Shown piece after piece: positions 1-64,000 of a stretch of 64,000 nt of DNA. Within the stretch, counting starts at the first letter, position 1; every line of letters begins with the position of its first letter. The notes under the pieces are model-generated. The model was not told where the DNA came from. It was given only the letters and a program-made list of their open reading frames with translations, and ran no database searches. The stretch is from Lepisosteus oculatus (taxonomy: Eukaryota > Chordata > Actinopteri > Semionotiformes > Lepisosteidae), in assembly GCF_040954835.1 (NCBI RefSeq), contig NC_090709.1, positions 40,838,975-40,902,974 on the forward strand. The letters are read 5' to 3'. Made by a program: the position numbers and the translations under genes.

Positions 1-260
1 TGTGTGTGACAGGGTGTGTGTCTGTGTGAGACTGTGTGTCTGTGAGAGTGAGCGTGTGTATCTGTGTGACAGTATTTGTGTGTCTGTGTGTGTGTCATTG
101 TGTGTGTGAGAGTGTGTGTCTGTGAGTGTGTGTACCAGTGTGAGACTGTGCATCTGTGAGCGTCTGTGCGTGTGTGAGAGAGAGATGGAGTGTCCGTTTG
201 CCTGTCGTGTGTCTCCGTGTGTCTATGTGCGAGTCTTAATGTGTCGTCAGTAGGTCTGAG
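1..260. repeat. TG-rich low-complexity sequence
   Basis: Imperfect (TG)n with interspersed CTGTGTG and GAGAG steps, running in from the left edge of the window. No coding signal is seen. The true left boundary is outside the window. Confidence 0.8.
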
Positions 261-884
261 TGTGTGAGAGAATGGTGCTTCAGCCCTCAGCCAGGATCAG
301 GGTTTTGTCACCAACATGCAATGAATCAACATCTGACGCTTGTCATCAGCCTGTTGCTCTGGTCAAGCCGACTTCACGAGCAAATGTGACCTCTAAAACG
401 TTTAGTCGCCTTTCCTCTCTACACATGCAGAAAGAGAGCTCCTAGGATCGTTCCATTTCCTGTCGCGCCGCGATTGGGCGCGGGGATCGTTAATATTCGT
501 ACCCATGGTGCCGTCGGGGCCCAGGCCGCTGCCGTCTCCCGCCACCCCATGAGCTATATCGCGCCCTGGGCCCCCCCCCCCCCCGGTCTGGATTCACCCA
601 GGCGGCCGCGGGGTTTCCTGTCACAGGCGCCCCGACTTACGTGAAGCGACCTTGCGGCGCCCCAGCTCAGGATGGGGGGAGCCCCCCCCCGCTCCGCCCT
701 GCTCTTCTGAGGAAAAGCTCAAAGCATGCTCTGCACCAGATTCTCCTGCTGCAAGACCGGAGCAGTGTGTGTGTATGTGTGTGTGTGTGAGAGAGAGAGA
801 GAAAGATAGAGAGACGGTCTGTACAAAGTGTAGAAAGTGTGTGGAGCCTCACAGTGTGTGTGTGTTCATATAGAGAGAACGTGT
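261..884. other. Non-repetitive spacer with a GC-rich core, no gene recognised
   Basis: Mostly unique sequence. From about 455 to 760 it is GC- and CpG-rich, with a C15-type homopolymer near 571 and an inverted CCAAT (ATTGGGCG near 473). This could be a small CpG island or promoter, but no exon or transcript structure can be supported. Short open frames here lack recognisable domains. A short (TG)n/(GA)n stretch at 765-810 leads into the following array. Confidence 0.4.
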
Positions 885-3800
885 GGTGCTGTACTGTACC
901 TGTACAGTGTGTGTGAGGTGATTAGGTGATGAATTAGATTAGGTGAGGGGTAGGTGCTGTACTGTACCTGTTCAGTGTGTGTGAGGTGATTAGGTGGTTA
1001 ATTAGATTAGGTGAGGGGTAGGTGCTGTACTGTACCTGTACAGTGTGTGTGAGGTGATGAATTAGATTAGGTGAGGGGTAGGTGCTGTACTGTACCTGTA
1101 CAGTGTGTGTGAGGTGATGAATTAGATTAGGTGAGGGGTAGGTGCTGTACTGTACCTGTACAGTGTGTGTGAGGTGGTGAATTAGATTAGGTGAGGGGTA
1201 GGTGCTGTACTGTACCTGTACAGTGTGTGTGAGGTGATTAGGTGGTGAATTAGATTAGGTGAGGGGTAGGTGCTGTACTGTACCTGTACAGTGTGTGTGA
1301 GGTGATGAATTAGATTAGGTGAGGGGTAGGTGCTGTACTGTACCTGTACAGTGTGTGTGAGGTGATGAATTAGATTAGGTGAGGGGTAGGTGCTGTACTG
1401 TACCTGTACAGTGTGTGTGAGGTGGTGAATTAGATTAGGTGAGGGGTAGGTGCTGTACTGTACCTGTTCAGTGTGTGTGAGGTGATTAGGTGGTTAATTA
1501 GATTAGGTGAGGGGTAGGTGCTGTACTGTACCTGTACAGTGTGTGTGAGGTGATGAATTAGATTAGGTGAGGGGTAGGTGCTGTACTGTACCTGTACAGT
1601 GTGTGTGAGGTGATTAGGTGATGAATTAGATTAGGTGAGGGGTAGGTGCTGTACTGTACCTGTACAGTGTGTGTGAGGTGATGAATTAGATTAGGTGAGG
1701 GGTAGGTGCTGTACTGTACCTGTACAGTGTGTGTGAGGTGATTAGGTGATGAATTAGATTAGGTGAGGGGTAGGTGCTGTACTGTACCTGTACAGTGTGT
1801 GTGAGGTGATGAATTAGATTAGGTGAGGGGTAGGTGCTGTACTGTACCTGTACAGTGTGTGTGAGGTGATTAGGTGATGAATTAGATTAGGTGAGGGGTA
1901 GGTGCTGTACTGTACCTGTACAGTGTGTGTGAGGTGATTAGGTGGTGAATTAGATTAGGTGAGGGGTAGGCGCTGTACTGTACCTGTACAGTGTGTGTGA
2001 GGTGATTAGGTGGTGAATTAGATTAGGTGAGGGGTAGGTGCTGTACTGTACCTGTACAGTGTGTGTGAGGTGATTAGGTGATGAATTAGATTAGGTGAGG
2101 GGTAGGTGCTGTACTGTACCTGTACAGTGTGTGTGAGGTGATTAGGTGGTGAATTAGATTAGGTGAGGGGTAGGTGCTGTACTGTACCTGTACAGTGTGT
2201 GTGAGGTGGTGAATTAGATTAGGTGAGGGGTAGGTGCTGTACTGTACCTGTACAGTGTGTGTGAGGTGATTAGGTGATGAATTAGATTAGGTGAGGGGTA
2301 GGTGCTGTACTGTACCTGTACAGTGTGTGTGAGGTGATTAGGTGATGAATTAGATTAGGTGAGGGGTAGGTGTTGTACTGTACCTGTACAGTGTGTGTGA
2401 GGTGATTAGGTGATGAATTAGATTAGGTGAGGGGTAGGTGCTGTACTGTACCTGTACAGTGTGTGTGAGGTGATTAGGTGATGAATTAGATTAGGTGAGG
2501 GGTAGGTGCTGTACTGTACCTGTACAGTGTGTGTGAGGTGATTAGGTGATGAATTAGATTAGGTGAGGGGTAGGTGCTGTACTGTACCTGTACAGTGTGT
2601 GTGAGGTGATTAGGTGGTGAATTAGATTAGGTGAGGGGTAGGTGCTGTACTGTACCTGTACAGTGTGTGTGAGGTGATGAATTAGATTAGGTGAGGGGTA
2701 GGTGCTGTACTGTACCTGTACAGTGTGTGTGAGGTGATTAGGTGATGAATTAGATTAGGTGAGGGGTAGGTGCTGTACTGTACCTGTACAGTGTGTGTGA
2801 GGTGATTAGGTGGTGAATTAGATTAGGTGAGGGGTAGGTGCTGTACTGTACCTGTACAGTGTGTGTGAGGTGGTGAATTAGATTAGGTGAGGGGTAGGCG
2901 CTGTACTGTACCTGTACAGTGTGTGTGAGGTGATTAGGTGATGAATTAGATTAGGTGAGGGGTAGGTGTTGTACTGTACCTGTACAGTGTGTGTGAGGTG
3001 ATTAGGTGATGAATTAGATTAGGTGAGGGGTAGGTGCTGTACTGTACCTGTACAGTGTGTGTGAGGTGGTGAATTAGATTAGGTGAGGGGTAGGTGCTGT
3101 ACTGTACCTGTACAGTGTGTGTGAGGTGATTAGGTGATGAATTAGATTAGGTGAGGGGTAGGTGCTGTACTGTACCTGTACAGTGTGTGTGAGGTGATTA
3201 GGTGATGAATTAGATTAGGTGAGGGGTAGGTGTTGTACTGTACCTGTACAGTGTGTGTGAGGTGATTAGGTGATGAATTAGATTAGGTGAGGGGTAGGTG
3301 CTGTACTGTACCTGTACAGTGTGTGTGAGGTGATGAATTAGATTAGGTGAGGGGTAGGTGCTGTACTGTACCTGTACAGTGTGTGTGAGGTGATTAGGTG
3401 ATGAATTAGATTAGGTGAGGGGTAGGTGCTGTACTGTACCTGTACAGTGTGTGTGAGGTGATTAGGTGATGAATTAGATTAGGTGAGGGGTAGGTGCTGT
3501 ACTGTACCTGTACAGTGTGTGTGAGGTGATGAATTAGATTAGGTGAGGGGTAGGTGCTGTACTGTACCTGTACAGTGTGTGTGAGGTGATTAGGTGATGA
3601 ATTAGATTAGGTGAGGGGTAGGTGCTGTACTGTACCTGTACAGTGTGTGTGAGGTGATTAGGTGGTTAATTAGATTAGGTGAGGGGTAGGGGCTGTACTG
3701 TACCTGTACAGTGTGTGTGAGGTGATTAGGTGATGAATTAGATTAGGTGAGGGGTAGGTGCTGTACTGTACCTGTACAGTGTGTGTGAGGTGATGAATTA

Positions 3801-5998
3801 GATTAGGTGAGGGGTAGGCGCTGTACTGTACCTGTACAGTGTGTGTGAGGTGATGAATTAGATTAGGTGAGGGGTAGGTGCTGTACTGTACCTGTACAGT
3901 GTGTGTGAGGTGATTAGGTGATGAATTAGATTAGGTGAGGGGTAGGTGCTGTACTGTACCTGTACAGTGTGTGTGAGGTGATTAGGTGATGAATTAGATT
4001 AGGTGAGGGGTAGGTGCTGTACTGTACCTGTACAGTGTGTGTGAGGTGATTAGGTGATGAATTAGATTAGGTGAGGGGTAGGTGCTGTACTGTACCTGTA
4101 CAGTGTGTGTGAGGTGATTAGGTGATGAATTAGATTAGGTGAGGGGTAGGTGCTGTACTGTACCTGTACAGTGTGTGTGAGGTGATGAATTAGATTAGGT
4201 GAGGGGTAGGTGCTGTACTGTACCTGTACAGTGTGTGTGAGGTGATTAGGTGATGAATTAGATTAGGTGAGGGGTAGGTGTTGTACTGTACCTGTACAGT
4301 GTGTGTGAGGTGATTAGGTGATGAATTAGATTAGGTGAGGGGTAGGTGCTGTACTGTACCTGTACAGTGTGTGTGAGGTGGTGAATTAGATTAGGTGAGG
4401 GGTAGGTGCTGTACTGTACCTGTACAGTGTGTGTGAGGTGATTAGGTGATGAATTAGATTAGGTGAGGGGTAGGTGCTGTACTGTACCTGTACAGTGTGT
4501 GTGAGGTGGTGAATTAGATTAGGTGAGGGGTAGGTGCTGTACTGTACCTGTACAGTGTGTGTGAGGTGGTGAATTAGATTAGGTGAGGGGTAGGTGCTGT
4601 ACTGTACCTGTACAGTGTGTGTGAGGTGATTAGGTGATGAATTAGATTAGGTGAGGGGTAGGTGCTGTACTGTACCTGTACAGTGTGTGTGAGGTGATTA
4701 GGTGATGAATTAGATTAGGTGAGGGGTAGGTGCTGTACTGTACCTGTACAGTGTGTGTGAGGTGATTAGGTGATGAATTAGATTAGGTGAGGGGTAGGTG
4801 CTGTACTGTATCTGTACAGTGTGTGTGAGGTGATTAGGTGATGAATTAGATTAGGTGAGGGGTAGGTGCTGTACTGTACCTGTACAGTGTGTGTGAGGTG
4901 ATTAGGTGGTGAATTAGATTAGGTGAGGGGTAGGTGCTGTACTGTACCTGTACAGTGTGTGTGAGGTGATGAATTAGATTAGGTGAGGGGTAGGTGCTGT
5001 ACTGTACCTGTACAGTGTGTGTGAGGTGATTAGGTGATGAATTAGATTAGGTGAGGGGTAGGTGCTGTACTGTACCTGTACAGTGTGTGTGAGGTGATTA
5101 GGTGGTGAATTAGATTAGGTGAGGGGTAGGTGCTGTACTGTACCTGTACAGTGTGTGTGAGGTGGTGAATTAGATTAGGTGAGGGGTAGGCGCTGTACTG
5201 TACCTGTACAGTGTGTGTGAGGTGATTAGGTGATGAATTAGATTAGGTGAGGGGTAGGTGTTGTACTGTACCTGTACAGTGTGTGTGAGGTGATTAGGTG
5301 ATGAATTAGATTAGGTGAGGGGTAGGTGCTGTACTGTACCTGTACAGTGTGTGTGAGGTGGTGAATTAGATTAGGTGAGGGGTAGGTGCTGTACTGTACC
5401 TGTACAGTGTGTGTGAGGTGATTAGGTGATGAATTAGATTAGGTGAGGGGTAGGTGCTGTACTGTACCTGTACAGTGTGTGTGAGGTGGTGAATTAGATT
5501 AGGTGAGGGGTAGGTGCTGTACTGTACCTGTACAGTGTGTGTGAGGTGGTGAATTAGATTAGGTGAGGGGTAGGTGCTGTACTGTACCTGTACAGTGTGT
5601 GTGAGGTGATTAGGTGATGAATTAGATTAGGTGAGGGGTAGGTGCTGTACTGTACCTGTACAGTGTGTGTGAGGTGATTAGGTGATGAATTAGATTAGGT
5701 GAGGGGTAGGTGCTGTACTGTACCTGTACAGTGTGTGTGAGGTGATTAGGTGATGAATTAGATTAGGTGAGGGGTAGGTGCTGTACTGTATCTGTACAGT
5801 GTGTGTGAGGTGATTAGGTGATGAATTAGATTAGGTGAGGGGTAGGTGCTGTACTGTACCTGTACAGTGTGTGTGAGGTGATTAGGTGATGAATTAGATT
5901 AGGTGAGGGGTAGGTGCTGTACTGTACCTGTACAGTGTGTGTGAGGTGATTAGGTGATGAATTAGATTAGGTGAGGGGTAGGTGCTGTACTGTACCTG
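885..5998. repeat. 5.1-kb minisatellite with 60/68-bp units and higher-order structure
   Basis: About 80 tandem copies of a unit beginning GAGGTGAT and ending CTGTACAGTGTGTGT. The short form is 60 bp; the long form is 68 bp through one extra ATTAGGTG. Each unit carries the inverted repeat ACTGTA-CCTG-TACAGT. Rare variants (GGCGCTG, GTTGTAC, TGTATCTG) recur at fixed offsets, which shows block duplications: about 4220-4880 matches about 5200-5860 at an offset of 980 bp, and variants near 2899/2969 recur near 5191/5261 at an offset of 2292 bp. No coding function is suggested. Confidence 0.95.
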
Positions 5999-6629
5999 TA
6001 CTGAGTGCAGTACATGTGTCGATCACAGGGGTGTCAGGGCTCAGAGGTCAGAGGTCAGCAGGGGAGTCTGCAATGGGCCCTCCAGTTCTCTCCTCTCTCT
6101 CTGCCTGTCTGTCTCACGTGCCAGGTCTCTTCTTACTGTAAGACACAGCGAGCAGGAGAAGGGAAACCGCAAAGCTGAGTTGAGGTGAAAAGCAAACAGC
6201 CCACGAGCCATTCCTTTAATTTCGGGGAAAACAAAATCTATTTTTTTCGCCTTCTCTGTTTTTGTTTTGCGATCTGCGTTGATTGCAGGCGCGACAAAAA
6301 TAGCTCCGATGTGAAAGATGACGGTTTGTTTTCATTGAGAACTGTTTCCATGCAAAAAGGTACAAAATAAATATATTTTCTCGTTATTAAAGGGAAGGAG
6401 CAGGATTCCAAAAAATTGTGTAGCACTGCATATGTCCACAACCACATCTACTCCCTAGATACAGAGCAATGTCAGGGCTAACAGAAAAAGATCTTTTTAG
6501 TCTCAAACACAGAAGACTCAAAGAACACTGGCAAAGTCAATCCAGTTGACCCCTAACTTCTCCAGGATTATCATGAACCAGGAGAGAAGTCAAAGTCAAC
6601 CATAAGGAAGCGCATTTAAAACTGAGGAA
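5999..6629. other. Unique spacer, no gene recognised
   Basis: Single-copy-looking sequence between the large array and a dispersed repeat. It holds short open frames of 60-70 codons on both strands without recognisable domains or splice context. An AATAAATATATTTT stretch lies at about 6366. Confidence 0.4.
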
Positions 6630-6815
6630 AAGTCTTTACACAGAGGGGGGTGGGGGTGGGGAACAAGCTGCCCAGCCCTGTGGTTGAAGCCGATACCCTG
6701 GCTCCTCTAGTCAGGACAGGAGGTTTTACTGTACACAGAGGGAGGTGGGTGTGGGGAACAAGCTGCCTGGCCCTGTTGTTGAAGCCGATACCCTGGCTTC
6801 TCTCATTCCTGGCAG
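6630..6815 (+). mobile_element. Dispersed retroelement 3'-end fragment (122-bp family), + orientation
   Basis: Contains TCTTTACACAGAGG, GGGGAACAAGCTGCC and GAAGCCGATACCCTGGCT, a motif set common in fish genomes as the 3' part of a non-LTR element. Two diverged head-to-tail copies are present. The same family occurs at 15595-15690 (-), 25195-25410 (-) and 46148-46530 (+). Its assignment to a non-LTR retrotransposon is from general knowledge of this motif, not from a search. Confidence 0.6.
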
Positions 6816-6899
6816 AATGGCCTGTTTTCTTTGTAACCTTTTGTCTATATTTTTGCACAAAGAAAATCAGGGCAGCCTAACTGAAGTCTAAATCAACTT

Positions 6900-7262
6900 G
6901 AACAGAGAGAGAGGAGATCACAGAGAATTCCTCAGTATAAACACACACAACAGGACAGGAGACACAGTGAGAGAGGGGAGATCAAAGAGAACCCCCCAGT
7001 AATAAACACACACTACAGGACAGGAGACACAGTGAGAGAGAGAGGAGATCACAGAGAATCCCTCAGTAATAAACACACAACAGGACAGGAGACACAGTGA
7101 GAGAGAGAGAGGAGATCACAGAGAATATCCTTCAGTCATAAACACACACAACAGGACAGGAGACACAGTGAGAGAGAGAGAGGAGATCACAGAGAATATC
7201 CTTCAGTCATAAACACACACAACAGGACAGGAGACACAGTGAGAGAGAGAGAGGAGAGCACA
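6900..7262. repeat. 68-bp minisatellite, about 5 copies
   Basis: Unit contains ACAGGACAGGAGACACAGTG, GAGAGAGGAGATCACAGAGA and CAGTCATAAACACACA. The same family, diverged, occupies the first part of tnf intron 3 (19745-20330), so this array and the tnf intron share a repeat source. Confidence 0.9.
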
Positions 7263-7654
7263 GGTGCTAGAGATACACACACACACACAGGGTGAAGTCA
7301 GACCACTTAGAGAGTCGGATCTGGAGCTCTTCCCAGGCCACCCTGGGAAAAGCACAGGTCAGGGAATTCTCCCAGGGCCCAGGGAGGGGGCAGTGAAGTC
7401 TGTCTTCACCCGGGCACTTCCTGTGTGTGCAGAGCTCACTTCCCCTTTCCACGGCTCTCCTCTCGTTTCGGCTCCTGCCCCTGCTGTCACTTGGGACTTT
7501 TCCTTTCCTCCGCGTTTCATTCCTGTTCCATTCCCTTTCGACTCTCTCGAGGAAGCGAGGTTCGAGAGTGAAATTCTCGGGTGGCTAACGGATGTGTAAT
7601 AAAGGTGATGAGCGACGACAAGGCCTTGACGAGGGCAGATCTGTAACTTATAGA
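7263..7654. other. Spacer, no gene recognised
   Basis: A short (CA)n at 7275-7290 is followed by unique sequence. An open frame on + reaches 111 codons (7264-7599) but has no recognised domain, start context or splice partner, so it is not called. Confidence 0.35.
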
Positions 7655-8800
7655 GGAGCAGCAGGGTGGCACAGGGGTCGCGCGCTGCTGCCTTGCGGCT
7701 CTGGGCCCGGGTTCGACTCCCGGGGGTGCTGTCTGTGTGGAGTCTGCACGTTCCCCCTGCGTTTGCGTGGGTCTCGTCCAGCTGCTCTGCTTTCCTCCCA
7801 CAGTCCAGAGACAGGCTGGTGGGTTAACTGGCTTCTGGGAGAACTGTGTGTGTCCTGTGATGGACTGGTGTCCTGTCCAGGGTGTGTGAGTGTGTGTGTG
7901 TCCTGTGATGGACTGGTGTCCTGTTCAGGGTGTGTGACTGTGTGTGTCCTGTGATGGACTGGTGTCCTGTCCAGGGTGTGTGAGTGTGTGTGTGTGTCCT
8001 GTGATGGACTGGTGTCCTGTCCTGTCCAGGGTGTGTGAGTGTGTGTGTGTCCTGTGATGGACTGGTGTCCTGTTCAGGGTGTGTGACTGTGTGTGTCCTG
8101 TGATGGACTGGTGTCCTGTCCAGGGTGTGTGAGTGTGTGTGTGTGTCCTGTGATGGACTGGTGTCCTGTCCTGTCCAGGGTGTGTGAGTGTGTGTGTGTC
8201 CTGTGATGGACTGGTGTCCTGTTCAGGGTGTGTGACTGTGTGTGTCCTGTGATGGACTGGTGTCCTGTCCAGGGTGTGTGAGTGTGTGTGTGTCCTGTGA
8301 TGGACTGGTGTCCTGTCCAGGGTGTGTGAGTGTGTGTGTGTCCTGTGATGGACTGGTGTCCTGTCCAGGGTGTGTGAGTGTGTGTGTGTCCTGTGATGGA
8401 CTGGTGTCCTGTCCAGGGTGTGTGAGTGTGTGTGTGTCCTGTGATGGACTGGTGTCCTGTCCAGGGTGTGTGAGTGTGTGTGTCCTGTGATGGACTGCTG
8501 TCCTGTCCAGGGTGTGAGTGTGTGTGTGTCCTGTGATGGACTGGTGTCCTGTCCAGGGTGTGTGAGTGTGTGTGTCCTGTGATGGACTGGTGTCCTGTCC
8601 AGGGTGTGTGAGTGTGTGTGTGTATCCTGTGATGGACTGGTGTCCTGTCCAGGGTGTGTGTGAGTGTGTGTGTGTCCTGTGATGGACTGCTGTCCTGTCC
8701 AGGGTGAGCCCTGCCTTGTGCCTGTTGCTTGCTGGGACAGACTCCAGCTCCCCCAGTCTGTGACCCTGGACTGGAGAGAGAGCTGTGAGAAAGGTGGCTG
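7655..8800 (+). mobile_element. tRNA-derived SINE, expanded internally by a minisatellite
   Basis: The head carries RNA polymerase III promoter boxes. Box A-like TGGCACAGGGG is at 7667-7677, and a perfect box B GGTTCGACTCC is at 7710-7720. The body follows the widespread vertebrate SINE core (CTGTGTGGAGTCTGCACGTT at about 7730; TTTCCTCCCACAGTCCA at about 7791). The distal part CCTTGTGCCTGTTGCTTGCTGGGA is at about 8712-8735, followed by GACTCCAGCTCCCC. Between core and distal part the segment CCTGTGATGGACTGGTGTCC has been tandemly amplified. Related copies lie at 17800-18605, 25775-26440 and 36200-36750. Confidence 0.85.
7840..8705 (+). repeat. SINE-internal minisatellite, 43-56 bp units
   Basis: About 18 copies of TCCTGTGATGGACTGGTGTC followed by CTGTCCAGGGTGTGTGAGTG and a variable (TG)n. 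The unit is a piece of the host SINE; the flanks on both sides are the remaining SINE parts in the right order. Long open frames here (305 codons on -, 82 on +) are artefacts of the repeat. Confidence 0.93.
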
Positions 8801-8959
8801 AGTAGACAGTGTGTGTGCGTGGGGGGAATCGGGCAGTTTCACAGGTGTGTGTGTGTGGGGATTCGCCCTCTCTTGACTTCTCTACTCAGCTTCTGTCTGT
8901 CTGCCTGCTCCTGTCACCCTGCCTGCTTCCTGCCCGCCTCCCCGGTCTCGCCCTCAGCC

Positions 8960-10275
8960 ACCGCGTGCGTGCGTGTGTGTGTGTGTGAGTGAGTGCATGT
9001 GCGCTATTTGTGCGTCCCAGTCTGTGTGTGCCACTGTCGTGCACTGGTGTGGGTGAGTGTGTGTGCATGTTTGCTATTTCTGTGTCCTCCACAGTGCGTG
9101 TGTGGTTATGCGTGTCGGCTGTGCCCCTGTCAGTGTGTGTACGTGACCGTCTGTGTGTCAGAGTGCACCTGCTTGTCTCTCTCTCTGTGTGCCTCGGTGT
9201 GTGGTTGTGTTTCTCTCTCTGTGCGCTTGTGCATGTGTGCTTGTCTTTCTGTGTGCTCGTGCATGTGTGTGTGTGTTCTTGTGCGTGCCTGTTGTGTCCT
9301 TGTCAGTGTGTGTCTCTCTGTGTGCTTGTGCGTGTGTGTGTGTTCTTGTGCGTGCCTGCTGTGTCCTTGTCAGCGTGTGTCTCTCTGTGTGCTTGTGCAT
9401 GTGTGTGTGTGTTCTTGTGCGTGCCTGCTGTGTCCTTGTCAGCGTGTGTCTCTCTGTGTGCTTGTGCGTGTGTGTGTGTGTGCTTGTGTGTGCCTGCTGT
9501 GTCGTTGTCAGCGTGTGTCTCTCTGTGTGCTTGTGCATGTGTGTGTGTGTTCTTGTGCGTGCCTGCTGTGTCCTTGTCAGTGTGTGTCTCTCTGTGTGCT
9601 TGTGCGTGTGTGTGTGTGTGTTTGTGCGTGCCTGCTGTGTCCTTGTCAGCGTGTGTCTCTCTGTGTGCTTGTGCGTGTGTGTGTGTTTGTGCGTGCCTGC
9701 TGTGTCCTTGTCAGCGTTTGTCTCTCTGTGTGCTTGTGTGTGTGTGTGTGTGTGTGTGTGTTCTTGTGCGTGCCTGCTGTGTCCTTGTCAGCGTGTGTCT
9801 CTCTGTGTGCTTGTGCATGTGTGTGTGTGTTCTTGTGCGTGCCTGCTGTGTCCTTGTCAGCGTGTGTCTCTCTGTGTGCTTGTGCGTGTGTGTGTGTGTG
9901 CTTGTGTGTGCCTGCTGTGTCGTTGTCAGCGTGTGTCTCTCTGTGTGCTTGTGCGTGTGTGTGTGTGTGTTCTTGTGCGTGCCTGCTGTGGCCTTGTCAG
10001 CGTGTGTCTCTCTGTGTGCTTGTGCGTGTGTGTGTGTGTTCTTGTGCGTGCCTGCTGTGGCCTTGTCAGCGTGTGTCTCTCTGTGTGCTTGTGCGTGTGT
10101 GTGTTCTTGTGCGTGCCTGCTGTGGCCTTGTCAGCGTGTGTCTCTCTGTGTGCTTGTGCGTGTGCGTGTGTGTGTGTTCTTGTGCGTGCCTGCTGTGGCC
10201 TTGTCAGCGTGTGTCTCTCTGTGTGCTTGTGTGTGCCTGCTGTGTCCTTGTCAGTGTGTGTCTCTCTGTGTGCTT

Positions 10276-10317
<42 letters not shown>

Positions 10318-10498
10318 GTGTGCGTTCTTGTGCGTGCCTGCTGTGTCGTTGTCAGTGTGTGTCTCTCTGTGTGCTTGTGCATGTGAGTGTGTTCTTGTCA
10401 GTGTGTGTCTCTCTGTGCGCTTGTGCATGTGTGCTTGTCTTTCTGTGTGCTCGTGCGTGCCTGCTGTGTCCTTGTCAGTGTGCGTCTCTCTGTGTGCT

Positions 10499-10536
<38 letters not shown>

Positions 10537-10605
10537 CGTGTGTGCGTGTGTGTTTGTGCTTGTGTGTGCCTGCTCTGTCGTTGTCAGTGTGTGCGTCTGT
10601 GTGTG
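8960..10605. repeat. TG-rich minisatellite, about 69-bp units
   Basis: About 20 copies of a unit with TCTCTCTGTGTGCTTGTGCG, a variable (TG)n, TTCTTGTGCGTGCCTGCTGT and CCTTGTCAG. Very long overlapping cysteine-rich open frames appear in all three + frames (up to 558 codons). That is expected for a stop-poor repeat and is not evidence of genes. (TG)n tracts near 10286 and 10505 have Z-DNA potential. Confidence 0.92.
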
Positions 10606-10689
10606 TGTGCCCTGTGTATCTCCCTGTGGCTGGCTGGTGTGTCAGCCGGGAGATGCAGTGTCGATATGAGACGTTCCCCACTGGACTGC

Positions 10690-11035
10690 ACAGATCCAGA
10701 GGTGACAAACACGAGGATGATAAAGAAGATCATGAAGACGATGATGAAGACGATCAAGGAGCCGTAAAAAACACCACTAAACTCTGAGGCTGGAAGACTT
10801 GGTAAAGAAGAGGAGGATGATGATGATGATGACGACCATGACTGTAATAAGGTTGGAAGACTGCTCACCTGCCCTGGTGGTACAGAGAAGGACGAAGATG
10901 AAGATGAAGATGAAGATGATGATGATGATGATGATGATACTGATGGGAAAACCGCTGACCTGGTGGTAAAGAAGAGGAGGAAGATGATGATACTGAAGGA
11001 AGACTGCTGAACTGGTGGTAAAGAAAATGATGAAG
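10690..11035. repeat. GAT/GAA-rich triplet low-complexity region
   Basis: Clustered (GAT)n, (GAA)n and (GACGAT)n, longest at about 10914-10936. On - part of it reads as a run of hydrophobic residues followed by VTSGSVQSS (about 10690-10800), preceded by a pyrimidine-rich stretch and CAG. This resembles a transmembrane exon, but simple triplet bias explains it and no donor or partner exon is visible. Confidence 0.75.
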
Positions 11036-12268
11036 ATAACCCCACCTGGGAGACGCACAGCGATCATTCTGCACCAGTAACCCCACCTGGGAGACGCACA
11101 GCGATCAGTCTGCACCAGTAACCCCACCTGGGAGACGCCCGGCGATCGTTCTGCGCCAGTAACCCCACCTGGGAGACGCACAGCGATCAGTCTGCACCAG
11201 TAACCCCACCTGGGAGACGCACAGCGATCGTTCTGCGCCAGTAACCCCACCTGGGAGACGCACAGCGATCAGTCTGCACCAGTAACCCCACCTGGGAGAC
11301 GCACAGCGATCGTTCTGCACCAGTAACCCCACCTGGGAGACGCCCAGCGATCAGTCTGCACCAGTAACCCCACCTGGGAGACGCCCAGCGATCGTTCTGC
11401 ACCAGTAACCCCACCTGGGAGACGCACAGCGATCGTTCTGCACCAGTAACCCCACCTGGGAGACGCACAGCGATCGTTCTGCACCAGTAACCCCACCTGG
11501 GAGACGCACAGTGATCGTTCTGCACCAGTAACCCCACCTGGGAGACGCACAGAGATCGTTCTGCACCAGTAACCCCACCTGGGAGACGCCCAGCGATCGT
11601 TCTGCAGCAGTAACCCCACCTGGGAGACGCCCGGCGATCGTTCTGCGCCAGTAACCCCACCTGGGAGACGCACAGCGATCAGTCTGCACCAGTAACCCCA
11701 CCTGGGAGACGCACAGCGATCATTCTGCACCAGTAACCCCACCTGGGAGACGCACAGCGACCGTTCTGCGCCAGTAACCCCACCTGGGAGACGCCCGGCG
11801 ATCGTTCTGCGCCAGTAACCCCACCTGGGAGACGCACAGCGATCGTTCTGCACCAGTAACCCCACCTGGGAGACGCCCGGCGATCGTTCTGCGCCAGTAA
11901 CCCCACCTGGGAGACGCCCGGCGATCGTTCTGCACCAGTAACCCCACCTGGGAGACGCCCAGCGATCGTTCTGCACCAGTAACCCCACCTGGGAGACGCA
12001 CAGCGATCGTTCTGCGCCAGTAACCCCACCTGGGAGACGCCCAGCGATCGTTCTGTACCAGTAACCCCACCTGGGAGACGCACAGGGATCACTCTGCACC
12101 AGTAACCCCACCTGGGAGACGCACAGCGATCAGTCTGCACCAGTAACCCCACCTGGGAGACGCCCGGCGATCATTCTACACCAGTAACCCCACCTGGGAG
12201 ACGCCCGGCGATCGTTCTGCACCAGTAACCCCACCTGGGAGACGCCCGGCGATCGTTCTGCGCCAGTC
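11036..12268. repeat. 41-bp minisatellite, about 30 copies
   Basis: Unit ACCCCACCTGGGAGACGCAC followed by AGCGATCGTTCTGCACCAGTA. The same unit forms the array at 34985-36020, where its left flank shows the parent sequence. Because 41 is not a multiple of 3, all three - frames stay open (up to 280 codons); these frames are not genes. Confidence 0.95.
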
Positions 12269-12655
12269 TTCAAGACTACGGTGGAATTTAGGCAGGAGGT
12301 GCCCTGAGACCTTCGGTGACCAAGCAGGCCATCAAATACCGCCAGCGCGTCAGCGCGCTGCGCGGGGCAAGGGGAGCTGGCCAGCTGCAGGAGCTCGCGG
12401 TAAAGAGCAGGAGATGCGCGCAGGGGAGGTGTGAATTCTAAGGCACACACAAGCGAGGAGGGCGTTTCAGAGGAAACGATCTCTCATCTCGCTGGGCTCT
12501 CAATCCTTTTTTTACATTCTCTGATCAGAGACCGAAGCAGAGGAGGAGGAGGGCCGGGCTTTTCAAAAACCACCCCGCAGTTCTGATAAACAGGCTCTGA
12601 GTGTTTTTCCCTGAAAACCCTGCTGTCTCCATGACACATCTTTCTGCTATAGAAG
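12269..12655. other. Unique spacer, no gene recognised
   Basis: Partly GC-rich (12320-12420). On - an open frame reads ALYRELLQLASSPCPAQRAD and continues into the 41-bp array. I do not recognise it and see no splice context. Confidence 0.35.
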
Positions 12656-15395
12656 TGCTATGAACACTGCACTGAGAGAGAGAGGGGTTCATACAGACAC
12701 ACTGACTGGACACTCCAGTACATGAACACTGCACTGAGAGAGAGAGGGGTTCATACAGACACACTGACTGGACACTCCAGTACATGAACACTGCACTGAG
12801 AGAGAGGGGGGTTCATACAGACAGACTGACTGGACACTCCAGTACATGAACACTGCACTGAGAGAGAGAGGGGTTCATACAGACACACTGACTGGACACT
12901 CCAGTACATGAACACTGCACTGAGAGAGAGAGGGGTTCATACAGACGCACTGACTGGACACTCCAGTACATGAACACTGCACTGAGAGAGAGAGGGGTTC
13001 ATACACACACTGACTGGACACTCCAGTACATGAACACTGCACTGAGAGAGAGGGGGGTTCATACAGACACACTGACTGGACACTCCAGGACATGAACACT
13101 GCACTGAGAGAGAGGGGTTCATACAGACACACTGACTGGATACTCCAGGACATGAACACTGCACTGAGAGAGAGAGGGGTTCATACACACACACTGACTG
13201 GACACTCCAGTACATGACCACTGCACTGAGAGAGAGAGGGGTTCATACAGACACACTGACTGGACACTCCAGGACATGAACACTGCACTGAGAGAGAGAG
13301 GGGTTCATACACACACACTGACTGGACACTCCAGTACATGAACACTGCACTGAGAGAGAGAGGGGTTCAGACAGACACACTGACTGGACACTCCAGTACA
13401 TGAACACTGCACTGAGAGAGAGAGGGGTTCACACAGACACACTGACTGGACACTCCAGTACATGAACACTGCACTGAGAGAGAGGGGTTCATACACACAC
13501 ACTGACTGGACACTCCAGTACATGACCACTGCACTGAGAGAGAGAGGGGTTCATACAGACACACTGACTGGACACTCCAGGACATGAACACTGCACTGAG
13601 AGAGAGAGAGGGGTTCATACAGACACACTGACTGGACACTCCAGTACATGAACACTGCACTGAGAGAGAGAGGGGTTCACACAGACACACTGACTGGACA
13701 CTCCAGTACATGAACACTGCACTGAGAGAGAGAGGGGTTCATACACACACACACTGACTGGACACTCCAGTACATGAACACTGCACTGAGAGAGAGAGGG
13801 GTTCATACACACACACTGACTGGACACTCCAGTACATGAACACTGCACTGAGAGAGAGAGGGGTTCATACAGACACACTGACTGGACACTCCAGTACATG
13901 AACACTGCACTGAGAGAGAGAGAGGGGTTCATACAGACACACTGACTGGACACTCCAGTACATGAACACTGCACTGAGAGAGAGAGGGGTTCATACAGAC
14001 ACACTGACTGGACACTCCAGTACATGAACACTGCACTGAGAGAGAGGGGGGTTCACACAGACACACTGACTGGACACTCCAGTACATGAACACTGCACTG
14101 AGAGAGAGAGGGGGGTTCATACAGACACACTGACTGGACACTCCAGGACATGAACACTGCACTGAGAGAGAGAGGGGTTCATACAGACACACTGACTGGA
14201 CACTCCAGGACATGAACACTGCACTGAGAGAGAGAGGGGTTCATACAGACACACTGACTGGACACTCCAGTACATGAACACTGCACTGAGAGAGAGGGGT
14301 TCATACAGACACACTGACTGGACACTCCAGTACATGAACACTGCACTGAGAGAGAGAGGGGTTCATACAGACACACTGACTGGACACTCCAGTACATGAA
14401 CACTGCACTGAGAGAGAGAGGGGTTCATACAGACACACTGACTGGACACTCCAGTACATGAACACTGCACTGAGAGAGAGAGGGGTTCACACAGACACAC
14501 ACTGACTGGACACTCCAGTACATGAACACTGCACTGAGAGAGAGAGGGGTTCATACAGACACACTGACTGGACACTCCAGTACATGAACACTGCACTGAG
14601 AGAGAGAGGGGTTCATACAGACACACTGACTGGACACTCCAGTACATGAACACTGCACTGAGAGAGAGAGGGGTTCATACAGACACACTGACTGGACACT
14701 CCAGTACATGAACACTGCACTGAGAGAGAGAGGGGTTCATACACACACACTGACTGGACACTCCAGGACATGAACACTGCACTGAGAGAGAGAGGGGTTC
14801 ATACACACACTGACTGGACACTCCAGTACATGAACACTGCACTGAGAGAGAGAGGGGTTCATACACACACACTGACTGGACACTCCAGTACATGAACACT
14901 GCACTGAGAGAGAGGGGGGTTCACACAGACACACTGACTGGACACTCCAGTACATGAACACTGCACAGAGAGAGAGAGGGGTTCATACAGACACCCTGAC
15001 TGGACACTCCAGTACATGAACACTGCACTGAGAGAGAGGGGGGTTCATACACACACACTGACTGGACACTCCAGTACATGAACACTGCACTGAGAGAGAG
15101 GGGGGTTCATACACACACACTGACTGGACACTCCAGTACATGAACACTGCACTGAGAGAGAGAGAGGGGTTCACACAGACACACTGACTGGACACTCCAG
15201 TACATGAACACTGCACTGAGAGAGAGAGGGGTTCACACAGACACACTGACTGGACACTCCAGGACATGAACACTGCACTGAGAGAGAGAGGGGTTCACAC
15301 AGACACACTGACTGGACACTCCAGTACATGAACACTGCACTGAGAGAGAGGGGGGTTCATACAGACACACTGACTGGACACTATAGTACATGAAC
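12656..15395. repeat. 62-bp minisatellite, about 44 copies (first of four arrays)
   Basis: Unit GGGGTTCATACAGACACACT, GACTGGACACTCCAGTACAT, GAACACTGCACT and GAGAGAGAGA. Copies vary by AG/CA dinucleotide number and by single bases (GTACATG/GGACATG, CATACAG/CACACAG). Arrays of the same family and same orientation lie at 33855-34465, 43943-45705 and inside gabbr1 intron at 56320-57405. On the - strand each unit reads CCCCTCTCTCTCTCAG, a splice-acceptor-like string. Confidence 0.96.
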
Positions 15396-15594
15396 AGTAC
15401 AGCACATTCTGTTGCTTTCGTTATTGCATCACGGATGATGGGCGGGTCAGGCGTCAGTAGAATCCCACTGTTCTGCAACAGTCCTGTCCCTGTGACTATC
15501 ATGTGTTTGGGGATCTAGGAAGTTGACTGTGGAGGAGAGGCGTCTTGCTGTCTTGGTGAATGGCTTCAGTGGAGCTGTGATCTGCTGTGCTTCG
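15396..15594. other. Short unique spacer
   Basis: Nothing recognised between the 62-bp array and the retroelement fragment. Confidence 0.4.
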
Positions 15595-15690
15595 TGTTCC
15601 CCACCCCCACCACCCTCTGTGTACAGAAGCCAGGGTATCGGCTTCAACCGCATGGCTGGGCAGCTTGTTCCCCACCCCCACAACTCACCA
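15595..15690 (-). mobile_element. Dispersed retroelement 3'-end fragment (122-bp family), - orientation
   Basis: Reverse complement of the family seen at 6630-6815. AGCCAGGGTATCGGCTTCAA is followed by GGGCAGCTTGTTCCCCACCC. One copy, truncated. Confidence 0.6.
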
Positions 15691-15857
15691 TTAATTTATC
15701 ACTACATCACTGGTCATGCAAAGTTCCCTCATGATCTCGGGCCTCTTCAGGGGAAGTCAGAGGGGACTCTGCTGCAGAGGAGGATTTGCATGAAGAGGAG
15801 GGGAAGTGTGATCCTGAGTCCTTGTTTGTGAAAGACAAGTCAGATCTCCATCTGAGA

Positions 15858-16165
15858 GCCACCACTGTCCCTCTGCTCTCACAATCTGCCCTGAATCCAC
15901 CTGCACACACCTGACTTTACTGTAGACACTGCTAGAGCACCACGGTCCCTCTGCTCTCACAATCTGCCCTGAATCCACCTGCACACACCTGACTTTACTG
16001 TAGACACTGCTAGAGCACCACTGTCCCTCTGCTCTCACAATCTGCCCTGAATCCACCTGCACACACCTGACTTTACTGTAGACACTGCTAGAGCACCACT
16101 GTCCCTCTGCTCTCACACTCACTCCTGACTTCACCTGCACACACCTGCGTATCCAGCTGTTTACC
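15858..16165. repeat. 78-bp minisatellite, about 3.8 copies
   Basis: Unit CCACTGTCCCTCTGCTCTCA, CAATCTGCCCTGAATCCACC, TGCACACACCTGACTTTACT, GTAGACACTGCTAGAGCA. Repeat starts near 15861, 15939, 16017 and 16095 are exactly 78 bp apart. Confidence 0.93.
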
Positions 16166-16920
16166 TCATATTTCCAGCTGTAACGGATGCTAAATGACAA
16201 ATTGGCATTCCACACAACGATGTGGAAAACTAAAATTAGCAAGAATACATAATAATTCAGCGTGCGATTGCTTCACAGCGGTTTCAAAGTTATGTCTTTC
16301 CCCGTTTCATAATCTTTTTAACCAGCTGCTTAAAAGCGCTCAACTCAATGCGTTGCACAATGATAGTCTTTCCACAAACCCATGACACTTCTGCATGACA
16401 TCAGACTACCACAGGCATTTGAAAAAGCAGGACACATACTAATCTGCAGTAGGTTTCTTGCCATTCTGCACAATGATGTAAAAACGAAAGTAAAGACACT
16501 CAATCCGATCATCTCCAGCCTCGCATTAACACTCATCAGACTTTCCCAAGGATCGAAATAAAATGAGAGCATTCGTTTTGCTTTTTGAATGATCTCCTTA
16601 CTATTGCGTTATAAATATACGTCTATTTTTAGCACACCCGTCTCCCCTCCAGAGACCAGTTTCGTGTTGCCGCAACAGCAGAATGCCTCTGCTTCCTCTC
16701 CAGCGCTAGTGGAAATACAGAAACTCCTTCCTTCCACTCTCTGTGACTGAACTGCAGATCTATAGTGAAAGTTTCACATCCGTTTTTGTATCAGCGATGA
16801 CTGCAGTGTGACTCCTACTGGAGTCCCACTGACACTGACAGAGCAGTTTGAAACTCTCCCACTGGAGTGGACTGACTTTACTGTGAGCTGGATGAGTTCA
16901 TACCCGAGATGAGAATCATA
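16166..16920. other. Unique AT-richer spacer, no gene recognised
   Basis: Non-repetitive. AATAAA at about 16556 (+) stands alone. Open frames of 60-75 codons have no recognised domains. Confidence 0.4.
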
Positions 16921-16924
16921 TCCT

Positions 16925-17300
16925 TACCGTGTCTGCAGAGTCTCCAGGGGTCTTTAAAGCAGGGCTGTCCAGTCCTGCTCCTGGAGGGGTCAGTGTGTGT
17001 GTGTCTGCAGAGTCTCCAGGGGTCTTTAAAGCAGGGCTGTCCAGTCCTGCTCCTGGAGGGGTCAGTGTGTGTGTCTGCAGAGTCTCCAGGGGTCTTTAAA
17101 GCAGGGCTCTCCAGTCCTGGTCCTGGAGGGGTCAGTGTGTGTGTGTCTGCAGAGTCTCCAGGGGTCTTTAAAGCAGGGCTGTCCAGTCCTGGTCCTGGAG
17201 GGGTCAGTGTGTGTGTGTGTCTGCAGAGTCTCCAGGGGTCTTTAAAGCAGGGTGTCCAGTCCTGGTCCTGGAGGGGTCAGTGTGTGTGTGTGTGTCACGA
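16925..17300 (+). repeat. 73-bp minisatellite, about 5 copies
   Basis: Unit GTCTGCAGAGTCTCCAGGGG, TCTTTAAAGCAGGGCTGTCC, AGTCCTGGTCCTGGAGGGGT, CAGTGTGTGTGT. This is the + orientation of the family that forms large arrays in - orientation at 40030-42008 and 48478-49930. The core CCAGTCCTGGTCCTGGAGGG is typical of a dispersed fish repeat. Confidence 0.93.
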
Positions 17301-17795
17301 AGGTGCAGCAAGAGCCGACTTGCGGTGTCTTCTCACGTGGTGTGGTGCTCAGTGGTTGACCAGACCAGTGTGTGTGGGTGGGGGGATTGTGCAGGTGCTC
17401 GCTGTGCAGCTAGTCCTAGGTCGCTGTCCCGGTGTTTCCTAGGAAACACCCCCCTGTGCTCCTCCCTCCACTGGAAAGTCCTGGCAGAATCCATCCTCCC
17501 GAAACCAGAAGCTCAAGAGTCTCGGTATCCGCCCTCAGGAGACCCCCCCCGAAAAAAACACCTGGTCTCCAGAAACCTCAGCGTGACACTGTCCGCGCCA
17601 CCCCCCTCCAGACCCGCCCGAACGACCCGGTACCCCCTCGACTGACCGTGGGGGGTGTCAGCAAGAGAGCAGAAGAGGGGTTTTCCTACCGCAGCAGAAA
17701 GAGAAGCGGGAAGATTCAGGGGAGGTGAAGAGAAACCGGAGAGTCAGAGGGGAAAAAAAACCAAAAAGCCTTTCTAAAAAATTCTGGACCTGAGG
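17301..17795. other. Spacer, no gene recognised
   Basis: Unique, moderately GC-rich. + frames here extend the repeat frames and are not supported as exons. Confidence 0.35.
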
Positions 17796-18606
17796 TTCCT
17801 CTTGGGTGCTTCTGGGAGAACTGCCCCTCCAGGGTGTGTGTGTGAGTGTGTGTGTGTGTCCTGTGATGGACTGGTGTCCTGTCCAGGGTGTGTGTGTGTC
17901 CTGTGATGGACTGGTGTCCTGTCCAGGGTATGTGAGTGTGTGTGTGTGTCCTGTGATGGACTGGTGTCCTGTCCAGGGTGTGTGTGTGAGTGTGTCCTGT
18001 GATGGACTGGTGTCCTGTCCAGGGTGTGTGTGTGAGTGTGTCCTGTGATGGACTGGTGTCCTGTCCAGGGTGTGTGAGTGTGTGTCCTGTGATGGACTGG
18101 TGTCCTGTCCAGGGTGTGTGAGTGTGTGTGTGTGTCCTGTGATGGACTGCTGTCCTGTCCAGGGTGTGTGTGTGAGTGTGTCCTGTGATGGACTGGTGTC
18201 CTGTCCAGGGTGTGTGAGTGTGTGTGTGTGTCCTGTGATGGACTGGCGTCCTATCCAGGGTGTGTGAGTGTGTGTGTGTCCTATGATGGACTGGTGTCCT
18301 GTCCAGGGTGTGGGTGTGTGTGTGTGTGTCCTGTGATGGACTGGTGTCCTGTCCAGGGTGTGTGAGTGTGTGTGTGTGTCCTGTGATGGACTGGTGTCTT
18401 GTCCAGGGTGTGTGAGTGTGTGTGTGTCCTGTGATGGACTGGTGTCCTGTCCAGGGTTTGTGAGTGTGTGTGTCCTGTTATGGACTGGTGTCCTGTCCAG
18501 GGTGTGTGAGTGTGTGTCCTGTGATGGACTGGTGTCCTGTCCAGGGTGTGCGAGTGTGTGTGTGTGTGTGTGTGTCCTGTGATGGACTGGTGACCTGTCC
18601 AGGTAG
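17796..18606 (+). repeat. SINE-derived minisatellite abutting the tnf promoter
   Basis: About 16 copies of TCCTGTGATGGACTGGTGTC, CTGTCCAGGG and a variable (TG)n. They start after a short SINE remnant (GCTTCTGGGAGAACTG near 17808) and end at GTGACCTGTCCAGG. No SINE head or distal tail remains. The array ends about 85 bp before the first CRE of the tnf promoter. Confidence 0.9.
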
Positions 18607-18692
18607 GTGCAGGCGCAGGTAAGCGGACAGGTGAGAGGGACAGAGGCGCAGGGAGGCAGACAGGCCAGGTGGCAGAGACTCAGGGAGGCGGG

Positions 18693-18840
18693 CCGGCGGT
18701 GACGTCAGGGCAAGGGGGAGTGGAACAGCCGCTTCGCTTTCCTCTGCCGACAGAAAACCCGCCCTGACGTCACCGCCGGGACTCCCCGCGGCCCGGGCTC
18801 GGGCTGCTTAAAACTCGGCGCCCCGGGCAGCCCGTCTCAG
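18693..18840 (+). promoter_or_regulatory. tnf proximal promoter: CRE inverted repeat, kappa-B site, TATA-like box
   Basis: Two full CRE palindromes TGACGTCA lie at 18700-18707 and 18765-18772. Each sits inside one arm of a perfect 19-bp inverted repeat (18693-18711 CCGGCGGTGACGTCAGGGC; 18761-18779 its exact reverse complement) with a 49-bp spacer. GGGACTCCCC at 18778-18787 fits the NF-kappa-B consensus GGGRNWYYCC. A TATA-like TTAAAA is at 18808-18813, about 145 bp before the start codon, so initiation around 18835-18845 is inferred. CRE and kappa-B elements are known features of mammalian TNF promoters; function here is inferred from motif and position. Confidence 0.75.
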
Positions 18841-18958
18841 AACCGCAGCCCCCAGCCCAGGAGAGACGCGCAAGAGACCGAGAGCCGTACCGGGAGCCCG
18901 CGGAGACACACACACACACACGCCCCAGACTTGCTCAGGGTGGGGGGTTGAAACGCAC

Positions 18959-21953
18959 ATGGACGCGCAGAAGAAACAGACACTCGTGGACGCGGAGCGG
19001 GGCGCCGGCGTGCTGGTGATCCGGGAGCGGCCCCGGCGGAGCCGCGCCTGGCCGGCGTGCGCGCTCCTGGCCGTTCTGGCCCTGTGCGCGGCCGGCGCGC
19101 TGCTGTTCGCCTGGTACCACACCAGGGGGCGCCAGGAGGAGGAGGCGGCGGCGGCGAGCGAGGTGAGAACCCCGGGATGCCCCCTCACCCCCGACCCTCC
19201 GACCCTCCGACGGCGCGACACCGTGGGGGTGCTGTACGCCCGGCTCGGGTTCGGGGTCTCGGGTCCGGCGGCGGGCCGGTTCGGAGAGGCTGCGCCGGCC
19301 GGCGGCTCCGCGGCCCCCCCCCCGGCGGCCCGCACTAACCCCGCTGTCTCTCCTCCTCCTTCTCTTGCAGAAGCGGACGGGGAACGAGCTGCGACAGAGA
19401 GGTGAGCCGTCGCGTTCCTCATTCTTCCGGTTCCTCACGCCTTCCCGTGAATTCCCAAACAAAACGCCGGGCGCAAGACGGAGCAGGCTCACGCCCGCCA
19501 CGCGGGGCGGGAGACGCGGGCAGGGCCCCGCAGACGCGTGGTCTCCCCACCCCCACGCCCCCCTCCACCGCCGACGAGTGTGGGAGAGGTCTGACCTGTC
19601 TCTCTCTCTCTCCCTCCAGAGGTGGGAGAAACGGCTCAGATGCTGAAGCAGATCGCGAGCACCAAGAAGGCAGCCATTCATCTCCAAGGTACAGATTCCC
19701 CCATCCCTCGCCTTCTGTCTGATCCACACGCACACACGCGCGCACGAGGGGACGGGAGACACAGCGAAGGAGAGAGGGGGGAGATCACAGAGCATCTCTC
19801 CCTCAGCCGTAAACGCACAACACAGGACAGGAGACACAGCGACAGAGAGAGGGGAGATCACAGAGCGTCTCCCTCAGCCATAAACGCACAACACAGGACA
19901 GGAGACACAGCAACAGAGAGAGGGGAGATCACAGAGCGTCTCCCTCAGCCATAAACACACACCACAGGACAGGAGACACAGCGACAGAGAGAGGGGAGAT
20001 CACAGAGCATCTCTCCCTCAGCCATAAACGCACAACACAGGACAGGAGACACAGCGACAGAGAGGGGGGAGATCACAGAGCGTCTCTCCCTCAGCCATAA
20101 ACACACACCACAGGACAGGAGACACAGGGACAGAGAGAGGGGAGATCACAGAGCGTCTCTCCCTCGGCCATAAACATACACCACAGGACAGGAGACACAG
20201 CGACAGAGAGAGGGGAGATCACAGAGCGTCTCTCCCTCAGCCATAAACGCACACCACAGGACAGGAGACACAGCGACAGAGAGAGGGGAGATCACAGAGC
20301 GTCTCTCCCTCAGTCACAGACACACGCCTCGGGACGGGAGGGACAGGAGGCACAGTGAGGGAGAGGCCCTGGTCTCAGACTCTCCGAGCTGGGGGGTGGT
20401 TTTGTTCAGAGCCTGCCAGCCGCAGACAGACTCTGAGCGGAAGCCCTACTCAAGTCGAGGAGATAGGGCTGCACGCACGCAGAGATAAAAACGGCAACAG
20501 AGAGCTCCTCTCCCTTCACTGGCTGCTTTTTAAAATGTCTTTGTTCCTCTTTCAAACAACACAAAGCGCTGCACAATGCACACGCGAGTTTACCATCGTG
20601 CACAATCGTGCGTGTGCTATCGTGCACAGGTAGGAATGGGCCGCGCGTGCACAAGTGCGAAATTACTGTCTTGCACTCGCGTTGAGTGTGCTGGGGTCCG
20701 CCGGGCTGAACACACTATTGTGCACAAGTATACATCGGCTTGGCGCAGGTGTCAGCGTGCACAACTGCACATGTGGTTGTGGTGCATTGGGGTGAATGTG
20801 CGATTGTGCACAAGTGTGATTGTGCTAACTTGTGTGGGACAAGTGTGAGTGCACTCAGTCAGCTTGCTGCACCATGAGGTTCACACTAACTCCTCTCTCT
20901 CAGTTGAGTGGTGAGACACCCTACACACACTCCTCACGAGTTACTAACCCCTCTCTCTCTCAGTTTAAGAAGCGAGGCAGGATACGCACACTACTCACAA
21001 GTTGCTAACCCCTCTCTCTCTCAGTTTAAGAAGCGAGGCACGATACGCACACTACTCACGAGTTACTAACCCCTCTCTCTCTCAGTTTAAGAAGCGAGGC
21101 ACGATACGCACACTCCTCCAGAGTTACTAACTCCTCTCTCTCTCAGTTTAAGAAGCGAGGCACGATACGCACACTACTCACGAGTTACTAACTCCTCTCT
21201 CTCTCTCAGTCTAAGAAGCGAGGCAGGATACACGCACACTACTCACAAGTTACTAACCCCTCTCTCTCTCAGTTTAAGAAGCGAGGCACGATACGCACAC
21301 TACTCACGAGTTACTAACTCCTCTCTCTCTCAGTCTAAGAAGCGAGGCACGATACGCACACTACTCACAAGTTGCTAACTCCTCTCTCTCTCAGTTTAAG
21401 AAGCGAGGCACGATACGCACACTCCTCACAAGTTACTAACCCCTCTCTCTCAGTCTAAGAAGCGAGGCAAGATACACGCACACTCCTCCTGAGTTACTAA
21501 CCCCTCCCTCTCCCCCCGCCCCTCTCAGGAGAGACCAGCGACGACCACAGTGCCCTCCAGTGGCTGATGGACGGCCAGGCCTTCACGCAGGGGGGGCTGA
21601 GCCTGCACCACAACCAGGTGACCGTGCCCCGGTCGGGCCTGTACTTCGTCTACACCCAGGCCTCCTTCCGGGCGGCCTGCGGCCCCGGGTCCGAGGCCCT
21701 GCACCTCTCCCACGGCGTGACGCGCTTCTCCGGCTCCTACCAGGCGCCCCGGCCCCTGCTGAGGGCCGTGCGGACCGTGTGCGGCGGCGGCGGCGGCGGC
21801 GGCGGCGAGGCGGGGCTGCGGTTCAGCGCGCTGTACCAGGGCGCCGTCTTCAGCCTGGAGCAGGGCGACACCCTGAGCACGCACACCTCCCACCTGGAGC
21901 TGCTGGACGACAAGGAGGAGGGGAACGTCTTCTTCGGGGTCTTCGAGCTCTGA
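18959..21953 (+). CDS. tnf: Tumor necrosis factor (TNF-alpha type), four exons
   Basis: Type II membrane cytokine of the TNF superfamily; after shedding it acts as a trimer on TNF receptors. Exons: 18959-19162, 19371-19401, 19620-19688, 21529-21953 (stop TGA), with GT-AG introns of 208, 218 and 1840 bp; 242 aa. Exon 1 gives a basic cytoplasmic tail and one membrane helix (about residues 32-52). Exon 3 ends in KKAAIHLQ, the usual fish lead into the TNF fold. Exon 4 holds the TNF homology domain: LQWLMDGQAFTQGGL, VPRSGLYFVYTQASFR, LYQGAVFSLEQGD and C-terminal FFGVFEL. Cys152 and Cys186 match the TNF-alpha disulfide pair, supporting tnf over lymphotoxin. Odd points: Gly8 run (residues 187-194, (GGC)8) next to Cys186, and intron 3 built of two minisatellites. 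The four-exon layout matches vertebrate TNF. Exact exon 2 and 3 limits are from splice consensus and reading phase. Confidence 0.93.
19745..20330 (+). repeat. Minisatellite in tnf intron 3, about 60-63 bp units, 9 copies
   Basis: Unit ACAGGACAGGAGACACAGCG, ACAGAGAGAGGGGAGATCAC, AGAGCGTCTCTCCCTCAGCC and ATAAACGCACA. Homologous to the array at 6900-7262. Each unit contains TCTCCCTCAG, a weak acceptor-like string on the transcript strand. Confidence 0.92.
20331..20878 (+). other. tnf intron 3, middle part
   Basis: Intronic sequence with diverged GTGCAC/TGTGCACAAG motifs (20575-20840), possibly an old degenerate repeat. No exon signal. Confidence 0.4.
20879..21515 (+). repeat. 61-bp array of acceptor-like units in tnf intron 3
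   Basis: Ten tandem units each carry a branch-point string (mostly TACTAAC), CCCCTCTCTCTCTCAG and then TTTAAGAAGCGAGGCA. AG ends fall at 20903, 20963, 21024, 21085, 21146, 21209, 21272, 21333, 21394 and 21453. The genuine exon 4 acceptor (AG ending 21528) follows the last unit and begins with the same TTACTAACCCCTC. So the unit looks like a tandem copy of the real 3' splice site. See the findings for the reading-frame consequence. Confidence 0.93.
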
Positions 21954-22254
21954 GCGGGAGGGCGGGCGCGGGGGGGGGCTGGAACCAGGAGGAGGAGGAG
22001 AAGAAGAAGAAAAATCCGCTCAGCGAGCGCCCCCTGCTGGGCAGGTCGATAACGAGGCGGCGCCGACGGCCTCTTTGTCTCCGTGAGACATCACCTGTGT
22101 CGCCTGCAGTGACTCCGCGGTTTGTCGGGGGGGGGGCGGGGTGACTGTAGTCACATGACCCGTCTCTCAGGCTGTGCTATGCACAGCGCACAGCAGGGGG
22201 AGCCACTCGAGTGTTGTTTTATATTAAAACAGCCCTCAGCCTGTTCATAATGAT

Positions 22255-22645
22255 AAGAAGAAGAAGAAGAATGGCTGACACTTCTAGAGCGCTTTTCTGG
22301 ACACTCCACTCAAAGCGCTTTACAGGTGAGGGGGAATCCCACTGCCGCCACCAGTGTGCAGCCCCCACCTGGGGCCATAGTGCGCCAGAACGCTCCCCCA
22401 CACAGCAGCTCTCAGTGGGGAGGAGAGCACAGTGGCGCCACCTACGGGCTGAAGGTGGAAGGTGAGGAGGCACTGATCGCTCTCAGAAGAGATCCTTACA
22501 CTTATATAGCGCCTTGCTGGACCCTCCCCTCTGAGCTCTTCCCAGGTCAGGGGGATCCCCTCCACCCCCACCAGTGTGTACCCCACCTGGATGATGCTCC
22601 AGTCCTCTCACACACAGCAGCTCTCAGTGGGGAGGAGAGCAGAGG
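22255..22645 (-). mobile_element. Two adjacent SINE/LINE 3'-end copies in the tnf 3'UTR region
   Basis: Copies at about 22255-22475 and 22480-22645 share TTCTGGACACTCCACTCAAA, GCGCTTTACAGGT and the GCAGCTCTCAGTGGGGAGGA end. An (AAG)n tail at 22253-22271 precedes the first copy, so the element is read on the - strand with its tail at the left. The same family occurs at 43093-43300 (-) and 47935-48118 (+). Widespread in fish; class assigned from general knowledge. Confidence 0.6.
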
Positions 22646-22895
22646 GATGGAGCCAGTTCAGAGAGGGGGGGGGGGGTGATTAGGAGGCCATGATTGGGAA
22701 GGGCCAACGGGAAATTTGGCCAGGACACTGGGGTAACACCCCTACTCTTCTCCAGAGACACCCCGGGATTGTTAATGACCACAGAGAGTCAGGACCTCCA
22801 GGTACTGGCCAGGCTCACACCTGCTGGGGCTCCAGTGGTGAGCTGCAGGGGGATATGGCTGCTTGTACCATTTCAGGTTTTATAAATGAATGTAC

Positions 22896-23009
22896 TTATT
22901 TATTTGCTTATTTATTGCTGATTAGCTCTCAATATTTAAATCTTATTTAATTGTATATATATATATGTGTGCGTAAGATACTGTTGTTAACTTATTTCTG
23001 CGAATTAAA
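22896..23009 (+). promoter_or_regulatory. tnf 3'UTR AU-rich elements and probable poly(A) signal
   Basis: Two nonamers TTATTTATT at 22896-22904 and 22908-22916, followed by TTATTTAATTG at about 22943, are the class of element that makes TNF mRNA unstable. ATTAAA at 23004-23009 is the likely poly(A) signal, giving a 3'UTR of about 1.07 kb that includes two retroelement copies. This is inferred from motif spacing only. Confidence 0.75.
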
Positions 23010-23117
23010 GACGAGACAAACAAGCACGGGCCTCTGGATCATTCCTGCTCCTCTCTCCTCCCTCTGTTCATCCCTCTCTTCCTCTCCTCCCTCCCCTCCT
23101 TCTCTGCTCTTTAACAA

Positions 23118-23362
23118 CCGGACTCAGACCCTTGGACTAACTGGACCAGGGACTCAGACCCTTGGACTAACTGGACCAGGGACTCAGACCCCTGGACTGA
23201 CTGGACCAGGGACTCAGACCCCTGGACTGACTGGACCAGAGTCACAGACCCCTGGACTGACTGGACCAGAGTCACAGACCCCTGGACTGACTGGACCAGA
23301 GGTCACAGACCCCCGGACTGACTGGACCAGAGACACAGACCCCCGGACCGAATGGACCGGGG
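23118..23362. repeat. 31-34-bp minisatellite, about 8 copies
   Basis: Unit GACTCAGACCCTTGGACTAA followed by CTGGACCAGG, drifting to CACAGACCCCTGGACTGA. It lies just downstream of the inferred tnf poly(A) signal. Confidence 0.9.
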
Positions 23363-23785
23363 AGATTTCAGTCCAGAAGGAAACACGTTAAGGGGGGACC
23401 CGCTCCAGGGAACAGTGAGGGGACAGGAAGCTTGTGCTGCTCCTCGTGACTCTTCACCAACATCCCCAGAAAAACCGACACGCCGCAGTGACATCACAGG
23501 TCCCCTTCAAAGCGTTTCCCTGTTCGGAAATAATGTCAAATAAATAAATAGATACGTGTGTGTGTGTGTGTGAAAGCCTGCTGGAAACTGTGAGCACGGG
23601 CCCCTGTCAGCAGCTTGGGGGCGACCCACGAGAGGCACAGCCACCGTCCCCTGGCTGCGCTGCCAAGCCTAGGAAAATCCGCCAGGGCTGCGTCACCCTG
23701 TCCCAGACTTCACCCGTACGCACCCCTCTCTCCCTGGGCCTGCAGCTCGAGTGGGAGGGGGCTGCCCATCCGCCCCGAAGGACCG
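23363..23785. other. Spacer, no gene recognised
   Basis: Unique sequence with one short (TG)n near 23555. AATAAATAAATA at 23539-23550 could be an alternative tnf poly(A) signal, but nothing else supports that. Confidence 0.35.
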
Positions 23786-25192
23786 CTCTCTCACGCAGCT
23801 CTGGGCTGTATCACGCAGCTCTGGGCTGTGTCACACTGCTCTGGTCTGTATCAACACTGAGCTGGGCTGTATCACACTGCTCTGGGCTGTATCAACACTG
23901 AGCTGGGCTGTATCAACACTGAGCTGGGCTGTAGCACACTGCGCTGGGCTGTATCAACACTGCTCTGGGCTGTATCAACACTGAGCTGGGCTGTAGCACA
24001 CTGCGCTGGGCTGTATCAACACTGCTCTGGGCTGTAGCACACTGCTCTGGGCTGTATCAACACTGAGCTGGGCTGTATCAACACTGAGCTGGGCTGTAGC
24101 ACACTGCCCTGGGCTGTATCAACACTGCTCTGGGCTGTATCAACACTGAGCTGGGCTGTAGCACACTGCGCTGGGCTGTATCAACACTGCTCTGGGCTGT
24201 ATCAACACTGAGCTGGGCTGTATCACACTGCTCTGAGCTATATTACACTGAGCTGGGCTGTAGCACACTGAGCTGGGCTGTATCACACTGCGCTGGGCTG
24301 TATTACACTGGGCTGTATCACACTGCGCTGGGCTGTATCACACTGAGCTGGGCTGTATCACACAGCGCTGGGCTGTATCACACTGAGCTGGGCTGTATCA
24401 CACTGCGCTGGGCTGTATCACACAGCGCTGGGCTGTATCACACAGCGCTGGGCTGTATTACACTGGGCTGTATCACACAGCGCTGGGCTGTATCACACTG
24501 CGCTGGGCTGTATTACACTGGGCTGTATCACACTGCGCTGGGCTGTATCACACTGAGCTCGGCTGTATCACGCAGCTCTGGGCTGTATCACGCAGCTCTG
24601 GGCTGTATCACACTGCTCTGGGCTGTATCACACTGCGCTGGGCTGTATCACACTGCGCTGGGCTGTATCACACTGAGCTGGGCTGTATCACGCAGCTCTG
24701 GGCTGTATCACACTGCTCTGGGCTGTATCACGCAGCTCTGGGCTGTATCACACTGCTCTGGGCTGTATCACACTGCTCTGGGCTGTATCACACTGAGCTG
24801 GGCTGTATCACACTGCTCTGGGCTGTATCACACTGCTCTGGGCTATATTACACTGGGCTGTATCACGCAGCTCTGAGCTGTATCACACTGCTCTGAGCTG
24901 TATCACACTGCTCTGGGCTGTATCACACTGCTCTGAGCTGTATCACACTGCTCTGGGCTGTATCACACTGCTCTGGGCTATATTACACTGGGCTGTATCA
25001 CGCAGCTCTGGGCTGTATCACACTGCTCTGGGCTGTATCACGCAGCTCTGGGCTGTATCACACTGCTCTGGGCTATATTACACTGGGCTATATCACACTG
25101 CTCTGGGCTGTATCACACTGCTCTGGGCTATATTACACTGGGCTGTATCACGCAGCTCTGGGCTGTATCACACTGCTCTGGGCTAGATTGCA
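23786..25192. repeat. 20-bp minisatellite, about 70 copies
   Basis: Unit CTGGGCTGTATCACACTGCT with variants TATCAACACTGAG, TATTACACTGG and TATCACGCAGCT. Length drift among 16-22 bp is seen. Confidence 0.95.
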
Positions 25193-25194
25193 CT

Positions 25195-25412
25195 GCTCAC
25201 CCAGCTGTGTCCAGAGAGAAGCCAGGGTATCGGCTTCAACCACACGGCTGGGCAGCTTGTTCCCCACCCCCACCCCTCTCTGTGTACAGAAGAGCCTCCT
25301 GTCCTGACTGGAGGAGCTCACCCAGCTGTGTCTGGAGAGAAACCAGGGTATCGGCTTCAACCACAGGGCTGGGCAGCTTGTTCCCCACCCCCACCCCCCT
25401 CTGTGTAAAGTT
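25195..25412 (-). mobile_element. Dispersed retroelement 3'-end fragment, two copies of the 122-bp family
   Basis: Reverse complement of the family at 46148-46530: AGCCAGGGTATCGGCTTCAA and GGCTGGGCAGCTTGTTCCCC occur twice, joined by CCTGACTGGAGGAGCTCACC. Confidence 0.65.
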
Positions 25413-25774
25413 GTCCCTTTCCCCCCACCTCCAAAGCATCTCCCGTATCAATTACCGATTGATCCAGATGTCTCGGGTATCGAACAACAAAGACGTCAGT
25501 AAGGTCGCACAGGCCTCCCCGGTCATTTACCTGAGCCAGGCGTGCGGCGTACCCCGACCGGCTCATGGGCTCCTCTGGGACTTGAGCCCTGTGGCGTCTG
25601 CGGCCCTCGGACCCTGAAATGAAGCCAGCAGTTGCCTCAGGGTCAAACAATTCAACGGCGGAGAAGCGAACTCGCTCGCCTCTCAGGATCTAAAGAATCA
25701 AAGGGCGATCTTTCTCCTTCCTCCTCCTCCTCCTCGCTAAACCAACGACTTCCCATATATTACTTTAGTCATGA
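25413..25774. other. Spacer, no gene recognised
   Basis: Unique; contains a (CCT)n-like patch at about 25718-25735. No exon signal. Confidence 0.35.
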
Positions 25775-26440
25775 AGGTTCTCTCAACTTTCCTCCAGGTG
25801 GTCCGGTTTCCTCTCACAGCCCTGTCTAGGGTGTGTGAGTGTGTGTCCTGTGATGGACTGGTGTCCTGTCCAGGGTGTGTGAGTGTGTGTGTGTGTGTCC
25901 TGTGATGGACTGGTGTCCTGTCCAGGGTGTGTGTGTGTCCTGTGATGGACTGGTGTCTTGTCCAGGGTGTGTGAGTGTGTGTGTGTGTGTCCTGTGATGG
26001 ACTGGTGTCCTGTCCAGGGTGTGTGAGTGTCCTGTGTGTCCTGTGATGGACTGCTGTCCTGTCCAGGGTGTGTGAGTGTGTCCTGTGATGGACTGGTGTC
26101 CTGTCCAGGGTGTGCGAGTGTGTGTGTGTCCTGTGATGGACTGGTGTCCTGTCCAGGGTGTGTGTGTGTATCCTGTGATGGACTGGTGTCCTGTCCAGGT
26201 TGTGTGAGTGTGTGTGTGTCCTGTGATGGACTGCTGTCCTGTCCAGGGTGTGTGAGTGTGTGTGTGTCCTGTGATGGACTGGTGTCCTGTCCAGGGTGTG
26301 TGAGTGTGTGTGTGTGTCCTGTGATGGACTGCTGTCCTGTCCAGGGTGAGCCCTGCCTTGTGCCTGTCGCTTGCTGGGACAGACTCCAGCTCTCCCAGTC
26401 AGTGACCCTGGACTGGATCAAGTGGTCAAAAAATGGCTGG
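25775..26440 (+). mobile_element. 5'-truncated SINE with internal minisatellite expansion
   Basis: The left end keeps the SINE core TTTCCTCCAGGTGGTCCGGT and TTTCCTCTCACAG. The middle (about 25825-26345) has about 11 copies of TCCTGTGATGGACTGGTGTC plus CTGTCCAGGG and (TG)n. The right end keeps GCCTTGTGCCTGTCGCTTGC and the terminal GGATCAAGTGGTCAAAAAATGG. Same architecture as 7655-8800, but no tRNA-like head. Confidence 0.85.
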
Positions 26441-26718
26441 AATACAATCGCACAACCCTCAGCGACGAGACTGTAACACGCACACTGCCAGCGATGTCTG
26501 TTCACACCTCTCTGCCCACGTACCTCTGATCCTGACTTCTCTGGATGCTGACACCTAAATTTCCACTAACCCTGCGTGTTTCTTGTAACTGGGTGTGAGC
26601 CTACGGTGTTCAGCACAGCCTGTGCCAGGGCTCTGTGGATGATCCACTTCTGAGAGGTGACCTAGATCTGTTATAACTCCACAGACATCTTTCCACTTCT
26701 GTGGTTTAATACTTCTGT
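26441..26718. other. Spacer, no gene recognised
   Basis: Unique sequence, nothing recognised. Confidence 0.4.
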
Positions 26719-29135
26719 AGAAACAGGACTGGTCTACTGCACTGGGACTGGGGCTCCTATTGTAACAGACTGGTCTACTGCACTGGGACTGGAGCTCCTA
26801 TTGTAACAGACTGGTCTACTGCACTGGGACTGGAGCTCCTATTGTAACAGACTGGTCTACTGCACTGGGACTGGGGCTCCTATTGTAACAGACTGGTCTA
26901 CTGCACTGGGACTGGGGCTCCTATTGTAACAGGACTGGTCTACTGGACTGGGACTGGAGCTCCTATTGTAACAGACTGTTCTACTGCACTGGGACTGGAG
27001 CTCCTATTGTAACAGACTGGTCTACTGCACTGGGACTGGGGCTCCTATTGTAACAGACTGGTCTACTGCACTGGGACTGGGGCTCCTATTGTAACAGACT
27101 GGTCTACTGCACTGGGACTGGAGCTCCTATTGTAACAGACTGTTCTACTGGACTGGGACTGGAGCTCCTATTGTAACAGACTGTTCTACTGGACTGGGAC
27201 TGGAGCTCCTATTGTAACAGACTGTTCTACTGGACTGGGACTGGAGCTCCTATTGTAACAGGACTGTTCTACTGCACTGGGACTGGAGCTCCTATTGTAA
27301 CAGGACTGTTCTACTGGACTGGGACTGGAGCTCCTATTGTAACAGACTGTTCTACTGGACTGGGACTGGAGCTCCTATTGTAACAGACTGGTCTACTGCA
27401 CTGGGACTGGAGCTCCTATTGTAACAGACTGGTCTACTGGACTGGGACTGGAGCTCCTATTGTAACAGACTGGTCTACTGCACTGGGACTGGAGCTCCTA
27501 TTGTAACAGACTGTTCTACTGGACTGGGACTGGAGCTCCTATTGTAACAGACTGTTCTACTGGACTGGGACTGGAGCTCCTATTGTAACAGGACTGGTCT
27601 ACTGGACTGGGACTGGAGCTCCTATTGTAACAGACTGGTCTACTGGACTGGGACTGGGGCTCCTATTGTAACAGACTGTTCTACTGGACTGGGACTGGAG
27701 CTCCTATTGTAACAGACTGTTCTACTGCACTGGGACTGGAGCTCCTATTGTAACAGACTGTTCTACTGGACTGGGACTGGAGCTCCTATTGTAACAGACT
27801 GTTCTACTGGACTGGGACTGGAGCTCGTATTGTAACAGACTGTTCTACTGCACTGGGACTGGAGCTCCTATTGTAACAGACTGGTCTACTGGACTGGGAC
27901 TGGAGCTCCTATTGTAACAGACTGGTCTACTGGACTGGGACTGGAGCTCCTATTGTAACAGGACTGTTCTACTGGACTGGGACTGGAGCTCCTATTGTAA
28001 CAGACTGTTCTACTGGACTGGGACTGGAGCTCCTATTGTAACAGACTGGTCTACTGGACTGGGACTGGAGCTCCTATTGTAACAGACTGTTCTACTGCAC
28101 TGGGACTGGAGCTCCTATTGTAACAGGACTGTTCTACTGGACTGGGACTGGAGCTCCTATTGTAACGGACTGGTCTACTGGACTGGGACTGGAGCTCCTA
28201 TTGTAACGGACTGGTCTACTGGACTGGGACTGGAGATCCTATTGTAACGGACTGTTCTACTGGACTGGGACTGGAGCTCCTATTGTAACAGACTGGTCTA
28301 CTGCACTGAGACTGGAGCTCCTATTGTAACAGACTGGTCTACTGCACTGGGACTGGAGCTCCTATTGTAACAGACTGTTCTACTGGACTGGGACTGGAGC
28401 TCCTATTGTAACAGACTGGTCTACTGCACTGGGACTGGAGCTCCTATTGTAACAGACTGTTCTACTGGACTGGGACTGGAGCTCCTATTGTAACAGACTG
28501 TTCTACTGCACTGGGACTGGAGCTCCTATTGTAACAGACTGGTCTACTGCACTGGGACTGGAGCTCCTATTGTAACAGGACTGTTCTACTGCACTGGGAC
28601 TGGAGCTCCTATTGTAACAGACTGGTCTACTGGACTGAGACTGGAGCTCCTATTGTAACAGACTGTTCTACTGCACTGGGACTGGGGCTCCTATTGTAAC
28701 AGACTGTTCTACTGGACTGGGACTGGGGCTCCTATTGTAACAGACTGTTCTACTGGACTGGGACTGGAGCTCCTATTGTAACAGACTGTTCTACTGCACT
28801 GGGACTGGAGCTCCTATTGTAACAGACTGTTCTACTGCACTGGGACTGGAGCTCCTATTGTAACAGACTGTTCTACTGGACTGGGACTGGAGCTCCTATT
28901 GTAACAGACTGTTCTACTGGACTGGGACTGGAGCTCCTATTGTAACAGACTGTTCTACTGCACTGGGACTGGAGCTCCTATTGTAACAGACTGTTCTACT
29001 GGACTGGGACTGGAGCTCCTATTGTAACAGACTGTTCTACTGCACTGGGACTGGAGCTCCTATTGTAACAGGACTGTTCTACTGGACTGGGACTGGAGCT
29101 CCTATTGTAACAGACTGTTCTACTGGACTGGAGCT
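26719..29135. repeat. 41-bp minisatellite, about 58 copies
   Basis: Unit GACTGGTCTACTGCACTGGG, ACTGGAGCTCCTATTGTAAC, A. Very homogeneous; variants are GGTCTA/GTTCTA, GCACTG/GGACTG and an occasional extra G in CAGGACTG. It ends about 560 bp before the start codon of the lta-like gene. Its 41-bp length equals that of the unrelated GGGAGACGC arrays, probably by coincidence. Confidence 0.96.
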
Positions 29136-29334
29136 CTATGTTTTAGGTATAGTTTGTGACCGTACAGCTGCAGCACACACAGACACACACACACAATTCC
29201 ACTTTCACTACGCGTCGCCCTTCCCCGGCTCCCCTGACATCACCGGGCCTCTCCGCTCCACAGAGCCCCAGGGGAGGGAGGAGGAGGGAAAAGGAAAGAG
29301 AGAGAGAGAGGCAAACGAAAAACCGCGCGGCGTG

Positions 29335-29471
29335 GAAAGAAAGCGAAACCGCCGGGTTTTCGGTCCTGGCAGGTGAGTGGCGGCGGGGGTGTGTGTGTGT
29401 GTGTGGAGGGAGGGGGGAAAATCCCTCTCGCAGGGAGAGAAGTTCCACGCCGAACTCCGCGGGACATAAAA
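29335..29471 (+). promoter_or_regulatory. Candidate promoter of the lta-like gene: ISRE-like, kappa-B-like and TATA-like motifs
   Basis: GAAAGAAAGCGAAACC at 29335-29350 contains GAAAGCGAAACC, one base from the interferon-stimulated response element GAAANNGAAACT. GGGAAAATCCC at 29415-29425 resembles a kappa-B site with one extra A. ATAAAA at 29466-29471 is TATA-like, 234 bp before the start codon. The start site and activity are inferred from motifs only. Confidence 0.45.
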
Positions 29472-29641
29472 CCCGAGAGACGCCGGCGGGGGGACGGACA
29501 GAGTGAGACAGAGGCAGGAGAGACGGCCAGCGAGAGGAGCGAGGGAGAGAGAGAGAGAGTCAGAAACCTCGAACCCGGGCGGGAGCAGACAACAGCCTGC
29601 AGGGGCACCCTCGACAGCCCGGCCGCGGAGTAAGAGCTCAC

Positions 29642-29692
29642 GCACAACGCACAACGCACAACGCACAACGCACAACGCACAACGCACAACGC
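29642..29692 (+). repeat. 7-bp tandem repeat in the presumed 5'UTR of the lta-like gene
   Basis: Seven copies of CGCACAA end 8 bp before the start codon at 29700. The run lies in the presumed leader between the TATA-like box and the ATG. Confidence 0.85.
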
Positions 29693-29699
29693 CGGCGCG

Positions 29700-32600
29700 A
29701 TGGAGGACAAGACCGTTGCCACGGCGCCGGACCTGGAGGGCGGCCGGCCCGGACCGGAGGAGGAAGAGGCGAGCAGGAGGAGGAGGGGCAGGGCCGGGGG
29801 GCAGGGCCGCCGGCTGCTCCTGAGCCTCGGCGTGGCGTCGCTGGTCGCCATGGCGGCGGCGGCCAGCGTGCTGCTGGCGCTGGCGCTGTGGGGCGCGAGG
29901 CCCGGGCCGCGGCAGGTGAGGGTCTTTCGCCCGCGGGAGGACCGGGGGTGTGCAACTGCTCCGGGGCGGCTTCTGGGGCTGTCCGCGCAACACCAGGCAT
30001 GGAACTGCTCCCACACCAACACACAGACAGACACACACAGACAGACACACACAGACAGACACACACACAGACACACACAGACACAGACACACACAGACAC
30101 AGACACACACAGACACAGACACACACAGACACAGACAGACACAGACAGACACAGACAGACACAGACAGACACAGACAGACACAGACACACACAGACACAC
30201 ACAGACACACACAGACACACACACACACACTGACAGACAGACAAACAGACACACAGACAGACACACAGACCCACAGACCCACAGACACACAGACACACAG
30301 ACACACAGACACACAGACAAACAGACAAACAGACAAACAGACAAACAGACAAACAGACAGACACACACAGACAGACACAAACAGACAGACACAAACAGAC
30401 AGACTCACAGACACAGACACAGACACAGACACAGACACAGACACAGACACAGACACAGACACAGACACAGACACAGACACAGACACACACTGACAGACAA
30501 ACAAACAGACAAACAGACAAACAAACAGACAAACACACACACAGACAAACAGACAAACAGACTCACAGACTCACAGACTCACAGACTCACACAGACTCAC
30601 ACACACACAGACAAACCAACAAACCAACAGATAGACAGAAACAGAGACACAGAGACACAGAGACACAGAGACACAGAGACACAGAGACAGACAGACCCGA
30701 CCCGAGAAAGACGACAAGAAAGGCGTTAAGTGTACGTCTCCCGCCGTCGGCGGCGTTACTGAGGAATTGTGGGAACCAGGGCTGGGTCGGGGGGTTCAAG
30801 TTGGGGTGCCCCTACGGGGGTATCCAAGCCAGTACTGCCCCCCTGGAAGTCACTAACCCCCCTCCTATCTGGGGCGGCGCGGACCGGACCGGACTGGACC
30901 CGGGTCTCTGTGAGTGTGAGCTGTGCTGATAACTCACGGGTCTCTCCTCTCCCCCCAGGCCGACCCGAAGACAGAGGCAGCAGCTTACATGTGGGACAGC
31001 TCCGACAGCAACACACAGAGCGGTGAGTGTGTGTGTGTGTGTGTGTAAGATCGCAGAGACAGTGCTACACACCCAGTGTGTGTGTGTGTAAGATTGCAGA
31101 GACAGTGCTACACACCCAGTGTTTGTGTGTAAGATTACAGAGACAGTGCTACACACCCAGTGTGTGTGTGTATATGTGAGAGAGCAGACAGTGCTACACA
31201 CCCAGTGTGTGTGTGTGTAAGATCGCAGAGACTGTGCTACACACCCAGTGTGTGTGTGTGTAAGATCGCAGAGACTGTGCTACACACCCAGTGTGTGTGT
31301 GTAACATCGCAGAGACAGTGCTACACACCCAGTGTGTGTAAGATCGCAGAGACAGTGCTACACACCCAGTGTGTGTGTGTGTAAGATCGCAGAGACAGTG
31401 CTACACACCCAGTGTGTGTGTGTGTGATCGCAGAGACAGTGCTACACACCCAGTGTGTGTGTGTGTAAGATCGCAGAGACTGTGCTACACACCCAGTGTG
31501 TGTGTGTGTAAGATCGCAGAGACTGTGCTACACACCCAGTGTGTGTGTGTACTGTATATGTGAGAGAGCAGACAGTGCTACACACCCAGTGTGTGTGTGT
31601 GTGTGTGTAAGATCGCAGAGACAGTGCTACACACCCAGTGTTTGTGTGTAAGATCGCAGAGACAGTGCTACACACCCAGTGTGTGTGTGTGTGTAAGATC
31701 GCAGAGACAGTGCTACACACCCAGTGTGTGTGTGTGAAATCGCAGAGACTGTGTTACACACCCAGTGTGTGTGTGTGTGTGTGCGTGTGTGTGATCTCAG
31801 AGTCCGACGCTGACTGACCGGTCCTCTCTCTCTGCAGCCGTCCAGACCCTGAAGCAGATGGGACAGCTGCCCCAGAACCCGGCCGCGCACCTCATGGGTG
31901 AGTGGGGCGCCTCGACCCGCTGACCCGCGGCCCGCGCTGCGACGGGTCGGCTCTGAAACACAGGCCCAGGGTGAGAGTGTGTGAGCCTGAGAGACAGTGA
32001 GTGTGTATGAGTGACGGGGTGAGAGTGCGTATGAATGGGTGAGTGTGTATGAGTGACGGGGTGAGAGTGCGTATGAATGAGTGAGTGTGTATGAGTGATG
32101 GGGTGAGAGTGCGTATGAATGAGTGAGTGTGTATGAATGGGTGAGAGTGTATGAGTGATGGGGTGAGAGTGCGTATGAATGAGTGAGTGTGTATGAGTGA
32201 TGGGGTGAGAGTGTGTATGAATGGGTGAGTGTGTATGAATGGGTGAGTGAGTGTCTTTATGATGGGGTGAGAGTGTGTATGAACGGGTGAGTGTGTGTCT
32301 TTGTGATGGGGTGAGAGTGTGTATGAACGGGTGAGTGTGTGTCTTTATGATGGGGTGAGAGTGTGTATGAACGGGTGAGTGTGTGTCTTTGTGATGGGGT
32401 GAGAGTGTGTATGAACGGGTGAGTGTGTGTCTTTGTGATGGGGTGAGAGTGTGTATGAACGGGTGAGTGTGTGTCTTTGTGATGGGGTGAGAGTGTGTAT
32501 GAATGGGTGAGTGTGTGTATGAACGGGTGAGAGTGTGTATGAGTGACGGGGTCAGACACGCCATGTGGACAGGACACTGTGGGCACGGGGAACAGCCACA

Positions 32601-33132
32601 AGCTGAAGAACAAGACCTCCGTGTCGGGGGGGAAGCGGCGAGGGTAGTAACCCACCCGTCTCACTCTCTCCGCGCCACAGCGAACTCCTCCCAGCAGCCC
32701 GGCACCCCCCTGCGCTGGCTGAGCGACATGGACCAGGCCTTCCTCCAGCAGGGCATGGAGCTGTCGGCCGACGGCCGCGAGCTGCTGGTGCCCCGCGCCG
32801 GCCTCTACTTCCTGTACGCCCAGGCCACCTTCTCCTCCTCCTCCTCCTCCCCGGGGGCGGGGGGCCCCTGCGGGGGCCGGCCGGAGCCGCTGTCCCTGCA
32901 GGTGGAGCGCCACAGCCCCTCGTACCCGGACTTCGTGCCCCTGCTGAGTGCGGCGCGCTCGCCCTGCCCGCCGGGCGGGCCGGGCCGGTTCTGGACGGTG
33001 CCCCTGTACCAGGCGGCGCTCTTCAAGCTGCTGGGGGGCGACAGGCTGCGGGTGACCGCGGGGCCCCTCGGCCTGCTGGACGACCAGAAGACCTTCCTGG
33101 GGGCCTTCGCCGTGGCCCCCGAGCTGCAGTAG
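29700..33132 (+). CDS. lta: Lymphotoxin-alpha / TNF-N-like TNF superfamily cytokine, four exons
   Basis: Exons: 29700-29915, 30959-31022, 31838-31897, 32681-33132 (stop TAG), introns 1043, 815 and 783 bp; 263 aa. Exon 1 encodes an acidic then basic cytoplasmic tail and a membrane helix (about residues 39-65), so it is a type II membrane protein rather than a secreted one with cleaved signal. Exon 3 ends QNPAAHLM, and exon 4 has [60 protein letters not shown] and FLGAFAV, closest in feel to lymphotoxin-alpha (LLVP, VPLLS). Unlike mammalian LTA it has a Cys177/Cys209 pair in the TNF-alpha disulfide position. Sequon NSS is at residue 115. Odd points: Ser6 run (165-170, (TCC)6) and a short C-terminal extension (APELQ). 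It lies 7.7 kb downstream of tnf, same strand. The alternative name is a second tnf paralogue. Confidence 0.88.
30010..30705 (+). repeat. (ACAGAC)n/(CA)n simple repeat in lta-like intron 1
   Basis: About 700 bp of ACACAGAC, ACAGACAA and CAGACA blocks, ending with (AGAGACAC)n. It makes up most of intron 1. The long open frames on both strands (up to 438 codons on -) are repeat artefacts. Confidence 0.95.
31030..31790 (+). repeat. About 46-bp minisatellite in lta-like intron 2, about 15 copies
   Basis: Unit TGTGTAAGATCGCAGAGACA, GTGCTACACACCCAGTGTG and a variable (TG)n. It starts directly after the exon 2 donor (GTGAGTGTGTG). Each unit holds GTAAGA, a donor-like hexamer on the transcript strand. 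The GACAG..ACACA..GTGTGTG layout resembles the end of exon 2 plus donor, so an origin from that junction is possible but not proven. Confidence 0.9.
31975..32545 (+). repeat. Minisatellite in lta-like intron 3
   Basis: Units of GGGGTGAGAGTGTGTATGAA, CGGGTGAGTGTGTGTCTTTG, TGAT in the right half, and a shorter GAGTGATGGGGTGAGAGTGC version on the left. Donor-like GGTGAGTG recurs in each unit. Confidence 0.88.
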
Positions 33133-33520
33133 AGGGGGGGGGGGGCGCCACCCGCCGGAGGAGGAGGAGGAGGAGGAGGGCCTGCGCCCCGAAAATTCTC
33201 CCTGACCCACTTTCAGGTCCGAGCACTTCGGCGCGGTCTTCCTCCTCCTCCTCCTCCTGACGAAGAACCCCCCCCCCCCCGTCCCCCTCCAGGGGGAACA
33301 CTACCCCTGCGCCGCAGGAAGTGATGTCACGCCCTGCCCCACGAGCCCCAGCTAAGGAAGCGATCGGGCTCCGTCAGGGCACCTGTTTCATATTGAAATG
33401 TCGCAGAACCCGTTTTACATTAAAAGCAGAGCTCGAGAAGCACCACCCGGGTGCAAATGAGCATTTAGCGTACGGGGATAAAAACCCGGTTTCCGGATGA
33501 CCTGATCAGTATTTTATGAC

Positions 33521-33682
33521 TTATTTATTGATTCGTCTGGCCGCACGACAGCGCCCGGTTGGGAAACAAAAGAAGGAATGAATGTATTTTTTTTTTTTGG
33601 ACAAGTGGAAATGGAAATTATTTATTGGTGTTATTTATTGACCTTTTTGGTTTTTTTAAATGCTATTTTCCGGCCCAATAAA
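33521..33682 (+). promoter_or_regulatory. lta-like 3'UTR AU-rich elements and poly(A) signal
   Basis: Three exact TTATTTATT nonamers at 33521-33529, 33618-33626 and 33631-33639, then AATAAA at 33677-33682. This gives a 3'UTR of about 570 bp with strong mRNA-instability signals, as in other TNF/LTA genes. Confidence 0.85.
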
Positions 33683-33854
33683 GTGAAATCTATTTATATT
33701 TTTCGGCCCGAAGTCTGTGGTGGTTTGGTCTCTGTGGCGCGCCTCTTGGTCGCTAAATACGCACTGCTGTGTAAGTCGAAAACTCTACTTAGTGAAGCTA
33801 AGTCTGGCTGAGACGACACAAGACCTGTCACAAACAAGAGGTGGCTCTAACACC

Positions 33855-34465
33855 TGTGACTGGACACTCCAGTACATGAACACTGCACTGAGAGAGAGAG
33901 AGGGGTTCATACAGACACACTGACTGGACACTCCAGTACATGAACACTGCACTGAGAGAGAGAGGGGTTCATACAGACACCCTGACTGGACACTCCAGGA
34001 CATGAACACTGCACTGAGAGAGAGAGGGGTTCATACAGACACACTGACTGGACACTCCAGTACATGAACACTGCACTGAGAGAGAGAGGGGTTCATACAG
34101 ACACCCTGACTGGACACTCCAGTACATGAACACTGCACTGAGAGAGAGAGGGGTTCATACAGACACCCTGACTGGACACTCCAGTACATGAACACTGCAC
34201 TGAGAGAGAGAGGGGTTCATACAGACACACTGACTGACTGGACACTCCAGGACATGAACACTGCACTGAGAGAGAGAGGGGTTCATACAGACACACTGAC
34301 TGGACACTCCAGTACATGAACACTGCACTGAGAGAGAGAGGGGTTCATACAGACACACTGACTGGACACTCCAGTACATGAACACTGCACTGAGAGAGAG
34401 AGAGAGAGAGGGGTTCATACAGACACCCTGACTGGACACTCCAGTACACGAACACTACACTGACA
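33855..34465. repeat. 62-bp minisatellite, about 10 copies (second array)
   Basis: Same unit and orientation as 12656-15395. It begins about 170 bp after the lta-like poly(A) signal. Confidence 0.96.
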
Positions 34466-34970
34466 GAGTGTGGGCAAGGTGGGAGGTAGGGGGTCTGTAT
34501 TTTCAGTGAACAGCTCACCTCACCACTTTATTTATTCTCCTGAACATCATCACTAGTCATGCCATCCCTCAATTCTAAATGAGGTCAAGTTACGCAGAGA
34601 GTCGGAGCTCTGAATGAGGTCACCTTTGTTAGGGGAAATCCAATTTCTGCTGTCAGAGTGTCAGAGCCTGCAGACAGGAGAAACGGAAGCTATCGAGAGC
34701 TATTTGGGGGGCATTTTCTTGAAATACTGACCAACGGGGCGATCTGAACACCTGCGCTGCAGCTCGACGGCACATCCTTTTTCCTAGTAAGTTCCTGTGG
34801 GTGGCTGAAAACTGCTCTTTAGTTTTTGTTAATATAGTTTTTTTTTAACCTACTGCCTCAGTAATTAGAGCAACTAATAATTCTGCTTTATATTTCTGTC
34901 CCACTGAGTACCACAGCGCGTCTAATTAAACGCAGTGGAATCCGCCATTGCAGTCCAGTGGTAGCAGTGA
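34466..34970. other. Unique spacer, no gene recognised
   Basis: Non-repetitive, AT-rich toward 34800-34900. Nothing recognised. Confidence 0.4.
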
Positions 34971-36020
34971 TCCCTAGCATTCATATAGTGCCTTTCATAC
35001 TGGGAGATGCACAGCGATCAGTGTGGACCAGTAACCCCACCTGGGAGACGCACAGTGATCAGTCTGCACCAATGACCCCACCTGGGAGACGCACGGCGAT
35101 CATCCTGCACCAGTAACCCCACCTGGGAGACGCACAGTGATCGTTCAGCACCAGTAACCCCACCTGGGAGACGCACAGTGATCATTCTGCACCAGTAACC
35201 CCACCTGGGAGACACACAGCGATCATTCTGCACCAGTAACCCCACCTGGGAGACGCACAGCGATCATTCTGCACCAGTATCCCCACCTGGGAGACGCACA
35301 GCGATCATTCTGCACCAGTAACCCCACCTGGGAGACGCACAGCGATCATTCTGCACCAGTAACCCCACCTGGGAGAAACACAGCAATCATTCTGCACCAG
35401 TAACCCCATCTGGGAGACGCACAGTGATCATTCTGCACCAGTAACCCCACCTGGGAGACACACAGCAATCATTCTGCACCAGTAACCCCACCTGGGAGAC
35501 GCACAGCGATCATTCTGCACCAGTATCCCCACCTGGGAGACGCACAGTGATCATTCTGCACCAGTATCCCCACCTGGGAGACGCACAGCGATCCTTCTGC
35601 ACCAGTATCCTCACCTGGGAGACGCACAGTGATCGTTCTGCACCAGTATCCCCACCTGGGAGACGCACAGTGATCGTTCTGCACCAGTATCCCCACCTGG
35701 GAGACGCACAGTGATCGTTCTGCACCAGTATCCCCACCTGGGAGACACACAGCGATCGTTCTGCACCAGTATCCCCACCTGGGAGACGCACAGCGATCGT
35801 TCTGCACCAGTATCCCCACCTGGGAGACGCACAGCGATCGTTCTGCACCAGTATCCCCACCTGGGAGACGCACAGTGATCGTTCTGCACCAGTATCCCCA
35901 CCTGGGAGACGCACAGTGATCGTTCTGCACCAGTATCCCCACCTGGGAGACGCACAGTGATCGTTCTGCACCAGTATCCCCACCTGGGAGACCCACGGCG
36001 ATCGTTCTGCACCAGGAGAT
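34971..36020. repeat. 41-bp minisatellite, about 25 copies, with parent flank
   Basis: Same unit as 11036-12268. The left flank CATTCATATAGTGCCTTTCA followed by TACTGGGAGATGCACAGCGA looks like a dispersed fish element with a TATAGCGCC-type head, which runs directly into the first unit. That suggests the array arose inside such an element. The right half has a fixed GTATCCCC variant in place of GTAACCCC. Confidence 0.94.
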
Positions 36021-36199
36021 GAAAGGGAGGAGAGAGAATGTGTTCGAGGAGGTGAATCAAGGACACTAGGGTGAACACCTCCACTCCTACAAAGAGTGTC
36101 CCTGGAGCTGTAATGAGCAAGTAGTCAGGACTTTGGTTTAACATCAACCATCCTACAGCAGATTGTCCCCATACTGGGAAACTGGGATCCATCCAGCCA
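36021..36199. other. Short spacer, probably remainder of the dispersed element
   Basis: ACTAGGGTGAACACCTCCAC and TACAAAGAGTGTCCCTGGAG look similar in type to the 3' part of the element beside 22690-22800 (GGGGTAACACCCCTACTCTT). No gene. Confidence 0.3.
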
Positions 36200-36593
36200 T
36201 CTTCCCCCAGCTCTCTCCAGTCCAGGGTCACAGACTTGGGCAGCTGGAGTCTGTCCCAGCAAGCAACAGGCACAAGGCAGGGCTCACCCTGGACAGGACA
36301 GCAGTCCATCACAGGACACACACACACACACACACACACCCTGGACAGGATACCAGTCCATCACAGGACACACACACACTCACACACCCTGGACAGGACA
36401 CCAGTCCATCACGGGACACACACACACACACACCCTGGACAGGACACCAGTCCATCACGGGACACACACACACACACACCCTGGACAGGACACCAGTCCA
36501 TCACAGGACACACACACTCACACACCCTGGACAGGACACCAGTCCATCACAGGACACACACACACACCCTGGACAGGACACCAGTCCATCACA

Positions 36594-36629
<36 letters not shown>

Positions 36630-36750
36630 CTCTGCAGGGAAACCTAGAGGGACCATGCAAGCTCCACACAGACAGTACCCCAGGAGATGAACCCAGAGTC
36701 CCAGCAGTGCGAAGCAGCCATGCTGCCCTGGATACTGAGACCACGGTTCG
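36200..36750 (-). mobile_element. tRNA-derived SINE, - orientation, with internal minisatellite
   Basis: Read on -: a degenerate head with box B-like GGTTCATCTCC (36683-36693) and CTGTCTGTGTGGAGCTTGCA. About 7 copies of GTCCTGTGATGGACTGGTGT unit follow (about 36290-36610 on +). The distal part GCCTTGTGCCTGTTGCTTGC and GACTCCAGCTGCCC (about 36245-36285) comes last. Complete in layout, like 7655-8800. Confidence 0.85.
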
Positions 36751-37130
36751 GGAGCGCTAATCTAGAGGAAAAAACACCAACTTCTAGTCCACCTACACCA
36801 CTTAACAGCAGCAAGCCTGATAATGAGGTCTGCCATCGAACTGCATCTCCCCAGGTTAAAAGCCTGCTGTCCTAGTTGAATTTGATTTTTAAAAATCATG
36901 GCGTTTAGGAAATAAGAAAAAGGAAACGTGAATATGGCCCAAGATTTGACCGAGTACAGACAGCCCCCAGACAAGCCCGCAGAAATAAATTAAATAGGGA
37001 AGTAAAGAGAGCGAAAACAGCTCAGAAAACACTTTCCAAGAGGGGGGAACTGCCTTTGAATTTTCAAATGTACATTCCTGCAGGTAGTTTCGAGTTTGTT
37101 TTTTTTTTTAAAAAGAATACCGTCTGAGGT
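36751..37130. other. Spacer, no gene recognised
   Basis: Unique, AT-rich near 36880-37130. Nothing recognised. Confidence 0.4.
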
Positions 37131-37350
37131 TTTGTGAAACAAAGCAGATTCGGTTTCCAGACGCTGGCGGGCCCTCCCCCCGACCAAACCACTTCACACC
37201 GCGCCGGGCTCCGAGCTGTAGGCCGCGGGCAGCCTCGGGGTTTCCCGGCTCCCCCTCCCCGCCTCCCGCAGCCCACTTCACAGCGGCCGCGACCTTCAGC
37301 GCCCCGGGCTGCCCGCCACTCGCGATACGAGCTGCCGAGCGAAACGAGAA
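37131..37350. promoter_or_regulatory. Short CpG-rich segment, possible promoter
   Basis: GC- and CpG-rich for about 200 bp (GCGGCCGCGACC near 37283) in AT-rich surroundings. No adjoining exon is recognised, so the role is unknown. Confidence 0.3.
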
Positions 37351-38369
37351 AGAAACATTTTAACGTTTAATTTTTACGTCGATATACGTGTTTTTTTTTG
37401 GGGGGGTTGTTTCCGTTTTCTTTCATTGTTGGGTAGTTTGTTTTTTTTTTTAGACCGGGCTGGTCTTTTTTTAAAGGCGTGACGACGTTAAATTAACCGC
37501 CGATCATATATATATATATTTAATTTGAAAATCGTTTTCTGTTTTTAACGGCTACTCTATTTATGAAATTGAGTACTCGTTCATTACTTTCTTTCCCTCC
37601 TGTTCCTTTCCGTCTGTGTGATAAACAAATACCAGTACCTGTGTCTGAAGAACAAGAAAAAGAAGGTGTACTGAGGTGACTAACAAGAAACAGGAGTATT
37701 TTGTCCACAAACTGTACAAATTTACATCGGGTTACATCAATTAACCGCTAATTTCCTCCCTGATTGAGTAAGCGGTTTTCTCAAGATGACTAAAACGTTA
37801 AAAAAAGTCATGATGTGTCATCTTCGTAGTCATTGCGGTCAATACCCAGACCAACCAAACAAAAAAAATTCGGCGAACCCATTCGCTCTCGGGCGAGATC
37901 AGAAGGAATGAACAAACTCCGAACTCTCCCGGATTTCAAAAATAACAATTTTGATGTCATTTTTGTTGTCTTTCTCACCACTCCCGCAAATAGCTCTGTC
38001 CGTATTCTTCTCGAAAATAACACCTTTGGAGAGCTGGTTGATATCGCTCTTGATAACAGAATGTTGTGTTACAACAACGCATCTCTCGGTCGAATCCAAC
38101 AGCGAGGTTATCCACACATCAACTTTTCAAGAACAATCTATCTCTCAATAATAAAGTTAAATTGTTATCGTTTTAGGGATGGGAAGTTAGTGCTGGTTTC
38201 CAGGTGATCGTTTCGATTCGTCAGAGGAGTTCAAGGCCTTATAACAGTAGGTTACTGGAGCTCTCATCGGGTGGATTCGTTTGAGGAGGTCATTAAATCC
38301 AATCAAATCAATATTGATCTGCTACGGCACCCTCTGCAATGCTACGGGATCGCACAGCCCCCGACAGAA
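37351..38369. other. AT-rich unique region, no gene recognised
   Basis: Contains homopolymer T runs (37390, 37441) and (TA)n at 37508. A 124-codon + open frame (37833-38207) has no recognised domain and no splice or promoter context; I leave it uncalled. Confidence 0.35.
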
Positions 38370-38532
38370 AATTCAAGTCAACTCAAGGTGCTTTATTGGC
38401 ATGACCGACGGGTACAATCAGTGTTGCGAAAGCAAATAAGAATAAAATGAACATGAAACGAAACAAAAAAAATAAAAGTAAAATAAAATCTACAGACATA
38501 TTACAGACATTTACAACAAAGACATAAGCACA
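38370..38532 (-). mobile_element. Non-LTR retrotransposon 3' end, - orientation
   Basis: Read on -: AATAAAGCACCTTGAGTTGA, preceded by CACTGATTGTACCCGTCGGT and ATTTACTTTTATTTT-type AT-rich sequence. Same family as 51715-51900 (+) and 61535-61712 (+), where the tail is TTGAATTGAATTG. The poly(A)-signal-like AATAAA plus pentanucleotide tail are typical of a LINE-type 3' end. Confidence 0.7.
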
Positions 38533-39598
38533 CATAAGACCACAGCACAGAATCACACAGCGCCTGACGGTATCCTACTGCAGCAGCAGGCCAGAGGAGA
38601 GGAGGTAAAACTCCCCCCGGGGGGAGAGGAGAGACCTCTGGGGGTACCAGGCCTGGTGACACCCCCTCTTCAGGTACTGAGCTCAGGGTGCAATACGCAT
38701 GATAGATCATGGACGATCAGTGCTGTAGACCACAGCACAGAATCACACAGCGCCTGACGGTATCCTACTGCAGCAGCAGGCCAGAGGAGAGGAGGTAAAA
38801 CTCCCCGCAGGGGGAGAGGAGAGACCTCTGGGGGTCGCAGGCCTGATAGTACCTCCCTCTTCAGGTACTGAGCGCAGGGTCCAATAAGCATGATAGATCA
38901 TGGACTATCAGTGCTGTAGACCACAGCACAGAATCACACAGCGCCTGACGGTACCCTGCTGCAGCAGCAGGCCAGAGGAGAGGAGGTAAAACTCCCCGCA
39001 GGGGGAGAGGAGAGACCTCTGGGGGTCGCAGGCCTGATAGTACCTCCCTCTTCAGGTACTGAGCGCAGGGTGCAATAAGCATGATAGATCATGGACGATC
39101 AGTGCTGTAGACCACAGCACAGAATCACACAGCGCCTGACAGTATCCTACTGCAGCAGCAGGCCAGAGGAGAGGAGGTAAAACTCCCCCCGGGGGGAGAG
39201 GAGAGACCTCTGGGGGTCGCAGGCCTGATAGTACCTCCCTCTCCAGGTACTGAGCGCAGGGTGCAATAAGCATGATAGATCATGGACGATCAGTGCTGTA
39301 GACCACAGCACAGAATCACACAGCGCCTTACGGTATCCTACTGCAGCAGCAGGCCAGAGGAGAGGAGGTAAAACTCCCCCCGGGGGGAGAGGAGAGACCT
39401 CTGGGGGTACCAGGCCTGGTGACACCCCCTCTCCAGGTACTGAGCGCAGGGTGCAATAAGCATGATAGATCATGGACTATCAGTGCTGTAGACCACAGCA
39501 CAGAATCACACAGCGCCTGACGGTATCCTACTGCAGCAGCAGGCCAGAGGAGAGGAGGTAAAACTCCCCCCGGGGGGAGAGGAGAGACCTCTGGGGGA
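38533..39598. repeat. 191-bp tandem repeat, about 5.6 copies
   Basis: Unit starts at GACCACAGCACAGAATCACA and contains CCTACTGCAGCAGCAGGCCA, GAGAGGAGAGACCTCTGGGG and TGATAGATCATGGAC. Successive copies are exactly 191 bp apart; the last stops at CTCTGGGG. The 73-codon - frames repeated in each unit share the period and are not considered genes. Confidence 0.95.
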
Positions 39599-39659
39599 AC
39601 GGAGCGGCCCCTCCTGCAGGTGATGTGAGATGGAATAAAATGTCGGGCAGCCCTGACCT

Positions 39660-39930
39660 CCTCCCGGCTCACCCCCCCCCAATCCAATAAACCGCGCGAA
39701 ACCGCGCGAAACTGCAAGGCAACACAGAGCCAAACCATCGCCGCCGCCGCCCCCCCGCAGCCCAAACCGGCGGCTGTTAGAAGGAGAGGCGGGAGAAAGG
39801 CGACATCGCGACAGCGGGACGCGTTGGCCGTCGCCATGGTGACTCACCCCGGCCCCCCCGCCTCGCGGCGACGTTGCCTGGTGACGTCAGGGCCCGCCCG
39901 CGGGTTCCACCGACAGCAGAGCCTTTGTGA
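39660..39930. promoter_or_regulatory. CpG-rich segment with RFX-like and CRE motifs, possible promoter
   Basis: GTCGCCATGGTGAC at 39830-39843 and GTTGCCTGGTGAC at 39873-39885 resemble RFX X-box sites (GTTGCCATGGCAAC type). The second overlaps a CRE palindrome TGACGTCA at 39882-39889. An X-box directly beside a CRE is the arrangement seen in MHC-type promoters and in ciliary gene promoters, but I recognise no exon on either side. Confidence 0.4.
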
Positions 39931-40029
39931 CTCATCGCTGCCAGGCTGCGGTTGTGGGTGCCAGTGTGAACCCCCCATTGGTGCTCAAGCAGCAGATCTT
40001 TACACCGTACCCCTCATTCACCCCGAAAT

Positions 40030-42008
40030 ACAGACACCTCCGAGCCCTCCAGGACCAGGACTGGACAGCCCTGCTTTAAAGACCCCTGGAGACTCTGCAG
40101 ACACACACACACACTGACCCCTCCAGGACCAGGACTGGACAGCCCTGCTTTAAAGACCCCTGGAGACTCTGCAGACACACACACACACTGACCCCTCCAG
40201 GACCAGGACTGGACAGCCCTGATTTAAAGACCCCTGGAGACTCTGCAGACACACACACACTGACCCCTCCAGCACCAGGACTGGACAGCCCTGCTTTAAA
40301 GACCCCTGGAGACTCTGCAGACACACACACACTGACCCCTCCAGGACCAGGACTGGACAGCCCTGCTTTAAAGACCCCTGGAGACTGCAGACACACACAC
40401 ACACTGACCCCTCCAGGAGCAGGACTGGACAGCCCTGCTTTAAAGACCCCTGGAGACTCTGCAGACACACACACACACTGACCCCTCCAGGACCAGGACT
40501 GGACAGCCCTGCTTTAAAGACCCCTGGAGACTCTGCAGACACACACACACTGACCCCTCCAGCACCAGGACTGGACAGCCCTGCTTTAAAGACCCCTGGA
40601 GACTCTGCAGACACACACACACACTGACCCCTCCAGGACCAGGACTGGACAGCCCTGATTTAAAGACCCCTGGAGACTCTGCAGACACACACACACTGAC
40701 CCCTCCAGCACCAGGACTGGACAGCCCTGCTTTAAAGACCCCTGGAGACTCTGCAGACACACACACACTGACCCCTCCAGGACCAGGACTGGACAGCCCT
40801 GCTTTAAAGACCCCTGGAGACTCTGCAGACACACACACACTGACCCCTCCAGGAGCAGGACTGGACAGCCCTGCTTTAAAGACCCCTGGAGACTCTGCAG
40901 ACACACACACACACTGACCCCTCCAGGACCAGGACTGGACAGCCCTGCTTTAAAGACCCCTGGAGACTCTGCAGACACACACACACTGACCCCTCCAGCA
41001 CCAGGACTGGACAGCCCTGCTTTAAAGACCCCTGGAGACTCTGCAGACACACACACACACTGACCCCTCCAGGACCAGGACTGGACAGCCCTGCTTTAAA
41101 GACCCCTGGAGACTCTCCAGACACACACACACACACTGACCCCTCCAGGACCAGGACTGGACAGCCCTGCTTTAAAGACCCCTGGAGACTCTGCAGACAC
41201 ACACACACACACTGACCCCTCCAGGACCAGGACTGGACAGCCCTGCTTTAAAGACCCCTGGAGACTCTGCAGACACACACACACACTGACCCCTCCAGGA
41301 CCAGGACTGGACAGCCCTGCTTTAAAGACCCCTGGAGACTCTGCAGACACACACACACACTGACCCCTCCAGGACCAGGACTGGACAGCCCTGCTTTAAA
41401 GACCCCTGGAGACTCTGCAGACACACACACACACTGACCCCTCCAGGACCAGGACTGGACAGCCCTGCTTTAAAGACCCCTGGAGACTCTGCAGACACAC
41501 ACACACTGACCCCTCCAGGACCAGGACTGGACAGCCCTGCTTTAAAGACCCCTGGAGACTCTGCAGACACACACACACACTGACTCCTCCAGGACCAGGA
41601 CTGGACAGCCCTGCTTTAAAGACCCCTGGAGACTCTGCAGACACACACACACACTGACCCCTCCAGGACCAGGACTGGACAGCCCTGCTTTAAAGACCCC
41701 TGGAGACTCTGCAGACACACACACACTGACCCCTCCAGGACCAGGACTGGACAGCCCTGCTTTAAAGACCCCTGGAGACTCTGCAGACACACACACACAC
41801 TGACCCCTCCAGGACCAGGACTGGACAGCCCTGCTTTAAAGACCCCTGGAGACTCTGCAGACACACACACACACTGACCCCTCCAGGACCAGGACTGGAC
41901 AGCCCTGCTTTAAAGATGCCTGGAGACTCTGCAGACACACACACACTGACCCCTCCAGGAGCAGGACTGGACAGCCCTGCTTTAAAGACCCCTGAAGACT
42001 CTGCAGAC
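40030..42008 (-). repeat. 73-bp minisatellite, about 27 copies, - orientation
   Basis: Unit on +: CTGACCCCTCCAGGACCAGG, ACTGGACAGCCCTGCTTTAA, AGACCCCTGGAGACTCTGCA, GACACACACACA. Unit length is 72-77 bp with CA-number drift. A six-to-eight-unit higher-order pattern is suggested: the CAGCACCAGG, GATTTAAAG and GGAGCAGG variants recur in the same order at about 40220-40560 and 40660-41000. Confidence 0.95.
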
Positions 42009-43091
42009 ATATTTTCCAGATTTGGGAAACGCCGTCCTATCACCCCCCCCCCACACACACACACATACAAACATAACTCCAATTTCCAAGTCGGTAAACA
42101 CTCCGTGTGTCATTAGCACCTTCCCCTCGGCACACTCAGAGCCCTGACTCATCACTCCGTGTCGTTTCGCAGCACGGAGAGGAGCAGGAGTCAGAGGAAC
42201 GGGGTTTTTTTTTGGGTTGTTGTCTTGTTTTGTTTGTGTGTGTGTGTGTTTGTTATTTATGTGCAGAGGTCGATGCTGTCGGCCTCGCTGGTTGCGCGCG
42301 AGCGAAGAGACGGGGCGTGCGGTCGCGGTTGTCAGGGGCAACGGGGCAGGCCGTCCGGAAGTGCCCCGGAAGTCAGGGCCTTGCGGCTGATTAAAAATAA
42401 CGGGTGTCGAAACGGAGGGGAGAGAGAGAGAGAGAAAAAAAAAACCAACAAAAAAAAAAGAAACGAGGGGAGAGAGAGAGAGAAAGAAAGACAGGAAGGC
42501 GCCGTCTTCCTCTTCCTCTGTCTTTCTGGGGAGCGAGGCGGAACAAGTGACGGAGGGGCCGACGGGACGGGACGGTACGGTTTGGGGTTTTGTTTATTTT
42601 CTCGTTGTTAACGGAGGAGGGGACCCCCCCGAAAAAAAAAACCAAAACGACACGACGGAGCAAAAAAGACGCGTGTAAATAAATCAATAGAGATTTGTCC
42701 TCCCCCCTCCTTCTTCTTCTTAACAAAACGCGCCCTCCCCGCCTCAGGCCTCTTCACGAAGTCAGGAGGTTAATTACCTGGCGAGCGGGGGCGGGGTGCC
42801 TTTTTCGGGGTGCCCGCCGTCGGGTTTCTGTTGAAGAGCCGTCTCAGACTTCCGTGGGCGGCCTCCCTGTGACCAGACAGGTGGCCGGAGCCGCTGACGG
42901 CCCGTCGGAAAGCGACCTGAACGACGACAAAAAAACAAAACAAAACACACAACAACAACAACAACAGCAAAACACGCCAGGACGTGGGTCCCAGAATGCC
43001 CCGGGGCCGGAGCCAGCGGGAGTCTGGCGGGAGTCAGATTTGAGATGGGGGCGCCTCTCAGCCTGACCCCCCCGACTCCTCAGACCTGGAC

Positions 43092-43092
<1 letters not shown>
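42009..43092. other. CpG-rich region with purine runs, no gene recognised
   Basis: About 42270-42380 and 42740-43030 are GC- and CpG-rich, separated by (GA)n and A-runs (42415-42490, 42640-42660). This may be a promoter or non-coding first exon region. No coding exon can be supported. Confidence 0.3.
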
Positions 43093-43131
<39 letters not shown>

Positions 43132-43300
43132 TGCTTACACTTCTATAGCGCTTTTCTGGACCCTCCACTCGCAGCGCTTTACAGGTAATGGGGATCCCCT
43201 CCACCCCCCCCAGTGTGTACCCCACCTGGATGATGGGACGGCAGCCATAGTGCGCCAGAACGCTCCCCCACACAGCAGCTCTCAGTGAGGGAGGAGAGCA
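43093..43300 (-). mobile_element. SINE/LINE 3' end with (TAA)n tail, - orientation
   Basis: (TAA)n at 43093-43130 joins TTGCTTACACTTCTATAGCG, CGCTTTACAGGTAATGGGGA and AGCAGCTCTCAGTGAGG. Same family as 22255-22645 and 47935-48118. Confidence 0.7.
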
Positions 43301-43942
43301 GTGCTTTTATTGTCAGCTCCACAGACACAAGAGGCAGGAGGGCGGGGCACTTCCGGGTCGAGAGAGGGGAACTGTGGGGGGTGTTTTTCATATTCCAGGA
43401 GGTCGGAGAGAATCGGCGCTTCCTCTAAGTTCACGGTCTTGAGGTCCATTCGGGATTTTGGGGTACGGTAGATGAATGTATTCGGTGACTTAATGACCCG
43501 TCCGAGCAATGGGGTCTTCTGCTCCCCCTTTTAACGGAAGGCGAACTGTCTCCGCAGGCCCCCGACTCCCCACCCCCCCCCCCCCCCCGGCGGTGCAGAA
43601 CAGCACGAGACGAGGTCCCTAACGAGGTGCAGCAGGGCAGTTGTTCCAGACCCCCGCCACTCTTTGGGTAAAGGAGGCCCCACCCAGTGTAATGTTTTCG
43701 CTTCCTGCGCCGGATGAATGGCAGGTCTTTTAACGAGAGGAGGGCCTCTTGGCCTTGACCAGTGACCTCTGTGCTCTCTGTACACAGAGGCCTTGACCAG
43801 TCACCAGTTGATCTGAGGATCAGTAATCAGTAATCAGCCTGCTGGTCCTGGACAAGGCCTCTGGGATGGGATTTTTCCATAGTCTTTTGTATTCAGGACT
43901 TAAGAGAGTCAGTTTTGCATGCTGGTAATATTTCTCTGGAAA
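43301..43942. other. Spacer with a possible retroelement remnant
   Basis: CAGTTGTTCCAGACCCCCGC and CACTCTTTGGGTAAAGGAGG (43637-43676) resemble a common LINE-derived fish motif. Otherwise unique, with C-runs near 43570. No gene. Confidence 0.35.
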
Positions 43943-45707
43943 ACATTAACACTGCACTGAGAGAGAGAGGGGTTCATAAAGACACACTGACTGGACACTC
44001 CAGTACATGAACACTGCACTGAGAGAGAGAGGGGTTCATACAGACACACTGACTGGACACTCCAGTACATGAACACTGCACTGAGAGAGAGAGGGGTTCA
44101 TACAGACACACTGACTGGACACTCCAGTACATGAACACTGCACTGAGAGAGAGAGAGGGGTTCACACAGACACACTGACTGGACACTCCAGGACATGAAC
44201 ACTGCACTGAGAGAGAGAGGGGTTCACACAGACACACTGACTGGACACTCCAGTACATGAATACTGCACTGAGAGAGAGGGGGGTTCATACAGACACACT
44301 GACTGGACACTCCAGGACATGAACACTGCACTGAGAGAGAGGGGTTCATAAAGACACACTGACTGGACACTCCAGGACATGAACACTGCACTGAGAGAGA
44401 GAGGGGTTCATACACACACACTGACTGGACACTCCAGTACATGAACACTGCACTGAGAGAGAGAGGGGTTCACACAGACACACTGACTGGACACTCCAGG
44501 ACATGAACACTGCACCGAGAGAGAGAGGGGTTCATACAGACACACTGACTGGACACTCCAGGACATGAACACTGCGCTGAGAGAGAGGGGTTCATAAAGA
44601 CACACTGACTGGACACTCCAGGACATGAACACTGCACTGAGAGAGAGGGGTTCACACAGACACACTGACTGGACACTCCAGGACATGAACACTGCACTGA
44701 GAGAGAGAGGGGTTCATACAGACACACTGACTGGACACTCCAGGACATGAACACTGCGCTGAGAGAGAGAGGGGTTCATACAGACACCCTGACTGGACAC
44801 TCCAGTACATGAACACTGCACTGAGAGAGAGGGGGGTTCATACAGACACACTGACTGGACACTCCAGTACATGAACACTGCACTGAGAGAGAGAGGGGTT
44901 CATACACACACACTGACTGGACACTCCAGGAGATGAACACTGCACTGAGAGAGAGGGGTTCATACAGACACACTGACTGGACACTCCAGGAGATGAACAC
45001 TGCACTGAGAGAGAGAGGGGTTCACACAGACACACTGACTGGATACTCCAGTACATGAACACTGCACTGAGAGAGAGGGGTTCATACAGACACACTGACT
45101 GGACACTCCAGGACATGAACACTGCACTGAGAGAGAGAGGGGTTCATACACACACACTGACTGGACACTCCAGTACATGAACACTGCACTGAGAGAGAGA
45201 GGGGTTCATACAGACACACTGACTGGACACTCCAGTACATGAACACTGCACTGAGAGAGAGAGGGGTTCATACAGACACACTGACTGGACACTCCAGTAC
45301 ATGAACACTGCACTGAGAGAGAGAGGGGTTCATACACACACACACTGACTGGACACTCCAGTACATGAACACTGCACTGAGAGAGAGAGGGGTTCACACA
45401 GACACACTGACTGGACACTCCAGTACATGAACACTGCACTGAGAGAGAGAGGGGTTCACACAGACACACTGACTGGACACTCCAGTACATTAACACTGCA
45501 CTGAGAGAGAGAGGGGTTCATACAGACACACTGACTGGACACTCCAGTACATTAACACTGCACTGAGAGAGAGAGGGGTTCATACAGACACACTGACTGG
45601 ACACTCCAGTACATGAACACTGCACTGAGAGAGAGAGGGGTTCACACAGACACACTGACTGGACACTCCAGTACATGAACACTGCACTGAGAGAGAGAGA
45701 GAGAGAG
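43943..45707. repeat. 62-bp minisatellite, about 28 copies (third array)
   Basis: Same family and orientation as 12656-15395, with more GGACATG and 60-bp (two-base-shorter) variants. Confidence 0.96.
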
Positions 45708-46147
45708 GAAAGTGGAAAGTGTCACAGGTACACCAGCCTCTCTTCACACCGATAAGTATCTTGATTGGGCTCCGATAGGTGCTGGTTTTTCCCTTGAGAC
45801 AAGAAAGCACCGTCTTCCTCTGAAATGTCACTCAGAACTCCGGTCTTTCCCTCCCCACCGGCGGTGCGATTTTCACTTTCCAAACAAGAAAAAAAAAAGA
45901 GAACGAACCGCTCCCATTTCCTCGTTGGCGAGGCTGCCTGTGTGACAAGAACCCCGAGTCTGAGTCATCTCGCAAGGCCTGGTATCTCAGACAGCGGGGC
46001 GCCCCGGATCGGGAGAGGTGGGGGGGCGGGGTGTCAGGCGAGCTCTGGGCTGGCTGGCGCCGGGAGAGAGCCGACGCGGAGACCCCAAGTCGGAATTCGG
46101 GAGCGACGCACAGACCGGCGGAAACGAGTGCGCTGACAACTGGAAGC
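45708..46147. other. Spacer, no gene recognised
   Basis: Unique, becoming GC-rich at 45990-46130. No exon signal. Confidence 0.35.
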
Positions 46148-46560
46148 GTCTGTACACAGAGGGGGGCGGGGGTGGGGAACGAGCCGCCCAGTCCGTGTGG
46201 TTGAAGCCGATACCCTGGCTTCTCTCCAGACACAGCTGGGTGAGCTCCTCCAGTCAGGACAGGGGGCTCTTCTGTACACAGAGGGGGGTGGGGGTGGGGA
46301 ACGAGCCGCCCAGTCCGTGTGGTTGAAGCCGATACCCTGGCTTCTCTCCAGACACAGCTGGATGAGCTCCTCCAGTCAGGACAGGAGGCTCTACTGTACA
46401 CAGAGGGGGGCGGGGGTGGGGAACAAGCTGCCCAGCCCTGTGGTTGAAGCCGATACCCTGGGGCTTCTCTCCGAACGCAGCAGGCCGGGATCCTCACATC
46501 GATTAACTACTTAATGACCAGACTAGCGAGTTGGGCCGAACGACCTGTTCTTCTTTCTGA
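46148..46560 (+). mobile_element. Retroelement 3' end with internal 122-bp tandem copies
   Basis: Three copies, 122 bp apart (TGTACACAGAGG at 46151, 46273, 46395), each with GAAGCCGATACCCTGGCTTC and CAGACACAGCTGGATGAGCT. The end TTGGGCCGAACGACCTGTTC at about 46532 is the usual 3' end of this fish element family. Of the four copies in the window this is the most complete. Confidence 0.75.
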
Positions 46561-47084
46561 ACTTTCCCCAGGTCTTCTGTACACTGTTCTATCCTGCTGA
46601 TCTGTAGATGTATCCAAATATAGCTGTACAAACCCGACAACTGTAACTACGGGCGCTTGGGTTTCGGCAATTTATGAACAGTCTTGCCGCATTTACGACG
46701 AACTCTGTCGCGCGTCTGTCGGTGACAAACGGTTTTTTTTTTAATCCTGTTTTTTTTTTCTTCTTCTCTTTAATCCTGCAGCCGCTCCTGTCCCCTTATG
46801 CGAAGGAAAGAAGGCCCAGCAAGTTCCCCTTAAAAACACCGCATTGCACTAAAAAAAAAACGACCCGCCCAGGAACAGACATTCGAGATCTTCAGTCCCG
46901 TGCGGAGTAAGGTGAGGTGTCCGCGTCCGAACGTTTTGAGGAAAGGCTGGGTATCAGGGAGCTGTCGCTTATTAATGCCGGGTGAGGAATAAAACACCGA
47001 GCGTGCTGAGAAATCGTTATTGTCTTCCGGAATCTCTCTGGGAGAACCAATTAAAGAGGCAGATGACATGATTAAAAGTTGAGG
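46561..47084. other. Unique spacer, no gene recognised
   Basis: AT-rich with T and A runs at 46731-46765 and 46851-46860. No recognised exon. Confidence 0.4.
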
Positions 47085-47870
47085 TACTGTGTTTAAAATG
47101 TGTAATATGGTATGTAGGCCTCGTCTGGGATATACTGTGTAGAGTTTTGGACACGAATGTTGCAGCAAAGATTGTGCTGGAATCTGCTCAGAAAAGAGCG
47201 ACCAGCGGCATCATAGAGCTTGACAGGCTGGAGGAACTGAGTCTCTTCAGTCTGAAGGGAGTGTCCCGCACTGACAGGCTGGAGGAACTGAGTCTCTTCA
47301 GTCTGAAGGGAGCGTCCCACACTGACAGGCTGCAGGAACTGAGTCTCTTCAGTCTGAAGGGAGTGTCCCACACTGACAGGCTGTAGGAACTGAGTCTCTT
47401 CAGTCTGAAGGGAGCGTCCCGCACTGACAGGATGCAGGAACTGAATCTCTTTAGTCCGAAGGGAGTGTCCCACACTGACAGGCTGCAGGAACTGAGTCTC
47501 TTCAGTCTGAAGGGAGCGTCCCGCACTGACAGGCTGTAGGAACTGAGTCTCTTCAGTCTGAAGGGAGTGTCCCGCACTGACAGGCTGTAGGAACTGAGTC
47601 TCTTCAGTCTGAAGGGAGCGTCCCGCACTGACAGGCCGGAGGAACTGAGTCTCTTTAGTTTTGAGCAGAGGATACAACAAAAGCACCTGATAAAAGTGTT
47701 CAAAATCCTACAAAGGTCACTGACAAAGGTGTCCCACCGGACTCCGTCAGATTTAAGAGGACTCGCAAACCCGAGATGAGTGGACACTATGTAGAGGAAC
47801 GCTGAAGGCTAATAAAGAATAAAAACATCAGTACACAAAGAGTTGTGGGGGTCTGGGACGAGCTTCAGCT
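47085..47870 (+). mobile_element. LINE 3' fragment with expanded internal 51-bp unit
   Basis: Order of motifs matches the terminal RT-side region of fish L2/CR1-like LINEs: GGCCTCGTCTGGGATATACTGTG (about 47117), CAGAAAAGAGCGACCAGC (47189), CTGAGTCTCTTCAGTCTGAA, then TAAAAGTGTTCAAAATCCTA (47692) and ACAAAGAGTTGTGGGGGTCT (47836). Stops interrupt the frame, so it is dead. The family name is from general knowledge. Confidence 0.7.
47218..47652 (+). repeat. 51-bp in-phase tandem expansion inside the LINE fragment
   Basis: About 8.5 copies of GACAGGCTGGAGGAACTGAG, TCTCTTCAGTCTGAAGGGAG, TGTCCCGCACT. Each unit is 51 bp (17 codons, reading DRLEELSLFSLKGVSRT), so phase is kept. Later units carry TAG in place of the GAG/CAG codon. 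Confidence 0.93.
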
Positions 47871-47934
47871 CTGCCCTTCATCCACGTCTGCATGGATCTG
47901 TGGATCACTAGTATGAACTGGCTTCGTCCCTCGG

Positions 47935-48118
47935 CTCTCCTCCCCACTGGGAGCTGGTGTGTGGGGGAGCGTTCTGGCGCACTATGGCTGCCGTCGCATC
48001 ATCCAGGTGGGGGCTGCACACTGGGGGGGTGGAGGGGAGACCCCATGACCTGTAAAGAGCTTTGAGTGGAGTGTCCAGGAAAGCACTATATAAGTGTAAG
48101 CAATTATTATTATTATGA
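47935..48118 (+). mobile_element. SINE/LINE 3' end with (ATT)n tail, + orientation
   Basis: GAGCTGGTGTGTGGGGGAGC, TTCTGGCGCACTATGGCTGC, ACCTGTAAAGAGCTTTGAGT, GGAGTGTCCAGGAAAGCACT, ATATAAGTGTAAGCAA and a (TTA)n tail at 48103-48116. It gives the element's sense direction. Confidence 0.75.
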
Positions 48119-48477
48119 TTGGTAACCAGGCTTGAGAGGTAGCTCTTGCGTTGTGCCAGTGAAATCCTTGTGCTAGCCCGCCCCCTGCTGGAGCCATCGC
48201 GTACTGCACAGCGCTCAGACGGGTTCTCTGAGCCGTACCCTCAGGGTTTGAGGAACCGAGTACAAATGGTCTCATGCCTGAACTATTTCTGTCATCCGAG
48301 ATCTGTTGCAGGTTCCCCTCCTGCTCAGTCTCTCTTCCGCTTTCAGGGCAAGTCAAAACCCCTCTCACTGGGAGACCAGTACCGCTGGTATCAGACACAG
48401 GGATGTGAGACAATCCCTAGTTTCGCTCAGTCTGCAGCCCAGTGATGTGTCCTGGTCAGACACCACTGGGCTCTGGA
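48119..48477. other. Spacer, no gene recognised
   Basis: Unique sequence, no exon signal. Confidence 0.4.
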
Positions 48478-49930
48478 ACAGACTCTGCAGACACACACAC
48501 ACACTGACCCCTCCAGGACCAGGACTGGACAGCCCTGCTTTAAAGACCCCTGGAGACTCTGCAGACACACACACACTGACCCCTCCAGGACCAGGACTGG
48601 ACAGCCCTGCTTTAAAGACCCCTGGAGACTCTGCAGACACACACACACACACTGACCCCTCCAGGACCAGGAGTGGACAGCCCTGCTTTAAAGACCCCTG
48701 GAGACTCTGCAGACACACACACACACTGACCCCTCCAGGACCAGGACTGGACAGCCCTGCTTTAAAGACCCCTGGAGACTGCAGACACACACACACTGAC
48801 CCCTCCAGCACCAGGACTGGACAGCCCTGCTTTAAAGACCCCTGGAGACTCTGCAGACACACACACACACTGACCCCTCCAGGACCAGGACTGGACAGCC
48901 CTGCTTTAAAGACCCCTGGAGACTGCAGACACACACACACTGACCCCTCCAGCACTAGGACTGGACAGCCCTGCTTTAAAGACCCCTGGAGACTCTGCAG
49001 ACACACACACACACTGACCCCTCCAGGACCAGGACTGGACAGCCCTGCTTTAAAGACCCCTGGAGACTCTGCAGACACACACACACTGACCCCTCCAGGA
49101 CTGGACAGCCCTGCTTTAAAGACCCCTGGAGACACACACACACTGACCCCTCCAGGACCAGGACTGGACAGCCCTGCTTTAAAGACCACTGGAGACTCTG
49201 CAGACACACATACACTGACCCCTCCAGGACCAGGACTGGACACCCTGCTTTAAAGACCCCTGGAGACTCTGCAGACACACACACACACACACACTGACCC
49301 CTCCAGGACCAGGACTGGACAGCCCTGCTTTAAAGACCCCTGGAGACTCTACAGACACACACACACACACTGACCCCTCCAGGAGCAGGACTGGACAGCC
49401 CTGCTTTAAAGACCCCTGGAGACTCTGCAGACACACACACTGACCCCTCCAGGACCAGGACTGGACAGCCCTGCTTTAAAGACCCCTGGAGACTCTGCAG
49501 ACACACACTGACCCCTCCAGGACCAGGACTGGACAGCCCTGCTTTAAAGACCCCTGGAGACTCTGCAGACACACACACTGACCCCTCCAGGACCAGGACT
49601 GGATAGCCCTGCTTTAAAGACCCCTGGAGACTCTGCAGACACACACACACACACTGACCCCTCCAGGACCAGGACTGGACAGCCCTGCTTTAAAGACCCC
49701 TGGAGACTCTGCAGACACACACACACACTGACCCCTCCAGGACCAGGACTGGACAGCCCTGCTTTAAAGACCCCTGGAGACTCTGCAGACACACACACAC
49801 TGACCCCTCCAGGACTGGACAGCCCTGCTTTAAAGACCCCTGGAGACACACACACACTGACCCCTCCAGGACCAGGACTGGACAGCCCTGCTTTAAAGAC
49901 CCCTGGAGACTCTGCAGACACACACACTCT
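48478..49930 (-). repeat. 73-bp minisatellite, about 20 copies (second - array)
   Basis: Same unit as 40030-42008. Deletion variants recur: units without CTCT before GCAG, and units shortened to CCTCCAGGACTGGACAGCC and GGAGACACACAC. The pair of shortened units at about 49085-49145 is repeated at about 49800-49860, which points to a block duplication of about 715 bp. Confidence 0.95.
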
Positions 49931-50479
49931 CTGGGATAAAACACACAAACATATAGTGAGCTTGGACTCATTAAAGGCAACAGAACAAGGAGCAGTAGTG
50001 TAAAACAGTTAAAGTTTTATTATTTACTAATTCATTATTTATTACATAACATAGCGTTATAAACATTTTCCTTGTTTTACCACAGGCTAGCAACAGACAA
50101 TATGTGAGAACTCTTACCAGAGATATAGACACCACTGCCGTTATCTGTTTTAAGATTTACTCTGATTAATATCACTGTTGAGGACACAGAAAGATCAAAA
50201 AGGTGACAGGAGAGGTGTTTGACATTCCACAGAACAGCAGAGAGAGACAGACACAGTAGGGCTTTCTTTACAGCCCACCCCTGTACCGATCAGGGCTGTG
50301 CTACCGAAACCAGCCGAGAGAGACGAACACTGAAATGTAACTCGCATGCACACCAGTGGTCACGAAGCGCCCGCCCTCCCCCTAGTGGCGGGAGGCGGTA
50401 CTGCAGGTATTAGCCGAGCACGCTGCCGAGTCCCTCTGTGGCAGAGCTACAGCGTCTGTGCAAGTACTAATGTGATCTG
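49931..50479. other. Unique spacer, no gene recognised
   Basis: AT-rich to 50170, then mixed. Nothing recognised. Confidence 0.4.
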
Positions 50480-51612
50480 CTGCAGCCCCGGAGGGTATTC
50501 TCCTGCTGCCCCAGTCCCGGAGTATACTCTGTTACTGAGGCAGCGTACTGGAGTGTGTTCTCCTGCAGCCCCAGTCCCGGAGTATACTCTGTTACTGAGG
50601 CAGCGTACTGGAGTGTGTTCTCCTGCTGCCCCAGTCCCGGAGTATACTCTGTTACTGAGGCAGCGTACTGGAGTGTATTCTCCTGCTGCCCCAGTCCCGG
50701 AGTATACTCTGTTACTGAGGCAGCGTACTGGAGTGTGTTCTCCTGCTGCCCCAGTCCCGGAGTATACTCTGTTACTGAGGCAGCGTACTGGAGTATATTC
50801 TCCTGCAGCTCCAGTCCCGGAGTATACTCTGTTACTGAGGCAGCGTACTGGAGTGTGTTCTCCTGCTGCCCCAGTCCCGGAGTATACTCTGTTACTGAGG
50901 CAGCGTACTGGAGTGTGTTCTCCTGCAGCCCCAGTCCCGGAGTATACTCTGTTACTGAGGCAGCGTACTGGAGTGTGTTCTCCTGCAGCCCCAGTACCGG
51001 AGTATATTCTGTTACTGAGGCAGCGTACTGGAGTATATTCTCCAGCTACCCCAGTCCCAGAGTATACTCTGTTACTGAGGCAGCGTACTGGAGTGTATTC
51101 TCCTGCAGCCCTAGTACTGGAGTATACTCTGTTACTAAGGCAGCGTACTGGAGTGTATTCTCCTGCAGCCCCAGTACCGGAGTATATTCTGTTACTGAGG
51201 CAGTGTACTGGAGTATATTCTCCTGGAGCCCCAGTCCCGGAGTATACTCTGTTACTGATGCAGCATACTGGAGTATATTCTCCTGCTGCCCCAGTACTGG
51301 AGTATACTCTGTTACTGATGCAGCGTACTGGAGTATATTCTCCTGCTGCCCCAGTACTGGAGTATACTCTGTTACTGAGGCAGCGAACTGGAGTATATTC
51401 TCCTGGAGCCTCAGTACTGGAGTATACTCTGTTACTGAGGCAGCGTACTGGAGTGTATTCTCCTGCAGCCCCAGTACTGGAGTATACTCTGTTACTGATG
51501 CAGCGTACTGGAGTAAATTCTCCTGGAGCCTCAGTACTGGAGTATACTCTGTTACTGATGCAGCGTACTGGAGTAAATTCTCCTGCTGCCCTAGTACTGT
51601 AGTATACTCTAA
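50480..51612 (+). repeat. Strict 60-bp tandem array, about 19 copies
   Basis: Unit AGTATACTCTGTTACTGAGG, CAGCGTACTGGAGTGTGTTC, TCCTGCTGCCCCAGTCCCGG. Every unit is 60 bp with substitutions only, so two + frames stay open for 376 and 418 codons. One reads a 20-residue repeat YSVTEAAYWSVFSCCPSPGV. No promoter, splice site or recognised domain supports translation, and the other arrays here show that repeat-born frames are the rule. Left and right units differ (CAGTCCCGG early, CAGTACTGG late). Confidence 0.9.
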
Positions 51613-51714
51613 TAATTGTAGAATTGTGAAGCCCGTGTTTGTTTCACTGAGTCCAGAGAGAGAAAAAACACAGACAGAAAGATAGATACAGAGAGAGAGA
51701 GTATCTGTCTACAA

Positions 51715-51900
51715 TATATCTGTCTACAGTATATGTAAATATTTTATGACACGTCTTTGTTGTAAATGTCTGTAGATTTTATTTTACTTTTATTTTCTGT
51801 TTTGTTTCATGTGAATTTTTATTTGCTTTGGCAACACTGATTGTACCCATCGGTCATGCTAATAAAGCACCTCGAATTGGAATTGTAACTGAATTGAATT
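51715..51900 (+). mobile_element. Non-LTR retrotransposon 3' end
   Basis: TGTAAATGTCTGTAGATTTT, GGCAACACTGATTGTACCCA, TCGGTCATGCTAATAAAGCA, then tail TGAATTGAATTGA. Same family as 38370-38532 and 61535-61712. Confidence 0.75.
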
Positions 51901-52340
51901 GAGAGAGAGAGAGACACAGAGGGACAGAGAGAGAAAGAGACTGATACAGAGGGACAGATAGAGACAGAGTCGGAGGGACAGATAGAGAGAGATACAAAAG
52001 GAAAGAGAGAGAGAAGGACACAGAGGGACAGATAGAGACAAGAGTCAGAGGGACAGATAGAGACAGTCAGAGGGACAGAGAGAAAGAGACTTATACAGAG
52101 GTACAGATAGAGACAGAGTCACAGGGACAGACAAAGAGAGACACAAAAGGACAAAGAGAGAGAAGGACACAGAGGGACAGAGAGAGAAAGAGACGGATAC
52201 AGAGGGACAGAGAGAGACAGAGTCACAGGGACAGACAGAGACAGACACAAATGGACAGAGAGAGAGAGAGACAGACAGACAGAGGGCGAGAGAGAGAGAG
52301 AGAGAAGGACACAGAGGGACAGAGACACACAGAGAAAGCG
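51901..52340. repeat. (GA)n / GGGACAGA low-complexity region
   Basis: Purine-rich on + (GAGAGAGACAGA, GAGGGACAGATAGAGACAGA). It probably lies in the 3'UTR or 3' flank of gabbr1 on -, where it is pyrimidine-rich. Confidence 0.85.
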
Positions 52341-52524
52341 GGACAGACAGACGCAGCGAGAGAGACACACGGGACAGAGCCGCGCGCCCGGTTTCCCCCC
52401 GTGACGGAGAGTCACGCGCGCGCGCGCGCACACACACACACACCACCGGGACCGGCACGGGCTGCCCGCCCGCTGCCCCGCGCCCCCCACAGCGCCCCCC
52501 GCGGCGCCCCCCGGTGGCGGCTGC

Positions 52525-62594
<10,070 letters not shown>

Positions 62595-62639
62595 CTGAGG
62601 GAGGGAGGGAGGGCACTTCGTGTCCCGGGTTCAAATGAT

Positions 62640-63110
62640 CTCCAGGTCGATTTCCACTCAGAACCAGTCGTCGAGTAGGACGTCTCAGTGGATACGGGAC
62701 CTGAGGCTTTGAAGCTGCAACCCTCTGGTCCTACAGCAGAGGGTTTTTACTTTTGAAGAGAAATATCTCAAATGCTTTTAGATATCCTTCTGCCAGGAGG
62801 AAAGATTCCTTCGAGATAGGTTTTGGAAGGATACCGATGCACAGGTCCACACTTGGATATGGAACTGTAGTGAAGTCAGTTCATTCAATTACAGGGAAAA
62901 ATCAGTTCAATTCTGTTTCTGCGTTTGTCCAGTTTATAGGCTGCAGGTGCCAGGACGCGTCAGCAGAGGGCGCTGTTGTATCACTGCTGATACCAAGGTG
63001 ACATTGCACCACCGGCTTGTGTGTGATCACGTCTCTCTCTCTCTGTATCCGCAGCAAGTTCGGGGTTTTCGTCTTGCACAGTGACTTAAGTTCTAGGTGA
63101 TCAGACTGAG
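62640..63110. other. gabbr1 intron, unique part
   Basis: Non-repetitive intronic sequence upstream (in transcript order) of the TM1 exon, with a CTCTCTCTCTCTGT run near 63031. No exon recognised on -. Confidence 0.45.
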
Positions 63111-64000
63111 TGTCTCTCCAGTCCTGTACAGATCTGAGGAGGAGGAGTGTGAGGGTGAAGCTGGAGGTGATCAGACTGAGTGTCTCTCCAGTCCTGTACA
63201 GATCTGAGGAGGAGGAGGAGTGCGAGGGTGAAGCTGGAGGTGATCAGACTGAGTGTCTCTCCAGTCCTGTACAGATCTGAGGAGGAGGAGTGTGAGGGTG
63301 AAGCTGGAGGTGATCAGACTGAGTGTCTCTCCAGTCCTGTACAGATCTGAGGAGGAGGAGGAGTGTGAGGGTGAAGCTGGAGGTGATCAGACTGAGTGTC
63401 TCTCCAGTCCTGTACAGATCTGAGGAGGAGGAGGAGTGTGAGGGTGAAGCTGGAGGTGATCAGACTGAGTGTCTCTCCAGTCCTGTACAGATCTGAGGAG
63501 GAGGAGTGTGAGGGTGAAGCTGGAGGTGATCAGACTGAGTGTCTCTCCAGTCCTGTACAGATCTGAGGAGGAGTGTGAGGGTGAAGCTGGAGGTGATCAG
63601 ACTGAGTGTCTCTCCAGTCCTGTACAGATCTGAGGAGGAGGAGTGTGAGGGTGAAGCTGGAGGTGATCAGACTGAGTGTCTCTCCAGTCCTGTACAGATC
63701 TGAGGAGGAGGAGGAGTGTGAGGGTGAAGCTGGAGGTGATCAGACTGAGTGTCTCTCCAGTCCTGTACAGATCTGAGGAGGAGGAGGAGTGTGAGGGTGA
63801 AGCTGGAGGTGATCAGACTGAGTGTCTCTCCAGTCCTGTACAGATCTGAGGAGGAGGAGTGTGAGGGTGAAGCTGGAGGTGATCAGACTGAGTGTCTCTC
63901 CAGTCCTGTACAGATCTGAGGAGGAGGAGTGTGAGGGTGAAGCTGGAGGTGATCAGACTGAGTGTCTCTCCAGTCCTGTACAGATCTGAGGAGGAGGAGG
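63111..64000 (-). repeat. 70-bp minisatellite in a gabbr1 intron, about 12.5 copies, running off the window
   Basis: Unit AGGTGATCAGACTGAGTGTC, TCTCCAGTCCTGTACAGATC, TGAGGAGGAGGAGTGTGAGG, GTGAAGCTGG. Unit lengths step by 3 bp (67, 70, 73) through (GAG)n number. The right end is outside the window. Confidence 0.95.

Follow-up and report, generated by a model that had tools for sequence, protein, structure and literature searches.

Structure of the tnf locus

The window, that is, the whole stretch of 64,000 nucleotides that we analysed, carries a four-exon tnf gene of the spotted gar (Lepisosteus oculatus). Its exons lie on the plus strand at 18959..19162 (coding part of exon 1), 19371..19401 (exon 2), 19620..19688 (exon 3) and 21529..21953 (exon 4). 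Exon 4 is the terminal exon and contains the TNF domain and the stop codon. The joined translation comprises 242 amino acids and matches the Pfam TNF domain (PF00229, E 1.1e-26). This translation supports all four exons, and the domain match supports exons 1 and 4. All 242 residues are identical to those of a recorded protein, 'tumor necrosis factor-like [Lepisosteus oculatus]'. The recorded product therefore uses the acceptor at 21528, referred to here as the genuine one. Exon 3 ends at the donor AAG/GTACAG after 304 coding nucleotides, which confirms the phase 1 ending given in the original prediction.

Downstream of the coding region, on the plus strand, two TTATTTATT matches with overlapping ranges mark an AU-rich element at 22896..22916, in the presumed 3'UTR. 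A candidate poly(A) signal, ATTAAA, is found at 23004..23009. Further candidates on this strand are at 22223 and, as AATAAA, from 23539. The Pfam search of the 19 other open reading frames of the window gave no matches, and neither did the Rfam search of the window.

The first minisatellite of intron 3 (19750..20313, plus strand) has a 73-bp unit. Most of its units present a pyrimidine tract and CAG, and the tract is without the CTAAC branch string. A possible cassette exon follows at 20314-20629. It is preceded by an acceptor-like CCCTCAG at 20313, its frame is open, and a strong donor-like site, CAG/GTAGGA, closes it at 20630.

A tandem array of decoy acceptors before exon 4

Ten tandem decoy acceptors are located upstream of exon 4. 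Each consists of a CTAAC branch string, a pyrimidine tract and CAG. On the plus strand, decoys 1 to 10 occupy 20884..20903, 20942..20963, 21003..21024, 21064..21085, 21125..21146, 21186..21209, 21251..21272, 21312..21333, 21373..21394 and 21434..21453, each interval ending on its AG. The genuine exon 4 acceptor (21495..21528, plus strand) closes the array as a partial unit. The branch string is TACTAAC at the genuine site and in seven decoys (2, 4 to 8, and 10), TGCTAAC in decoys 3 and 9, and CACTAAC in decoy 1, a diverged unit.

The decoy array in intron 3 is real and was correctly read in the sequence. Ten units with a branch-point string, a pyrimidine tract and CAG had been described ahead of exon 4, with a branch string that is usually the perfect TACTAAC, and we find both. 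The unit had also been given as 61 bp. The ten-unit array stands, but a constant length of 61 nt does not, because the spacing from AG to AG varies between 59 and 63 nt. The AG of the last decoy and the genuine one are 75 nt apart.

The array called by TRF (20893-21512) ends within the genuine exon 4 acceptor, and the alignment agrees. The tandem repeat thus includes the genuine splice site as its final unit, as in a VNTR overlapping a splice site. A search of the genome with the whole array, by a method that skips very common words, matched only the tnf place. The unit had no match in viral contigs. The array does not present the AG with an immediate donor GT that recursive splicing or a zero-length exon would show: after the AG of the decoys, the sequence continues with TTTAAG, TCTAAG or TTGAGTG. 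Nor is it a NAGNAG or a close tandem acceptor sharing one branch point, given the spacing and the separate CTAAC of each decoy.

Strength of the splice sites

Acceptors and donors were scored with hand-written position matrices. With the acceptor matrix, the decoys reach 9.45-10.86 and the genuine site 9.39; for the acceptor of intron 1 the score is 13.03, and for that of intron 2 it is 12.14. The decoys are complete acceptors, as had been described, and on this scale they equal or exceed the genuine site. The genuine site scores lowest of the eleven; the tract and the AG alone therefore do not account for its preferred use.

The distance from the branch-point A to the AG is 13, 15 or 17 nt at the decoys and 27 nt at the genuine site. 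An AG that lies less than 12-15 nt from its branch point can be skipped (PMC1431707). The decoys are therefore at the edge of the usable distance. The further AGs that would be reached on bypass of a decoy are 19-24 nt on and do not belong to exon 4. The rest of the preference for the genuine site probably comes from the exon context.

The null view attached to the original prediction was that the repeat is simply ignored because the last AG wins. We also expect the repeat to be mostly ignored. However, the order of the AGs is too simple a reason: with a branch point in every decoy, the AG of that decoy would be met first. Bypass of the decoys would depend on their short distance from branch point to AG and on the exon context.

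Regarding the donors, the hand-written matrix gives the exon 3 donor 4.73, versus 9.59 for the donors of exons 1 and 2. By the same matrix, stronger donor-like sites are present within intron 3, at 20630 (8.61) and 20911 (7.59). Inside the array, 20911 is a fair donor beside the diverged decoy 1; of the other 21 GTs, those within the eight best listed reach at most 1.74. Considered as decoy exons, which combine an acceptor and a donor, all units have the acceptor. Fair donors, on this scale, are 20911 by decoy 1 and 20630 outside the array.

Consequences of splicing to a decoy

Joining exon 3 to the decoys gives G+TT TAA in six cases (decoys 2, 3, 4, 5, 7 and 9) and G+TC TAA in three (decoys 6, 8 and 10). 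Decoy 1 reads GTT GAG TGG TGA. The predicted early stop is thus obtained from every decoy, at the second codon in nine of the ten and at the fourth in decoy 1, and the joined translations agree that any of the ten leads to a truncated product without the domain. We tested 189 AGs of intron 3. Only 21528 yields TNF, and 21493 reaches exon 4 out of frame; isoforms of TNF with an in-frame insertion were rejected on this basis.

The genuine branch point, TACTAAC, itself includes a TAA codon (21498-21500) that is in frame with exon 4. Any upstream acceptor used singly cannot give TNF because this codon closes the frame. Selection for an in-phase TAA in the decoys is then unnecessary. When the spacers were shuffled (20000 trials), all ten decoys stopped before exon 4 in 47% of trials, and a stop by codon 2 occurred in 4.8% (p 0.048). 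Moreover, the units are copies, so their in-phase TAA counts as one event and not nine. These three results do not bear out the TAA as a designed feature.

EJC-dependent nonsense-mediated decay (NMD) acts on messages whose stop codon precedes the last exon junction by more than about 50 nt. In the gene model as read, exon 4 is terminal and all ten decoy products have their stop 3' of the last junction. It means that EJC-dependent NMD is not predicted for the decoy messages, contrary to the earlier claim that they would be open to it. Decay by a long-3'UTR route is possible. A search with the 102-aa decoy product found no similar protein on record at E <= 0.001.

Motif content and tests for selection

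We defined a strict motif as NNCTAAC, at least 10 pyrimidines and AG. Counting both strands of the window, it has ten occurrences, and all of them lie in the tnf array. Likewise, the eight occurrences of TACTAAC in the window are all within the array or at the genuine site. Twenty further samples of the same genome (10 kb each, 200 kb) contained no strict motif. A random CT repeat that happens to coincide with an acceptor was rejected on these counts, ten in the array against none elsewhere in the window and the 200 kb. With a looser score, based on the hand-written matrix, 8 of the 44 merged arrays of the window present at least three acceptor-like AGs on one strand, the tnf array included. 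Acceptor-like content is therefore a common by-product of CT-rich repeats here.

The columns that vary across eight tnf units were 2 of 22 in the motif versus 6 of 39 in the rest (Fisher p 0.70). The test left out the diverged first unit, its junction unit and the genuine unit, and one CT was removed by hand in one of the eight units for alignment. The motif columns demonstrate neither constraint nor decay. The original prediction had pointed out that the T/C change spares the TAA. A special meaning of this change is not supported: the motif columns vary no less than the others. CTAAC and AG are kept in all ten decoys. Either homogenisation or selection could suffice to explain this retention, and that of the AG in the AGPAT1 decoys described below.

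A folded RNA was also considered and rejected. The array has no unusual fold, as 20 of 20 shuffles were at least equally stable.

Repeat setting and other arrays in the gar genome

Tandem repeats with a period of at least 10 cover 62% of the window. Three samples adjoining it or within 30 kb have a share of 70, 55 and 80%, and 17 distant samples have 0-20%, about 3% on average. One 62-bp minisatellite family appears in the window at 12660-15396, 33857-34468, 43943-45699 and 56317-57408, and reads ACCCCTCTCTCTCTCAG on the minus strand. The tract and AG on this strand are those of the tnf decoys, and a copy bearing CTAAC is found at G000:C4:2921055. Self-comparison gave 976 short matches outside the tnf array; those among the matches listed mostly pair the CT tract with the 62-bp family on the opposite strand.

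A second acceptor array leads directly into the exon that opens the coding sequence of a gar AGPAT1-like gene, its first coding exon (G000:C14:39118217-39121012). The joined 221 amino acids match AGPAT alpha, for example with 78% over 90% in Polypterus. The array has 51 tracts, made up of 50 decoys and the genuine site, which is the last. The branch string contains CTAA in 36 tracts and CTGA in 14. All 51 tracts are followed by AG and GATGG, so the copied stretch includes the start of the exon with its ATG. The branch-to-AG distance is 17 nt in the five decoys measured versus 19 at the genuine site.

The AGPAT1 and tnf arrays are in the same genome and on the same chromosome, and both consist of tandem acceptors that end in the genuine one. 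They differ in that AGPAT1 has 50 decoys, spaced 54-59 nt apart, with the exon start and ATG copied. In tnf, the stretch after the AG of the unit does not significantly resemble the start of exon 4 (permutation p 0.18). Copying of the exon start is therefore not demonstrated there, unlike in AGPAT1. Thus, tnf is one of at least two gar loci with complete tandem acceptors before an exon confirmed by homology.

A genome scan for three spaced CTAAC-Y6 strings found 62+113 places versus 193+441 for a backward control pattern, so these arrays are not in excess. Among the scan matches listed (of 175), 23 arrays were grouped by eye. One is tnf, and the other 22 were read at their 3' flanks. In FLOT1, an array of CACTAACCCTCTC units without AG ends about 50 nt before the exon (G000:C14:35033400-35034800), which matches flotillin-1 (E 7.1e-10). 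An RPS6KA-like intron (G000:C18:23223900-23225100) is largely made of tandem CTAAC and pyrimidine units without AG, that is, many branch points and one acceptor. Its exon matches RPS6KA5 (E 2.6e-8) and Pkinase_C.

Other places were judged, for exon adjacency or distance, by splice signals and by eye alone; on this basis, one array on C5 and one on C18 also seem to abut an exon. On the minus strand of G000:C5 near 4158000 (C5:4157994), seven tandem CTAAC units precede an exon that likely encodes a coiled coil; CCAG is intact in two of the six decoys and lost from the other four. On the minus strand of G000:C18 near 21444200 (C18:21444217), three decoy acceptors ending in TCAG precede a likely exon of 36 nt (12 aa) with the acceptor CCACAG and the donor GAG/GTGAGT. 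A further array, C2:74937580, ends about 110 nt before a likely exon. The Pfam search of the C5 and C2 exon peptides gave no match.

An automated test for an exon beside the array, which used the hand-written matrix, was positive for 7 of the 22 arrays and for 3 of the 12 controls. This test performed poorly, overlooking RPS6KA and C5, choosing an internal AG in AGPAT1 and admitting doubtful exons (C11, C6 and L054). When homology was required, 3 of 22 (AGPAT1, FLOT1 and RPS6KA-like) remained versus 1 of 12 controls, and the difference is not significant. This control, an array of CAATCCTCTCC at G000:C2:74684200-74684950, abuts an exon with fibronectin type III (FN3) similarity. Arrays at exon borders do recur in the gar genome. 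Nevertheless, acceptors are not demonstrated as preferred seeds of repeats, because the CTAAC-Y6 arrays are outnumbered by those of the control pattern, one of which likewise adjoins an exon.

Interpretation of the array

We interpret the tnf array as a minisatellite that was seeded by the genuine splice acceptor and is mostly ignored by splicing, with a probability of about 70%. Slippage or unequal exchange, in this repeat-dense stretch, would have multiplied the 3' end of intron 3. The anatomy is directly visible and the route is what we infer. The copied stretch would consist of the branch point, the pyrimidine tract, the AG and about 39 nt of filler. Its multiplication would leave ten full copies and the true acceptor as the last, partial one. 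Most tnf transcripts are expected to use this last acceptor, because it alone adjoins the exon and has an ordinary branch distance of 27 nt, versus 13-17 nt at the decoys. Occasional use of a decoy would produce a membrane-anchored stump of 102 to 104 amino acids without the TNF domain. With its stop in the last exon, the stump message should not trigger EJC-dependent NMD, judging from the anatomy and the exon-junction rule.

The array could instead act on the output of the gene. The original prediction proposed an unproductive-splicing rheostat: depending on the number of units, some of the tnf pre-mRNA would be spliced to decoys and end up as messages with a stop, and TNF output would be tuned in this way. 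The decoys are complete acceptors with matrix scores no lower than that of the genuine one, all ten outcomes are null for TNF, and a splice-site VNTR with length-dependent output has a precedent in ABCA7 (PMC5954066). However, the junction rule leaves no NMD route, the in-phase TAA is not needed and counts once, and the truncated product is absent among proteins on record (E <= 0.001). Even in ABCA7, the isoform that uses the repeat unit's own splice site stays at 2 +/- 1%, unchanged by length (PMC5954066). We consider this rheostat unlikely. Intron detention would not require decay of the message: the decoys would bind U2AF and U2 unspliced, in competition with the acceptor of exon 4, and intron 3 would stay in the nucleus until its release, helped by the weak exon 3 donor and the strong internal donors. 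The matrix scores agree with this last point (4.73 versus 8.61 at 20630 and 7.59 at 20911). The anatomy recalls the decoy exons of OGT and others, which are recognised, rarely spliced and promote retention (PMC12017769). Those decoys also require a 5' splice site, and the array has a fair one only at 20911, in the diverged first unit, which makes detention quite improbable.

In a repressor platform, PTB on the CUCUCU tracts of the decoys would silence them and shape the access to the genuine, C-rich tract. The silencer cores described for PTB are UCUU, CUCUCU or related (PMC1940037), and CUCUCU is present in the decoy tracts and absent from the genuine one. Conversely, the intron 2 acceptor also carries a long CU run, so PTB would not single out intron 3, and the window's 62-bp family carries the same tract on the opposite strand. 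A PTB platform thus seems very improbable.

A less probable alternative to the ignored minisatellite that we favour is competition or detention by the tnf decoys. In a broader and doubtful extension, acceptors would seed minisatellites repeatedly in gar (tnf, AGPAT1 and probably more), with 10 to 50 copies. The copy number of such a fast-mutating repeat would set the amount of pre-mRNA spliced to the true exon. Immune as well as housekeeping genes would be tuned in this way, by competition between acceptors or by intron detention, and not through NMD.

Comparison with known systems

A search by title and abstract found no literature on a tandem acceptor minisatellite or on gar tnf splicing; subscription journals were mostly outside its scope, and it is weak evidence of novelty.

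Intron 18 of human ABCA7 contains a polymorphic 25-bp VNTR that includes the donor of exon 18 (PMC5954066). When its length increases, the skipping of exon 19 rises and expression falls, while the donor of the next unit accounts for the 2 +/- 1% mentioned above, independent of length (PMC5954066). As in tnf, the repeat starts at the genuine splice site, each unit carries a signal, and use of the unit's site leads to a frameshift. Unlike in tnf, the repeated element is a donor (GT) and the length effect on exon 19 skipping was measured (PMC5954066); tnf repeats a whole acceptor. The ABCA7 intron 18 VNTR is the nearest known relative of the tnf array.

In human CBS, a 31-bp VNTR reportedly has an effect on splicing. 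It spans the exon-intron boundary (c.1444_1467+7), and another variant of this gene, 844ins68, duplicates an intron/exon junction and creates two competing sites, of which the distal one is strongly favoured (PMC2630376). Both resemble tnf, one by the repeat across a boundary and the other by the duplicated junction with competing sites. They comprise one extra copy or lie on the donor side (PMC2630376), whereas tnf has ten complete acceptors. The decoy exons of retained introns (OGT, SF3B1 and ARGLU1) are also intronic splice sites, and these known ones are recognised and rarely used. They are single, cassette-like exons with both sites (PMC12017769), unlike the tnf decoys, which are acceptors only and in tandem. 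The hTERT VNTRs DR6 and DR8 are, like the tnf array, intronic tandem repeats, and they influence splicing. In contrast to tnf, they are deep intronic and not made of the splice site itself (PMC7352778).

In the literature found, splice-site VNTRs (ABCA7 and CBS) are on the donor side or have one added copy. The gar genome presents complete acceptors, ten in an inflammatory cytokine gene and 50 before AGPAT1, the latter almost identical letter by letter. These two arrays offer a natural test series for how the spliceosome chooses among near-identical 3' splice sites, and they indicate that fast-mutating repeats can grow directly from a splice site.
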